From Scatophagus argus (taxonomy: Eukaryota > Chordata > Actinopteri > Scatophagidae): DNA of 64,000 nt. Below are positions 1-64,000 of the stretch, piece by piece. The position numbers were made by a program, and so were the translations under genes. The notes under the pieces are model-generated. The model saw only the letters and a program-made list of their open reading frames with translations. It searched no databases and was not told where the DNA came from. The stretch lies in NCBI RefSeq assembly GCF_020382885.2, contig NC_058504.1, forward strand, positions 22,743,545 to 22,807,544, in the 5' to 3' direction. How positions within the stretch are numbered: position 1 is the stretch's first letter; every line of letters begins with the position of its first letter.

Positions 1-740
1 CGCAGCTGCTGAGTCACATCACTCTCTCTCGATTTAAGATTTATCGTTTCAGCTGCAGACATTTAATGAACTCAGAGGAACTCAGACAAACGACATTTGT
101 GACAAATCCAGGCTAAGTTCAGTGACACCCAAATAAAATTACTGTAAGATTACATTACATTAATCCAACTTTTCACACCTTCCTGAGTCACATTAAAAGC
201 TGCATTTTGATTTCAGTAGACTGTATTAAAGATGTGAAACTATAGAAAAAGTAAAAGAAGCAAAACCCGAGTTTGTGATGGATGTGTGCACCTCCACTGC
301 AGGAACTCAAATGAGGAACTCAGCTGCAGGAACTCAGTCAGGATGCAGGAGGTTTTCAGTTAATGATAGACATCCAGTGCATCATTTAACTCTTAATATT
401 CAAAGAAGCATATCAGTTTTCTGTCTGCTTTTTGGAGGAATCTGATGTCGTGTAAATTACATGTTGTGGTGGACACATTTCAGTGTTTCGTATATTCGGA
501 GGGGATGTGACACCCCCTCCATTGGTGATTACGCAAATGGCTGAATTAGCTGTGATCAGCAGGTCCTGTTTGCAGCGTGCCCAGGGTTATCCTGACCTGT
601 CTCTGCTCTCTTGTCCTCACTGAGAATCACAAGAATGACTTAAACCTGGAAGAAGAAATATGAACATTTCATCACATTCAGAGCTGCTGAAATGCTGTTA
701 ATGCATGAGGACACATGCACAGGCATTCAACACACACATA

Positions 741-742
<2 letters not shown>

Positions 743-796
<54 letters not shown>
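743..796. repeat. (CT)27 microsatellite
   Basis: Pure CT run of 54 bases. Confidence 0.97.
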
Positions 797-798
<2 letters not shown>

Positions 799-1040
799 CT
801 TTCTCTCCTCATCTCTCTGACAACTTTTTCTGTCTTTCCTCTTCTTCCTGCTTGTGTTTTGAGGAGCTGTTAGCTATGAAAAGAGGGCAAAGAAAACAGC
901 ATAAAGCAGTGAAAAAGCCATTAAAAGAATATTTTCCCTGCTCTCCTTTTGTGCCACCTCACCTCCTTCTCCTCCACCCTCTCCTCCGCCTTGCTGCAGC
1001 ACCAAACCACACAAACAAATGCAAATGGATCTGAAAACTT

Positions 1041-1150
1041 AACACAGAGAGAGAGCAGGACCCCCGTTTGAGAGAGGAGCTGAATGGGCTCTAAAGGAGA
1101 GCCTAATTAATCTAAGTACAGCTCCAAAAGGCCCACTTGGAATTTTTTTT
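1041..1150. promoter_or_regulatory. Enhancer-like non-coding block A
   Basis: Non-repetitive sequence of complex composition with a CCTAATTAATCT homeodomain cluster, set between microsatellite-like stretches. It looks like a conserved non-coding element, about 11 kb beyond the 3' end of neurog1. Conservation cannot be shown here. Confidence 0.25.
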
Positions 1151-1639
1151 TCACCCCTTTATCTGAATGGGAGGGTAGTGGAGGAGGAGGAGGAGGAGGG
1201 GAGGTTTGGGGGAAGGAGGGTTGGAGGGACAAAATAAAGAGAAAGAGAAAGAGAAAGAAAGAAGAGAGGGGATCAGGCCTCCACCTTTTCTATCCAGGGA
1301 CCCGCCTCATTCAGCCCCTCCATGTTTAACAGCACTGACACCCCCACAGGAATCAATCACTGTGATTTTACTTCTTTTATTTCACAGTCCTGCAGCTTTA
1401 CTGCTCAGCACATTCTGCTCTTTGTTTCATCTCTGCAAAAGCAAATATGACAGAGGAAAAAATAAAACATGTCGATTTTAAGATTTTGCACAAAAAGTTT
1501 TACAGATAGTTTTTTCCTCTTTTAAGGAGAAGAAGAAGACGAAGAAGAAGAAGAAGAAGTGAAGTGTGAGTGTGTCTGTGCTGCAGTTGTAGCTGGTGTT
1601 GTCAGGTGCAGGGGTGGCTGCTGCAGAACAATGGCAGCA

Positions 1640-1830
1640 GAAGGCTGCAGATGAATGCTCCGGGTAAATCAGTAATGGAGCTAAAGGGCATACGCCTGTG
1701 GGGAATTTGCCGGCTTATAAAGGAGCTTTAAGAGAGGCCTTCATTCATATGGGCCCAAAGAGATTTGAATTGCCCCCTTCACAATCACTTGAAAGGATGA
1801 GCTCAGGGTGTTCCGAAACAAAGTGGAAAT
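1640..1830. promoter_or_regulatory. Enhancer-like non-coding block B
   Basis: A dense, non-repetitive block with an E-box CATATG, GGTAAATCAG, ATTTGAATTG and CACAATCACTTG motifs. It stands out from the AT-rich, repeat-laden surroundings and has no supported exon. Proposed as a distal element of neurog1 or of a gene off the left edge. Confidence 0.3.
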
Positions 1831-2512
1831 CACTCTGCCTTTCAGCGCTTCTAATAAGCTTTTAACTATTTTACATTATGGTGCTCCCCTCGTCCTCGCC
1901 CTCCTCGCCGCCATTGTGGCCTGGCCGCCGAGCCAGAGCCGACTTAAATGTCTGATTTATACTTTTCTTCATGGTGAATTTGAAGGTTTTTTTCCAGGAG
2001 CGAAAAGAGAAATCCCACTGAAAGCTTTATTATTATATGGGTCAGAAAATAGAAGGAGCTCATTATTCAGTCGGGAGGACAGCACGGGACAAAGAGAAAT
2101 GTCTCAGGAAGAGGAGCGAGGTATGAGGAAGAGCAGGAAGTGCCGTGTGAATGCTGCAGGAAATAAAGTCAATTTCTAATCTCATACAAACGCATGTGCT
2201 TCCATTTTCTCAACATTCAGTCAGCAAACATAAATCCATGCAGAAGTCACATTGTGAAGGCGTCGTCCCTCGTTGCTGCAGAAACCGTTTATTGCTCTGG
2301 AAATTGCTTCAGTCTTTTCGGAGCGTCGGAGGTCAGAGGTTCAACCAGGACATGACGGCTGAGCTGAACCCTAAAACTCTGGGGGGGCCTCGCCCTCTGG
2401 ATGACTCTGGTGTGGACATTAAGAATTTCATGGTAATTGTGGAAGACAAGGGGAGGGGGGGAGCTGACCTCTGCAGCCCTGATTAAGACCTCATAACTAC
2501 TGAACTCCCCAC

Positions 2513-2514
<2 letters not shown>

Positions 2515-2568
<54 letters not shown>
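2515..2568. repeat. (CA)27 microsatellite
   Basis: Pure CA run of 54 bases. Confidence 0.97.
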
Positions 2569-2575
<7 letters not shown>

Positions 2576-3858
2576 GAAGGAAGAACTTCACAAAATTATT
2601 AATTGAGTGTTCATCAGACTGTTTGATTATTCCTCAGAGATTCAAATTAAAAATGAACCTCAAAGTATTGGATATCTGTGTGAGCTCACTCCTGTTCCAC
2701 ATTTATGTCAACTCATTTAAGACAACTGAAGCAACTCAGACAGCGGGATGAAGTTGAAAGCTTGTGAAACACGAGTTCAGCTGCGGTTACCAAAGTCAAT
2801 GATGAATCTCACTGAATCTCACTTGTGATGACGAACAGAAGTCCAGTAGCCCAGCACTCCAAAAACAATAAAATATTTATCCCTGATGCCTCAGTTAGTG
2901 CAGCTGCTAAATGTCACTTGGCTTTTAGATGCTTTTATAAACCAAAAGTAAAAGAAGAGCAAACAGAAGAGAATATTTCAGCACAACGTTTGCACAGTTT
3001 GCAGTCTGTTGCGGATGGAGGGAACGTGGAGACTGGCCTGGACTGATGTTAGATACCAGATGTTGCGTTTAATGTGCTATGACTAAGTCTGAGTATCATC
3101 TGAGTTTTATCGATCCTGGCTCTTATCAATTCCCAGCTTTGACTCTAAACTCCACGCCTGTATAAAAACACCTGATCGGACATCAGTTAATATGATTATT
3201 ATTATTTGACTCAGACCCACAGCGATGAAGAAAACCGATCAGGCATCTGTTTGATCCTCACCCTCTCTGCAACCTGCTGAGATGAATGAACCAATTAGTG
3301 AGGAACAGAGGTCTGCTAAGGGTGAACAGAATGAAACTCTACTCTGCCCTGGGGTGAGGACCGGGGTGAGGAGGGGTTACAGGTGCAATCAGTGGCACAC
3401 GGTGGAGGAGGGAGGCGGGCTGGGGGAGTCAGAGGTTATCTTGTAGAGCAGAGAGAGCAGAGGGCAGAAACTCCCATCTGTTTACCTGAACAGCAGCAGC
3501 AGCTCTGAGGCTCAATTTGCTGATCTGTATCTGAGGGAGGAGGTCCTCATACCTGACCACCACCTCCATCACCATCACCACCTCCACCTCCACCTGAAAG
3601 AAGCAGTTTGACATCAGTGAAGTTGATTTATAACCTGTTTCACTGGAGTCTGTCCCACAGTGAAAATAATAAAAAGGCCACAATTCTGTTTTTTATATCT
3701 CTGGTTGCACGTGAGAAACAACGAGAATCTCAACCGTATAAAAAGGAGTAATTCTGGAAACAGGGAATGGAAACTGACCTCCAGATTGCCCGTACAGCCT
3801 GCTGCCTTTAAACAGAGAGACAGATCTGACTAGACACTACAGACTAAACTAAACAGCT

Positions 3859-4060
3859 GGGGGCAGCTGTGGTGTAGCAGCTGGAGAAGCGGCTTGATCA
3901 GAAGGTCGCTGGTTCGATTCCAGGCGGGCAGGAAAAATTTGAGTGTGGTGGAGTGATAATGTCCCCACCCCCCATTAGCCAGCTGATGTGCCCTTGAGCA
4001 AGGCACTTAACCCCCAATATGCTCTCCGGGTGAATTAAAATGAAATTAAATGAAATTAAA
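3859..4060 (+). mobile_element. tRNA-derived SINE
   Basis: A tRNA-like head carries a B-box GGTTCGATTCC at 3,911-3,921. It is followed by the body GTGCCCTTGAGCAAGGCACT and a tail of AAATG/AAATT repeats. Same family as the copies at 28,347 and 17,306. The head is not a functional tRNA gene because it lacks a foldable cloverleaf and sits on the SINE body. Confidence 0.8.
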
Positions 4061-5829
4061 AGTCTGTACGATACACACATATTTTTTATTCTTCTGCCAG
4101 ACGTTCACACACAACATGCAGCTGTGTCGTTTGTTTTGTTCATATAAATCAATGCAGTTCAGTTTGGGAGTAAAAACGTTTGCTTTAATTCTTCGGTGAG
4201 TGTATAAAAGTCAGAGCTTTTTTTTCACACTGATTTATCTACAGCATGTGTGTGTGTGTGTATGCAGTGTGTGTGTGTGTTCATGCTGCTTGGCTGCTCT
4301 CTTGATTGACACTTTCCTGTGACTCTGTTCTGCCTCTGTGGGCTTTTAAAGGGAAACTAACTGACTCCCCCCAACCCCCCACACACACATACACCCCTCA
4401 AAATGCCCCCCCAACTTGCCCCAGAGCTGTGTGTGTGTGTGTTGGAGGTGACAGAGCGTTTAAAGCCTCCTCATACTCTCAGCTACACTCAGTGTCTCTC
4501 TCCTCTCACAGGTCGTTAGTGGTCTCTTCACTCTGCTGTAAGAGTCCTTCATCGTCCACTTGTACCTGTCGACCTGCTCACCTCCGACTACCAGCAGTCA
4601 CAGTGCTGAAGAGGAGACATGAGAGCCTTCAGATAAACAACACAAGCCAAAGAAAAGCTGCAGCAGCTTCCCCACGTTCTGTCTGAAAACTGCAGTCCAC
4701 TTAGAAGAACTTTTAGTCGACATTATCCTCAAAGTTTAACAGAAAATCATTCGAATAAAACCTGAAGAATGCTTGTGTCAATCCACTCCTCTTGTGTGAA
4801 TATGAGTCAGCGCCTTTAAACCACCACAGAAGAAAAGGACCCAGTGAGAAAGAAATCATTAAATCATTAAAAGAGCTCCAAACTGTGTGGAAAACATAAT
4901 GAAAAATAAAACATTTCTGTCAGTTTCATGTATTCAGGTGAGGTTGGCTACAGCCTCCTCATAGCTCTACGCAAATCTGATGTTTTCAGCTCTTCGCTGG
5001 AGGTGGACCCCTAATATATAGAGATTAAAACATGGGCCCCCAGTTCATAAGAACTTTGTTTTGAGTTTTCTTACAGTCCTGTGTGGCACATGAATGTGAT
5101 GTTTGATTCAGTCAAAAAACTCTGAACACAATCCAGGCTGTGATTCCCAGGTGAACACATCTGCTATCACAAATTAGTTGGACCTAAAAGTCATTTCTAG
5201 GAGACAGGGTTGCTCTGTTCAGTCCAGTATTGTAGGAACTGCATCCACATTGGCAGATTGTGATTTACATCCAGGACCAACATGTAATGTCAGGACAGGA
5301 AATCCAGATTCATTTAGCTCAATTTAGCACCAATCTTTGGAAGTCTTATTTCTGATCTTGTCAATCAAAATGCAGGAAAAATTGTACAGATGCTCATAAA
5401 AACATATAAAAAGTGCACAAATCTTTTTTTTCAAAGAAAGTATACCAAATACTCAGTAGTCAGAATTATACAGCAACCCACCTGAGTGGATGTTAATAGT
5501 TTCCACCAGTGATAATGTGATCACCCTGAGTGATAATCATTCATAACATGACTGGCTGTAGAAGCTTCACTGTTTATACACACAAATACAACAGAGAACT
5601 GTCAGAAATAAAACTGTGACTCAGTCTGTTCATGTCAAGTGATTTTATCTCATCTGGTTTTCATCACTGAAAATGCAAGTCATTCATCTGCTGACAGAGG
5701 AACAGGTCTTATTTTCTTCATGAGATGTCAGTTTAATAGTTTTTTTTCCAGTATCTAGAGTTCGTTGTGGAAATTTTCCATGTTACAAAGTGTCTGGAGC
5801 GAATCTTCAGTAATTTTAACCCCCAAGTG

Positions 5830-5975
5830 CTTGCTAAAGCCAGTTTTATTGGGTCTCTCTGTACTAAAAACTAAATTTAAGAGTTTGGTCTAGACCTGCT
5901 CTAATTGGAAAGTGTCCTGAGTAAACTTTGTAGTGATTTGGTGCTATATAAATAAAGTGAACTGAACTGAATTGT
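5830..5975 (+). repeat. LINE/SINE 3' tail
   Basis: GGTCTAGACCTGCTCTAATT, GTGTCCTGAGTAAAC and GGTGCTATATAAATAAAGTG then (AACTG)n-like end. Copy of the element tail at 47,895-48,003. Confidence 0.65.
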
Positions 5976-6178
5976 GTCACTTTGTCTCTACATGCAGTAC
6001 AAATAAAGTTACGTTTGTCTCGTGTCCTCATGTCAATGGACCTGTTGGTGTCTCTGAAGTGCTTCTCTTTAATTACCAGAACACACCTGCCTGAAGCATG
6101 TGAGCGTTCATAACACAACACCTGTTCAGAATCATAACAGCAATGGGCAGCGCTACACAGTGTGGTATCATGTTATTA

Positions 6179-6181
<3 letters not shown>

Positions 6182-6216
<35 letters not shown>
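6182..6216. repeat. (TG)17 microsatellite
   Basis: Pure TG run. Confidence 0.97.
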
Positions 6217-6218
<2 letters not shown>

Positions 6219-7474
6219 TTACACTGTGGGAGGTCGGCCACTCAGAGCTGCCTCAGGCCAACACTTCTCTCCGTTTCTGCCTCCTTTGTTTCTCTTCATT
6301 TTTACTTTCACATCATTTCCTGTCCTTCCTTTCACATTAATAGCACTGACTGATAGCAGAGCAGGTTTGTTTATTAAATTAAAAGAATTAAATGTTTTCA
6401 TGTGTGAAACATGTGTATCTCATCTCTGCTCCTGAGGTTCATGAAGGAAATCTGCAGGTGCAAAGCTTTGATTGGTCTATGTCCTGGGCAGTAAACAGCC
6501 GAAAGTTGAGTGAATGGAAGGTGGGGTGGCCTCAGGGTGGACACTGAACGTCTGAATGGAGGAAGTGAAGAGAAACCAAGTGGAAGTGACGTCCTGTTGT
6601 TTTCTAAAAGTCCTCTGTCCATCTCTTCTTCTCCTCTTTCTGTTGTCACACAAACAAAAGTGTGCAGTTCACTCCTCTTCATGTGGCCGACAGAGCATTC
6701 TCACAAACGTGGATGATCTCTCCTGTCAGGAAGTTTAGTCGAGGGGCAGACAACGAAAGGCAGCCCGGGAATTTGCTGCAGACTGAAAACTCACCTGTTC
6801 AGGCTGAAGACTCACCTGTTCACACGCCTGTTCAGACAGACCTCAGCCCAAGAAAGCAAACAAACAATAAAGGTCATTTTGAACAGCTTTTGAAAATTAT
6901 GGCTTATGTGGACAAAAACTGAAAGACAAACTCTGTATATATTTATCTGTGTTAGCGGGGGACACGAGTGTTGTAGGAAACAGGAGGAGGAGAAGGAGGA
7001 GCGCAGGAGGAGGAAGAGGCAAAGAGGGTTTTGACTGCAGGAATTCCTCATTCATGGTTTAAGGGCAGAAAGGAGGTGAACACTGCTGTAAAAAGTGTCA
7101 GAGGAGAGGAAGAGGAGGAGGAGGAGGAGGAGGACGACGACACTGTAGAGAGCTTTAGTCCTCTCAGACAAAGAACATAAAGTGGGTTAACAAATTGAGA
7201 ACAATGTAGAGGAATTTACAATGAGCTGAATGGAGATGTGCTGCAGAGGAGCAGGCGCTCATTAACCAAAGTGTTGTCTCTCTGAGAGCAACTCAAACCG
7301 TATAAATCCTCTCAGACTTAAGAGAAAAACCTGCAGGACGCTGACACGCGCTGGCACCTCATCTGGTTCTGGTTTCTAATCTTTTGTTTCTCAAGAGGCA
7401 AAACTTTCCACTGAGACATGCAGAAACAAATCAGTAAATTCAAGAATCACAACCAACCCAGGCTGCCCTTGGAG

Positions 7475-7620
7475 CTAAATGCTAACATGTTTAAGATGTT
7501 TATCTTGTTCACCCACCCTTAGCTTAGCATGTTAGCATGCTAACATTTCCTGACTAGCAGTAAACATACAGCTGAGGATGCTGTTAGTTTTATTTGGTGA
7601 TAAATCAAAGAACTGGCATG
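7475..7620 (+). repeat. Common teleost interspersed repeat (TTAGCATGCTAACA type)
   Basis: GAGCTAAATGCTAACATGTT, TTAGCTTAGCATGTTAGCAT, GCTAACATTTCCTGACTAGC and TTGGTGATAAATCAAAG blocks in this order are familiar from many teleost genomes. Non-coding; class not settled. Confidence 0.55.
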
Positions 7621-7859
7621 TTAAGCCCTTTTAACATTTAAATAGTGGCAGTAATCAATACTGAGAGAGATATCAACAGCTTTTTGACTGGTTATAATGC
7701 CAAACTAACATGCCCATAACAATAGTTTTGACCATAACAATTTATTTTTCAGTAGTTAAAAAATTAATGCCTGATTATCAACATTTAATTTGTTATTTGT
7801 GGAAATGTTTGTCATAGATATTTATAACTTTATTATGATTAATATATTTAAATAATGAT

Positions 7860-8549
7860 AATAATAATAACTTTATTTAAATAAAACCTTTGACAGACAA
7901 AACAAAAGCAGGATACTCAGAAAGACAATGCAACAACAGACAGACAGACAAACCAGATCAGTGAAAGGTTAAAATAAGTTTCAAAATAAGAATACATGAA
8001 GACGCAAAATGCAAAAATACAATATATCAATATAATCAATACAAATAATAACAATAAAAGTAACTTCAAAAATCACATAAGCAAAAGTGAAAACAGATAA
8101 AAAGAAAAGGAGCAATAAAAGCACACAAAGAAGACAAAGAAGAGTTAAAAAAAACAATATTAATACATTAATAATAAAAAACATTAATACAGGTCTAAAG
8201 ATTGGGTTTTAAGAAGTGATTTAAAGGAAGTCACTGACTGCCTGATTTCCTCAGGCAGCTCGTTAAACTGAGGGGTCCTGATTGCAAAAACCACCTTAAG
8301 ATTTAAGCCGGATCCGGAGGATCTGGGCCTCCTGAGGATCTGAGGGCTGTGAACAGGGTCATATGGGGGAAGCATTTCTGTTTTGTAGCTTGAGGCCAGA
8401 CCCAGACGAGCTTTAAAAGCAATCAATAAAATCTTAAAATCAATTCTAAACTGAACAGGAAGCCAGTGGAGACAAGCCAACATGATGTTGTCTGTTAAAA
8501 CCCAGTACGAGTCTGAACCAGCTGAAAACTCAAACTCAGGTACAGACAC
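7860..8549 (-). mobile_element. Decayed L2-type LINE, C-terminal ORF2 and 3' end
   Basis: Reading on the minus strand, LACLHWLPVQFRIDFKILLI, AFKARLGLASSY and LPEEIRQSVTSFKSLLKTQ match the conserved end of L2-clade reverse transcriptase proteins ('HWLPV..RI.FK.L...', 'NxLP..IR...s...FKs.LKT'). After it the AT-rich 3' part runs to about 7,860. Start-proximal coding sequence is missing. Confidence 0.7.
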
Positions 8550-9832
8550 CTAACATTCAGTCATTATTCCAACTTAACACATTCATAATGTAATTTTGAC
8601 TAGCTGTGAGTCTAATTAATTATCAGCAGTATCAGGAGTATTATGGCAGTCTTATTGGTGGGGTCTGAGGTGAGTGTCCTCTCTGGCGGGCGTGCCAGCA
8701 GCCCTCCTCCTGCAGGGTAATGACTTGTTGATAAAATAGAAGCTTAAGTTGAGTCTAATTGGTCCTTTAAGTATCACAGTCTGTTTGACTGACAGAAGTC
8801 ACCATGGGGGTGGGGGGGTAGGGGGTGGGGTTCAGGTGAGAGGTAAACAGGTAAATAAATGACAGTTGTTGAGATAAGAACAGAACATATGTCCAATAAC
8901 AAGTCGTTATCTTGGAAAACAAAGGTGAATCAGACACAAGTCAGATAGATCCATTTATTCTTGTTGGTGTGAATGTTTTATCGTCTTCTTGTCAAACTTT
9001 TTGCTTGCTGTTCTTACTGCTTTAATTGTTTTTTATCTTGTTTCGTGGAAAAAAATGAAAGCTGCCATACAAAGTTCATTGTTAAATAGCCTGAATTGAG
9101 TGTATACAACATTTCTTTTAGAAATGTACTTGTAGTGCATCTTTGCCTTCCTAATTTCCCTGCAGGAACTCACACTGAACTATCGTTGTGAAGCAGATTG
9201 CTGTGAGGTTAAAGGTCATTGGCTAAAGGTGCCTCTGCGACCTTTAGGTGGCTGCTCAGGCTGACCTGGGATCAGTGATGGGTAAGTGTGTCTTCTGTCG
9301 CCTCAGGGCGACAACCAGCCAATATGATGCCCTGATCCAGGATCAGAATGGTTCAAACCAAACCTGCAGAGCAGAAAAGTGTACCCTGCTCCTGTTCAGA
9401 CCTATGCACTCCTCTAAATCTTAAACACACGTGGACACACATGTCTACATACCGGATTATGCTTTTCAAATTTTATCACAGGTTCAGACAGGCTGCAGAA
9501 CACATTTCCATAAGGAACAACAGGAGACAGCTTGAATGAAACACTAGTCACAAGAACACAGATACTGAACACCAGGAAGCAGCACCTGCCATGCGGTAGA
9601 TTTACGATGATATGTCAACACGCTATACTCTCAGCCTACTCTGAACTGACTGTGCCAGTTTGAGTCCCTGATGCTCCTGTAGGAACACATATAGATCTGT
9701 CTGTCTGCCTGCCTGTCTGTCTGTGTGTGACTCTCTCTACCATCTGTTGTCCATTAACTGTAGTTTGACTTAAATCAGACTGTTGGACCTCCACTGTTAC
9801 AATAACAACCTGCTGGGTGTTCAGTTAAAGAT

Positions 9833-9863
<31 letters not shown>

Positions 9864-10165
9864 GCTCCCTGCAGCCTGGCACAGCTGAGCCCCCTGAACT
9901 CTTCTCCTGGTTTGTCTTACCCTACTTCCTCCCACTCACACACACACACACACAGATAATCTGCGGGCCGCAACCTGCTGTTGCCATTTTGTCCTGTTCA
10001 ATATTGAATGAGGTGATAAAACAGTAAAACATTTCACAGACACTCCACAACCTGAGAACAGAACAGAGTAGAAACAGCTGACAGATTTTATTCTGACAGT
10101 CTGGACTTCTCTGCTGATCACTGATCGAAACATTTTTTAAGTTCACGTTCTCATCATAGAAAGAA
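8550..10165. other. Intergenic, no recognised feature except G28
   Basis: Unique AT-rich sequence with the G28 tract at 9,833 and a short (CA)n at 9,937. Nothing coding. Confidence 0.5.
9833..9860. repeat. G28 homopolymer
   Basis: Twenty-eight consecutive G on the plus strand; could fold as G-quadruplex or mark an assembly-sensitive spot. Confidence 0.95.
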
Positions 10166-10169
10166 GGGG

Positions 10170-10650
10170 GAAGTGAAAGCTCCCCAAAAGGGAATTCAAA
10201 ATGTTTGTATTGCTCTCTGGTGTCTGAATGCAGTACAGCTCATAAACTCCCTCCATGTTAGCAGATGGGACATGAACCAAACTAAAATCTCAAAAAACAT
10301 GCCAAATAATTTTTTTCAAAAGATGGATTCTGTCATTTAGGTAGTTCTTATCAGACTGGCATTTGTTTAAGTGTTCATTTTTCTGATAAGTTCGATTTTA
10401 ATTCGTTTTTTGATGCTACTAAAAGGGGCTGAAATGTCATGATTGACACTGCTTCTGATTGGGTCAAAAGGGTGTATGATTGGAAGGTCAATACCACGGC
10501 TCCACCCCCTGATCACTACTGCAGAGACTCTGGCTCCAAATGATGTCAGCAGAACAAGACGGCAGTTTTTGTATCCGGAATATTTTGGCTTCAATTTTGT
10601 ACAGTGGGAGGAAGAGGAGACATGCATCCTTCTTCATCCAATATATTTCA
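10170..10650 (+). repeat. Dispersed repeat, copy 1
   Basis: Shares GCAGTACAGCTCATAA, CTCCATGTTAGC, AAGTGTTCATTTTTCTG, ACTCTGGCTCCAAA and GATATTTTGGTTTCA-like blocks in the same order with 28,931-29,437. No coding capacity. Confidence 0.8.
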
Positions 10651-10800
10651 GCAATTCTGAACATCAGCTTGAATCATTCACACTTCTGTTTACACTTTTC
10701 AGTCAAAAAACAAGAATAAGAATCATTGCTGCTTTCAGTTTGCACACCATCCATTAGAAAACTAACCTCATTAATGAATCTTTTATTATGTTTTGTGTAT

Positions 10801-10828
10801 GTGTGTGTGTTTGTGTGTGTGTGTGTGT
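10801..10828. repeat. (GT)n microsatellite
   Basis: GT run interrupted once, followed by a G7 run. Confidence 0.9.
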
Positions 10829-11009
10829 TGGGGGGGTCAAACGGGGTCCCTGGAACTGCTGCTTCCGGCCCTAGCGTGCGTGCCTTCAGCCTGCGTGTGT
10901 TTTCCAACCAATAGGCTTGGTGCTCCTCCTTCTCCTCGGTCTTTGAGTCAGTTGACAGATTTGGCTTCATCCTCTCCAAGCACAATAGAAATTTAATTCA
11001 AACTTACTG

Positions 11010-11110
11010 GAGCTCATTATGAGTGTGCAGGTGCACGCGGGCCGGCGGCGGTTAATCCCGCTCAATTAGCGCACGGCCCCGCGCACACCAACAATACAGC
11101 AGAGTCAGCG
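11010..11110. promoter_or_regulatory. Enhancer-like block C, 3' of neurog1
   Basis: GC-rich block holding TTAATCCCGCTCAATTAGCG, which combines a TAATCC (Otx/Pitx-type) core and a CAATTAG (Q50 homeodomain) core, and a CAGGTG E-box. It lies about 1.3 kb past the predicted neurog1 3' end. Role inferred. Confidence 0.35.
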
Positions 11111-11140
11111 TCGGGGGCGCGCAAACCCCGCGTCCACCTG

Positions 11141-11172
<32 letters not shown>

Positions 11173-12390
11173 AAAGTTTGGAAATGATTCAGATGAAGCT
11201 CCTCACTGACTCACTTTATTGATTCTGATGCAGTAAATCAAATAATGTGCTGATTAAAGATCATATTCAGCTTTAACACCACAGCAACAAGCCAACCAGC
11301 TCATGTAAGACATGAGTGATGTTGAGGGTTTCTTTTCTGACATTAAAAATACTTTAAATTAATGATGATATATAAATACATTAGGCAAAGTTTTTTTGTT
11401 AAATTTTATTGTCTTTAGAATAAATATTTCCTGACACAAAAATGTAAATGTCCTTTAACACCTACAGATTATCGGCCAATACAGAAAACTGATCTGACAT
11501 CAGTGATCTGTTTTTCACGCATGTAAACTGACTGGGATCATTTTTGTCTCATGTGACGCGAGATCAGAGAATCCTTTACTTTGTTTTGTACTGTTGTTCA
11601 GAGGTTATATTTACATGTGTTCAATCTAAAACTGGAAAACCGGGTTCCGTTTGTAAAATATAAACGAGTCAACAGAAACTCATAGTTTATCAATAATAAC
11701 AATTTAATTCTCCTCTTTTTCCTCCTCTTTTCGGTTTTGTTCTTTTCTTTCCTCGGAGTTGGCATGAGTCTGATCCCCCGGGTGTACCCTGATTATCAGT
11801 CCATCCTCAACACGTGCAGAGACAAGGCCGCTGGTGCTGGACGTGTGTGAGTCAGAGAGGATTACTAAATACACCCTCCTCCTCCTCCTCCTCCTCCTCC
11901 TCACCCCCCGGACTCCCCCCATAATGTTCTCATGAAAGTTGCACAATGAGAAAGTTCAGACGTCAGATTTGAGCTTCTGGAGGTTTTCTTCTGATGAATC
12001 TATTACAATTTTCACAACGTGATTGACTGCATTTTGCATCTGATGCCTGATACTTTTACAAACGACAAGATAAACTTATTATTTTCTTTATTTCTCGATT
12101 TTGATATTGTTTCATACTTTAATATAACTCACATCGTGACTGAAGGCTTTGTGAGGTTGTTAGAGGTCCTCATTAACATGACAGTCAAACTGTAGAGCTC
12201 GCAATAGACGATCTTTGTTTTGTTTAACTTGTTTCCACCTGCTGTCCTGAACAGACCGTTATCTTATTAATATTAATTATCATACACACCATAGTGCACC
12301 CTGAGCACCGTCCATGTAAAGGCTGTTGGTCATTTTTGAAATGATTTCAGAAATAAGAGAAATACCTTCACGAAGACACTCATTAGTTTT
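11111..12390. other. Intergenic 3' of neurog1
   Basis: Unique AT-rich sequence. A short (GA)n lies at 11,158 and an imperfect (CTC)n at 11,876-11,900. Nothing coding. Confidence 0.5.
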
Positions 12391-12406
12391 ATAGAAACGT
12401 TATAAC

Positions 12407-12412
12407 TTTATT
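12407..12412 (-). terminator. neurog1: Candidate neurog1 poly(A) signal
   Basis: AATAAA on the minus strand about 560 bases after the stop codon. It implies a 3' UTR of roughly 580 bases ending near 12,390. No other minus-strand AATAAA is closer to the stop in what I read. Confidence 0.5.
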
Positions 12413-12969
12413 TTGTAGAAAACTGGTTCCAAGTAAATAGAATAAAAATCTCTTTATGTACAAAATACAAATTTCATGTGACAAAACAAAACGAGTCAAA
12501 TAAATAAAAAACAACAATAATCTAACAGAGGGGGAGGGGGGGCAGAATACATAATAAATGAGGGCACCTCCATTCACTCTATTGAAGCGTTGAAACTCGA
12601 TTTCCACGCTCTCTTTTCTGCTTTATCACTCTACAAATTGTAAAATTGACTTTTCACCTCCGAGATACAAAAAGATGTGATCTGTGGAGACCTGACTGTA
12701 ACATGCAGACTGGGGGAGGGAAAAAGTGCAAAGGTTTTAGGAGAAATACACAAAATAAAAAGCAACTAAACAAAGAACAAGTTAAGTTATTCTCATTTAC
12801 AGTCCATCAGCAGACACACGTGAAAAAGATGAGCTCATTAAGGCAAACAGTGAATCTTATTCCAACAGAAACTGTCCGTCTGTTCCGCTGTTTCCGTTAT
12901 TTGTCTCTACATTTCTCTGGTCTGTGAGTCTGTCCGCGGGGCTGCGGCTCTCCTCCGGCGGCCTGTGGC

Positions 12970-13593
12970 TCAGTAGATGCCCGGCACGAAGCTGCGGAAG
13001 CCGTACAGCGCGTCCTGCTGCAGGAAGCCGTAGTCCTCCGGCGCGTCGGGGCTTTCGGGGCTAGAGGCGCAGTAAGGTGGGGAGGAGGAGGACGAAGAGC
13101 CGCTGGAGCTCCAGGAGCAGGCGTCGCTGCCAGGGCTCGGGGCCTCAGCGAGGCACACCGAGCTCAGCAGCAGAGGAGAGTCGCTGGTCTTTCCTGCTTG
13201 CAGGTCGGCGATGCGGATCGTCTCTGACAGCGCCCAGATGTAGTTGTGCGCAAAGCGCAGAGTCTCGATTTTGGTGAGTTTGGTCTCGTCCGGGAAGGCC
13301 GGCAGGACGCCGCGCAGTGCGTCCAGAGCATCATTCAGGTTGTGCATGCGGTTCCTCTCCCGGTCGTTGGCCTTCATGCGCCGGTTCTTCTTCACCACCT
13401 GCACGGTGGCTTCGCTGCGGGCGCGGCCGCGGCGCCGCTTCTTCTGCTGCTGAAGCTGCTGCTCGGGGTCCGGGGAGCGCGACGGGCAGGATTCCAGGGA
13501 GGAGGAGTGCGGGCTGCTGCGGGACTCCTCGTCGTCGGTGTGGGGGAAGAAGTCGCAGCTGTTGCTGTCGATGTCGGAGTAGACGGAGTCCAT
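12970..13593 (-). CDS. neurog1: Neurogenin-1, proneural bHLH transcription factor
   Basis: This is a complete 207-residue reading frame in one coding exon. It is a nuclear transcription factor that, with an E-protein partner, binds E-boxes and commits progenitors to a neuronal fate (known for the family). The basic region and helix-loop-helix lie at about residues 71-125; the basic motif [15 protein letters not shown] and the helix-2 motif [15 protein letters not shown] are the neurogenin type. [10 protein letters not shown] basic stretch precedes it (51-59), an acidic stretch sits near the N-terminus, and the C-terminus is Ser/Pro-rich with a serine tract. The start is the first ATG after a 5' UTR splice acceptor. 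The coding region is GC- and CpG-rich compared with its flanks. neurog1 is preferred over neurog2/3 from the VYSD...CDFFP N-terminus. It is the only gene in the first 25 kb. Confidence 0.95.
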
Positions 13594-13619
13594 GGCAGAG
13601 CGGAGGATGCGGGTTTGCT

Positions 13620-13723
13620 CTGAGGGGAGAAGAGAGGAGCGCGTTAGGATCTGCAGCTGAGCACGTGCATTTTGTGATGAGCAGAAGCCCGCAGGTGAGC
13701 GGACACATGCGCAGAGAACTTAC
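13620..13723 (-). other. neurog1: Intron in the neurog1 5' UTR
   Basis: On the minus strand a good donor (TTCAG|GTAAGTTC, exon ending at 13,724) and an acceptor with a pyrimidine tract (CTTCTCCCCTCAG|AGC, next exon starting at 13,619) bracket a 104-base intron just upstream of the ATG. The non-coding first exon would run from about 13,845 to 13,724. Inferred from splice signals only. Confidence 0.65.
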
Positions 13724-13871
13724 CTGAAGCTGCAGAAATTTTGCAGAGCAAAGATCCAACAGGACGGAGTGTTTTGGTGCAAGATAAGCGGCACGCGCCT
13801 CTTTGCGTCTTTTTGCTCTGGATCAGCTCGTGCGAGCCGGTGAGCCTGGCACACGACTGGCCTCAGTCCGC

Positions 13872-13878
13872 TTATATA
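13872..13878 (-). promoter_or_regulatory. neurog1: TATA box of neurog1
   Basis: TATATAA on the minus strand, followed by GC-rich sequence. It puts transcription start near 13,845, about 250 bases from the ATG and upstream of the 5' UTR donor. Confidence 0.65.
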
Positions 13879-14010
13879 CTGTGGAGGGGACAATGACAGG
13901 CCCCCTGCTCCGGTACCCCCCTGTGACCCCCCCACAACCGCCCTGGCATCAGAGTGCAGGATGAGGGGGATGAATGGTGCGGCAGGTCTGCCCCGTGCCG
14001 CGGGAGCTGC

Positions 14011-14025
14011 TCATTAACATAATGA
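14011..14025. promoter_or_regulatory. Palindromic paired TAAT site upstream of neurog1
   Basis: TCATTA-ACA-TAATGA is a perfect palindrome with two homeodomain cores three bases apart, about 140 bases upstream of the TATA box. A CCAAT box (GGCCAATCAG, 14,079-14,088) lies nearby. Binding is an inference. Confidence 0.35.
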
Positions 14026-14410
14026 CGCCTGCGGTGTTAGCTCGCCCCGCACAGAGAAGCGTGCCGGTGATCACGGCTGGCCAATCAGAGTCTTCGGCCG
14101 GCCACGCGAACAACACGCATGAACCCGCACCTTCTGCCCCCCTCCTCCTCCTCCTCCCTGTTAGGCAGAAAAGACCAAACCCACTTTGAGAGATAAAAAC
14201 CAAAAACATAAAAACGAGAAAGAAGAGTACAAGAACCCCCATACACCCCCGCCGGGCGGAGACACGCTCCGGAGGATTCAGCCATCCGTCCATCCCTCCA
14301 TCCATTCATCCGACATCCATCCATCCTCTGCTAAAACCACAAACAGAGACGGAGAGAAAGAGACTCGAGCAGCAGGAGAAACACACTTCATCCTTCACTT
14401 CAGGAACAAA

Positions 14411-14589
14411 GAAAAGATCTGAGCTGTAAAATGTCTCCAGCAGTAAAAAGTGGATCAACTCTAAACTCAGTTTAAAAAGGGAAGTGGGAGAAAGAGAAAA
14501 GATCTGAGCTGTAAAATGACACCAGAAGCAAAAAGAAAAAAAAAGTATCAACTCTAAACTCAGCTTAAAGAAGAGAGTGGGAGAAAGTG
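14411..14589. repeat. 85-bp tandem duplication upstream of neurog1
   Basis: GAAAAGATCTGAGCTGTAAA starts at 14,411 and again at 14,496. The two units share AACTCTAAACTCAG and GTGGGAGAAA further along and differ by scattered substitutions and small indels, so the duplication is not recent. Confidence 0.85.
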
Positions 14590-16559
14590 TCAAATTCTGT
14601 AACGTGAAACTAAACTTTTAGCACTGAAGGTGACTGAAGAAACACTTAAAGCTTCTTCTGTGGTCTGTGCCCTCGAAATGAACTGTTGAGTATGGGAGGA
14701 CTTTTAACTCTGTCGAACTTACAGTAAGTGTAATGTAAGTTACTTTGTTTTTTCGCAACAAAAGCACAGGAGAAAGAAAACAGAAATAAGACCAACAAAG
14801 AAGAACAGAAACATCAGTTATGACAAAGAAGGGGACGTAAGTAACAGGGAATAGATGAGTAACTTAACTGTAATTTAACTGTAACTAATTAGATTAATTG
14901 TAATCTAACTTAGTTAGACCACAAAATACAAAAACCGTAATCTAATCTGAATACTTCTGGATTACTTCAACATCAAACGCAGAATTCTTAAATAATGGAT
15001 GAAAAAAATCTGAGTTCCACAGATGTTCTTTTGTGTCTTATCTCAGCTGGTCCCAAACAGAGTACTACACAGAGTACTACAGGTGTGCAGTTTGTTTTGT
15101 GTGTGTTTCTGTTGCTGCCATTTTTGAATAAAAGGCCGAATGAAAGACATTTAAAATTTCACCTTTTTTAAAAAAAATTCAAACTTTTTTTTTAATTCAA
15201 AATTTTCAGATTTTTTAATTTTCATTGTAAACTAAAAAAAACATCAGAAATGAAAAATGAAAAGTCATTGCTAACAAAACTGGCAGCCTGAGAGGAATAA
15301 CTTACTTTGATATACAATACAACAGATTTAAGATATTCAGATCCATGAAAAAGTCTTTAAAAAACTGTTTTTTTTTTCCTAATTACACACTTTTCAAAAT
15401 ATAATCTAAGCTGATTATAGTTACTGATTTATTTTGTAATCCTATTTACTGTCGCAATTACATGTAATACATTACTACCCAACCCTGGTAATATAAGAAC
15501 AAGCTCACTCCCATAAGTGAGTGATGAGAGGTAAAAACTCCCCTCAGTTTAAAGAAACTCCAGAAGACACTTTACTGGATGAACACAACTATTCAGAAAT
15601 ATACTGATAAATAAAAATATTATACGTGATTTTCAGTATGAAGATGAATAAAGTGTTTTATAAAATTGGAAAAAATATGGTTGAAAAGAAAAATCCAGTA
15701 CCACTAGGACAATAACCAGCCCCACTAGCAGAATAAAATGTTGGCAAATGTAAGAGACGTTGGGATCAGCCATGTTTGTGGTATCTGGTAACAGTCACAA
15801 CATAAAATTGATATTTTATACATACATATAATTTCAACAAATGCCAAGTGCCAGGATTTGGCTGCAGCAGAAGACTTGTTTTGATCCAGTAATGTAACAC
15901 TGGGTCAAAAAAAACCCCTGGTTCTGGGTCAAGTGAACCCAGTATTGAGTCAGAATCACATGTCTGGCTCCGGATTATGATGTAGAGGGATGATATGTGC
16001 AGAAATATGTCTGAATATTTAAATAGTCAGAAAATTGTACAGAGTTTGGTGGGTGGGTTTCTGCTGGGTGACCTCAGAATTCCTAAAATACATATATATC
16101 TTTAAAAAAAAAAAACACTACAGAGCCTTGGGAATCTCCAACACCAATTAAACCAGTCATAAGCAGATCCAGAGGGGCCGACCCACCATCTGAACCAGGA
16201 CCATTAAAACCAGTCTGGTGTTTGCAGACGGGTCGATGTGCCTCATTTTTATCCGACATGAACTGTTTCACTTTATGAAGACAGTCTTTTTGTTTGTCTT
16301 TTCATCTCTTTGGGCAGCAGTAAACCCGTCCCGCGTGAACACATACAGGTCCAGGCCAATTTTCTTTAAGTGTTTTTTAAAGACATCTTTATGAGACAGG
16401 CATACAATTTTCCATTAATTATTCCATTTATTCAGTTTGCAGCTCAGCGGAGAAGAAGCAGAGACCTGCAGAGTCTTTCTGCTGCAAGAGAGAGGGGGGG
16501 CAGTCATTTATAAATAATTACACAATGTTTAGAGTCTTCAGGCATGTATAATATATCAA

Positions 16560-16830
16560 AGCGATTATAAGGTGAATTGTTCCATTGTGGCTGTCCGCCC
16601 TGCACTTCTTTTCACTCCTCTCCTGGTTTGTCCCTCGTCCAAATTCAGCTCCTCTGGCCTTTTGTGCTGCTTTCTTTCTGCCTCAGCCACTCTATTGGCA
16701 TCATTCTTATTCAAATGGGCCTCAGCAGGAACAAAACCAAAGCCAGGCTGCACACAAATCATCTCTGCCCCGGCTGCAGGGCCGGCACAAGCCTCTGTGA
16801 GGCCCCGACAACAAGTCTGCAAATCCTAAA
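16560..16830. promoter_or_regulatory. Enhancer-like block D, 5' of neurog1
   Basis: About 270 bases of complex sequence 2.7-3 kb upstream of the neurog1 promoter, with ATTGTTCCATTGTGG (two Sox-like ATTGT cores), CTCTATTGGCATC and ATTCAAATG (octamer-like) motifs. Open frames on both strands are short, unlike any family I know, and lack splice context, so I read the block as regulatory. Confidence 0.3.
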
Positions 16831-17172
16831 TCCTGTTTCACTCAAAGAGGATAAACCACATTTTAAAGATACTCGGACGCACAGCAAAGGTCCAGCTTTC
16901 TACGTTTTTACTGATGTCAGCGTAAACAGCTGCCTGTGAGGAAATCTACTCAACAACACCAAACATGTTCTTTCTCACACTGAATTGTGTAAACTTTGTA
17001 AATATGCAGTTTTGGATTTTATTTTCATGCTTTTAGGTGAGTTGAAGAATGTAAGAAATTAAAGAAAGGATGGAAACCTGAAAAACAGAATGAACAGACA
17101 TGGGGAAAGCGTGCAGAAAAAAGAAGAAAAGAAGTTTTGTTCCTCTAAACTCTTTGAAGGGATTTTTTGTTT

Positions 17173-17176
<4 letters not shown>

Positions 17177-17216
<40 letters not shown>
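17177..17216. repeat. (AAAG)10 microsatellite
   Basis: Uninterrupted AAAG tetranucleotide run. Confidence 0.95.
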
Positions 17217-17218
<2 letters not shown>

Positions 17219-17305
17219 CAGCTTCAGAGGGAAAAATAAGGAACAGAATGAAATCCTTTGATTTCCTTTAGTTCGATTTCCTGGAAAAGCAGGGAGAATA
17301 ATCAG

Positions 17306-17535
17306 TGCCCCCCCACCTCCATTATTAACGGCTGACGTGCCCTTGAGCAAGGCACCTCCTAACTGTTCCCCGGGTGTCTGACATGGCAGCCCACTGCTCC
17401 TGTGTGTGTGTTCACTGCAAGTAATTTGCTGGGTGCTGCATGTGTGTTCAACCAAGGATGGGTTGAGTTCAGAGGAAACGTTCAGTGTACATAAAAATCT
17501 ACTGCCAATAAAGCTGATTGTTCTTCTTCTTCTTA
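17306..17535 (+). mobile_element. 5'-truncated SINE of the same family
   Basis: It has the body GTGCCCTTGAGCAAGGCACC, TCCCCGGGTG and GGGTTGAGTTCAGAGGA sections and ends CCAATAAAGCTGATTG with a CTT-rich tail, but no tRNA-like head. The ending differs from the other two copies, so it may be a subfamily. Confidence 0.65.
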
Positions 17536-18727
17536 ACATAAAACTGCTGTAACCTACAGGTTATAACGCGGGTGGCACTACACATTAGCGCCCGCTAAGA
17601 CAAGCCTGTTTATTTGTTTGTGTTGTTTGTGCTTTGAGGTGAAAGGACACATGCTGTTAAAACACTGATCTGAGAACAGATTACAACAGAAGAACTCATA
17701 AATGAACTAAATATTAAAATATTCTTCATTACCAAACATCAAACCTTTAAACATTTTTGGAGATGTGTGTTTTCCACTGGACAGCAGATGAAGACTATGA
17801 GATGTGGTTGAAAGCTCCAGAAGAAGACCTCGTGTTGGTGTGTGTGTGTGGGTGGAGAAGCAGTTTAAACAGAAGGTGGAGGCAGGTTTGTATTTTACAG
17901 CCTCCATCACATCAAAGTGATCAAACAGCTTGTCAGGCTGCACTTAAAGTGGACAGAAACAGTTTACAGCTGCATTTCTATTGGCTGAGGGCTGACGGAC
18001 ATGTGGGTGGCACCATTTGGATTTATATGGCCAATGTATGTGGACGAAGCTGTTTGGGTCTGTTTTAATCATTGGTCATTTTCATCTGTTATCTTAGAAA
18101 TCGATGAGCCTCTGATTAAAATGCTGACCAGATGAGGTTTGGAATGAGGAAACATGGAGATCATTATAAGTTTAATGCAGCAGCTTGCTTTAGAAAATGC
18201 ATAAGTAAATTTGTTTAAGTGATACGAACTAAAATATATACAATGGATGCAGTAAACTTTACCCTCTGCCAGATTCCATTCACTGAAATGCAGTTTTTAT
18301 ATTTTTTCATATACAGTATAATTATTATTGAATATTTTTTATTTCTGTTGCTTGTAAACTTTTCTGTATGGATCAACAACATTCATCATATCATCTTTCA
18401 CCTTAAATGGGCTCATCACTTGCTACAGATGATTTTCTGTATGAGCTGTTGATCCATTTTGTAACAAACTAGCAAAAAAAAACCGAAAGAATAAAAGTTC
18501 AGTTTTGTTCAGAGTGAACACTGTGGGTCTCTGCGCAGTGACATGAAGAGAAAAAGAGAAGAAGAAAAAAAACGCATGAAAAAAACCCAACACAAAGACA
18601 GAGTGAGAGGTCTGTCCGGGGTGAAGCTCTGACAGGATTAAGTCTCAGCACCACGAGATGTGATTGAATTTCAATGAAGTGAAACACGTGAGAAAATGAC
18701 ACAGAATGAAATGAACCAGAGGACTCC

Positions 18728-18755
18728 CACACACACACACACACACACACACACA
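18728..18755. repeat. (CA)14 microsatellite
   Basis: Pure CA run. Confidence 0.95.
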
Positions 18756-21276
18756 GCAAAAATAAAATAAAAGAAGAAGCTGGAGGACTCTCGAGGAGAA
18801 AGAGGAAACAAAAACAAGTGACTGAGCTGGAGGAGAGAAAACGTCTAATCTGCTCAAAGTGATTAACAGCTGCAGTAATCCTGTAACACAGAAGCTGAAC
18901 AACATCTATCACTTTTTATTCTGGCAGACAAAATCCTGATCTGACACGAGATCAGCACAAAACTACAGCAGTGTGTTTCTAACATGCTGCAGTTCGAAAT
19001 GAAGTGTGTACTCCTGGTTTGTGTCCATACCGGAAGAGGTCTGTCCTTAGTGGTGAACAGGGAGGCTGGTGGATGGACAGTCCTGCAGGTGAAGCACCAT
19101 CAGAGACTTTGGTAAATGCTGCCGTCGCTTATGAGCCCGGGTGGTGCACAACTGTGCTGTGTGAAAGAGGACCCCTCAAACATTTTCTCACACACAAAGC
19201 TCTGGTTGGATCCTGGTGGCATGTGATTGTTGTTGTTGACTGTGGATTGTTCCGCGTCTATAAACAGTTGCCAGCAAATGCACTATTTCCTCCTCTCTGT
19301 TCAATAAAAACCACAGCAGGTCTTTTAAGGGGTTACTAAACTATTTTTAAATCTGAAATTAAAGACTCACATCTTCAACCAATGGGTTATCGAGCTGAGA
19401 TTAAGTGTTGAGAGAAGGGCCAGTTTATTCCGATACTTTGGAGTCTGCATCCCAGAGGATCGTGGTCCCCTCTAGTTGGCAAAACACCTCAGATGCTTGA
19501 GGGACATCAGGGTGCCCCTCAAGGTGCTACAGACTGTGATGGAAGTATTTGAGAATATAAAATAACGCCAAACTAAAAACTGAAAGTCAAAGGCTCCCTG
19601 AAAGGAATTTGGCTGTTTTCACTCCTTCCACCTTAAACTGAATGGATGCTAAGGTGGAGACAAAACCTTTTCTTTAATGATGGAAATTGAAGTTAAAGTG
19701 TCCTCTGGCTCTGCCGGTGCTGTGTCTTCTGGTCGTGGCGTTGCCATGACCCCGGTGGGTTGCAGATAAACCCTCAGTCCAAACTGTCCCCTTTGTGGTT
19801 GCTAATGCTGGGCAAACCAGAGGTAAATTATAACCCTGAGCAAACAGTCGCAGACAAGTGAATAGGAAGCTTCTGCTCCCAGAAAGCAACAGCAGATTGA
19901 TGGAGGTGGAGGCCAGCGGGTTGAGGCCGCACTGAGACGGAGGCGCAACATTCAGGAGGAGGAGGAGGCAGCATTCAGGAGGATGATTGACGGCAGCGCT
20001 CCTTTAGATTAAAACCTTCCTGGACAACAAGACGGCTGTGAGGAGACACAACACTGGACGAGGAGGACGATGAAGAGAAGGAGGAGGAGGAGGAGTGTGC
20101 AAACCACAATAACTTCAGGATTAATGATCACAGGAGAGAAAGTTTTGTTGAGTGAACAGCACAGCAATGTGAAAGTGATGTGATGAGACCTAAGGCGTAA
20201 TGTGCTGGTAAGTTCAGGTGGAATAAAGGCCTTGTCACACCACAAAGGAGCTCAGCGACCAGTCATCACAGCTTCACCATAGCTTGCCACAGCAGGTCCA
20301 ACCACGTTCCTGTGCTGCCTTCAAGAACGCATAGGACAACACGGTAAAGGCTTGGACACATCAAACCAGCACCACAGAAATAGTTTGACAAAGGCTGACT
20401 GCTGCCTCATTTCACCGGTCAAGACTAGAAAGTTGGACTTAATCACAACACAACGATGACAACTGATGGTCAACTAGCAGACACAATGGCGAACCATCGG
20501 CTTGGCATGCCGGGGCCCCAACTCGTACACAACACCCACATATCAGCACGTCAGGCTCCCCCTGGTCTGGACCAGAGCCACAAGACCCTGTCATTCAGGT
20601 GGCTGCCAGGTATTGCTGTCAGTGACCATCAAGGTAAACAGAACAACTGACACTACACATGAAATGTTAAAACCTGGCCTTCTTTAAGGCACAGAAATTT
20701 CTTGTGTATACGTGGTCAAAGGTACGGGTCAGTATAATCTGAACAAACCTGAAACCAGATGAGCAAACCCCACATGATCAGTGCAATAAAACCATAAAAA
20801 AATAGTCTGACTTCATGACAGAATCAGTGCAGAGTCCAGATGTTTCACCCTGCTTCAGCATGGAGAAGCCTGACTAGATGACATCGGTGCTGGTTTTGGA
20901 GGACAGAAGCAGGTAAAACTGTTGAGCTGAGCGTCTCCAACATCACTATAGACCTGAATACAGTCGCTCTGTGAAGGAAGGTCACCACACACACAGCAGA
21001 CTGTGCTGTGTACTTGAATAAAACTTAAATTACACAGGAAAATGACCAAGTGAGACAAAAGTGTTTTCTTTGTTTGTCTTGGAAACAGAAGGTGTCATAA
21101 ATGAGCCCTGAATTATCCAGCATGCTTTGCAAAATGTCCTTATTTCAATTCCTGACCGGATCGAAGGTTTGTTGATGAATCTCCAGAAACAACATGTCTG
21201 CTGAACATGGCTAATGGAGAGTCTGAAGGGTCTCTGTTAGGTTTGGCTGCACTTGTGGAGCCCAGAAAGCGAGAGA

Positions 21277-21284
<8 letters not shown>

Positions 21285-21315
<31 letters not shown>
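21285..21315. repeat. (GA)n microsatellite
   Basis: GA run flanked by purine-rich sequence. Confidence 0.93.
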
Positions 21316-21318
<3 letters not shown>

Positions 21319-23284
21319 GCCATATGGTTCTAAGTGCAATAACTTGAATTCACTCCAACAAAGGAGTAATTGAGAAGGAGAGAAGGAGCTGTGAGTCTTG
21401 ACTTGACAAAGCTGCGAAAACTCTCTTCTTTCAGCCTAATGAAGCTGTTGTTTGGGGGTGTGGTGGGGGGGCGGAGAGGATGGAGGTTGGGGGGCGGAGG
21501 ACAGAGGAGGCTGCGTGTCCCTAGACGTGATTTGTCATACAATCTGAATCTTTAGGAGGGCCACAGCAGAGAGACCTCCTCTCCATATGTCTGCTTCGTT
21601 TGCATCTGAAAGCTGAGGGCTAAAGGCTGAGGGGGGGAGGGGCTGTTGGTGGTGGTGGGTGAACTGCATCACCAGGTTAGAGGGTATTTGTGCTCCTTGT
21701 TGTTCTGTTTTGAAAGTCTGAGCTGAAAAAAAAATCCTTTCACTTAGTGAAAAAGTACCTAAACTCTGACAAGGAGCAAACACAGAAGAAGAAAAGAAAA
21801 GCTCAGGTAATCGATCACGTGAAGATCTAATGAAGACAAGGAGGAAAAATGAGGAGCCACCCAGGACCCTCATCCAGATGTTGGGTCTGGATCATCACTC
21901 GTTTTTGTTTTACAGCCCTCATATATGTGGATTTTTGTCATCGAAGTGTTCCTAACATATTGTGTAACACTATCAGACATTACCATTATGCAGTTAGTGG
22001 TTGAATGCTAACGCTAGCTAATGGCTCACCATTTATATTGTTGTCTGGCCTTTAAATGTGGCCTGATGTCCCTCCAGATTTTCTGTCTTCGTTTTCTTCA
22101 GTTGCTGATCGACCTGGAAACAGAAAAATGGAACTGATTTGTCTGATTCCCTTTGCTTAAAGGCAAGACGGTTTTATTCATGACGCACGATCCATACACA
22201 GATCAAACACAAATCAAAGTGTAAACAAGTCAATTCAAAGACAAAATCACAACACCATTGAAAAGGGCATGATTAAAGAAATAAAACTGCTCTTAAAAAT
22301 AGAATAAAAGTTAAAAAAAAGATTAAAAATAATAAACTACAACACATGGGGTGATGCCGGCTGTCTGTTTGGTTGTGGTCAGAACTCATTCTCAGCTGAA
22401 TTATGAATAAGCTGCAGGTGGCTGATGGTCTTTGTTGGAACACCTGTTAGAAGTTCACTGCAGTCATCAGTTTGGCTCGATTATAATGACAGGAATCAAA
22501 TTTTACAGATGAACTTTTACACGATTTGGAACCAGAAACACAGAAGTACTACATTACACCACGAAAATGACCACCACGTGAGTACAATTTTGTCTGCCAA
22601 CCAAAGTCGGCTCTAACATAATTGGTACCAAGGCTACTCAGACTACGAACGGAAACCAGAACTCATCTTGTCCCCGGCCGACAGATTGTGCTTTCATATC
22701 AGATACCTGTTCACAGAGCGTGTATGTAGCACTGGCTGCAGTGGAGATAAGATTTATTCCAAGTACCATCATTTTTGAGGTGCTTGTACTTTCTGTATTG
22801 TCATGTGCAAAACATGACAATTCATTCTTCTACTCTGCTACATTTATATGATCATTTCAGTTACTTTGTACATTCAGATTATTAAAACAAAACAGCCTTC
22901 ATCCTGAATTGTGTCATTCTCCTGAATGAGTACTTTTACTTTTGTTAATTGCAGTTTATTTGATGCTGAACTTTTAATGAAGTAAAGCTTTAAATGCAGG
23001 ACTTTTAACAGTATTTTTACAATGTGGTGTTACTGGTTTTACTTCAGTCACAGATGTGAGTACTTCTTGCACCTCTGACTGAGTGTAAATGAAAAAAGAG
23101 TCTTAAATCGTGAACTGCTGAACGCTGAACTGCAGACTGCAGTCGCTCACTCGAGACATCAGACAACATGTAAAATTACCAGAATGTTTCAGTCTGAAAG
23201 GGGCTTTAAATCCTCCTGCTTCTCACAAAGGGACAAAGAGCCTATGTGTCGTTCAGTCTCACACCCTCACGACGATGATGGTTG

Positions 23285-23313
23285 TGATGATGATGATGAT
23301 GATGATGATGATG
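23285..23313. repeat. (GAT)n microsatellite
   Basis: About nine GAT units. Confidence 0.93.
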
Positions 23314-23484
23314 CAGATGGAGGTGGGGTGCGGGGTCCTGACACCAACATCAGGGTCGTGACCTGGTGGCTCTTTGCAGACATCTGTAGCTGCTGCACAT
23401 TCCCTGACACGTCCTTCCTCCAATCAGCTATCTGGAACAATGTATGACCTGCAACCCTGAGACCACGCCCCCCTGACACACACA

Positions 23485-23710
23485 CAGTGTGTTTACATCC
23501 CTTTTGGGGACATTTCATAGTCTTGCATTCATTTCCTAGAGGCTTAATCACCACCTAACCATAACAACAAACATTACTTGCCTAACCCTAACCCTTACCT
23601 TAACCTGACCTCAATGCAAGTATTCATCCTGATATTTAACGATTTACATTGTGAGGACTTGCATTTGGTCAGCAGGCCCCCACAACAGATTTTTGTCACC
23701 ACAACTATAG
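23485..23710 (+). repeat. Teleost repeat with telomere-like CCTAACCCTAACCC
   Basis: GGGGACATTTCATAGTC, CATTCATTTCCTAGAGGCTT, ACCTAACCATAACAAC and CCTAACCCTAACCCTTACC, then AAGTCC-type complement (GAGGACTTGCATTTGGTC). This order marks a widespread fish repeat; the telomere-like hexamers belong to it and are not a chromosome end. Confidence 0.55.
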
Positions 23711-23771
23711 GAAAACACATCCACACACACTCATCAACATGCATGGCTGTGAACCTGGTGTGGATCTAGCC

Positions 23772-23773
<2 letters not shown>

Positions 23774-23835
<62 letters not shown>
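23774..23835. repeat. (TG)31 microsatellite
   Basis: Longest dinucleotide run in the window, followed by a G-rich stretch. Confidence 0.97.
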
Positions 23836-23843
<8 letters not shown>

Positions 23844-24379
23844 GGGGGTGGGGGGGCTTTGACACACAGAGATATCATTACAGAAGAAGAAAACAGTCAG
23901 AGCAAACAGAGGAAGAATTTCCTCTCATAAATTCAGTTTCTCCTCACACACTGTACACAGCTGTTTACAGGACACAAGCTGCAGCTTAGGGTTAGAGTAG
24001 TTAGAGTATTTTACAAATTAGCAGAGGAAATGATTTGAGAGTTTTATTAACAGTTAAAGTATTGGAAAAGAGAACAAAAGCAAAATAACAGTTAAAAAAG
24101 TTGAATTAAATTGAATGACTGATGAGTAAACAGCTGATTCCTGACAAAACATGTGAGACACTGAAGTGTGCAACAAACAATATAATGAGAAATGGCAATA
24201 AACAAGTATGAACTACAGATGAGCTATGATGCATACAGAATGTACATAAATATTCTGTCTGTTTATTAGTGTCTCTTTGCAGCTGAGCACAAACGTGTAA
24301 CTTCATCAGGTTTCCACTTCAGATAAACTTGAATGTATTTTCAAAGAGGAGGAGGACTCGGCTCATTTCAGAGCCAACA

Positions 24380-24393
24380 GCGCCCTCTGCTGG
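24380..24393 (-). promoter_or_regulatory. CTCF-core match, upstream member
   Basis: GCGCCCTCTGCTGG fits all 14 positions of the reverse-complemented CTCF core (SYGCCMYCTRSTGG). It is 870 bases upstream of the exosc3 ATG. Occupancy is an inference. Confidence 0.45.
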
Positions 24394-24654
24394 ACTTTAG
24401 CAACAACACTCACTGTGACCAGCTGCTCAAACCAGGGCCTGTGTACTGTATAGCATGGTATGTGTAGATTTCACAAAACGTTACACTTTATCATGTATCA
24501 CTGTGAATGCATAGGTCAATTATTTATACTTGATAGATAGTCTATTTATCGAAGTTATTGTCTAATGTTTTAAATGAAAGTTAAATACTGTATTTGTGTT
24601 CATTAAGTTCATGTTTCTCTCTTAATTTCTTCAAACAGTATTTGTTGTCTTAAG

Positions 24655-25095
24655 GATGATAGCCAAGCTATCCTCTCTGATGGAGAACGACTCCCCCCTG
24701 CATGAGACTCTGACAGCACTGAGCAGCTCCTTCAGTAGAAGGCTGCTTCACCCCAAGTGTGTGAAGGAGCCTTACCACAGGTCCTTCCTCCCTGCTGCTG
24801 TGAGGCTGTACAACCAGCACTGCTCCCGGCAGACCCCATGCACTCCACCACAAACTGAATCTCAGTAAATCACTGTGCAATAATCCCCCCTCCTAGTGCA
24901 ATGCAGTAACTTTTTACTGCTAAGGATTTAAAAATTGTGAAAATCTGTAAATATCGTCTGATTTTGTATAATTTTGTCACAAAAGGGTACATTGTCTACT
25001 TTGTGGCAGACCTACCTGCACCTTTATTTTGCGATCTTTGTGCTGTTGTGACATTGTGAATTTCCCCAGTGCAGGACCAATAAAAGCCTATTCTA
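24655..25095 (+). mobile_element. 5'-truncated LINE 3' end next to exosc3
   Basis: A 70-codon frame (24,656-24,868) encodes the last part of a non-LTR ORF2 (SFSRRLLHPKC, YHRSFLPAAVRLYNQHCS). Its 3' UTR ends GTGAATTTCCCCAGTGCAGG, ACCAATAAAAG and a short TATTCTATTTTA tail. The same protein block occurs at 36,430-36,560. It ends about 150 bases before the exosc3 ATG. Confidence 0.75.
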
Positions 25096-25131
25096 TTTTA
25101 CCATGTTGTGAGATGTCTTTGTTCCTGCGGC

Positions 25132-25145
25132 CCCGCAGAGGGCGC
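25132..25145 (+). promoter_or_regulatory. CTCF-core match in exosc3 promoter
   Basis: CCCGCAGAGGGCGC fits 13 of 14 positions of CCASYAGRKGGCRS on the plus strand, about 105 bases before the exosc3 ATG, in the short unique stretch between a LINE tail and the gene. Confidence 0.4.
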
Positions 25146-25250
25146 TGCAGTCGGACCTTCCTGCTTCCTCTGTGTCACATTAATGTCTGTCCGTCGAACG
25201 ACAACAGCACCAACAACAACACATGGTAGTGTGGCTTCTGAAGAGCCGCG

Positions 25251-26441
25251 ATGTTTCCTGGTTTAAAAGATAAAGTCGGTGAGGTTTTGTTACCAGGAGA
25301 TAAATTCTCTTCTGAAATTGACGACACCATCTCTCTAACGGAGCACGTTAAGCCGGAAAAGGTGATATGTGGTCCGGGTCTGAGGCGAAGCGGAGACCGG
25401 CTGGTGGTGTGTAAAAGCGGCGTCCTCCGACACAAACAGCCCAACGTGTTCTGGATTGATTCACAGCAGAAGAGGGTGAGGTTCACTGGAATCAGTTTAG
25501 ACATTAAGCAGTCGGTTCCACACCACGCAGGCTTCTGTGTAGAAACGGTCACGTGTTTGTACACAGTACGGTATTAGTATTTGTTCCGAAAGTTAAATCC
25601 GTTGATTCAAATTCTGTCGGCTAGCAGTTCTTTATCGATGGCTGTAGTAAAGTCATTCTAAACTGGTGAGGAGATACAAACACCGAAATTAAGAAGACAA
25701 GTGTTCGAGCAGTGCATGCTGGGAGTTGACTCTGTCTCTGTGTCCTCAGTATGTCCCAGCTAAAGGAGAAACCATCATTGGCATTGTGACGGTCAAATCA
25801 GGAGATGTCTTCAAGGTGGACTTTGGAGGAAGTGAGCAGGCGTCTCTGTCCTATTTGGCGTTTGAAGGAGCGACCAAAAGGAACCGACCCAACGTCCAGG
25901 TCAGACAGTGAGGACACAGAGTGGTCCAGTAGTCCAGTGTTAGTTGGAAATATGGACAGCCTCATTTTAAACCTCCCCCCCCCCCTCCGTGTGTTACCTG
26001 TGCAGGTAGGTGACCTGGTGTTCGCTCAGTTCATCATCGCCAATAAGGACATGGAGCCGGAGCTGGTGTGTATGGACAGTTCAGGACGAGCCAATGGGAT
26101 GGGGGTATTTGGAGGAGGTGGTCTGCTCTTCACAGTCTCTCTGGGACTCGTCAGAAGGTACAAACCGCCTCAGACGTTTTAGTAAAAATGAACAAGTGTC
26201 TGTCCTAACACCAGATGATTGGCCTCCCCCCAGACTCTTGTCCCCCCGCAGTGAGGTCCTGTCCGACCTGCAGGATCTGTTTCCCTGCGAGCTGGTGGTG
26301 GGGATGAACGGCCGTTTGTGGGTCAAGTCCTCCAGCGTCCAGCAGACGCTCATCATCGCAAACCTGCTGCAGAGCTGCGACACCATGACAGCCCAGCAGA
26401 GACAGCAGCTGTTCAGGAGGGTGGCACAGGGGGCGCTGTAG
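25251..26441 (+). CDS. exosc3: Exosome complex component RRP40 (EXOSC3)
   Basis: Four coding exons: 25,251-25,475, 25,750-25,899, 26,006-26,157 and 26,234-26,441. All have GT-AG junctions and total 735 nt (244 aa), close to the usual vertebrate length. The protein is a non-catalytic cap subunit of the RNA exosome, which degrades and trims RNA 3'-5' in nucleus and cytoplasm (known for the family). The sequence shows an N-terminal domain (1-75, ending [11 protein letters not shown]), an S1 RNA-binding domain (76 to about 125, [17 protein letters not shown]...[11 protein letters not shown]) and a KH domain with the Rrp40-type GMNG motif at 199-202. Exon borders fall at the same places as I recall in mammals (KR|YVP, NVQ|VGD). 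The gene looks intact. A 5'-truncated LINE ends about 150 bases upstream of the ATG. Confidence 0.95.
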
Positions 26442-27008
26442 ACCACCTGGTGAGTGACCTCCTTTGAGTCCAGTGTGTCGCCTTTGAGACCGGGTTTTTC
26501 TCAGGTTTGTTGGACCTAAAAATCGATCCCGTATGAGCCGTCTGCTGGTTTTGTAGGATTTATATGGAGCCCCAAAGTGTTGAATATTAAATATAGAAAT
26601 AAGAAATTTGAATGGCCAGAATAATCACAGACTGGCAGGTAAAAACTGATGGTTACATTCTGTGATTACTTCCTGATCTTCCTTTTAACATTTAACTCTT
26701 GGATCTTTGACATAAACGGTGTCACTTTGTGTGTCAGAGAGCCTTCACGTTTTATTTCAGATTTTCTTCTTTCTGTTCTGTTTTTATTTTTTTTTTCCAA
26801 TTGCTCCATTTGTTTAGCATAGAAAATCTGTTAAAAGAAAAGCTAACATCAAGTCTGAATTCATTTCTGTTGAGACTGGGAGATCATTCTTGATCACGGA
26901 AACAAGCCGGCGTCACATGACGGGCGTGGAGTCGCATGATGATTCCTGAACCGTCTCCATGACACCCGAGGCAGGTCATGAGATGAGATTGACATATTTT
27001 TCAGGACT

Positions 27009-27014
27009 AATAAA
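27009..27014 (+). terminator. exosc3: Candidate exosc3 poly(A) signal
   Basis: AATAAA on the plus strand about 570 bases after the stop codon. A weaker AATAAG-type hexamer occurs earlier (about 26,600), so the true 3' end is uncertain. Confidence 0.3.
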
Positions 27015-28346
27015 CTTCATGGTATTGGATGGACTAGCTCTTGTACTCAGAGATAATTGATCCAAAATTTCTCATACTGGTATTGGAACAACCCTGTTTC
27101 TTTTCATATATGTAGTAAAACTTGTTAGAAAAACCTAATTGGATATGTTTGTGTTCATTTTCTGCATTGCTTCTGCCATGTGTCTTTATATTCAGGCATT
27201 TTTCTGTAAAACATCTGAGCTTCATATTCATTATTTACATTATATGAGGCATATACAGTAAATATTATGTACATTAAATGCTATTTGTTAAAAATCACTG
27301 TTTTTTCCTCATCTCATTTGTTCTACCCAGAAACAAATACCTGACTCACAAGAATCTTGATAATGAGCGAGTGTGAGACTTGAAATTAAATAAGGAACTC
27401 GTGGGGCCTCATTTATAAAGAGTTCTTATATTTATACTTGTATACTTAGTATTATGATCGTTTCTGCTGGTGGACTCACATTCAATTCAAAGTTGCTAAG
27501 CATTAAAAATGTTGCTAAAGCAGGTTCTATGAATGTCATTTATGAAAATCAAATCTCAAATCAACCCAAACTGACAGCACCTGCCATATGATTCCTGCTT
27601 CAGGGTTTAGTCAGAAAAGAAGATGGATTGAAACAGAAAAACAGCAACGGCAGAGGAGAATCCAGACAACATGTATTCAGTGGACTGATGTTAGAAAAAT
27701 GTACACAGTGTAATCTTCTACTTTCTGATTACTCTAGTTTGACTTAGCCATACATCATGACAGACACCCCACTCATTTGCTGCAAGACTTAAAACTACCT
27801 TGATCTGACAGTGGGCTCACAAAGTGTGTTTCCACTGCAGTGAGCGAGGTAAGCCATGGCTCATATTAAATCATAACCAGCAGGAGAATCACATAATGTC
27901 AAGTCTATTCTTGTCCACTTCAGTGTTAAGTTCAACAACAACTTACCCACAGGTTTCTACTTCAGTCCTGCTTAGGATCAAAACTGATCATATTCAGACT
28001 GACCTCATATTGACGGCAGTCCTCCAGCAGGTGGAGCCATTTGTCCACCGTAGACTCAGCTGGCCCGGCTCCATGGAGTCCTGACTGCAGAGTTCACTTT
28101 AGTTCCCGCTCAAGAGCAAATTCAAGCAGGTTCTTGAGGTTATACAAAAGGTGGACAAAATACTAGAGACAGCTGACAATATAGTAAAAGTATGAAACAA
28201 TATGATGAAGTTCACCGGCTCTTCTTCACTACGAAGACATTAACAACCAGCTTCCTGCTGCTTTGTTTATGAATGCATCTCAAGAACCCTCAGCCTACAG
28301 AGATCAGACAAACCTTTATTAAAACATCTGAAGCGTTTACTGAAAT
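27015..28346. other. Intergenic between exosc3 and b4galt1
   Basis: Unique AT-rich sequence with no supported exon. The remainder up to about 31,100 holds the SINE, the A-tract and dispersed repeat copy 2 listed separately, and otherwise nothing I recognise. Confidence 0.5.
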
Positions 28347-28592
28347 GGGGCAGTTGTGGATCAGCGGTTAGGGTGTCTGACCCGTAACCGGTGGATCGCC
28401 GGTTCGATTCCCCGTACCGGTGTCCATGGCTGAGGTACCCTTGAGCAAGGTACCTAACCCCCACTGCTCCCCGGGCGCTGCACGCGGTCGCCCACTGCCC
28501 CGGGTTTGCTGTGTGTGTGTGCACGTCACTTGGGTGGGTTAAATGCAGAGAACAAATTTTGTTGGAGTGAGTTCCCTCCAATGACAAAAATA
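28347..28592 (+). mobile_element. Near full-length tRNA-derived SINE
   Basis: Head GGGGCAGTTGTGGATCAGCG with A-box-like start and a perfect B-box GGTTCGATTCC (28,401-28,411), body TACCCTTGAGCAAGGTACCT and CCGGGCGCTGCACGC, and 3' part GGTTAAATGCAGAGAACAAA. The best preserved copy in the window. Confidence 0.85.
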
Positions 28593-28753
28593 TGTCAAAA
28601 AAAGAAATGTAAAGTCGGACTGAACTTCATTCTTTCTTCTGCGGCTAATTTTTTGTGGATTTGTCTGAAACACAACCAGATGTTTGTGTCAGAGAGGAGC
28701 TGATCTGAGACCTGCTGCTCTCAACACAAACTGGGTGAGTTCCACATGCAGTC

Positions 28754-28801
28754 AAAAAAACAAACAAACAAACAAACCAAAAAAAAAAAAAAAAAAAAAA
28801 A
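28754..28801. repeat. (CAAA)n plus A-tract
   Basis: An AAAC/CAAA run passes into 23 consecutive A. It may be the tail of a retroposed sequence, but nothing recognisable precedes it. Confidence 0.85.
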
Positions 28802-28930
28802 CAGCAGCAGGATTGTTCACAGCTGTGTGTTAAGTTTTAATGGTCTGAAACCAGCTTGTAGTTGCTGAGAACTCAGGAAGGACTTAAATTTCAGAGTTAT
28901 CAAGAGCTCCCAAGACTCTGAGTCCAACTC

Positions 28931-29437
28931 ATTGACTGCATATAAAGATGGGCGACATGAGAGCTTCCCAAAAGTGAAGCCTAAACATCTGGATGGCCTC
29001 CTGGTGGCTGGCTGCAGTACAGCTCATAATCCCCTTTCTCTCCATGTTAGCCAATGGGATATGAGCCAAATCAAACACACATCAAATAACTTATTCCCAA
29101 AGATGGTTTCTATCATTTTAGGTTGTTCTTATCACACTGATGTTTGTTCAAGTGTTCATTTTTCTGTTTGGTTTTAATTAGTTATATGATGCTAGAAAAA
29201 AGGGACGGAACATCATGACTGACAGCTGAGTACTACTCCTGACTGGCTGAGAAGGGCGTATGGGTGGGAACTCAGTAACACAGCGCCACCACCTGGTCAG
29301 TACTCCACACTCTGGCTCCAAACGACCTCACCTGAGCAAGATGTCAGGGCTCGTGTTTGGGATATTTTGGTTTCACTTTTGTACAGTAGTCGGAAGTGGA
29401 GACGTGTCAGCCATCTTTATATATGTCAGTAGTCAAT
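28931..29437 (+). mobile_element. Dispersed repeat, copy 2, with inverted ends
   Basis: Left ATTGACTGCATATAAAGATG and right CCATCTTTATATATGTCAGT...AGTCAAT are imperfect inverted ends. Inside them CTTCCCAAAAGTGAAGCC is inverted against GGTTTCACTTTTGTACAG. The interior matches copy 1 at 10,170-10,650. Looks like a non-autonomous DNA element; the family is common in teleosts but I cannot name it. Confidence 0.75.
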
Positions 29438-32007
29438 AAGCAGACAACTTCAGATGAAACAACTGTTAGGATATTAACACAGACAGGATGTATTACAGTG
29501 CGAGAGCTAATAAACTACAAATCTGAGACACAAACAAGCCAGAAAAGAGCAAGTCAAGAAGAATGTGGACTGACAACACCAACAAAAAATGCATTCTGAT
29601 ATGTCAATTCTTATTTACTCTTTCAGAAAATCTCTACATTGTCTCAGTTTCATCACAGTCACTCGAAGCAGATGTTTGAACCTCTGGGTCTGTTGACAGC
29701 ATTCAGGCAGAGACTAAAAACCAGCAGAAAATCATCTGTCTACACTTCTTTGTCATAAATCACTTCTGTGCCTGAAATAAAACTAAGCTCTGAGTGTTTC
29801 CTGAACTGACCTCAAACCTGCAGCTGGAGGAAACCTGAACTCTGTCCAGTTGAGCAGACACAGGAAACATGTCCATGAATCAGATCAGGGTGAACACACA
29901 ACACCAAAAATAGAGAAGCAGCAGGAACAAGGACACATGAGCAAAACAAAAACAGGTGACAAAAGAAGAAAATATCTGCAGAGGCACTTCTGTCAGTCTT
30001 TTTGGTGCAGATTAAATCCTTTAGGGGGAAACGTGGAATATTATAGGAAGAAAACAAAACGAAAGGAATCAAAAACGCACACTTGAGTTCAGATATTCTA
30101 TTTTTCATCATCACATTTTCATCATTGTACATTTACACAGACTGGGTCCCTCCATCAGTTCAATCACTTACATTGAATTCATTTTAAGGCACATTAAAGG
30201 TGATTCATTCACTTATTAAAAATATAATAATGAAGAATTATTTGGTCTGCAGAGAAACAAACAAACCTGTCGACAACTAGTAAGGCAATTCAACATTCAA
30301 GATAGAAAACAGCATAATAACACACATGCACATATACATACACACAGATGGGTTGATAGTGTCAAAGTTCATCTGGATAATAAATGTTTGATATTTTGAG
30401 ATAAATAAATGGGATGAAGACCTGCAGCTGTCAGGTGGTCTCATTAACGCTTTGGTACCAGCAGCTAAGGCCACTTGGAGGTACAATCAACTGGTTTTGG
30501 ACTCTCTGGTTATATTTTGGTTGAAAGCTGATCAGGATCTATTTTTAATGTAATATATATATATAACTTAAATGAACTTTGGGATTGTTGTGAACGAAAA
30601 GAAACAAGAAATGTGAGACCATCAAAAGTGGACTCATTCACCTGTGAGATGGGAAACTCACCTGAAAAAACAAACACACGCACACACACCGTAGACAGTA
30701 TGAGTTTCCTAGTCAGAAAAGAGAAACCTTGAACCTACATTCTTTCTAATGACCTGCAGGGCGCGACTCCACTGGTTTCAAAAATAGCTCTGATTGTACA
30801 TAGGCTTTTGAGAAAATCAGTCTACTTGTCTGTTCATTTATGACCTCAGTCGCCAGTTTCAAGTCTTCTTCAATACAGCACGATGTTCATTTTGTAAATT
30901 ATGGTCAAATTTAGAGTAAAACAGACCATAAGTTAAGGGATGTTTTAGGGTGGGGTTCTCAGTCAGACCCACTCAGGATGTCCTCCCCAGCTCCATCCTT
31001 TCATCCAAATATGATTTCACTCCTGGCTCCAAAAACATCAAGATGGCAAAACATTAATGCCAAACTCAAGGCTTCAAAACCATAGTCAACAAACCAACAG
31101 GTGGCTCTGTCCCCTATTTATTATACAGTTAGAAACAAACAAACACACGCACACACACACGCACACTGGGTGTTTAGATTCTGGTTCCGAAATGTAACTG
31201 ATTCCACAGATTGTCAGTAAACACAGCAGTATTATTTCTGAGACTTCATTTTATCGTATTTCTCATTTTTATTGGTCTCCTATAATTCAGCCGTTTTACC
31301 TTTTGTTTGACACTTTTTGATGTATTTCTTCAAACACTTGCATAATATCTATAGTAAATTTGAATCAGTGATTTGTATAAAAGCTGATACACAGATAGAG
31401 GTTCATTGTTCTAGCTGAATCTGTGGTTTGAAGTTTACTTTCACTTCTGCCTTCCTGTTTCCATGCATATACCAACGGTTTCCTGGCTTGGGGGGTTAGT
31501 GGCAGTATTCATAAATGAGTTTCAAAAAATAAAAAGGTAATTTGTAACAGGATCAGTCGCTGCTGAACATTCATGGAGTCCAATTCAGCTGTTCACCGAC
31601 TCCTACAGTGTAGCTATAAGATAACTTACTGTTGCTGTGAACTGAACATTCCTACGAGCAAACCAATAGCAGGTTTTTACTGTGAGGCAGTCACAGGAAG
31701 TTAAAACCTCCTTAATTTTGTGCTCTTTGAACTCTGAAGTGAGTTTTCGTTTTCATGGAAGCGTCTGCTGTCTTTTAACTTTTCAAATCAGATTTCACTT
31801 CTGATTGTTATATGCAACTGGACCATGTGTTTGGATTCAACACAATCCAGATCAGCTAATAGAACCAGGATTTGGAACAGACCAGATCTAAACTTACCCT
31901 GTTTATTACCCATAATCCCCCACATTTAAAGCCCACACCACGTCACCCAGCATTTCTGATTGTCTCTTATTTTCAAAATTAAAGGCCTGTGCAGGATGTG
32001 TTGCATG

Positions 32008-32028
32008 AGCAGCAGCAGCAGCAGCAGC
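32008..32028 (-). repeat. (AGC)7 repeat in b4galt1 3' UTR
   Basis: Seven AGC units on the plus strand (GCT on the b4galt1 transcript), about 290 bases past the stop codon. It is within the predicted 3' UTR. Confidence 0.7.
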
Positions 32029-32315
32029 GTCTAACTGACAAACAAAGCCGATTTCTTACACTCAGTGTTCAAGCAGAGACAAATCCTCAAGGCCCCACAG
32101 AGAAAAAAACAAACAAACAAACAAAACACACACACAAACTTTGAGTCTGTCTGTCTGTGCAAAAACAAGAATTGCAGAAACAGCAGTAACAGCTGTCTAA
32201 GTCCAGCGCATCTGATCCAAAAGGACCAAACATTTAAAGATTCAAGCGTCAAAGGCACATCTGGTTTTTACTGCATCAGTCCAGTCTCATTCTCCTGTCA
32301 GTCCACTGCTCCTCA

Positions 32316-35300
32316 TCATGGCTTCCCCACATCCACTGTGATCTTAGTGAAGAGGTCAAACTTTTCTATTTTCACCACTTTGTAGGAAAGAGAGTTGATC
32401 CCATCTTTGTACATTGTCTCTCTGGTGTGAGCGATTCGGTCAAACCTGGAAGGAAAGCACAAAAAGAAGAAGATTTTCTCTGTCAACAGGTGAGGCCTTC
32501 ATCAGTTCATACATCAGTGTTAATTGCTTAAACTGAAGTTTGGGACAAATACTGAACAAACCGACATTAAGATGTTTCTGTGTTTGACAGGTGGAATACA
32601 CCAGACAATACACTGAACCATTGCTCAGCGACAACATGAGTGTCCTCTAATAGCATCAGAATCAAAACAAACATGGCCGACAACCACTAGCTTGTTTCTA
32701 TGCAGCAACATTTGTACTGAAAAGGCCAAAAAGGGGAGAATGGCAGGTTTCCCACAGTGTTTCATGGAGGAATCACATGTGTGGTCAGTCAGTCTCTATA
32801 ACAATACAAAAATAATATGAACATGATGTGAGGATGCTCACCTCTGAGGGTTCGGCTCGTTCTGTTTGTCTCTGTTGTGTCGGATCATCCGACATTTTCC
32901 AACCTCACCGCTCGGTCTGGAGATGGACATCCCTTTAGACGCCAGCCTGAAAACACGACAGGAGCTTTCACTGAGTAACAGAAGTTTCACTTCATACAAA
33001 CATGCAACAGCACTGAGGTCAAAGCAGGACAACAGAAAAATGTGATCAAAGTACTGTGAGGGATTAAAACACATACAAGCAGACTGTTGTGATCTTTCAT
33101 CTCCAGACGGATTGTGGATAAACTGATTCAGGCATGACTTTAAAAGGACTAACCCTCCTTTTTGACAAAGCCTATAGTTAGGACTGTTCAGCTGGGGGAG
33201 ATCCTTAGACACCGAGCTTTCAGAGCAGAGGGACCCACTCATCATGTCCCATCACCAGGTACAGCATTAACTCGCCCTCTCCCACGGAGCTCTTGTGCTC
33301 CATCTTTCCTTAGCACTTCTGGAGCATGTTGCTGGATCCAGAATCTCCTGCCCCGCCCTCCTGAGGCCTGGTACCACTGCTGGATCCTGAGTCCTCTATG
33401 GCACTACCTACTGGACTGATAGTGCTGCTGGATCCAGAACCCTCTCCATGGCCCTGCCTGGATCCGGCTGCTCCTGCTCTGCACTGTTCTCTCCTCTCTC
33501 CCTTTTCTCTCTATCTCCCCCTCTCCTTTCTCTCTCCATCTCCCTGTCTGCACTTTAAATAAAATTGAATTGAATTAAACTTTGTGTTGGAACAAAATTC
33601 TAACATCTTAAGTATCTGAAACTTTTATTGAGTTACAAAGATCAGAAGTCACTGAAGAAATTGTTTCCAAACCAAACAGGAAAAAGTCCCCAGTTTAAAA
33701 ACACCAAAACACAGAAATTAAGTTTGTGCTACTCATTTTTTGAAAATAAATAAATAAATAAAAAAAGGAATCTGTTTCCCTTATGAACCAATTTCCCAAA
33801 ACAAGGATCTCTGGCATTGTTTCAATTGAGTTCACTCCTTCTCCACAAGTAAACCATCTTCCTATGTAGATCAGTTAGAGAGCCCCTCATCTTTGTATAC
33901 AGAGTATGTAATGAGGATGAGCATAATCAAAGAGTACCTGTTGTAGATGTCGTCGTCCTCCCCTCCCCAGCCCCAGTAGTTATTTGGGAATCCATTGATC
34001 TTCAGATATTGTTGTTTACTCATGGAAGAAACTCCTCCAAAATATTGATTATAAGGTAACCTGCAGGACAAAGACAAAGGATATGAAGACAAACTGTCAC
34101 ACTTTTTACGACGGCAAAAACCGAATGTAAAAGAATTGTGAGACCCCAAAACATGGACCTTTTTTAAGGTTGTGAAGAAGACCCAGCAAAACCTGAATGA
34201 CTTGTTTTAAATGGTGTCAGGTGCACATGAAATTTCAGCCTCTGTAAAACATGCCATTTTTAAATAAACACATGAATCCTCTGTATCACTGCTGAAGAGG
34301 CAGCAAGGACAGACAAATTTACCGAATGAGTGTGTATAGCTGTTTTCACACTTCATTAAACTTCACTTTTATGGTGTAATGTGGTGTGATAATGTGTGAA
34401 AACATGAAAGCAGTTGAAATCAATGGCTTAGATCAGCATCCGTTTGTTTGAAATTCAAGATAAGATAATTGTTTCTTTGTGATTTATATTGACTGAGTTG
34501 AGCTGTTTATTTTGCACTACACTATCACAATATGCCAAGTGACTTCAATGGCTGAAACATTCTGGCTCTGTGGCCTCTGCCCTTTCTCCTTCAAGTAAAT
34601 ATGAATCTGCACCAAGAAGCTGTAGCTTAGCTTAGTATAAAGACTGGAAACAGAGGGAAACAGCTAGCCTGGCTCTACCAGCACCTACAAAGCTTACCTA
34701 TTAACACAATGTATCTCAAGTAAAGAAAAGTAGGCATGGGCAGGTTGTGAGCAAGACCAGTTCTCCACTGGGACCAGTAACTTCCTGGAGTCTCTGTTGA
34801 TTGCCTGGCAACTGCTAATCTAACACACAACAACACCGCAACTTGTTTGTACATGAGATAAAATGCGCTAATCAGTGAGCTTTGGAGGTGCTGGTGGAAA
34901 CAGGTGAGCTGTTTCCCTCAGTTTCAAGTCTTTATGCTAAGCTAAACTAACCACCTCCTCCTGGCTATAGCTTCGTGTTTCACATACAAACATGAGAGTG
35001 GAACTACTCTGACTGTCTGACTCTCAGATACTGACACCTGTGGATATAATACTAAATGCAGAGGACCAAAGTGTATTCAACACCAAGGAAAGAAACAAAA
35101 AACAAACACACAAAATAAGAGTATTTCTTTGATGATTTTCTGAGAGTCATTCTGGACTACACTGCTGCTGATCTACACTGAAGTCCACTGAACAGTTTAC
35201 TGAATGTACATAAGTGTACAGTATTACAAACATGTTGCAGTTAGTCAAACAAAACTGTGAAAGATTAAACCAAGTGAAAGATTAACAAATGTAAATGTAA

Positions 35301-38300
35301 TCATCAGCAGATACACAAAGAGAGAGAGAATGTTTCATGATAATTCATCAAGACGTTCTTGACATATTTCAGTCTGAACCAACAGGATTACATTACAATC
35401 CATACAGCCATGTAGCTAACATGCAGCTAAATATCCTGTTAGCATTTTGGCACATCTCTGTTAAAATGTCAGCCTAAGAGGGAAAATGGTTTCTGGGCTG
35501 CTGGGGATTTTTTTTCCGTTGCAGTGTTGTTTGTCTACCGGGACAGCAAAGAGACAGCAGATCAGATTCACTGTGAATTCACCAGATGTATTAACACAAA
35601 CACAACCACATCATGTGACCTGTAGTCAGTTTCTCACATTCAAACTACACGTCAGCATCTTAAAACTGCCAGATTATCCTGAGGGGAAAGCCTGCTGAAG
35701 AGAGAGAAAGTGTGTGTGTCTGTGACTGTGTCTAGAGGAAATAGGAAGAGAGCCTGACAGATGGCCAGCTTTCAGAAAACAGATCTCTTCCTCTGCAGTG
35801 TCACACGTTCTCACCATCATGTCTGTGCAGCAGCTGCATTCACTTATTCCAACACAGCTCTGACCCTCTGATCAGAGCTGCAGCACTTTTAATGACTCAG
35901 CAGTTTCCTCTCTCTCACACACACACACACACTTCATGTTGCCTTACATAACACACACACTGAGGGGACTGACTGGAAAATGTAGAACATTTTGCGGACG
36001 TTTCATCACATCCACAAAATGTTCTCCTGATGCCTGAATAATTCTGCCATGTGGTTTCAACCCAACAACTGCAATCTTCATGTTCATATTCTGAGCTGCT
36101 TGCTGACAAAGGACCAAACAGGGACTACTAAAGCCTAAGCAGTCTGCCTACACAAGCCTGAAAGTTTGGTGTTACAGCATGATGTGTGTCACACTAAATC
36201 AGCGGCTAACACAAACTGTGCTGCAGCACTTTGACATTGGACTGGAGGCCGCACTAAAGCGCCTGAGTCACTCACACATTTGAAGCATCTGGAACTTGAT
36301 CTGTTCTGTTTCACCATCACTTCAGAGACACAGAACTCAGCCTACTGAATCACAGACCTGACAGGCAGCCAACAGGTGAGTTGAGGAAGTTCTCATGTCA
36401 CAGATATGCAGATATGTTTTGCTTTCTGCTGCATCGCAAGAGCTGGAGGCAGCTATCCTGGAATCCTACCACAGCACCTTCAGTTGTAGAACGAGACCAC
36501 CGAGGTGCTCCACAGAACGCCACAGGAAGTCCTTTCTCCCTGTGGTTATCAAACTCTTCAACTCATCCCCTTTCTCCACATAGGACAAAACAATTTATCC
36601 TGCATCCTGCAGATTGTATCCACACCTTACCCGTTGCCATTCCGCACCTTATCTATCTATACCTCATGTATATACTCTGTTATTTTTTTTAAAGTACTCT
36701 GTTAATTTTTTTTAATATATTACTCAGTTATTTTTAATATTTTGTGTGAAAAAAATACTTGTTACTTTTGTATGCATCTTTGTATTGCAACCCTGGCACA
36801 ACAATTTCCTGCGGGATCAATAAAGTTCCTATGTTATCTTTTCTAATCTTATCTTATCTTAATCTAGGTGTCACTCCCTGTGTGAGTTGTAACTGGTATC
36901 ATAATAAATGTGTGGTTGATTCTGTTCAGTCACTGTATAGAATTTCAGACAAGAAGAGGAGGGATATATTGAAATAAAAAGAAAAAGTTCTGATCAGACT
37001 CAGGAAATGATCCATACTAAAGTACTCTGGTCTCTAATAAAGGAAGAAATAAACACTAGATACAGGAGAATATTTCACAGGGCTGTAACATTCGGGTTTC
37101 AACTCATTCAAGTTTTGTTTCTGAAAGTGCTTATCACAAATATTACAGACAGATGTATGCTCTCACCTGAAGCCAAACTTGTCCATAGACACAGACAGGT
37201 GTCGAGGCTGACTGAAACACTTGTACGTATTGCGGTCGTCCATGGGGATCAGGTCGACGTCGCTGAAAACAAAACACTCGTAGTCGTACTCTTTCAGCGC
37301 CTCCACATAGCCCACATTCAGCAGCTTTGCCCGGTTAAAGATCTCATTGTCATCCTGATCAACAAGAGTTAAAAACACACATCTGACTTCAACACAGAAG
37401 TGAAAAAAATTTAAGTTGCAAATATTGCACATACAAACAACATTCATACATTACAGGATACTTTAGCTGTATGACATTAACAATTTTAGATTTTTATTTT
37501 TATTTTATTTTAGACATACATCAACACGACGTGCAGTTTGAGATTATATCCCGCAGTGATTGGAGCACAATAACAATGCTCATTTACAGTAGACTGTTAC
37601 TGTAATAGTCTTATCACAGTAATCAGGGTTTGCTCATGCACAGATTATCTTACATATATTAGTAACATTATATTATTAACATCAGAACAATGAAAAGATG
37701 AGAAGACAAAGGTGGATTTAGTTTCAGATCACTGCCTTAAATTAAATCCTAAATCCTGAACACCTCACAGCTCAGAGGTGGTTTTGTTCATTGTCTGTCT
37801 AATCTGAATGCCATTGTTTGGATGCTGACAGAATGAGCTCACCCGAGTCTCTCCTTTCACTGTCTCACCTGCAGCCTGACATCAATAAAACACCACCTCC
37901 AGTCTGCCTGTATGTTATGCTCATTCTCTCTCTCACGCACTCACACACACACCTGAGCTCCAGGGCACAGACCACATGTTGCTAGGCTACAATGAGTGCT
38001 CAGGTGTCAAGAGTTATTTAGTACTCATAGAACTGAGAGAGTGGCTGCCTCGATATGTTTAACACGCAACTGAAGACAGAGCAGAAGTTAATACTGTCAT
38101 CATGTGTTCACACCAATCAGAGACTCTGCTAGCCCCGTACAATGATTATCTTTGGTCTGGGACTGTAGAAGCGGGGAATGCTCATAAAGCCCGTGCTTTT
38201 TTTGTTTTTTTGTTCATGTGAAAAATGCACAAAGAGGTTAGCAAAGATTCACTCAGAACATTCAGTTCACTCTGCAACATTTTTTGTTTTCTGTTGGTAG

Positions 38301-41094
38301 AAACAAAAAGAAAAGCACAGACTGATAGAAAAAAGTAAAGGAAGAGGCCTTTATTACCAGAGGAGCTCTCTGACAACACCAGCTGATATTGGCCGAAACC
38401 AAGCAAGGGATAGGTCTTAACGTCTCCAGTGAGCACAGCCATTGGTCAGAAATGCCTGACATGCAGAGGGAAGTGGGGGGAAGGGAGAGGCAGTGTGAGC
38501 GAGGGAGGCAGAATGGGGAGGAAATTAAAATAAAGGAGGAGAAAGAGGAAAAATAAGATGGGGGGGGGCAGAGGGTGAGGAGGAAAATAAGGAGGAAGAA
38601 CACACAGATAAGAGAGAGAAGAATAACAATGAGTCACAAACAAACAAACAGAAGAAGAAGAAAAGAGTTAATGTGTTCCTGAGCTGATGTTTCAACTTGC
38701 AACCTAACACACATCCTGTTTACATCACCTCACCATCATCCTCAGAGTGCTTCAACCTTGATATGCTTTACGTTGGGAGGATCTGGCTGTCTGGAGGTAC
38801 AGAAAAGATAGACCTTGGAGAAATTCCAGACTTCCTTGATGGAATAAGAAGCAACATCGATACCGTTTGATTATTCTGGTGGTGTTGTATTTGAGGGCGT
38901 ATGAAGCTGTGTAACACGCAGTGACGTTAAAGCTTTTGGTATGTGACTGTACCTACGTATAGATTCCGTACCAAGATCTTCTCTGATATCACTGTTTTGT
39001 TATAATAAATTCGTATTTAAGTAAGGACAACTGAGGCTCACAGAGTAATAAACTCTGAACCTCTGTAACCATGCTAACTGTACACAGAAAAAATGGTGAG
39101 GCGTAATGCACAGGAAAAGAAACAAAACAAAAAACTGCTTGAATTCCAGCAGGTAGCTTTAGCCCAATCCACCCGCTTTTGTTCATCATCAGTGTAGTTA
39201 ACTGAGAAATTGTAATGTTCCAAAAGAATAGGCCTTAATGATGCTGGAGGATTTTCAAGCTCTGGTTTATCTGTGCTCACCATAGTTACGAGGCTGTGCA
39301 ACCTCTGTGCTATGTATGTAGGGGCCCTGTTTCAAGAAGGAGGTTCAACAAACTCCGAGTTAAACTGTGACTGAGAGTTGATTTACTCTGAGATGGAAAA
39401 CTCTCCAGTTTCTGGTTTTAGAACAGCTGATCTGGGTTAGTTCAATCAACTCTGATAAGGCTGACTCTGAGTTAAGCGCGTGCACTACTATAAAAAGCCA
39501 GCATCAATGGTGTCCCGATACTATGATTCGGCATGTCAACAGCCAGTGAGACAAAGAGGGTAATTCGATCAGGTTAGGCTTACAAGTCTAACAAGCTTAT
39601 GTTTGTAACGTCCTGTAATAAAATCTGACATATTAAACAAAGTAAACATCACTCAGTGGTTATTTCAATGCGCAACAGCTTTATCCTTAACATAATATCC
39701 TCAGTACAGTCCACAGTATGGTGGTGCAGCGGTTAGCACTCTGGCCTCACAGCAAGATCCTGGTCCCGCCTGTGAGTTTGCACGTTATCCCTACACCTGC
39801 ATGGGTTTTCTCCAGGTACTCTGGCTTCCTCCCACAAGCCCAACAACATGCGCATTAGGTTAACTGGCTACTCTACATTGCCCCTAGGTGTGGGTGTGAG
39901 TGTGTGTGGTTGTCTGTCCTTGTGTGGCAGCCCTGCAATTGACTGGCAACCTGTCTAGGGTGTACCCCGCCTCTCACCCATAGTCTCCAGCCGCCCCATG
40001 ACCCTGATGGATAAGCGGTATAGAAAATGGATGGACGGAAGGATAACATCATCATCTATTTGGCCTCAAGAATTAATTGGGGCTGAGGAAAGTAACATTT
40101 GACTTATACGCAGCCAACAGAAAAAGGGCAGAGACCCGGAAAACAGGCAGAAGACCACTACCTCCGGGAGAGGCACATCTATAGGATCCTCAATAAAAGG
40201 ACATGTCATTTTAATAGTAATTACTTGGTTGGTCTCCGCTCAAATGTGCGTGACTGAATGAATGAATGAGGAAACGGAGCAGTGCTTCAGCTCTGTAAAG
40301 AGAAGACAGAGAGAAACTCAGGATTACTGAAGAAAACCTGCCCCTAACCAGGTTACATTCACAGACTAAGTTACCTCTCTTTCTAAAATGGGCTTGAGTC
40401 ACCCCTCTGACTCAGGTTTGAATAACCTTCTTTATTGAAAGGGTTAACCCAGAGTTTCCCTCATTTCAGGTTTCACTTACTCACTAAACCTACTTTCTGA
40501 AACAGGCCCCAGCACTCTGTGAAAGATACAAGGGTGGGGGGGGGTGGAGGAGTCAGAGTTTAAATGTTCTGCACAAATAAATATCCATACACTGCATTTG
40601 TGCATGCTGAACAATAAGACCCAAAACCAAAAACTTCTGGTTTGAATGCATGTATTCTTATGCCCGTACAAGATGGAGACAGGTGTAGCAACAAGAACAC
40701 TGTACTAGTAGTAGTACTGACAGTACAGAGGAGGAGTACAAACAGTACTGACTATAACAGTCAATTTATTTTTCACAAACAGCATCCTCCTATCAGCTTT
40801 TTGCACCAGAGCATCAGGATTAAACATACCACAAGGAAACTGAAATAAGAGTAATGCGATCAGCAAACAGAACTGTATCTGAGCACCAGTGTTGATTATG
40901 ATGAAATGATTAGATAATAGAGTCATTGTTGTTCATGTCCGTGTTCTGAGTGATAAAGATGCGGATGTCAGTACACACACACACACACACACACACACAG
41001 AGCAAATGCTCTCATGCCTGTGTGTGTGCTCATGTCCGTGTTCTGAGTGATAAAGATGCGGGTGTCAGTACACACACACACACACACACACACA

Positions 41095-41129
<35 letters not shown>

Positions 41130-44100
41130 CAAATGCTCTCATGCCCAAGTGAGTTTAAAAGGGACATTTATGGTTTTCATTGCAACGAGAGTTCTTCAGG
41201 ACTTTTTCAGGAACTCTGCACCACATGAGCTCAAAACTCTGTCCCTTGATATAGAATAACATCAGTGTGTCACTTCAACCTGTTTCAGTTGGTCCTCTGT
41301 GTCCACACCATGTCTGACAGATTATTCATGTTTGTGACTAATGAGCTGCATCACACAATTCCAGATAGGTAAAATGATTAATCACGGTCCAAGTTTAATT
41401 ACCCTCAGTGTTTGTTTAGTTTTGTGTATTTTTTAGCTCCAGGTTAGATATATCTGAGCTCACAGAAAAGAAGCCTTCAGATTGTAACAGAGTGAATGTT
41501 AGACAGGTGTAGTTTAAAAACATAAATGTGACATCACACTGTACCTGGTTGATGACATAGACGCCGTAGTCAAGCTGCTGTCTCTGCAGGATTGGGTGTA
41601 GGTAGTACAGCCAGTATTTCAGGTGTTCATCTCGTTTGCGGAAGGGGATGATAATGGCGACTTTCTGCCGCGCCTCACAGTCTTTGGGTTTGAAGCGCCC
41701 GCCTGGCTGCAGGTTGGGATTGTCTTTCTTAATCTGCTCCATATTCACAGGAATATTAAACTCCACCCGAAGAGGCCCCACTGAGGACACATCAAACATC
41801 AAAATCAAAATGACTGCATTAAACTGGGATGTTATTCATCTAACTACAGAGGGAAAGAGGAGGATGAAAGAAATCATCAAAAATTAAGATTTGTTGGCAA
41901 GTTCATGCTGTTAACTGAAGCTGGACAAACTTCCCAAATGTGACTGCACATATTTAACTGTATGTTGTGACACTAATCAGCAATACGTCACAAATCCTCC
42001 TCCATCATGCATTAATTAAAATACACCACCCAAAGAAAAGCCACATTAATTCATCCAATCAGCATTTCCCTCTAGGTGGCTACATCACTTTATTGGTATG
42101 GTCATGTAGTGAGATGAAAATAGACAGAAGAGATGTGCATTAGTTGAGTTTTAGTTTACTCAGTTTGCTGCATATAAATCAGAGAAAACAGAAAAGCAGA
42201 GTTTTCTACTGAGACAATTGTAGCACAAAAAGCAGAACATGAAACTTCTTCATGAAGGAGACAATTTTCCAAACTTCAGCAGGCTTTTCAGTGTGTAATC
42301 AGACAAATATGTTGGTGCAGAAAGAGGCTGGTTTCTGTCCAAACAGCTCATTAACACACAGGCATCAGGGCTTACTCAGACGGGTACTTTTCCATCCTGA
42401 CAGAGAGACTTTAGAGAAAACAGTTCTCAGGTCAGATCTGGACTCTGTCTTCATATGCAAATAGTTTAATAACAGACACTAAAACACAGCTTTGGATTTT
42501 ATTAACGTCTCTGTAACTTGTGACCTCATGCTGGAGAAACATGCAGACTATAAAACAAACATATTTAGTCCTGTTTGTGTCTGTCTGCTCAGAGAGACAT
42601 CTGAACCAAGCAGCAACCTCAATGTCTGAAAAATGAAGCCAACGCAGAAGACTCCAGTTCCTCCAACAGCCATTTCTGGCTGGCTCAAAAAGCAAATCAT
42701 TGGTGGCTCAAAGGGTGGTGGTGGTGGGGGGGGGGTGTCACAGCTGAGGAAACATGGACACCATCAGACTGATAATAAATAATTTCGATCATCAAAGCTA
42801 CACAAACTGAGACAGCATAATCACATCCTGTTCACGTCAGTGCAAGTCACTGAACTCCAGATCAATCCTGCACAGTCCACTGTTCTCTGAGACCAGAACT
42901 GTTCAGTTATTGCAGAACTGAGTTGCATTGCTCTATAAACATGGTACTGACAATGAAGAGCACATGTTATCAGTTATTTGTACTTCCAGAGCAAATAATA
43001 ATAATACTTAACTACAAACAACTAAAGTACTACTCTTAGTAGCTGGACATCAATATGCGATATCCACAAATACTGAGAACACAATCTGCCGACCAAAAGC
43101 CACAGAAAATCTGCTTTTCTACAATCTCTCCACTTTCAGCTGTTGCTGCTCTCTACAGGTTTGCTCTACAGCCAGATAAGTACAAGCTGAATATCCGCAG
43201 CTTTAACCCTCCACAAGCTGAAGTGTACAATAACACACAACAGCTGCTGCGAAGATAACAGGACATAACTCTGAGCTACACAGAGAGAGCAGCACTGACA
43301 GAAAACACGAAGAAAAAAAGAGAAAGAAGAGGAGGAGGAGCTTCTACTGAGACTCTGACTGGTTATGCGACAGACACTGAACAATAAAAACCACACTGAA
43401 GAATAGAGGTGTAAGGGTAACAATTTTACAAACTCACTTTCAGTTCATACCTCTTTTGGTGGAGGCGGTGAATAACAATAAACATAGATAATAAAACTTT
43501 CAATAAGGCATGGTTTTATTAAAGCAACTATAGTCTGAAATATAGAGAGAACACTTTGATGGTACATTAACTTGATTAACTTCACATTAATGAACTAAGT
43601 AAACAAATACTGATAAATAAACTTTTGTCATTTACAAGCAGACCATGAAGTCCACATGGACAGCAAAATCAGTCAAAGCAAGCAAACCAAATGGAGAAAG
43701 AAACAGACTGACAAAACTTGATTTAGAGAAGGTAATGAAAGAAATCAGCTTTCAGGGCTTTGTGTCAGATGGCTTTCTGTCAGAAAATCCATAAAACTTT
43801 CTGTTATAAAGCACTTAGTATAAAGAGTATCAAAGCCTGCAAAGGCAGCATGGCGCTGTGGGAGACAGGGTTGTACACAAACTGTGATTCGTGTCCCATG
43901 ACCAGCCTTACTTGCAGTTTGATTAGGGTGTAGGCACCCAATCTCTTTTGTTTGATTTATGCAACAAAACTATTAGGTTAGATTAAGGAAAAGATTGTGA
44001 TGTGGGTAAATTGGACAATCTTGTACTGTCAAACACAATCTTGTACTGTTATTGCACACTTCAAAGGAGCCTTAACTTCCAACCAGTTAGAAATCAGCAG

Positions 44101-47100
44101 CTCACCAGTTAAACATCCACAACATACTGATTAGGGCAACTTAATTCTATTATCAGTTTTTAATTATGAGCTCTTAAACATTTATCAGCCCCTCATCACA
44201 GACCAATCTTAAACCAACACACTGAACAATTGTAGTGACTAAGTGTTCCACTTCTGAAACACCGATGAGATGTTGACACAGCCAACAAGAAAAGTGTCAC
44301 TTTAACTGAAGTTCTGAACTACACCCAACATAAATCATTCAAGGGATTTTAGTCTGACCACAGGCTAACGATGAAAGTACGGTATTATCAATCAATCAAT
44401 CAACAAGAAAACACCTCACTTATTAATTACTGTTTACCAAAATTGTTTTTTGTTATTTTTTACTAATTCCTGACATTTTATATGGTAAGTGATTAATGTA
44501 TGAAATTATCAGTCTGTAGATTAATAATGAAAATGTTTCTCTGTTTTAGCTCTGGATCACATAATCAAGGAATAAGCAAACAAAATGTTCTTACTGACTC
44601 TGAAGTTACATATTATCTTAGTAAACAAATATGAAAATATGTCAAATTAGGACATTTCAGTGCCAAGCCCAAACATGATGTCTTCTGCTGTTCTCTAATG
44701 AATTTCTTTTTAAAAGTGTTTGACCCAAGCTTTATTAATATAGTCACAAGCAGTGTTTTTCATTTTGTAATTTCATTGGTGTTGACCAGGGGTCTCAAAC
44801 TCACACCCCGCGGGCCACTTGAGGCCCACAGGACAACATTTTGTGACCCCCCTCCCCTTGACATCAAAGTTTAGTGTTAGTGTTTTTCTCACATGCACCT
44901 GTGCGAATTGTTGCCCTGGGCGTTTTATAATTTTTATCACTTGTGGGCTACCATAGCTCGTGGCTCAACTTGCGGCAGAAACGCGAATTAGCAAGGTTAG
45001 TCACTTGAAACGTGATTTGGGAGTGTCACCAAGTGGAAGGAAAATATATCCTGTCACCCAGTACAAATGCATTTGTTTTTTTTTTGTTTGTTTTTTTTTG
45101 GATCCAGCCCCAGTCATGTGTTTCTCAAAACCTGCCAAACCTTATATGCACAGAGAAAGTTGCGGTGCACAAGGAACACAACATCATACGTTATTACTCA
45201 ACTAGACATGCTGAGGAGTTTGCAAGTTCATCAAAAAGTGCATGTTACAGCCTGCAAGTACAGTTTGTCTGGAAAAAAAAGGTTCAAAGGTTCCTTTGCA
45301 GCAAATGCCTGAAGTCTGACAATGTGATGTCTGTCGTTGTGAAATGCATCAATCATATCAGATACAGGGAATTCAAGCAACAGCAGTTCCGTGCCTTTTT
45401 GGAGGAAATAGAGTCAGCATATGAGGATGTGCTCTACTTCACTGAGGTAGATTGGCTCAGCAGGGGAAATTTCCTGAAGAGGTTTTTTTTGAGAGCAGAA
45501 GTGAAAGCCTTCGTGAAGAAGGATGGGATGGCGGTTCCTGTGCTAAGTGATCCCAAATGGCTCACGGATTTTCTTGTTGACATCACACAGGAGCTGAATG
45601 TACTGAACAAGAAGTTACAAGGCCAGGGGCAGCTTGTCAGTGCTGCCTATGACAATGTCAGAGCATTTTCCACAAAACTTGTGTTATGGAAAGCCCAGCT
45701 TTCTCAGACAAACCTCTGCCATTTCCCAGCATGCAAGGCACTCATGGATTCGGGCACACCATTCAGTGGTGAGAAGTATGCTGATGCCATTGTAAAGCTA
45801 CAGGAGGAATTTGATCACAGGTTTGCAGACTTCAAGACACACAGAGCCACTTGTCAAATTTTTGCTGGCCCCTTCTCCGTCGATGTGGAAGATGCCCCCT
45901 CCTGTGCTTCAGATGGAACTAATTGACCTGCAGTGCAATTCTGAACTCAAAGCCAAGTTCAGGGAGGTGAGTGGAAAAGCAGACAAGCTTGGACAATTTT
46001 TGAGAGAACTGACCCCCACCTTCCCTGAGCTTTCCATGATGTTCAAGCGGAGCGTGTGCTTTTTTGGGAGCACCTATCTGTGTGAAAAGCTCTTCTCTAC
46101 CATGAACTTTAATAAGTCAAAGTACAATTCCGAACTTACTGATGAGCATCTTCAAGCCATACAAAAGGTCTCAACTGCTTCCTCCCTCAAGCCAAAAGTG
46201 GCTCAGCTGTGTAAGACGAATCAAGGAGTAGGTAAGAGAAGCTTATGTTCTGAAGAACCGTTCATGTTCTGAATTGTTAATAAAGATTGAGAAGATTGGA
46301 TCAGTTGTACTTATTTTTAGAATACCTGAAACCTTTTTATTGTGGAATACTCGATGCGGCCCAGCCTCACCCAGACTCTACCTCCAGCTGCCCCCAAACA
46401 AGTTGAGTTTGAGACTCCTGGTTTTGACGAAATAAAGCTGACACTTTAGCTTCTTCACAAGTTTTTAGTTTTAACCATCTGTGTAATTTTCCAGTCTGTA
46501 TATTTTTTTAGTGTTTTTGGGTTGATTTAGTCATTTTCTTTGATTATAGATAAGTGATCTACCAATGTCTACTGTCTACTCTGTTTTTTTGTTGATTGAC
46601 ATCAACAAACAAACAGGCATTAAAAAAAGATGCTCAAAATACACAGCCAGCTAGCAAAACTCAAACCTTGCTTAGCTTGTATTGTATAGTATTCAGTTTA
46701 CCTCTTCAATAACCTCTTGACTAACAGCAGAACTAATACCACCAGGCTACTCTCTCTGCTGCCAATGTCTTCAGGCTCACACAGCTCAGACGACTGATTG
46801 CTAATGGTGTCATACAAATAATTTGAAATGCTGAACTTGCCTTAGTCTCAAAGGACTTCAGCATCTTCTCTCTTAGTTTTTCTGCACCACCCTTACATTT
46901 TTTTTCTTCTTTTGTTTGTTAATCTTGCTCCACTACACTATTAATCCAAATGTTTTAAATTTATCCAGCTAACTATGGGAAAGAAGCTTGGCCAGGGTGA
47001 ATTTACAATGGACTGGCCCAGTGGTAAAGACAGATGGAATACCAAAATCAGTCTGCAGGTTTATATACGTTTCATTGTACCAGCTCTCATAAACAGACTC

Positions 47101-48912
47101 CTGTTAACATAATACACTGATAATTCTGTTGGTGCTGTGAAATACAAACAGAACGTCACTAGGGATGCACCGATACCACATTTTTTCAATCCAATTACAA
47201 GTACAAGTACTTACATTCGAGTACTTGCCGATACCCATTACACTTCGTACATTTACTTGACAGGAACACCAGGCTAACACTGCTTGTCCAAATATCAGAG
47301 AAGCTGAGGGTCGAAATGTCTTGCAACAGGCTGTGGATGTGCCTCTTCACAAAGTCGTGCAGCTTTGGCAAGACTGTGTCAGTGTTGTGGTGTCGGCTAG
47401 GGATCTCATACCTCGGCTCCAGTACGCTGAGAAGACGTCTAAATCCCATATTATCAACAACCAACAACGGCTGGTTCTCCCTCTTCTCCAGAGATTGCTG
47501 CAAAGTTGGTTGTTGCTATTTGCTGCTATTAGCAAACTCTTTGAACTTTGGAGAGCATAATGTGCCGCCCGCTTTACTTTTGTCACCATCATCCACTTTG
47601 AAATACCTCCACACCCCCGACACTGCTCCTCCTTACTCTCAGTCAGCACCTGACCGCCCAACTGAATGTCATGCTGCCGTGAAGTGGTATCGGGTGCTGT
47701 GGTATCGGGACACTTTTATGAACAGGAGTACGAGTGCAGGAACAGGGCATCGGATATCCGATGCTGGTATTGGTATCAGTGCATTCCTACATGTCACTTT
47801 TCACCAGCATATGGTTGGTGGTTGGGTCAGTGAATGAGACCCCACTGAGCTGCAGAGATTCAGCTTTCACACTAAAACATTTAAGAGAGTTTTAGATTTG
47901 AAAAATTAAAGCGTCTGGTCTAGACCTGCTCAAAGTGTCATGAGATAACTTTTCTTGTGATTTCATGCTACACAAATAAATTGAACTGAAACTGAAATTG
48001 AATTAGAAAAGTTCTATGAAACTCAGTGATAAATGTCAAGTATTTTTTAAGTCATACCAGTACACACACATTCTGGTTAATAAAAAACATCTCAACCACC
48101 AGTCAGCTTGGCTGACTAAAAAGGTTAATTTCAGACATTGCATGAAAATAAACAACAGATTAATTGATTATGAAAGGTTGTAAATTCAATGACCAAATAG
48201 ATTATGGAAAATCTGGTAAACCTGTCTGTCTCCCTGTCCTCACCCATCTGTCTCACTACTCACATGTGAATGTAAAGTTGAGCAGCATTTCCTAAGGACG
48301 GACTCTGAACTTGAATCCCGGGGGGTGAGATTATAATCAGATTAATGATTGACAGAGACAGTGAGTAGTGGCTAAAGTCTCATTTGGAATTAATCTGATC
48401 AGAGGCTCTTGCTAGTAATAATGAAGAAATCTCATACTTTAACTTGTAGTATGTCACGAGTTTCTGCCACATTAGAACAGCCAGTGAATGTTGCTCCGCC
48501 ACCTGTTGTTCCACCATCAGTTACTGAGTAAAATGTAAACACGAGGAGAAACAGAGACAAGAAATCAAACACTCTTACCCAGCAGAGGTGATGTTTCAGG
48601 ACATTTCTCCAGCTTCTTGACTGGCGCTTCCGTTTTTTGCTCCGGCTTCGGTTCAGGAGGTTTCGCTTCCTGCTGCTGGACCCCAACAGATACCTCCTTC
48701 GCTTTGGTTTTAGAGGCGAACTCGGTGTTTCTGGCCTGGTTTGGTTGTGTGACAGCATTATGGGACTGCTGGTTCTGGACGAAGGCGAACCGGATGTCCA
48801 AAGACCGTACGTAGAAGACAACAGTGACGGAGATGTGGAGGAAACATAGTAACACCACCACTTTACAGGTCCGGTGGAGGAGGTTAAAGTTTACAGTGGA
48901 GTCCCCGGCCAT
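32316..48912 (-). CDS. b4galt1: Beta-1,4-galactosyltransferase 1
   Basis: Six coding exons on the minus strand: 48,912-48,579, 41,780-41,545, 37,354-37,167, 34,060-33,938, 32,946-32,842 and 32,445-32,316. They total 1,116 nt (371 aa), and internal exons of 236, 188, 123 and 105 nt match the mammalian B4GALT1 sizes I recall. The enzyme transfers galactose from UDP-Gal to terminal GlcNAc in the trans-Golgi. It is a type II membrane protein: short cytosolic tail, transmembrane segment at about 16-34 (VVVLLCFLHISVTVVFYV), a Lys/Glu/Pro-rich stem, then the catalytic domain. Visible residues include the metal-binding DVD (222-224), acceptor-site GWGGEDDD (283-290), the metal-ligand motif MIRH (314-317), and the paired cysteines in KDCEAR and YKCFSQ. 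RHLSVSMDKFGF and the KCRMIRH region favour B4GALT1 over B4GALT2. The start is the first ATG (MAGDST), equivalent to the short mammalian form. TTTATT at 31,117 and 31,268 are candidate 3' ends. Confidence 0.95.
33240..33577 (+). repeat. Retroelement 3' part with TTGAA tail, b4galt1 intron 4
   Basis: Contains degenerate internal repeats (GCTGGATCC... near 33,330, 33,380 and 33,430), a CTCTCC-rich stretch, and ends AAATAAAATTGAATTGAATT. This AAATAAA-(TTGAA)n end is shared with copies ending near 5,975 and 48,003. The family is unnamed; most likely a non-LTR retroelement or a SINE using its tail. Confidence 0.45.
34625..34947. mobile_element. Fold-back DNA element in b4galt1 intron 3
   Basis: Arms 34,625-34,694 and 34,878-34,947 are inverted copies of each other over about 70 bases: left TATAAAGACTGGAAAC and GGGAAACAGCT; right GTTTCAAGTCTTTA and AGCTGTTTCCC. 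CAGCACCT(A/C)CAAAGCT closes both arms. The 180-base middle is unique. It is non-autonomous and codes for nothing. I recognise it as a very common teleost fold-back repeat. Confidence 0.75.
36395..36870 (+). mobile_element. 5'-truncated LINE 3' end, b4galt1 intron 3
   Basis: A short frame (36,395-36,583) encodes the tail of a non-LTR retrotransposon ORF2 (HRKSFLPVVIKLFNSSP). It is followed by a 3' UTR ending GGATCAATAAAG and a decayed (TTATC)n tail. It aligns by pattern with the fragment at 24,655. Inserted antisense to b4galt1; the rest of the element is missing. Confidence 0.7.
39321..40510. mobile_element. Harbinger/PIF-like DNA element, b4galt1 intron 2
   Basis: Ends are inverted: left GGGGCCCTGTTTCAAGAAGG (39,321) and right TTTCTGAAACAGGCCCC (to 40,510); the similarity runs inward through AACTCCGAGTTAA versus TTAACCCAGAGTTT. 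This end sequence is known to me from teleost PIF/Harbinger MITEs. A clear 3-bp target duplication is not visible. A SINE-like repeat (39,717-40,045) is nested inside, so net length without it is about 0.86 kb. No transposase is encoded. Confidence 0.6.
39717..40045 (+). mobile_element. tRNA-like SINE nested in the Harbinger-like element
   Basis: It begins GGTGGTGCAGCGGTTAGCAC, an A-box-like head, continues with TCTGGCCTCACAGCAAGATC and GGGTTTTCTCCAGGTACTC, and ends GATAAGCGGTATAGAAAATG, the usual plan of a very common teleost repeat. The B-box is decayed. It split the older DNA element, giving an order of insertion. Confidence 0.7.
40933..41146. repeat. 97-bp tandem duplication carrying (CA)n, b4galt1 intron 2
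   Basis: TCATGTCCGTGTTCTGAGTG begins at 40,933 and 41,030. Each unit continues ATAAAGATGCGG(A/G)TGTCAGTA, then a (CA)n run, then the palindrome GAGCAAATGCTC and TCATGCC. The second unit is longer only because its (CA)n run expanded. Confidence 0.9.
41781..44786. other. b4galt1 intron 1, 3' part
   Basis: Unique AT-rich intron sequence with a short GGTGGTGGTGGGG run near 42,716. No exons or recognised repeats. Confidence 0.5.
44787..46420 (+). mobile_element. hAT transposon with GTF2IRD2-like transposase, b4galt1 intron 1
   Basis: Inverted ends CAGGGGTCTCAAACTC and GAGTTTGAGACTCCTG bound a 1,634-base element. The 8-bp flanks GTGTTGAC (44,779-44,786) and GTTTTGAC (46,421-46,428) match at 7 of 8, as expected for a hAT target-site duplication. 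It lies antisense to b4galt1 and carries the broken transposase listed separately. A one-base mismatch in the TSD and a frameshift show it is an old insertion. Confidence 0.85.
45125..46275 (+). pseudogene. Broken hAT transposase (GTF2IRD2/ZBED-like)
   Basis: Two overlapping frames, 45,012-45,926 and 45,811-46,272, hold pieces of one protein. The order is a BED-finger remnant (VHKEHNIIRYYSTRHAEE), a jump over the N-terminal RNase-H part, then the catalytic-fold section (YFTEVDWLSRGNFLKRFF, SDPKWLTDFLVDITQEL, LQGQGQLVSAAYDNVRAFS). The C-terminal dimerisation region (FGSTYLCEKLFSTMNFNKSK...LTDEHLQAI) follows in another frame after a frameshift near 45,900. This is the hAT lineage that gave GTF2IRD2 its C-terminal domain. 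The gap, the frameshift and the lack of a clear start make it a pseudogene rather than a host gene. Confidence 0.8.
47160..47789 (-). mobile_element. Second hAT element (Ac-like ends), b4galt1 intron 1
   Basis: Inverted ends TAGGGATGCACCGATACCA and TGGTATCAGTGCATTCCTA match at 17 of 19. Flanking octamers AACGTCAC (47,152-47,159) and CATGTCAC (47,790-47,797) match at 6 of 8. Only 630 bases remain, so it is internally deleted. 'TAGGGATGCACCGAT' is a common teleost hAT-Ac end. Confidence 0.8.
47195..47503 (-). pseudogene. hAT transposase fragment (N-terminal part)
   Basis: The minus-strand frame reads VVDNMGFRRLLSVLEPRYEI, then PSRHHNTDTVLPKL and LSFSDIWTSS, the 'pfs.ved.gF..l...l.p.Y..PSR' and 'l.tD.WTS' region of ZBED1-like hAT transposases. 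The DDE core and C-terminus are gone. Confidence 0.7.
47895..48003 (+). repeat. LINE/SINE 3' tail, b4galt1 intron 1
   Basis: GGTCTAGACCTGCTC...AGTGTCATGAGATAAC...ACAAATAAATTGAACTGAAA is a copy of the tail at 5,830-5,975 (GGTCTAGACCTGCTCTAATT...AATAAAGTGAACTGAACTGA). Typical of teleost L2-type retroelement ends. Confidence 0.65.
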
Positions 48913-49510
48913 CCTGACTGGTTCGCACACTGGACAAAATGTGTATAAGCCAACTGGTGTGGTGGAAACCACGAGGAGAGCTATTACAAAGCGGAACTTC
49001 ACACTGTTTCCCCAGGGTGCTTGCTCCTCATTTAACTAACTGTTAGCTGCGACTTTCGGGCTCCATTTTTGTTGAATTTTCCGCGAAAGTTTCGAGGTTT
49101 TGGACACCGAAAATATCCCCAAAAGAAGCCGAATAACGAAACAAAGTCAAGTTAAAAGTTTCAACTCTGTCGCGATCCGGTAACAGTTGGCTAAATTAGC
49201 TTTCCGTTCGTTCACTTTTACAGTGACGTTTACAGTGAACGCTAACTGCTACCGTTAGCAGTTCAACGTCTCCTTTAATGTGTTCCTTTAAAAACAGCTG
49301 GTTAAAAATTAAAAGTGTCCCCGCAATTCACGAAATTGTTTTTAAAAAAATCAAAACTAAGACATAACAAGTATTGACAAAAGCTGCTGGTTTCGAGTAG
49401 AAACTGTTAGAAGTGAGGGAGAAACTCGACAAACATTCCTCGTCAGACTCTCGCTGCTTCAGTCATCGCGGAGGACGCCAAATGTCAAACTCACGAAATG
49501 TTCTGTTACA

Positions 49511-49555
49511 CTTCCGGTGTTGATTTCAGAATAAAATCGACAATTTACCGGAAAG
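49511..49555. promoter_or_regulatory. b4galt1: Paired ETS-type sites at the b4galt1 promoter
   Basis: CTTCCGG (49,511-49,517) and CCGGAAAG (49,548-49,555) are inverted ETS cores about 30 bases apart, 600 bases upstream of the b4galt1 ATG in CpG-containing sequence without a TATA box. This is a typical housekeeping promoter layout. The start site itself is inferred. Confidence 0.4.
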
Positions 49556-52172
49556 TAGGGCGCGCCACCATGATAATTATAGACGTTTACAGTGTTAAAT
49601 TATAACTCATTAATTAACTCACAAGATGTAAAAACAACAAAAAAAACACTTATTATTATTAAGTCAGTTTGCATTAAAATGATTCATTGGTAGATTGGTA
49701 GTTTATAAGAAAGGAAACTTTGAAAAAACAAACTCGAACAATTAGGCTGTATGAATGGCTGTATGAATCAGCTGTATTCCAAATATCTACAAAAAACAAA
49801 GCAAATAAGACTCAAAATATGCTTAAAACTACCGATATTAGTGAGTTGAATTACATGCATATTTTGTTGCTGATATTATTATTATTGTAATTTAATGCAC
49901 CATGAGATAAAATATAATAAATAAAGAAAAACTGAAACACAAAATGTATCCAGACTAAGCACACATATAAAAGTGGCTTCCAGTTTAACTAAAGACGTTC
50001 TGCTGTTGTGCTTATGGATTTTATATTTACTCCGTCCTGCCATTGTAGAAGCAGCTTGAACGCTCCATGTAGGGGTGTGGCTTCTTATGACAACTCGACA
50101 GTATGTCAACATTCGATAATCTTAATGGCACATGCAAGTTTATTTATGAATCAGTGATTGATGTTTATGAATCACTTATTGTTTGGTCTGTTTTGATTCA
50201 GGTCAGAACAGCTTCTGATTCAGAATCCTCTTTCAAAACTGATCCAACAAAGTGATTAATGAAAAGAAAATATGAATCTACTTATCTTGTTTTTGAGAAA
50301 ATCTAAACCTGTTAAACACTTCCTAGCACCGACCATCAGTCATTATATGACTATATAGACCTAAATATGTTGAATTTATTAATTGGTTGTGACCAGACAA
50401 GCAATGATGAAAGTGAAGCAAAAACACCACCATGTGGTACAAAGATGTAAATATAACCAACACCTAACTTGTTAAACTTTATTATGTCTTTGTTGTTTAA
50501 TTTTTTCTTGTTAGTTTTTCTCTTATTGTTTTCTGTTCTTGTTATTTCTTTCTGCTATTTTGTTTTGTTTTTGCTTGTCACATTTTCAGTGTACAAATTT
50601 GTTCTTGACCTTGAGTTTGTGACAAATAAAATGTCTAAGATCAACGTCCACTTGCCAGTATTTTCTTCAGAGCTTTCAGCCAAATTTCAAGTTCTTGCTC
50701 AGCTGTTGTCACTGAGACATTTGTCATCTATACTTAAAAAGAAGACCCGAGGGTGTGGTGAAAGCTCTCTATATACAGGTTTATAGTACTTACACAGTGT
50801 TCATTTAGTTCTGTGGACACACATGGAGGATAAGTTGAACCTAAATTAAAAGTAAAGGATAAAACGGCACAGAAACTCTAAACATTATTCAAAGAATCTG
50901 ATTCAGTTTGAAATGTGGGTTAAATTATCCTGGAAAGTAACAGTTGTACAGAGGATTATATTGATGCATAAACTGTGTTCATTGTATTCACCTTTTCTGT
51001 GAGCTCCATACATGTCGGTTTTAATCATGTGGCCAAGATAGTTTTATAATGTCAGTATTTTAAACATAGAGAATGTTCACAGTAGCTCTTATTTCATATC
51101 TGGTTAGTTCCTCGAACCGATGTCATCAGAAAAAGACAAGGCTTCACACCTTTTCCTTCATCTCTCATCAAGTGTTCATTTGATCCAAGGCTAATGAGCT
51201 GAGGGTTTGAACTGAAAAGTTAGAGCTAACTGAAATGTGGGGAAAGCATCCCTGATCAGTGCATTTTTTTCCCCAGCCTGCTTCAGGGTTCTGCAGCAGA
51301 CCCTGAACTCTGACCATGGAGGAAAGAAAGGAACATTTTTCAGTGGGAGACAGTGGAGTAGCAGAAAAAAAAGATACGAACAGAACCAAACATTGTAGTT
51401 TGTATGCTGCTTCAACAACATTTGGAAGGAGACATACTACACAAATTCATAAAAACTGATATACTGGAGGACTGTAAGAATCACCTCATTAACAATAGGT
51501 TTTATGAAAACAGGATTTTTCTTTAATAAATATTCAGAGTTTCTTAAGGTTGCACTGCTAGATAAAATTATGAACAGAATGTACTGTTGACAGTGACTAC
51601 AGAGAAAATGATTACAGCTTTTTCTGCTGCTTGCTCTATTTGTGAAAAGGTCATTGTAATCATAGGTGGTGCTGTCCTTTAGAAACTTGAAACAACTACA
51701 ATAAATATTATATCTCAGCTTTTTCATTTTTTTTAAAAAATAAAACAACAAGGAGAGCAGGCTCATTCTGGAGCTAAGAATTTCACACTTGGAAATAGAA
51801 ATGCTATGGCAATCACAACGGACAAAAATCACGTCTCTCATAGTTTATGATTTGTTTCTTCGTGTTAGAAATCCTGTCAGTAATTGTGTTTACCCTTGTG
51901 CCCCAGCTTCATTCCTCAGAGGCCTGCCTGGAAAAAAGCACAAAATTGTCCTCTGAAATGTAGAGGAGTAAAAGTATAAATGGCGTGAAAAGACTCGAAT
52001 TTGTAATGAAAATGTGCCACTATACACAGACCTACTATAAATATAATTCTGAATATGATAAATACACACAATTTAAGGACTGTTTTCTACACTGATTAAA
52101 CATTTTAATATCTTGATTTATTGAATTTACTCCTCCTTGAGTTTCAAAAACTTACAGTTCCAGCTCGGGGGG
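49556..52172. other. Intergenic between the divergent b4galt1 and rest promoters
   Basis: AT-rich, no supported exon or recognised repeat. b4galt1 and rest are divergent, about 2.6 kb apart at their presumed promoters. Confidence 0.5.
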
Positions 52173-52188
52173 TGACGTGATGACGTCA
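52173..52188. promoter_or_regulatory. rest: CRE/ATF double site at the rest promoter
   Basis: TGACGTGA (52,173) directly abuts a perfect TGACGTCA (52,181-52,188). The flanks make a GGTGACG/CGTCACC inverted repeat, in a CpG-containing stretch about 140 bases upstream of a strong 5' splice donor (AAGAGTCG|GTGAGT, exon end 52,328) that fits a non-coding first rest exon. Confidence 0.5.
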
Positions 52189-52239
52189 CCCGTCGTACGT
52201 AACTGGCTGTGGAGGAATGTGCGGAAACTTCTGCTGCAC

Positions 52240-52328
52240 TTTTCTTTCTGCGCTGCTCGTCGAAGAAAAAAGTCACAACGCTGGAAAAAGTGAAGGAAAC
52301 TTGAGTAAAGTTTGGCACTAAAGAGTCG
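52240..52328 (+). other. rest: Putative non-coding first exon of rest
   Basis: CpG-containing sequence ends in a good donor at 52,328. The matching acceptor (TCTCTGCAG|CTTCTC) starts the ATG exon at 53,753, 37 bases before the start codon. The 5' edge of this exon is a guess. Confidence 0.4.
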
Positions 52329-53226
52329 GTGAGTTTCAGTGCTGTTTGGCATAAAATGTCGGTCAGTACAGTGAAGCTGCTGACTAGTTGTTAGTCAGGG
52401 CAGAGCAGCTGGGAAGTTGTTGGCAGTTTGGAGGAAAATGGAGGCTGTGAGTTGGTGAAGAAGGCGCTGTCCGGGGCTGATCAGGACCATGGCTAACACT
52501 CCGACACTATCAACAAACTTGAAACACATCGACCCAGCACGTTACTTTTACTTCATTGTTAAAAACTGCACAAAAATCATATATTTTATAGCAACTTAAA
52601 ACACGTAAATCAAAACGCCACTGTTTGATTCGAACTGCGCTTCCGCAAACCAAGTTTTCTGAAACACTGACAGAAGCTGAAAAGCACAACCACGATTTTA
52701 TATCCTACTACGCTGAAAGTGAACAGAACGCACAGCAGAAATGTCTGGCTTTATTTTAAAACTTACATCAGTAGATATCGCAGTAACAGATCGGATTGTT
52801 TTAGAAATGTGTTGATGTTTTAATCCCCAGAAAGACGTGAAGCGCTTTTAAGATTGAGATAATCACAGAGTAGTAACACCTCTCGACGCTAAAGTGGATT
52901 TAATTTTACTCCATCAGAGATAAAAAAAAAAAAAAACGTTAGCTCGTAGTAATATTCCAAACTTTTATTTCAAGTTTAACTATTCTTAAGATTTAATCGG
53001 TAAGATGTTGTAAACTCTTTGATTTGAGTTTTTTGTTACGTTGTACGAAAAAGGTCCTGTTACTTCCCTTTTGCATCTTCTAACATTTGGCAATCAAACT
53101 AAGGCGAAGTTTGGATTTTTTTTCACCGCAAAACGATGAGATTCAAAGTCTTAGAACTGCCTTTTCGTTGTACTTAGTTAAAGTTGGTGTTTTACAGAGG
53201 AAGTCCTGAACGTGTTTTTCCCCCAC

Positions 53227-53253
53227 GGCGCTGTCGACTAAGTTGTGGTGCTG
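53227..53253 (-). promoter_or_regulatory. rest: Split RE1/NRSE silencer site in rest intron 1
   Basis: On the minus strand CAGCACCAC and GACAGCGCC, the two halves of the REST-binding consensus, each match at 9 of 9 positions in the correct order and orientation. They are separated by 9 bases instead of 1, an extra 8. That is about 19 bases centre to centre, within the expanded class of RE1 sites described in genome-wide REST binding work. Position: 500 bases upstream of the ATG exon. Confidence 0.6.
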
Positions 53254-53789
53254 TTTCAAAATGGCCGACAGACACATTTTCATTCTGCTGAGAGATTCCA
53301 CAACACGGTGTGCTACATATAATTCATCTCTGAACAGTTGACCAGAGAGGTTTAAAACATATGGATATATATATATAGATTGCAGTTGTATAGTAAACAG
53401 AAGTGCAGTTAGTAATAAATGCCAATGTGAGCACAAAATACTGAGGGATAGGCCCTGATTCAGGTGTTTGGGCACCTGGAGGTCCCTTTCATTTCAGTTT
53501 GCAATGTAACTTTTGCTGCACAATTACATCAAGCACATCTATGTCTTTGATGTTCAGTTGGGCCACAAATTTTTACACTAATGCGTTATTATCTGAATTT
53601 TTTAACACTGTTTTAATATTAGACTGGTGTATCGTTAAAAAAGTATAATTGCGCACAACCATTTTCACAAAAGTAAAAACTACACAAATGTGTTTGCATG
53701 CTGTGTCACTCCAGCCGTGTGCACGATAATGAATACTGTGGTGTCTCTGCAGCTTCTCGTCCTTGTGGAGGTGAAAAGCTGAACTCAGC

Positions 53790-55600
53790 ATGGCTGATGA
53801 GACAGTGTTTTCGGTGGAGATGTTTCCTGTCGGTGTGCCTCTAACGGAGGAAAGCCAGAGTCTCAGTGACATGCCTGGGAACTCACTGCCCGCCCCTCAG
53901 CTGGTGATGCTGGCCAACGTGGCAGCGGTGACGGCGGCTGAAGGTGGTGGTGGCGATGGCAGTGCGGCAGACGAGAAGGAGATGATGGAGCTGAAGACGG
54001 TGGGATGCAGCTACTCGGACAGCGACGACGAGAGCATCATCAGGTCTCCCAATGTTGCTGCATTGTATTTTAAGTAAAAAGGTCATTGTGCTATTTGAAC
54101 AGGTGGTACAGTCACACAGGTGTGGTCTGTTCGGTGTGACGTGGAAAGAAATAGTTTTCTAGTCTAGCCAGAAAAGTAATGTAATAACTCTGAAATAAGT
54201 GACCAAATCTTAAATCAGTTTGTCCAGCAGATACATATCATCAATCACATTAAATTAGGTTACAGTTGTTTGACATAGCATGTTTGATTCACTTTGTCTT
54301 CAGTGATTTAAACATAATGGCTGTCTTTCCTGTGTGTTAACTCACCTGTGTGTCTGATCAGGTACAGCTACGACAACCAGAACCACAGAGAGTTCTGTAT
54401 CATTGAGTACCCTGAGTCTCCGGGCCCGGGCTTCAACGCTGTGGTTGTAGGAAATGGCGAGGAGGAGCGAGAGGAGACCGATGGGGACAAAGCTGAAGAT
54501 TTGTCTCGGAGTAGTCAGCCCCACTCCTCTGCCAGCACAAAAACACCTGAGAAGGATACAAAACACAAAGACACTGCCGCCACTGCTCCCGCCGCCACTG
54601 CCACCACCACCACCGAGGCCACCACCAAGAAGAAGAAACCTTTCCACTGTAAACCATGTCACTTTCAGGCTCAGAATGAGCAGGAGTTTGTCGAACATCT
54701 CAGCACTCACGGCATTAGCAAGATGATGGTGGTGAATCGGGTGGAAGGCAGGAGCAGGACCAAGGGCAGGGAGGGGGAAACAGCAGAGTCCCAGGTACCG
54801 GCAGGTGGGGATGTGGAGAACAGCGGGGAGGCCGCAGTGACAGCAGGTGATATCAAAGGACTCATCAGGTGTGAGCGATGCGGCTACAACACCAACAGAT
54901 ACGACCATTACATCGCCCATCTGAAACATCACAGCAAGGAGGGCGACGACCACAGGTACTACAGGATCACCACAGAAACACACCAACAAAAGAAGGGATG
55001 TAGACTGTCAGCAAATACGCAAAGCGGCATTCAAATGACTTCTTCTTTCTTTTTTTTCAACAAATGAGGAAGGAGATGTGTTTGTTGGAGCTCAGTGAGA
55101 CACACAGTGAGCTTTAGCAAGAAGCTTTGCTGACAACAGCTGATATATTGACATTTAAAATGATTGGTCACAGGGGCGACAACACACCCCTGGGGTTAAT
55201 GTGAATGGTGTGATGAGTTAATGTGATGTTCAGATAAAAGACAGTGTTAGCCACATCCAAATGAGTTACAAACATTTAACACAAAAATGTTGGGAAAATA
55301 TATATATAATTATTTTTTTTTATTATTATTTTTTTATATGCATCTGGATCCTGTGAATGTTCAGCATGTGATTTGCAAAATATAATCGATAATTTAATAT
55401 GTGTGCATGTGTGTGTGCTGTTGTGTGTCTGCAGGGTGTTTAAGTGCACTCTGTGTCCATACACCACCGTCAGTCAGTACCACTGGAGGAAACACCTGAG
55501 GAATCACTTTCCCAGCAAACTGCACACCTGCAGTCAGTGCTCCTACTTCTCTGACCGCAAGAGCAACTACATCCAACACATCAGGACACACACAGGTAGG

Positions 55601-55637
<37 letters not shown>

Positions 55638-58517
55638 GGATACCTGGATACTGTTAGAATCATGTGAACGACCAGATTTCCCATGCTCCACATATCCTAA
55701 ATAAGATCAAAACCAGGACACTGATGTGCATGTAAATGTACTCAGTCAGTCATCAGCGCCACCAACAGAAAATCTGTCCAATGTTTCAGTTAATGGCAGG
55801 AAATCTCTACACCTCAATCAATCAACCAAGCAGATGATAAAACTGACAGACTTTTTTTCTGTTGTTCAGGTGTTCGTCCTTTCCAGTGTCTGTACTGTGA
55901 CTACTCCAGTTCACAGAAGACCCACCTGACCCGACACATGAGGACTCACTCCGGTCAGTTGTCCACAATTGTTCCTTTGCTGGAAAAAACCCTTCATTTG
56001 TAGATGTGACTCAAAAAAAATATTGTAAAAGTTAAAATAAACAGTAAAGCTAGTACAGTAGTAGTTATAGTAGAGGATTATGACTAAAAGATTGTTATAA
56101 TTGTGTTTTTTCTTGTTTTCACTCTGTAAACATGTTTGTGTTGCTCTCACTTAAGCACTCGATGTGGGATTGACATGGTAAAGTGATTAGCATTAGCATC
56201 CACATGCTGTGACCTTCTGTGTTGTGTTGTGCTCCTGTCTGAGGTGTTCACACCAGAGCAGATCAGGCTGGAACCACACCTGTGTTTTCAGGTTTATCTG
56301 TTCTGGTGTGAAACTTCCTGCATGAGAGATTTTAGACTGTTAGTGAGTGTTACATGGTCTCTATGAAATTAGATGATCTTCCAATAATTTTCACAATTAG
56401 TGGATTAATTGTTTAGTCTTTGTGAATGTGAAAGAACTATGAAAAATACAGAATTTCCCAGAGTCCAGTGTGACATTTATTGATATCAGCTGATAGTTCC
56501 TCAGATGTATCAGTCAGACTCCCTTGCTGCATGAAACCCTTTGGTGTCTTGCCTGTGCGCTGTCACATTGTGCACTGCGGTATTTTGACATCTTCTAACC
56601 TTCTTGTGTGCAGGAGAGCGTCCTTTCAAGTGTGAGAGTTGTAATTACCTGGCAGCCAACCAGCATGAGGTGACCCGCCATGCCCGGCAGGTCCACAATG
56701 GCCCCAAACCTCTCTCCTGCCCATACTGCGAGTACAAGACTGCAGACCGCAGCAACTTCAAGAAGCATGTTGAACTCCACCTTAACCCTCGTCAGTTCCT
56801 CTGCCCTCTCTGCAAGTATGCCGCCTCCAAGAAATGTAACCTGCAGTACCACATCAAGTCCAGGCACTCCGGCTGCAACGTCTCCATGGACATCTCCAAG
56901 GTCAAACTGCGTGTCAAAAAACCTGGTCCTGATGGCACAGAGGAAAACTCCAGAGCAAACAAGAGTGACAATTCATCCAATGTCGAGGACTTCGACATGG
57001 ACGAGGACAGTGGTGACGCGGACGAGGGTATGGAAGCAAGTCCAATCAATCTGTCAATCAGAAAGAGCAGCCGGCCCAGCATCAGCCAGCCATTGCACAG
57101 TGAAGTGCCTGACAAAATTCAGAAGAAAGCCAATGTCACTTCAGAGAAGGAAAAAATACCAAAAGCGAAGGAACCAGAGAAAAAGGTCACAACAAGGCAA
57201 AAGAAGGTTGAAAAGGTCAAGGAGAATCTCCTGGAGAATGCACCTGTTAAAGAAATCCAAACAGAGACAGTGACACCTGCTGTAAATCCAGCCAACAAGG
57301 CAAAGAGACGAGTCAAGAAACACCCGGCAGAGAAAACAACTGCCCGCAATCAAGTGGAAGTAACTGAATCCGAAGACCAAATGCAGCAACCCGATCAACA
57401 AAGATCGGAGGAGGAAAGAGAGGAGAGGCAAAAAGCTGAGAACAAGGAAGCAAAGTTGCAGCTGGAGAATGGGAAAGAACATCAAAAGAATGATGTCAGT
57501 GGAAAAGAGAACAAAAGCCTCAGTAAGCTCAGGAAGTCTGGATTGAAGAAGTCAGAAAAAATACCAGAACATGTTGAGGAAGCTCCGCAGAAACTGGAGA
57601 GCTCTGAGAAAATTCAAAAAGAAAAAGTGGTCAAAGAAAAACCTGCAAAGAGGAAAGCAGCAGAGGCCCTTGATCTTTCTAGAAAATCCTCGTCTGAGAC
57701 TCCATCCAAAACCAGGCGACCAAAAGCCACTACTGCAGAGATGCTGCAGTTGAAACCCACTTCAGAAAATACTCAAAAGATAAACGACACTACTCAGATG
57801 CCACACAGGTCCAGTGGGACAACCCCCGTGAAGCAGAAGAAGACCAGGAGCACCAGCAAGAAAGCCACAGGCCTTCAGCAAGCCGTGGTTCCGGTTAAAG
57901 ACAAGAAAGCTTCCATCAACAGTTCACCCACAGACACTCCAGAAGAATCCTCTCAGCCAGACAACCCAAAACTAACCATAATCCCAGAGTTCCAACCGAC
58001 TGAAAACAGTTCGGCACAGAAGAATCCTTCTACGGATCAAACAACTCCAGTAGTACCAGAAAAGGTTCCGAACAAACCCCCAGAAAAGATGGAAGTTTCA
58101 CCCACCTGCAGCTCAGGTGAGGACACTCCATCTCCAGCTGAAGACTGCCCTCCTCCAACTTTTCTTAAACCCACATCTCCACCTCCTCTGGTGCTTCCAG
58201 GCCAGCGCAGCAAACCCACTGATCCAGAGGACGATGAGGGCATCCACAGCAGCCATGAAGGGGGAAGTGACATCAGTGACAGTGCCTCTGAAGGCAGCGA
58301 CGACTCTGGCCTCAATGGCAATGGCGCCGGGTCAGGTAAGATGGCCAACGACCCTGAAACGCCCACTGAAGAGATCCCAACACCGACTGAGCTGAAGAGT
58401 CACTTGTGCATCTTCTGTGACCGTACATTCCCTTTGGAGATGGAGTATCGCCGCCACCTGAACCGCCATCTCGTCAACGTCTACTACATGGATAACACAA
58501 ACAAAGGACAGAAATAG
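53790..58517 (+). CDS. rest: RE1-silencing transcription factor (REST/NRSF)
   Basis: Five coding exons: 53,790-54,043, 54,362-54,955, 55,435-55,595, 55,870-55,953 and 56,614-58,517, total 2,997 nt (998 aa) with all phases closing. REST binds RE1 sites and represses neuronal genes in non-neuronal cells through SIN3/HDAC (N-terminal) and RCOR1/LSD1 (C-terminal) complexes. The sequence shows an N-terminal helix [14 protein letters not shown] (35-48) equivalent to the SIN3-binding segment. Finger 1 is at 179-201 and finger 2 at 254-275 ([22 protein letters not shown]). Fingers 3-8 follow through [19 protein letters not shown]. Then comes a long Lys/Glu/Pro-rich region of low complexity and a final C2H2 finger at about 961-983 ([11 protein letters not shown]...RRHLNRH), the RCOR1-contact finger. 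All nine fingers keep their C2H2 residues. A Thr/Ala-rich tract precedes finger 1. The neighbour noa1 is convergent, as in mammals. Confidence 0.96.
55600..55634. repeat. (CA)n microsatellite in a rest intron
   Basis: Starts within ten bases of the donor of the finger 3-4 exon (55,595|GTAGGAT). Confidence 0.93.
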
Positions 58518-59690
58518 GGATCTGTATCCATGCAGCACAGTATGCGTACATCTCGTTGCATAAGCTTTGGATTCTGGCGCTCAGTCTCTAACACGTTAGC
58601 TGATTATTACCAACTGTCTCTTGATACTGGTGGTCCATATCAATACACAAGTGCCTGTACTCTAAGGGACGGTTATATAAACTCTCTGTAGTCCTCATAA
58701 GAAGGAGGTCTAAGCACCAGCACTATCAGTGTTTTGTGAAAGATGCTAAGCTCACTTTTTCCAGCTGAGTTTGAGAGACCAAATTGAGGTCAAAATAGCT
58801 TTTTGGAACCTTTCAGTTGCTGATTTTTATTGTTCTTTTTGCAGCTGTATGAGTTTGATCTTTTGATTGAACAGTGTCAGTTTTGGAAAACTCTTTTATC
58901 TCACCAATAGAATTTCCAGGTCACACCAAATTTGGTACATGAAGCCTTGATCCACTGCACCTTTTTTTGTTAAATGTCTTCCCATTTTGTCTAAATCTGA
59001 CATCAACTGGAGTTATTACACAGTTTTAGTATTAGCGCACCAATGGATGATGTCAGATGTCACCAGATCTGATATTCTGATCTAAAATGCTCTTCTCAAT
59101 TGTTGAACTAGTGAAAATCTGATGATGTTGCCAGTTTTCTTGTGTTGCCATCTAGTGTCCTTCCAGAGAACAGTCCTCAGGTTCTGTTTGGTTCAAGGAC
59201 TCAAGTAAACCTGCATGCAGGTCTGGTTTTATCAGGTCTGCTTTGCTAAGTGGCAGCTCTCTAATGTCCAGCCTGTGTATCAGGAATTGATCATGTTCTT
59301 ACATAAAACAAAACGTTTTATTCATAAAGTTTTTTTATTCAGATCAAACAAACCTTCTGTTCTGTTGACTTTATGACTTTGTGTACTACATGTAGGTGGA
59401 CGTTTTTTCTTTCTTGTGTAGACCATTTTTGTCAGTCAAAAGAATCAAAGATTTCATGACCACAGATCTTTCAGCAGGATGTTGACTTCATTTCGTTTAA
59501 TTTCATGCCACTTCTGAAAATGTTTAAACTAAGGGTGCTCTTGTCACAGATAAACAACATTGTGTTTTTACTTCATCATCATCTGTGGTTATTGGCGTAA
59601 TGAAACGCCACTGAAATGGTGAGGAAATATAAAGAATCTGTAAAGAACAGAATTAATAAAAAATAAATAGGACACAGAATTTAGTAAGGC
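58518..59690 (+). other. rest: Probable rest 3' UTR
   Basis: AT-rich, without coding potential, running from the stop codon to the tandem AATAAA signals. GCCATCTAGTGT near 59,147 weakly resembles a CTCF core (12 of 14). I see no repeats in it. Confidence 0.4.
59655..59667 (+). terminator. rest: Candidate rest poly(A) signals
   Basis: Two AATAAA hexamers (59,655 and 59,662) about 1.14 kb after the stop. Further AATAAA-like hexamers lie downstream (for example near 61,365), so a longer 3' UTR is possible. Confidence 0.35.
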
Positions 59691-60456
59691 AGAATTTGGT
59701 TGGTCACTGGTCACTGCTTGTATCTGCTTACTTTCATCCCTGACACAAGTTTGGTCAAATGTACAAATTCAAAAGTACATTTACTTCCAAAATCCACTCA
59801 GCCGAAGTACTTCAGTACATGTACGTACTGTTAACTGATTGATCGGAGCACCCTTAGTTCACACTGTCTAACATGACTGGGTGTAAGGCAGTCAGTCAGG
59901 AACCTTTCACTCTGTCACAAACTGCTGGGGTTGTTGTAATGTACTGTGTGTAGTTCAAAAGGTGGTTTGTCCAAATACTCATTTTTATGACAAGTTGCTT
60001 TCCCATTTTTAAAAACATTCAGTGCTTTTGACAATCAGTTTTATCTTTTATCTTTGAGAGTAACTGGTGAAGTGAAAGTTGTTCTGATAGATTTTGTTTG
60101 TTTTTGGATGGATAGTTGAAGAAGTGCACGTTTGTCTTACAAGTAGACGATCGCCTGTTTGGTTTCTGTGCTGTAATGTGGCTTTATAGAAACGTTTTCC
60201 TGGCAACATGTACAGTGTGAATATTTGTTGACTTTCAACTCTGACACCATTCATGCACAGTGGGGACACTGTATCTGATCGGTTAAACCTGACTATTGTA
60301 ATCCATCACATTTTATTTCTTCATTCCAAATTTAGAACCACATTTTCTGTGCTGACAGACCATCAGTCTAAACGTACTGGTGTTTCTGGTTTGTTTCCTT
60401 GTAAATAATTCTGTGCAATATTCCTTTTAGTTGAAAAGCCAAAGTGTAAGTGGAGC

Positions 60457-60499
<43 letters not shown>

Positions 60500-61790
60500 G
60501 CACTCATGTTGATGTTCCTGAGTCTGATCTGTTTCTGCTGTCCACCAGCAGGACATGAAAAGAAATTAAACACTGGGAATCAGTGCGTCATAAGTTTGAA
60601 CAACAAAAAAAAAAATTGCCAAAACATAATTGTGAGAACATCAGACGTTTATATTTTCATGGCAGTAACATCCTTCCATTGTTTTCTATGTGCTTATATA
60701 CTATTGTATTGTATGTTAATGTGTATCTGTAACCACAATGCAGTGACATAAATTAGGTAAACATTAAAGCATAAAAATGGTGGGGGTTTTTTTTTTTTAG
60801 CTTTTTGTTATAACTTTTTGTGACTTGACTAAAACCAACTGAGGCTGTAACTTTTTATTTTCATTTATCTTCATTTATTTTGATAAATTTATTGATCATT
60901 TTGTCCTTCGATGTCCCAAAGGAGTTCAGTTAGTTGGAAGGTCAACTAATTGTTTCATTTCTAAAATGAAATTTATTCAACTAAAAAATATTCTTTAGTC
61001 TCAGTGCCTTCAACACCCATGACTGTAAATATTAAAAATGACATATTGCTTCATTACAGTAAACTCTGACAGTGTTGTCATTAGTTGATAAGAAAGCCAA
61101 AATAACACCATGTTTATTTTTAAGGACATGAACAGATCAATGAGTCTTCTTCCCGTTAGCTGTTGCCAAGCAACAGGATGGGTAATGAGCTTATCTTCCT
61201 TTAACAACCCGACTGTACTAATGGAAACTAATTTAACCTCCATGTAAATCACAAGTGTAGACTCTCTGAAGCTCTTTCTTCTCCTCACATACTAACACAG
61301 TGAGGTGTTATTTCACTTTGAGTTTAATCTGTATCACATCATAAACTTTGCTCCTTTTTTAAATAAAGATTTCCAAAATCAGCACATCAGATTTGTTTCT
61401 CTGTGTCAGTGTGGCAAATGCAGAAAACTATAGAACTCATTCAAAACAGTAAACACGTTCAGATTTTAATGTGCTGCTTCAAATGCAGAAGAAACGGAAG
61501 AAAATAAACACGTATACAAAAACGTGTTTACGTTCTTTAAAATATGTCTGTCACAGCAGGTTCCACTGCTGCATTCAAATACACATACTACCATACGATT
61601 TAATATGTCAGAAAATGATTCAGTATGTTCCAACACGTAGTATGTGACATGCAGTATGCCAAAAGTACTACAGTGTCTACTGCATCCAGCAGCATTTTGC
61701 TTTGTTCTTGTCTTGCTTTTTTCTGGCTTTTCTGACCCACAATCCTTTGTACGATGGAGGCTAACTCACGTGTCCTCTCTAAGGCTCACA
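59691..61790. other. Between the converging ends of rest and noa1
   Basis: AT-rich and non-coding. Contains the (TG)n at 60,459 and a 9-bp inverted repeat TAAACACGT/ACGTGTTTA at 61,505-61,530. A region rich in AGTATG/CATACT words (61,580-61,680) resembles a diffuse teleost repeat. Confidence 0.45.
60459..60497. repeat. (TG)n microsatellite
   Basis: Pure TG run downstream of the predicted rest 3' end. Confidence 0.95.
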
Positions 61791-61796
61791 TTTATT
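61791..61796 (-). terminator. noa1: Candidate noa1 poly(A) signal
   Basis: AATAAA on the minus strand about 260 bases past the noa1 stop. It would leave about 2.1 kb between the predicted ends of rest and noa1. Confidence 0.35.
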
Positions 61797-62053
61797 TCAA
61801 ATGTCCTGCTATGGACTGCAGCGGATGTATAAGCTTGAAGGTCAAAGTCCAAGGCGCAATTTTCTAATGCAGTAGTTGTATATACATACTGCATGTATGT
61901 ACACAAAGTATCACTGCCGTGACACTTTGTGTTCATTCAGACCACCACTGTCTATCTGTCTGCGTCCTCTGCAGCGGGACAGTCATATGTCCCTGTAGAA
62001 ACCCTCCTCCCACCTGTAGCTCTGACTGTCCACCTGTCTGAAGGCACCACACT

Positions 62054-63745
62054 TCATTTCTTCTTCTTCTTCTTCACCTGCAGACTCTCGGTTCCGCTGG
62101 CTGACAGTCCACTGTCCAGCAGCCCCATCGCTTTCGTGGTTTTGTATGCGGCAGACTTTCGGATGCGTTTTCCTTTCAGAGAGACAATGTGAGGAAGCAG
62201 CGGTGGCATCCTCAGACTGTAAGCTGCTGCCTCCGGACCATGAACCCTTAACAACACCTTCTCACCTTCTGCTGCCGTCACAGCCACCCAACCTGCGGAG
62301 ACACACAAACACAAGTCTGTTTGCAGGTCCATGAGTAGATGCCTTCTTCTTCCCGCGCGGTGACGCAGAAAGAAAATAGTTCCTATATGAAACTACTCAC
62401 AACGAGGTCTGTGGATTACCTAAGGAGGTCTAAGGATTCATGATTTCTGGATAGAGACATTGCTGTTGAGTTTTTCAAATGTATTTTTTTGGATGCTTTG
62501 AGCACCTTGCAAATTGCCATCTAGTTCCATTATATTTGGGACATCCAATATCTAAGAAAGCATGTCTACTGATTATCAGTCAGGTGTTTACCTGCAGATG
62601 ACAGTTTGATGTCAGCAACAGCCTCCAGGTAACCTCGACCCTCCAACCTGAACTCCTGTGGAGCCAGTGCTGGAAACTCCTTCATACGCTCTGACCCTCC
62701 CATAGGAACCTGAACACACCACCACAAGTGCATCAGTATGACTCATGATGTCTACTTCAGTGTCTTCTATAGTCTGTTCATACAGCTGACTGTGAACATG
62801 TGACCACAGGTGAAAGAGTCTCACCCCCAGCAGGACATGTCCCGCGTGCTTCTCATAAACACTGTCGGCCTTTTCCAAACTGGTGATGTGAACCGGGACT
62901 CGGCCGGAGGCCACGACCGAAAACCAGCAGGACTTCTCTCCCTGTGGGGAAGACAACAGCTGGCCATCAATAAATAAACCACACTAAGTGAGGCTGAAAT
63001 GCATTGCTGCTATCTGTATCACTACCATATCAACTGACACTGCAGCTGCCTCAACAACACTAACACAAGCAAATAACATTTTAACATTTTCAACAGTAAC
63101 ATGCTTACAGTAACAGTTAAATGCACCGATAAGCAAATAAAACCTGATTTCACTCAGGAGACCACCTGAACACTTTGCATTTGAGCAGCTTGCTAACAGA
63201 AGATGTGGACACAGAGTAGACATTTGGTGACTTTAAAAGAAATTCTAATAGCTAATATTAACAGATTTTTGTGTGGTGTGTGTTGAAGTTCTGACCTGCA
63301 AAAAGTCGATCCTGGCCAGAGCTCCCAGAAACAGACTCATACCGGGCTTCAGCACAAACGTCCGAGGGACGATGGCCTGAGAGGGAACCACTGACATCAC
63401 TTCCTGGTCTGTCAAAAGGCTGAGGATCTGAGAAAGACAGACATGGCGAGTGACAGATGGAGATATGCAGACAAACAGGAAGAGAGAGATAAGGAAATCA
63501 AACAGCACAAGAGCTCACAGCTGATTGCTCACGGGGTCTTAAATTTATCGAATTAAGTTGTACATGTTCTATGTGATTATTATTATTAGCAGTAGCAGTA
63601 GTAGTAGTTTGAAATATATAAAGCAGACAGAATAATAAGTATTTGCATCTCACATCCTTCTCCTTCATGATTCCCGGTGTGTCGAACAGCCAGTGAGCAT
63701 CTTTCAGCTCGTTGAAGGTGAACTCATCAGGTGACCTGCTGGGAG
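62054..63745 (-). CDS. noa1: Nitric oxide-associated protein 1, mitochondrial GTPase (3' part)
   Basis: Five 3' coding exons on the minus strand: 63,745-63,654, 63,427-63,296, 62,941-62,825, 62,709-62,592 and 62,292-62,054. They give 231 residues to the stop; upstream exons lie beyond the right edge. NOA1 is a YqeH-type, circularly permuted GTPase of the mitochondrial matrix linked to mitoribosome assembly and respiration (known for the family). Because of the permutation the G3 motif comes last in the G domain; it is seen here as LFDTPG. After it come [73 protein letters not shown] and [19 protein letters not shown], followed by a lysine-rich end. Exon phases all close. Tail-to-tail with rest, as in human REST-NOA1. 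Intact as far as it goes. Confidence 0.9.
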
Positions 63746-64000
63746 CTGAGAGGTCACACAGAGGTCAAAGGTCAGCAGGTTTTAAATGTGTTGCTCAGGT
63801 GGATTTCTTGTTTTCCCACTCAAACAAAAGCACAGGAAGACCTGGTGTCCTATCTCCTCATCACCACACGTCAACAGCATCATTTGGCTCACGCAGAATT
63901 GCAGACACTGCAGTGCTTCATTAGCAAGTTGTGAATAAAACAAACCGTGAGAAAACATTAAAGCTGTGAGAAGCAGAAGTCAACTACAATTCCCAAGTTT

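Follow-up and report, generated by a model that had tools for sequence, protein, structure and literature searches.

The question raised by this locus is whether the rest gene of the fish Scatophagus argus is repressed directly by its own product through an element in its first intron. The window, which is the whole 64,000-nucleotide stretch of DNA that was analyzed, corresponds to C12:22743545-22807544 of a 570.7-Mb genome of 48 contigs, and it had been predicted from the letters of this stretch that intron 1 of rest holds a functional split REST recognition element (RE1) for direct negative autoregulation. The placement of the site in intron 1 of rest was borne out, both by the identity of the gene and by the inferred intron. 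The joined inferred exons give a product of 998 amino acids in which eight C2H2 fingers form a cluster and a further one is C-terminal, and the Pfam model zf-C2H2_REST matches it at 82.3 bits versus a cut-off of 27, so that the gene has both the REST-type zinc-finger array and the REST-specific finger by which a REST gene is recognized. The same model gave one match in the whole genome, and as such a single rest-type gene was found and there was no rest paralogue to use for comparison. The exon borders were read from splice signals rather than from a transcript, and the features of the locus were placed as follows:

52170-52191, plus strand: putative promoter element GGGTGACGTGATGACGTCACCC, which contains a palindromic CRE, shortly before inferred rest exon 1
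52329-53752, plus strand: inferred intron 1 of rest, from GT...AG splice signals and the sequence
53790-58517, plus strand: coding part of rest, divided among five inferred exons (53790-54043, 54362-54955, 55435-55595, 55870-55953 and 56614-58517)

Elsewhere in the window, an open frame on the minus strand at 12970-13719 contains a basic helix-loop-helix domain (Pfam HLH) and is presumably neurogenin-like, and the minus-strand frames at 33871-34206 and 41416-41835 match the two family-7 galactosyltransferase domains of Pfam (Glyco_transf_7C and 7N) and are probably exons of one gene. A search of plasmid records identified no sequence neighbours of 52200-53800.

In the published descriptions, the 21-bp RE1 consists of a left half-site at positions 1-9 (TTCAGCACC) and a right half-site at positions 12-21 (GGACAGCGCC) with two bases between them (PMC9903721, PMC3529185), and its core, positions 2-9 and 12-17, is far less variable than the remaining positions (PMC1794552). 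Other spacings have also been described: gaps of 2 or 7-9 bp by ChIP-nexus (PMC8096226), repression at 8- and 9-bp gaps and not at other gaps in a human reporter assay (MPRA; PMC9903721), and halves that abut or are 1 bp apart, as well as halves expanded by 7-11 bp, in mouse ChIP-PET (PMC2573930). The window letters at 53227-53253 are GGCGCTGTCGACTAAGTTGTGGTGCTG, and the bases GGCGCTGTC-9-GTGGTGCTG that had been predicted there are present as described, with the half-sites in the right order and orientation, ~900 bp past exon 1 and inside inferred intron 1. When laid out on the published halves, the element extends to 53255:

53227-53236, minus strand: right half of the split element (RE1 12-21), CGACAGCGCC, 9/10 with a mismatch at core position 12
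53237-53246, minus strand: 10-bp gap, acaacttagt as read on that strand, with the AC start and T end that are frequent in the split RE1s of this genome
53247-53255, minus strand: left half of the split element (RE1 1-9), AACAGCACC, 7/9, mismatched at positions 1 and 2

The split element is therefore AACAGCACC - 10 bp - CGACAGCGCC on the published halves, with three mismatches in 19 positions, two of them in the core, and the 9/9 matches in each half that had been reported become 7/9 and 9/10 with a gap of 10 bp. The left half had been drawn to include spacer positions 10-11 and to omit positions 1-2, and the right half to omit position 12; the scores of 9/9 arose because the omitted positions 1, 2 and 12 are exactly the mismatches. 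The half centres, given as 19 bases apart, are 18 apart by the halves as originally drawn and 19.5 by the published ones. The exact pattern GGCGCTGTC-9-GTGGTGCTG has one occurrence in the 570.7 Mb, but it was derived from the site itself and its uniqueness is thus partly circular; we discarded it as a significance test on the grounds that its borders had been placed around matching bases. Taking a split RE1 to have well-matched halves and an intact core at positions 2-9 and 12-17, this one departs from that description at core positions 2 and 12. Its 10-bp gap is one at which good halves are enriched in this genome, yet lies beyond the human ranges of 7-9 and 8-9 bp.

In order to rank the split element, both strands of the window were scanned at gaps of 0-12 bp, and it was the second-best RE1-like match. 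The best was an element absent from the original prediction, a contracted RE1-like sequence that shares rest intron 1 and lies ~135 bp past the inferred donor site of exon 1:

52463-52472, minus strand: right half of the contracted element, GGACAGCGCC, 10/10, with no other perfect right half present in the window
52473-52481, minus strand: left half of the contracted element, ATCAGCCCC, 7/9, with a 0-bp gap to the right half

With ATCAGCCCC abutting GGACAGCGCC, the contracted element has two mismatches in 19 positions, and when only the 14 core positions were scored at eight spacings no other window site had as few as one core mismatch, which in this element is at position 7. By the same scoring the split element was one of eight window sites with two mismatches. 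Intron 1 is nonetheless unusual, in that the two best RE1-like matches of the 64-kb window are both inside its 1.4 kb. No canonical RE1 (2-bp gap) with three or fewer mismatches was found in the window, and no RE1-like site with four or fewer mismatches at the eight spacings was found in the 10 kb downstream of it. A site of canonical spacing with four mismatches in exon 2 (54006-54026) was set aside as coding sequence. Two bases past the left half of the split element, from 53258, is AAAATGGC, which loosely resembles a YY1 site. That adjacency would fit a reading in which another factor, such as YY1, recognizes the sequence and its likeness to RE1 is incidental, but the window has ten loose YY1-like matches of this kind, AAAATGGC included, and we regard this explanation as very improbable.

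Chance was evaluated with the published motif at spacers of 0, 1, 2 and 7-11 bp, i.e., eight spacings. Among 400 dinucleotide block shuffles of the window there was a mean of 0.05 sites with three or fewer mismatches per 64 kb, and at least one site was present in 4.75% of the shuffles at three or fewer mismatches and in 0.25% at two or fewer. Based on the numbers of sites at control spacings in the genome (described below), the corresponding expectations for the whole window and all eight gaps are 0.10 and 0.0085 sites. To call the split element very improbable as a chance event over 64 kb was therefore too strong, given 0.05 (shuffles) to 0.10 (control spacings) expected sites. For intron 1, taken in the shuffles as 52330-53754, there were 20 of 20,000 shuffles with a site of three or fewer mismatches, one with a site of two or fewer, and one with at least two sites; among 2,000 permuted motifs that retained one CpG, any intron site was found in 0.15% and two sites in none; and the control-gap expectation was 0.0023 sites with three or fewer mismatches and 0.00019 with two or fewer. 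A sample of random 10-kb stretches totaling 200 kb, which contained one canonical site with one mismatch, one 1-bp-gap site with three and three sites with four, was replaced as the background by whole-genome counts.

These numbers bear on the reading that the two elements resemble RE1s by chance and are not bound by REST, and that fish rest is not directly regulated by REST via intron 1. We consider this a serious possibility, if somewhat short of an even one. It is favored by the 0.05-0.10 such sites expected window-wide and by the equality of the split element with the other seven window sites when core positions are scored, whereas the coincidence of the two best sites of the window in the one intron that had been named by a prior hypothesis argues against it.

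The whole-genome counts were made at gaps of 0, 2, 5, 8, 9, 10, 11 and 14 bp, with the counts for repeats being lower bounds. At the canonical 2-bp gap there were 1061 sites with three or fewer mismatches. For one, two and three or fewer mismatches, respectively, the counts were 8, 27 and 93 with no gap, 19, 44 and 181 at 8 bp, 22, 43 and 133 at 9 bp, 16, 37 and 118 at 10 bp, and 9, 28 and 135 at 11 bp, where one repeat accounts for three of the two-mismatch sites. The control gaps gave 0, 10 and 116 (5 bp) and 1, 9 and 111 (14 bp). Near-perfect halves are thus enriched at gaps of 0, 2 and 8-11 bp and not at 5 or 14 bp, and this genome makes use of the RE1 code. The enriched gaps of 10-11 bp fall outside the 7-9 bp of human ChIP-nexus (PMC8096226) and inside the 7-11 bp of mouse ChIP-PET (PMC2573930). 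A reversed-pattern control, which contains more CpG and gave 12-30 matches at gaps other than 2 bp, was dropped as the sole baseline; the true half-sites gave 116 and 111 matches at the 5- and 14-bp gaps, and with the reversed pattern alone the class of the split element would have appeared, falsely, to be about ten-fold enriched.

The enrichment at good halves does not extend to the class in which the split element falls. Sites with exactly three mismatches at a 10-bp gap number 81 versus a control mean of 104, and the other gaps gave 66 (none), 137 (8 bp), 90 (9 bp) and 107 (11 bp) against the same mean, so that among gaps 0 and 8-11 weak sites are in excess at 8 bp only. The contracted element is one of the 27 no-gap sites with two or fewer mismatches. 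Sites with no gap and exactly two mismatches number 19 versus a control mean of 9, and in 13 of the 19 position 9 is mismatched, whereas the rest element matches there and instead has C at position 7; the remaining six no-gap sites, the element included, are no more numerous than the 8-10 at the control gaps. Both classes, the 10-bp three-mismatch one and the uncommon form of the no-gap two-mismatch one, are therefore at control level, which again is in keeping with chance near-matches.

Several features of the genome-wide sites were also noted. Contracted RE1s among the no-gap sites often read TTCAGCACT-GGACAGC. Four copies of TTCAGCACTGGACAGAGAC are within ~42 kb at C2:11889304-11931286. A dense RE1 cluster spans ~390 kb at C12:12439444-12827451, with at least six canonical and at least five 8-bp-gap sites among the matches listed, and we would guess, by analogy with mammals, that it is a protocadherin cluster.

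The tolerance of individual positions was assessed with 122 split sites, having gaps of 8-10 bp and two or fewer mismatches (42 of 44, 43 of 43 and 37 of 37 among the matches listed). In this set C at position 12, A at position 2 and C at position 7 are each found once, and position 7 is changed in three sites. Among the best-matching 100 of the 1061 canonical sites, all have G at position 12 and 79 have an intact TTCAGCACCNNGGACAGC; a change at position 7 is found in none of these 100, which counts against the contracted element. The canonical RE1 with C at position 12 and otherwise perfect cores (TTCAGCACCNNCGACAGC) has no occurrence in the genome. A matrix was built from the 122 sites and is biased toward good sites, as they were chosen for two or fewer mismatches. 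The lowest of these sites scored 24.97 bits on it; the split element fell short of that with 20.2 bits, and the contracted element reached 27.1 bits, relative to a 5% point of 25.4 and a median of 32.6. Scores of 18.9-29.8 bits were obtained on the same matrix for ten two-mismatch control sites at the 5-bp gap, and a score of 27.1 bits therefore fails to separate real from chance sites. The gap of split RE1s was not random: its first base is A in 77 of the 122 sites, its second C in 71 and its last T in 73. As support for the split element the AC...T gap was rejected, given that it was found in 5 of the 63 listed three-mismatch sites, the element itself included, versus 4 of 88 control sites, with no clear excess.

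In view of these results, we consider it unlikely that the split element at 53227-53255 would itself be a functional non-canonical RE1 (ncRE1) for direct negative autoregulation. Such a role would be consistent with the 16 one-mismatch sites at the 10-bp gap, where the control gaps have 0 and 1 with at most one mismatch, with an AC start and T end of the gap that are common in the split class, with the expansion of half-sites by 7-11 bp in the mouse ChIP-PET study (PMC2573930), and with the excess of three-mismatch sites at the 8-bp gap (137 versus 104), which implies that a split site can be weak and still genuine. Against it are the two core mismatches, one of which, C at position 12, has no counterpart at canonical spacing among otherwise perfect cores, and the rarity of that base and of A at position 2 (1/122 each) together with the score of 20.2 bits on the biased set, and the AC...T gap is without clear excess in its own mismatch class. 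In support of the original prediction, good halves are enriched in this genome at gaps of 8-11 bp; the 10-bp three-mismatch class, which is that of the site in question, is without excess. At background level, the split element is unable to carry the claim of autoregulation by itself, and it is most likely a chance near-match.

The contracted element is more credible than the split element. The reading that we favor, at close to an even chance, is that in rest intron 1 the contracted element may be a plausible weak ncRE1, and that the split element is likelier a chance near-match or, at most, an auxiliary low-affinity site. Counting against both elements, repression in the human reporter assay was confined to gaps of 8 and 9 bp (PMC9903721). 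From these sequences we infer binding, repression and feedback at intron 1 in the following form. If the element works, REST would place zinc fingers 7-8 onto the left half and fingers 3-5 onto the right half, as does mammalian REST, in which finger 6 is flipped out (PMC8096226). Bound REST would then recruit co-repressors beside the rest promoter, and abundant REST would damp its own transcription. There was no REST zinc-finger structure among the matches listed in a solved-structure search (60 of 180). We also speculate, as a quite improbable extension, that fish rest has paired sub-optimal RE1s, one contracted and one over-stretched, that would act as a low-affinity sensor filled only at high levels of REST; if so, direct autoregulation would be older than the divergence of fish and tetrapods and would depend on weak rather than strong sites. 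Self-regulation by REST in this fish is possible. Irrespective of how this locus is read, the genome counts provide an empirical background for judging RE1 claims at single sites.

The elements of rest intron 1 may be compared with those known from mammals. Mouse Rest is reported to have three REST clusters, described as conserved from human (PMC2573930), the human REST gene contains an ncRE1 (PMC2687797), and several RE1 sites are attributed to the REST gene (PMC5323410). Human and mouse REST likewise have RE1-like elements at their own gene, with the difference that occupancy is shown there and the fish elements are candidates from sequence. The claim of direct negative autoregulation draws support from this precedent and from the second element in the intron, but one paper suggested positive and not negative REST autoregulation (PMC2782136). 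Among the matches listed in the open-licence literature, no title concerned an RE1 at rest in fish. The atypically spaced RE1s of the MPRA (8-9 bp) and ChIP-nexus (7-9 bp) studies share with the split element a widened gap and the order and orientation of the halves; unlike them, the split element has a gap of 10 bp and is mismatched at positions 1, 2 and 12, and the contracted element is gapless. That gaplessness is shared by 52463-52481 with the contracted RE1s (0-1 bp gap) of the mouse ChIP-PET study. A gap motif could not be recovered in the human reporter study (PMC9903721), whereas the fish genome has the AC...T tendency. Direct REST autoregulation has already been reported or proposed in mammals, and the fish case would join a known kind; if real, it would extend direct REST autoregulation from mammals to teleosts.
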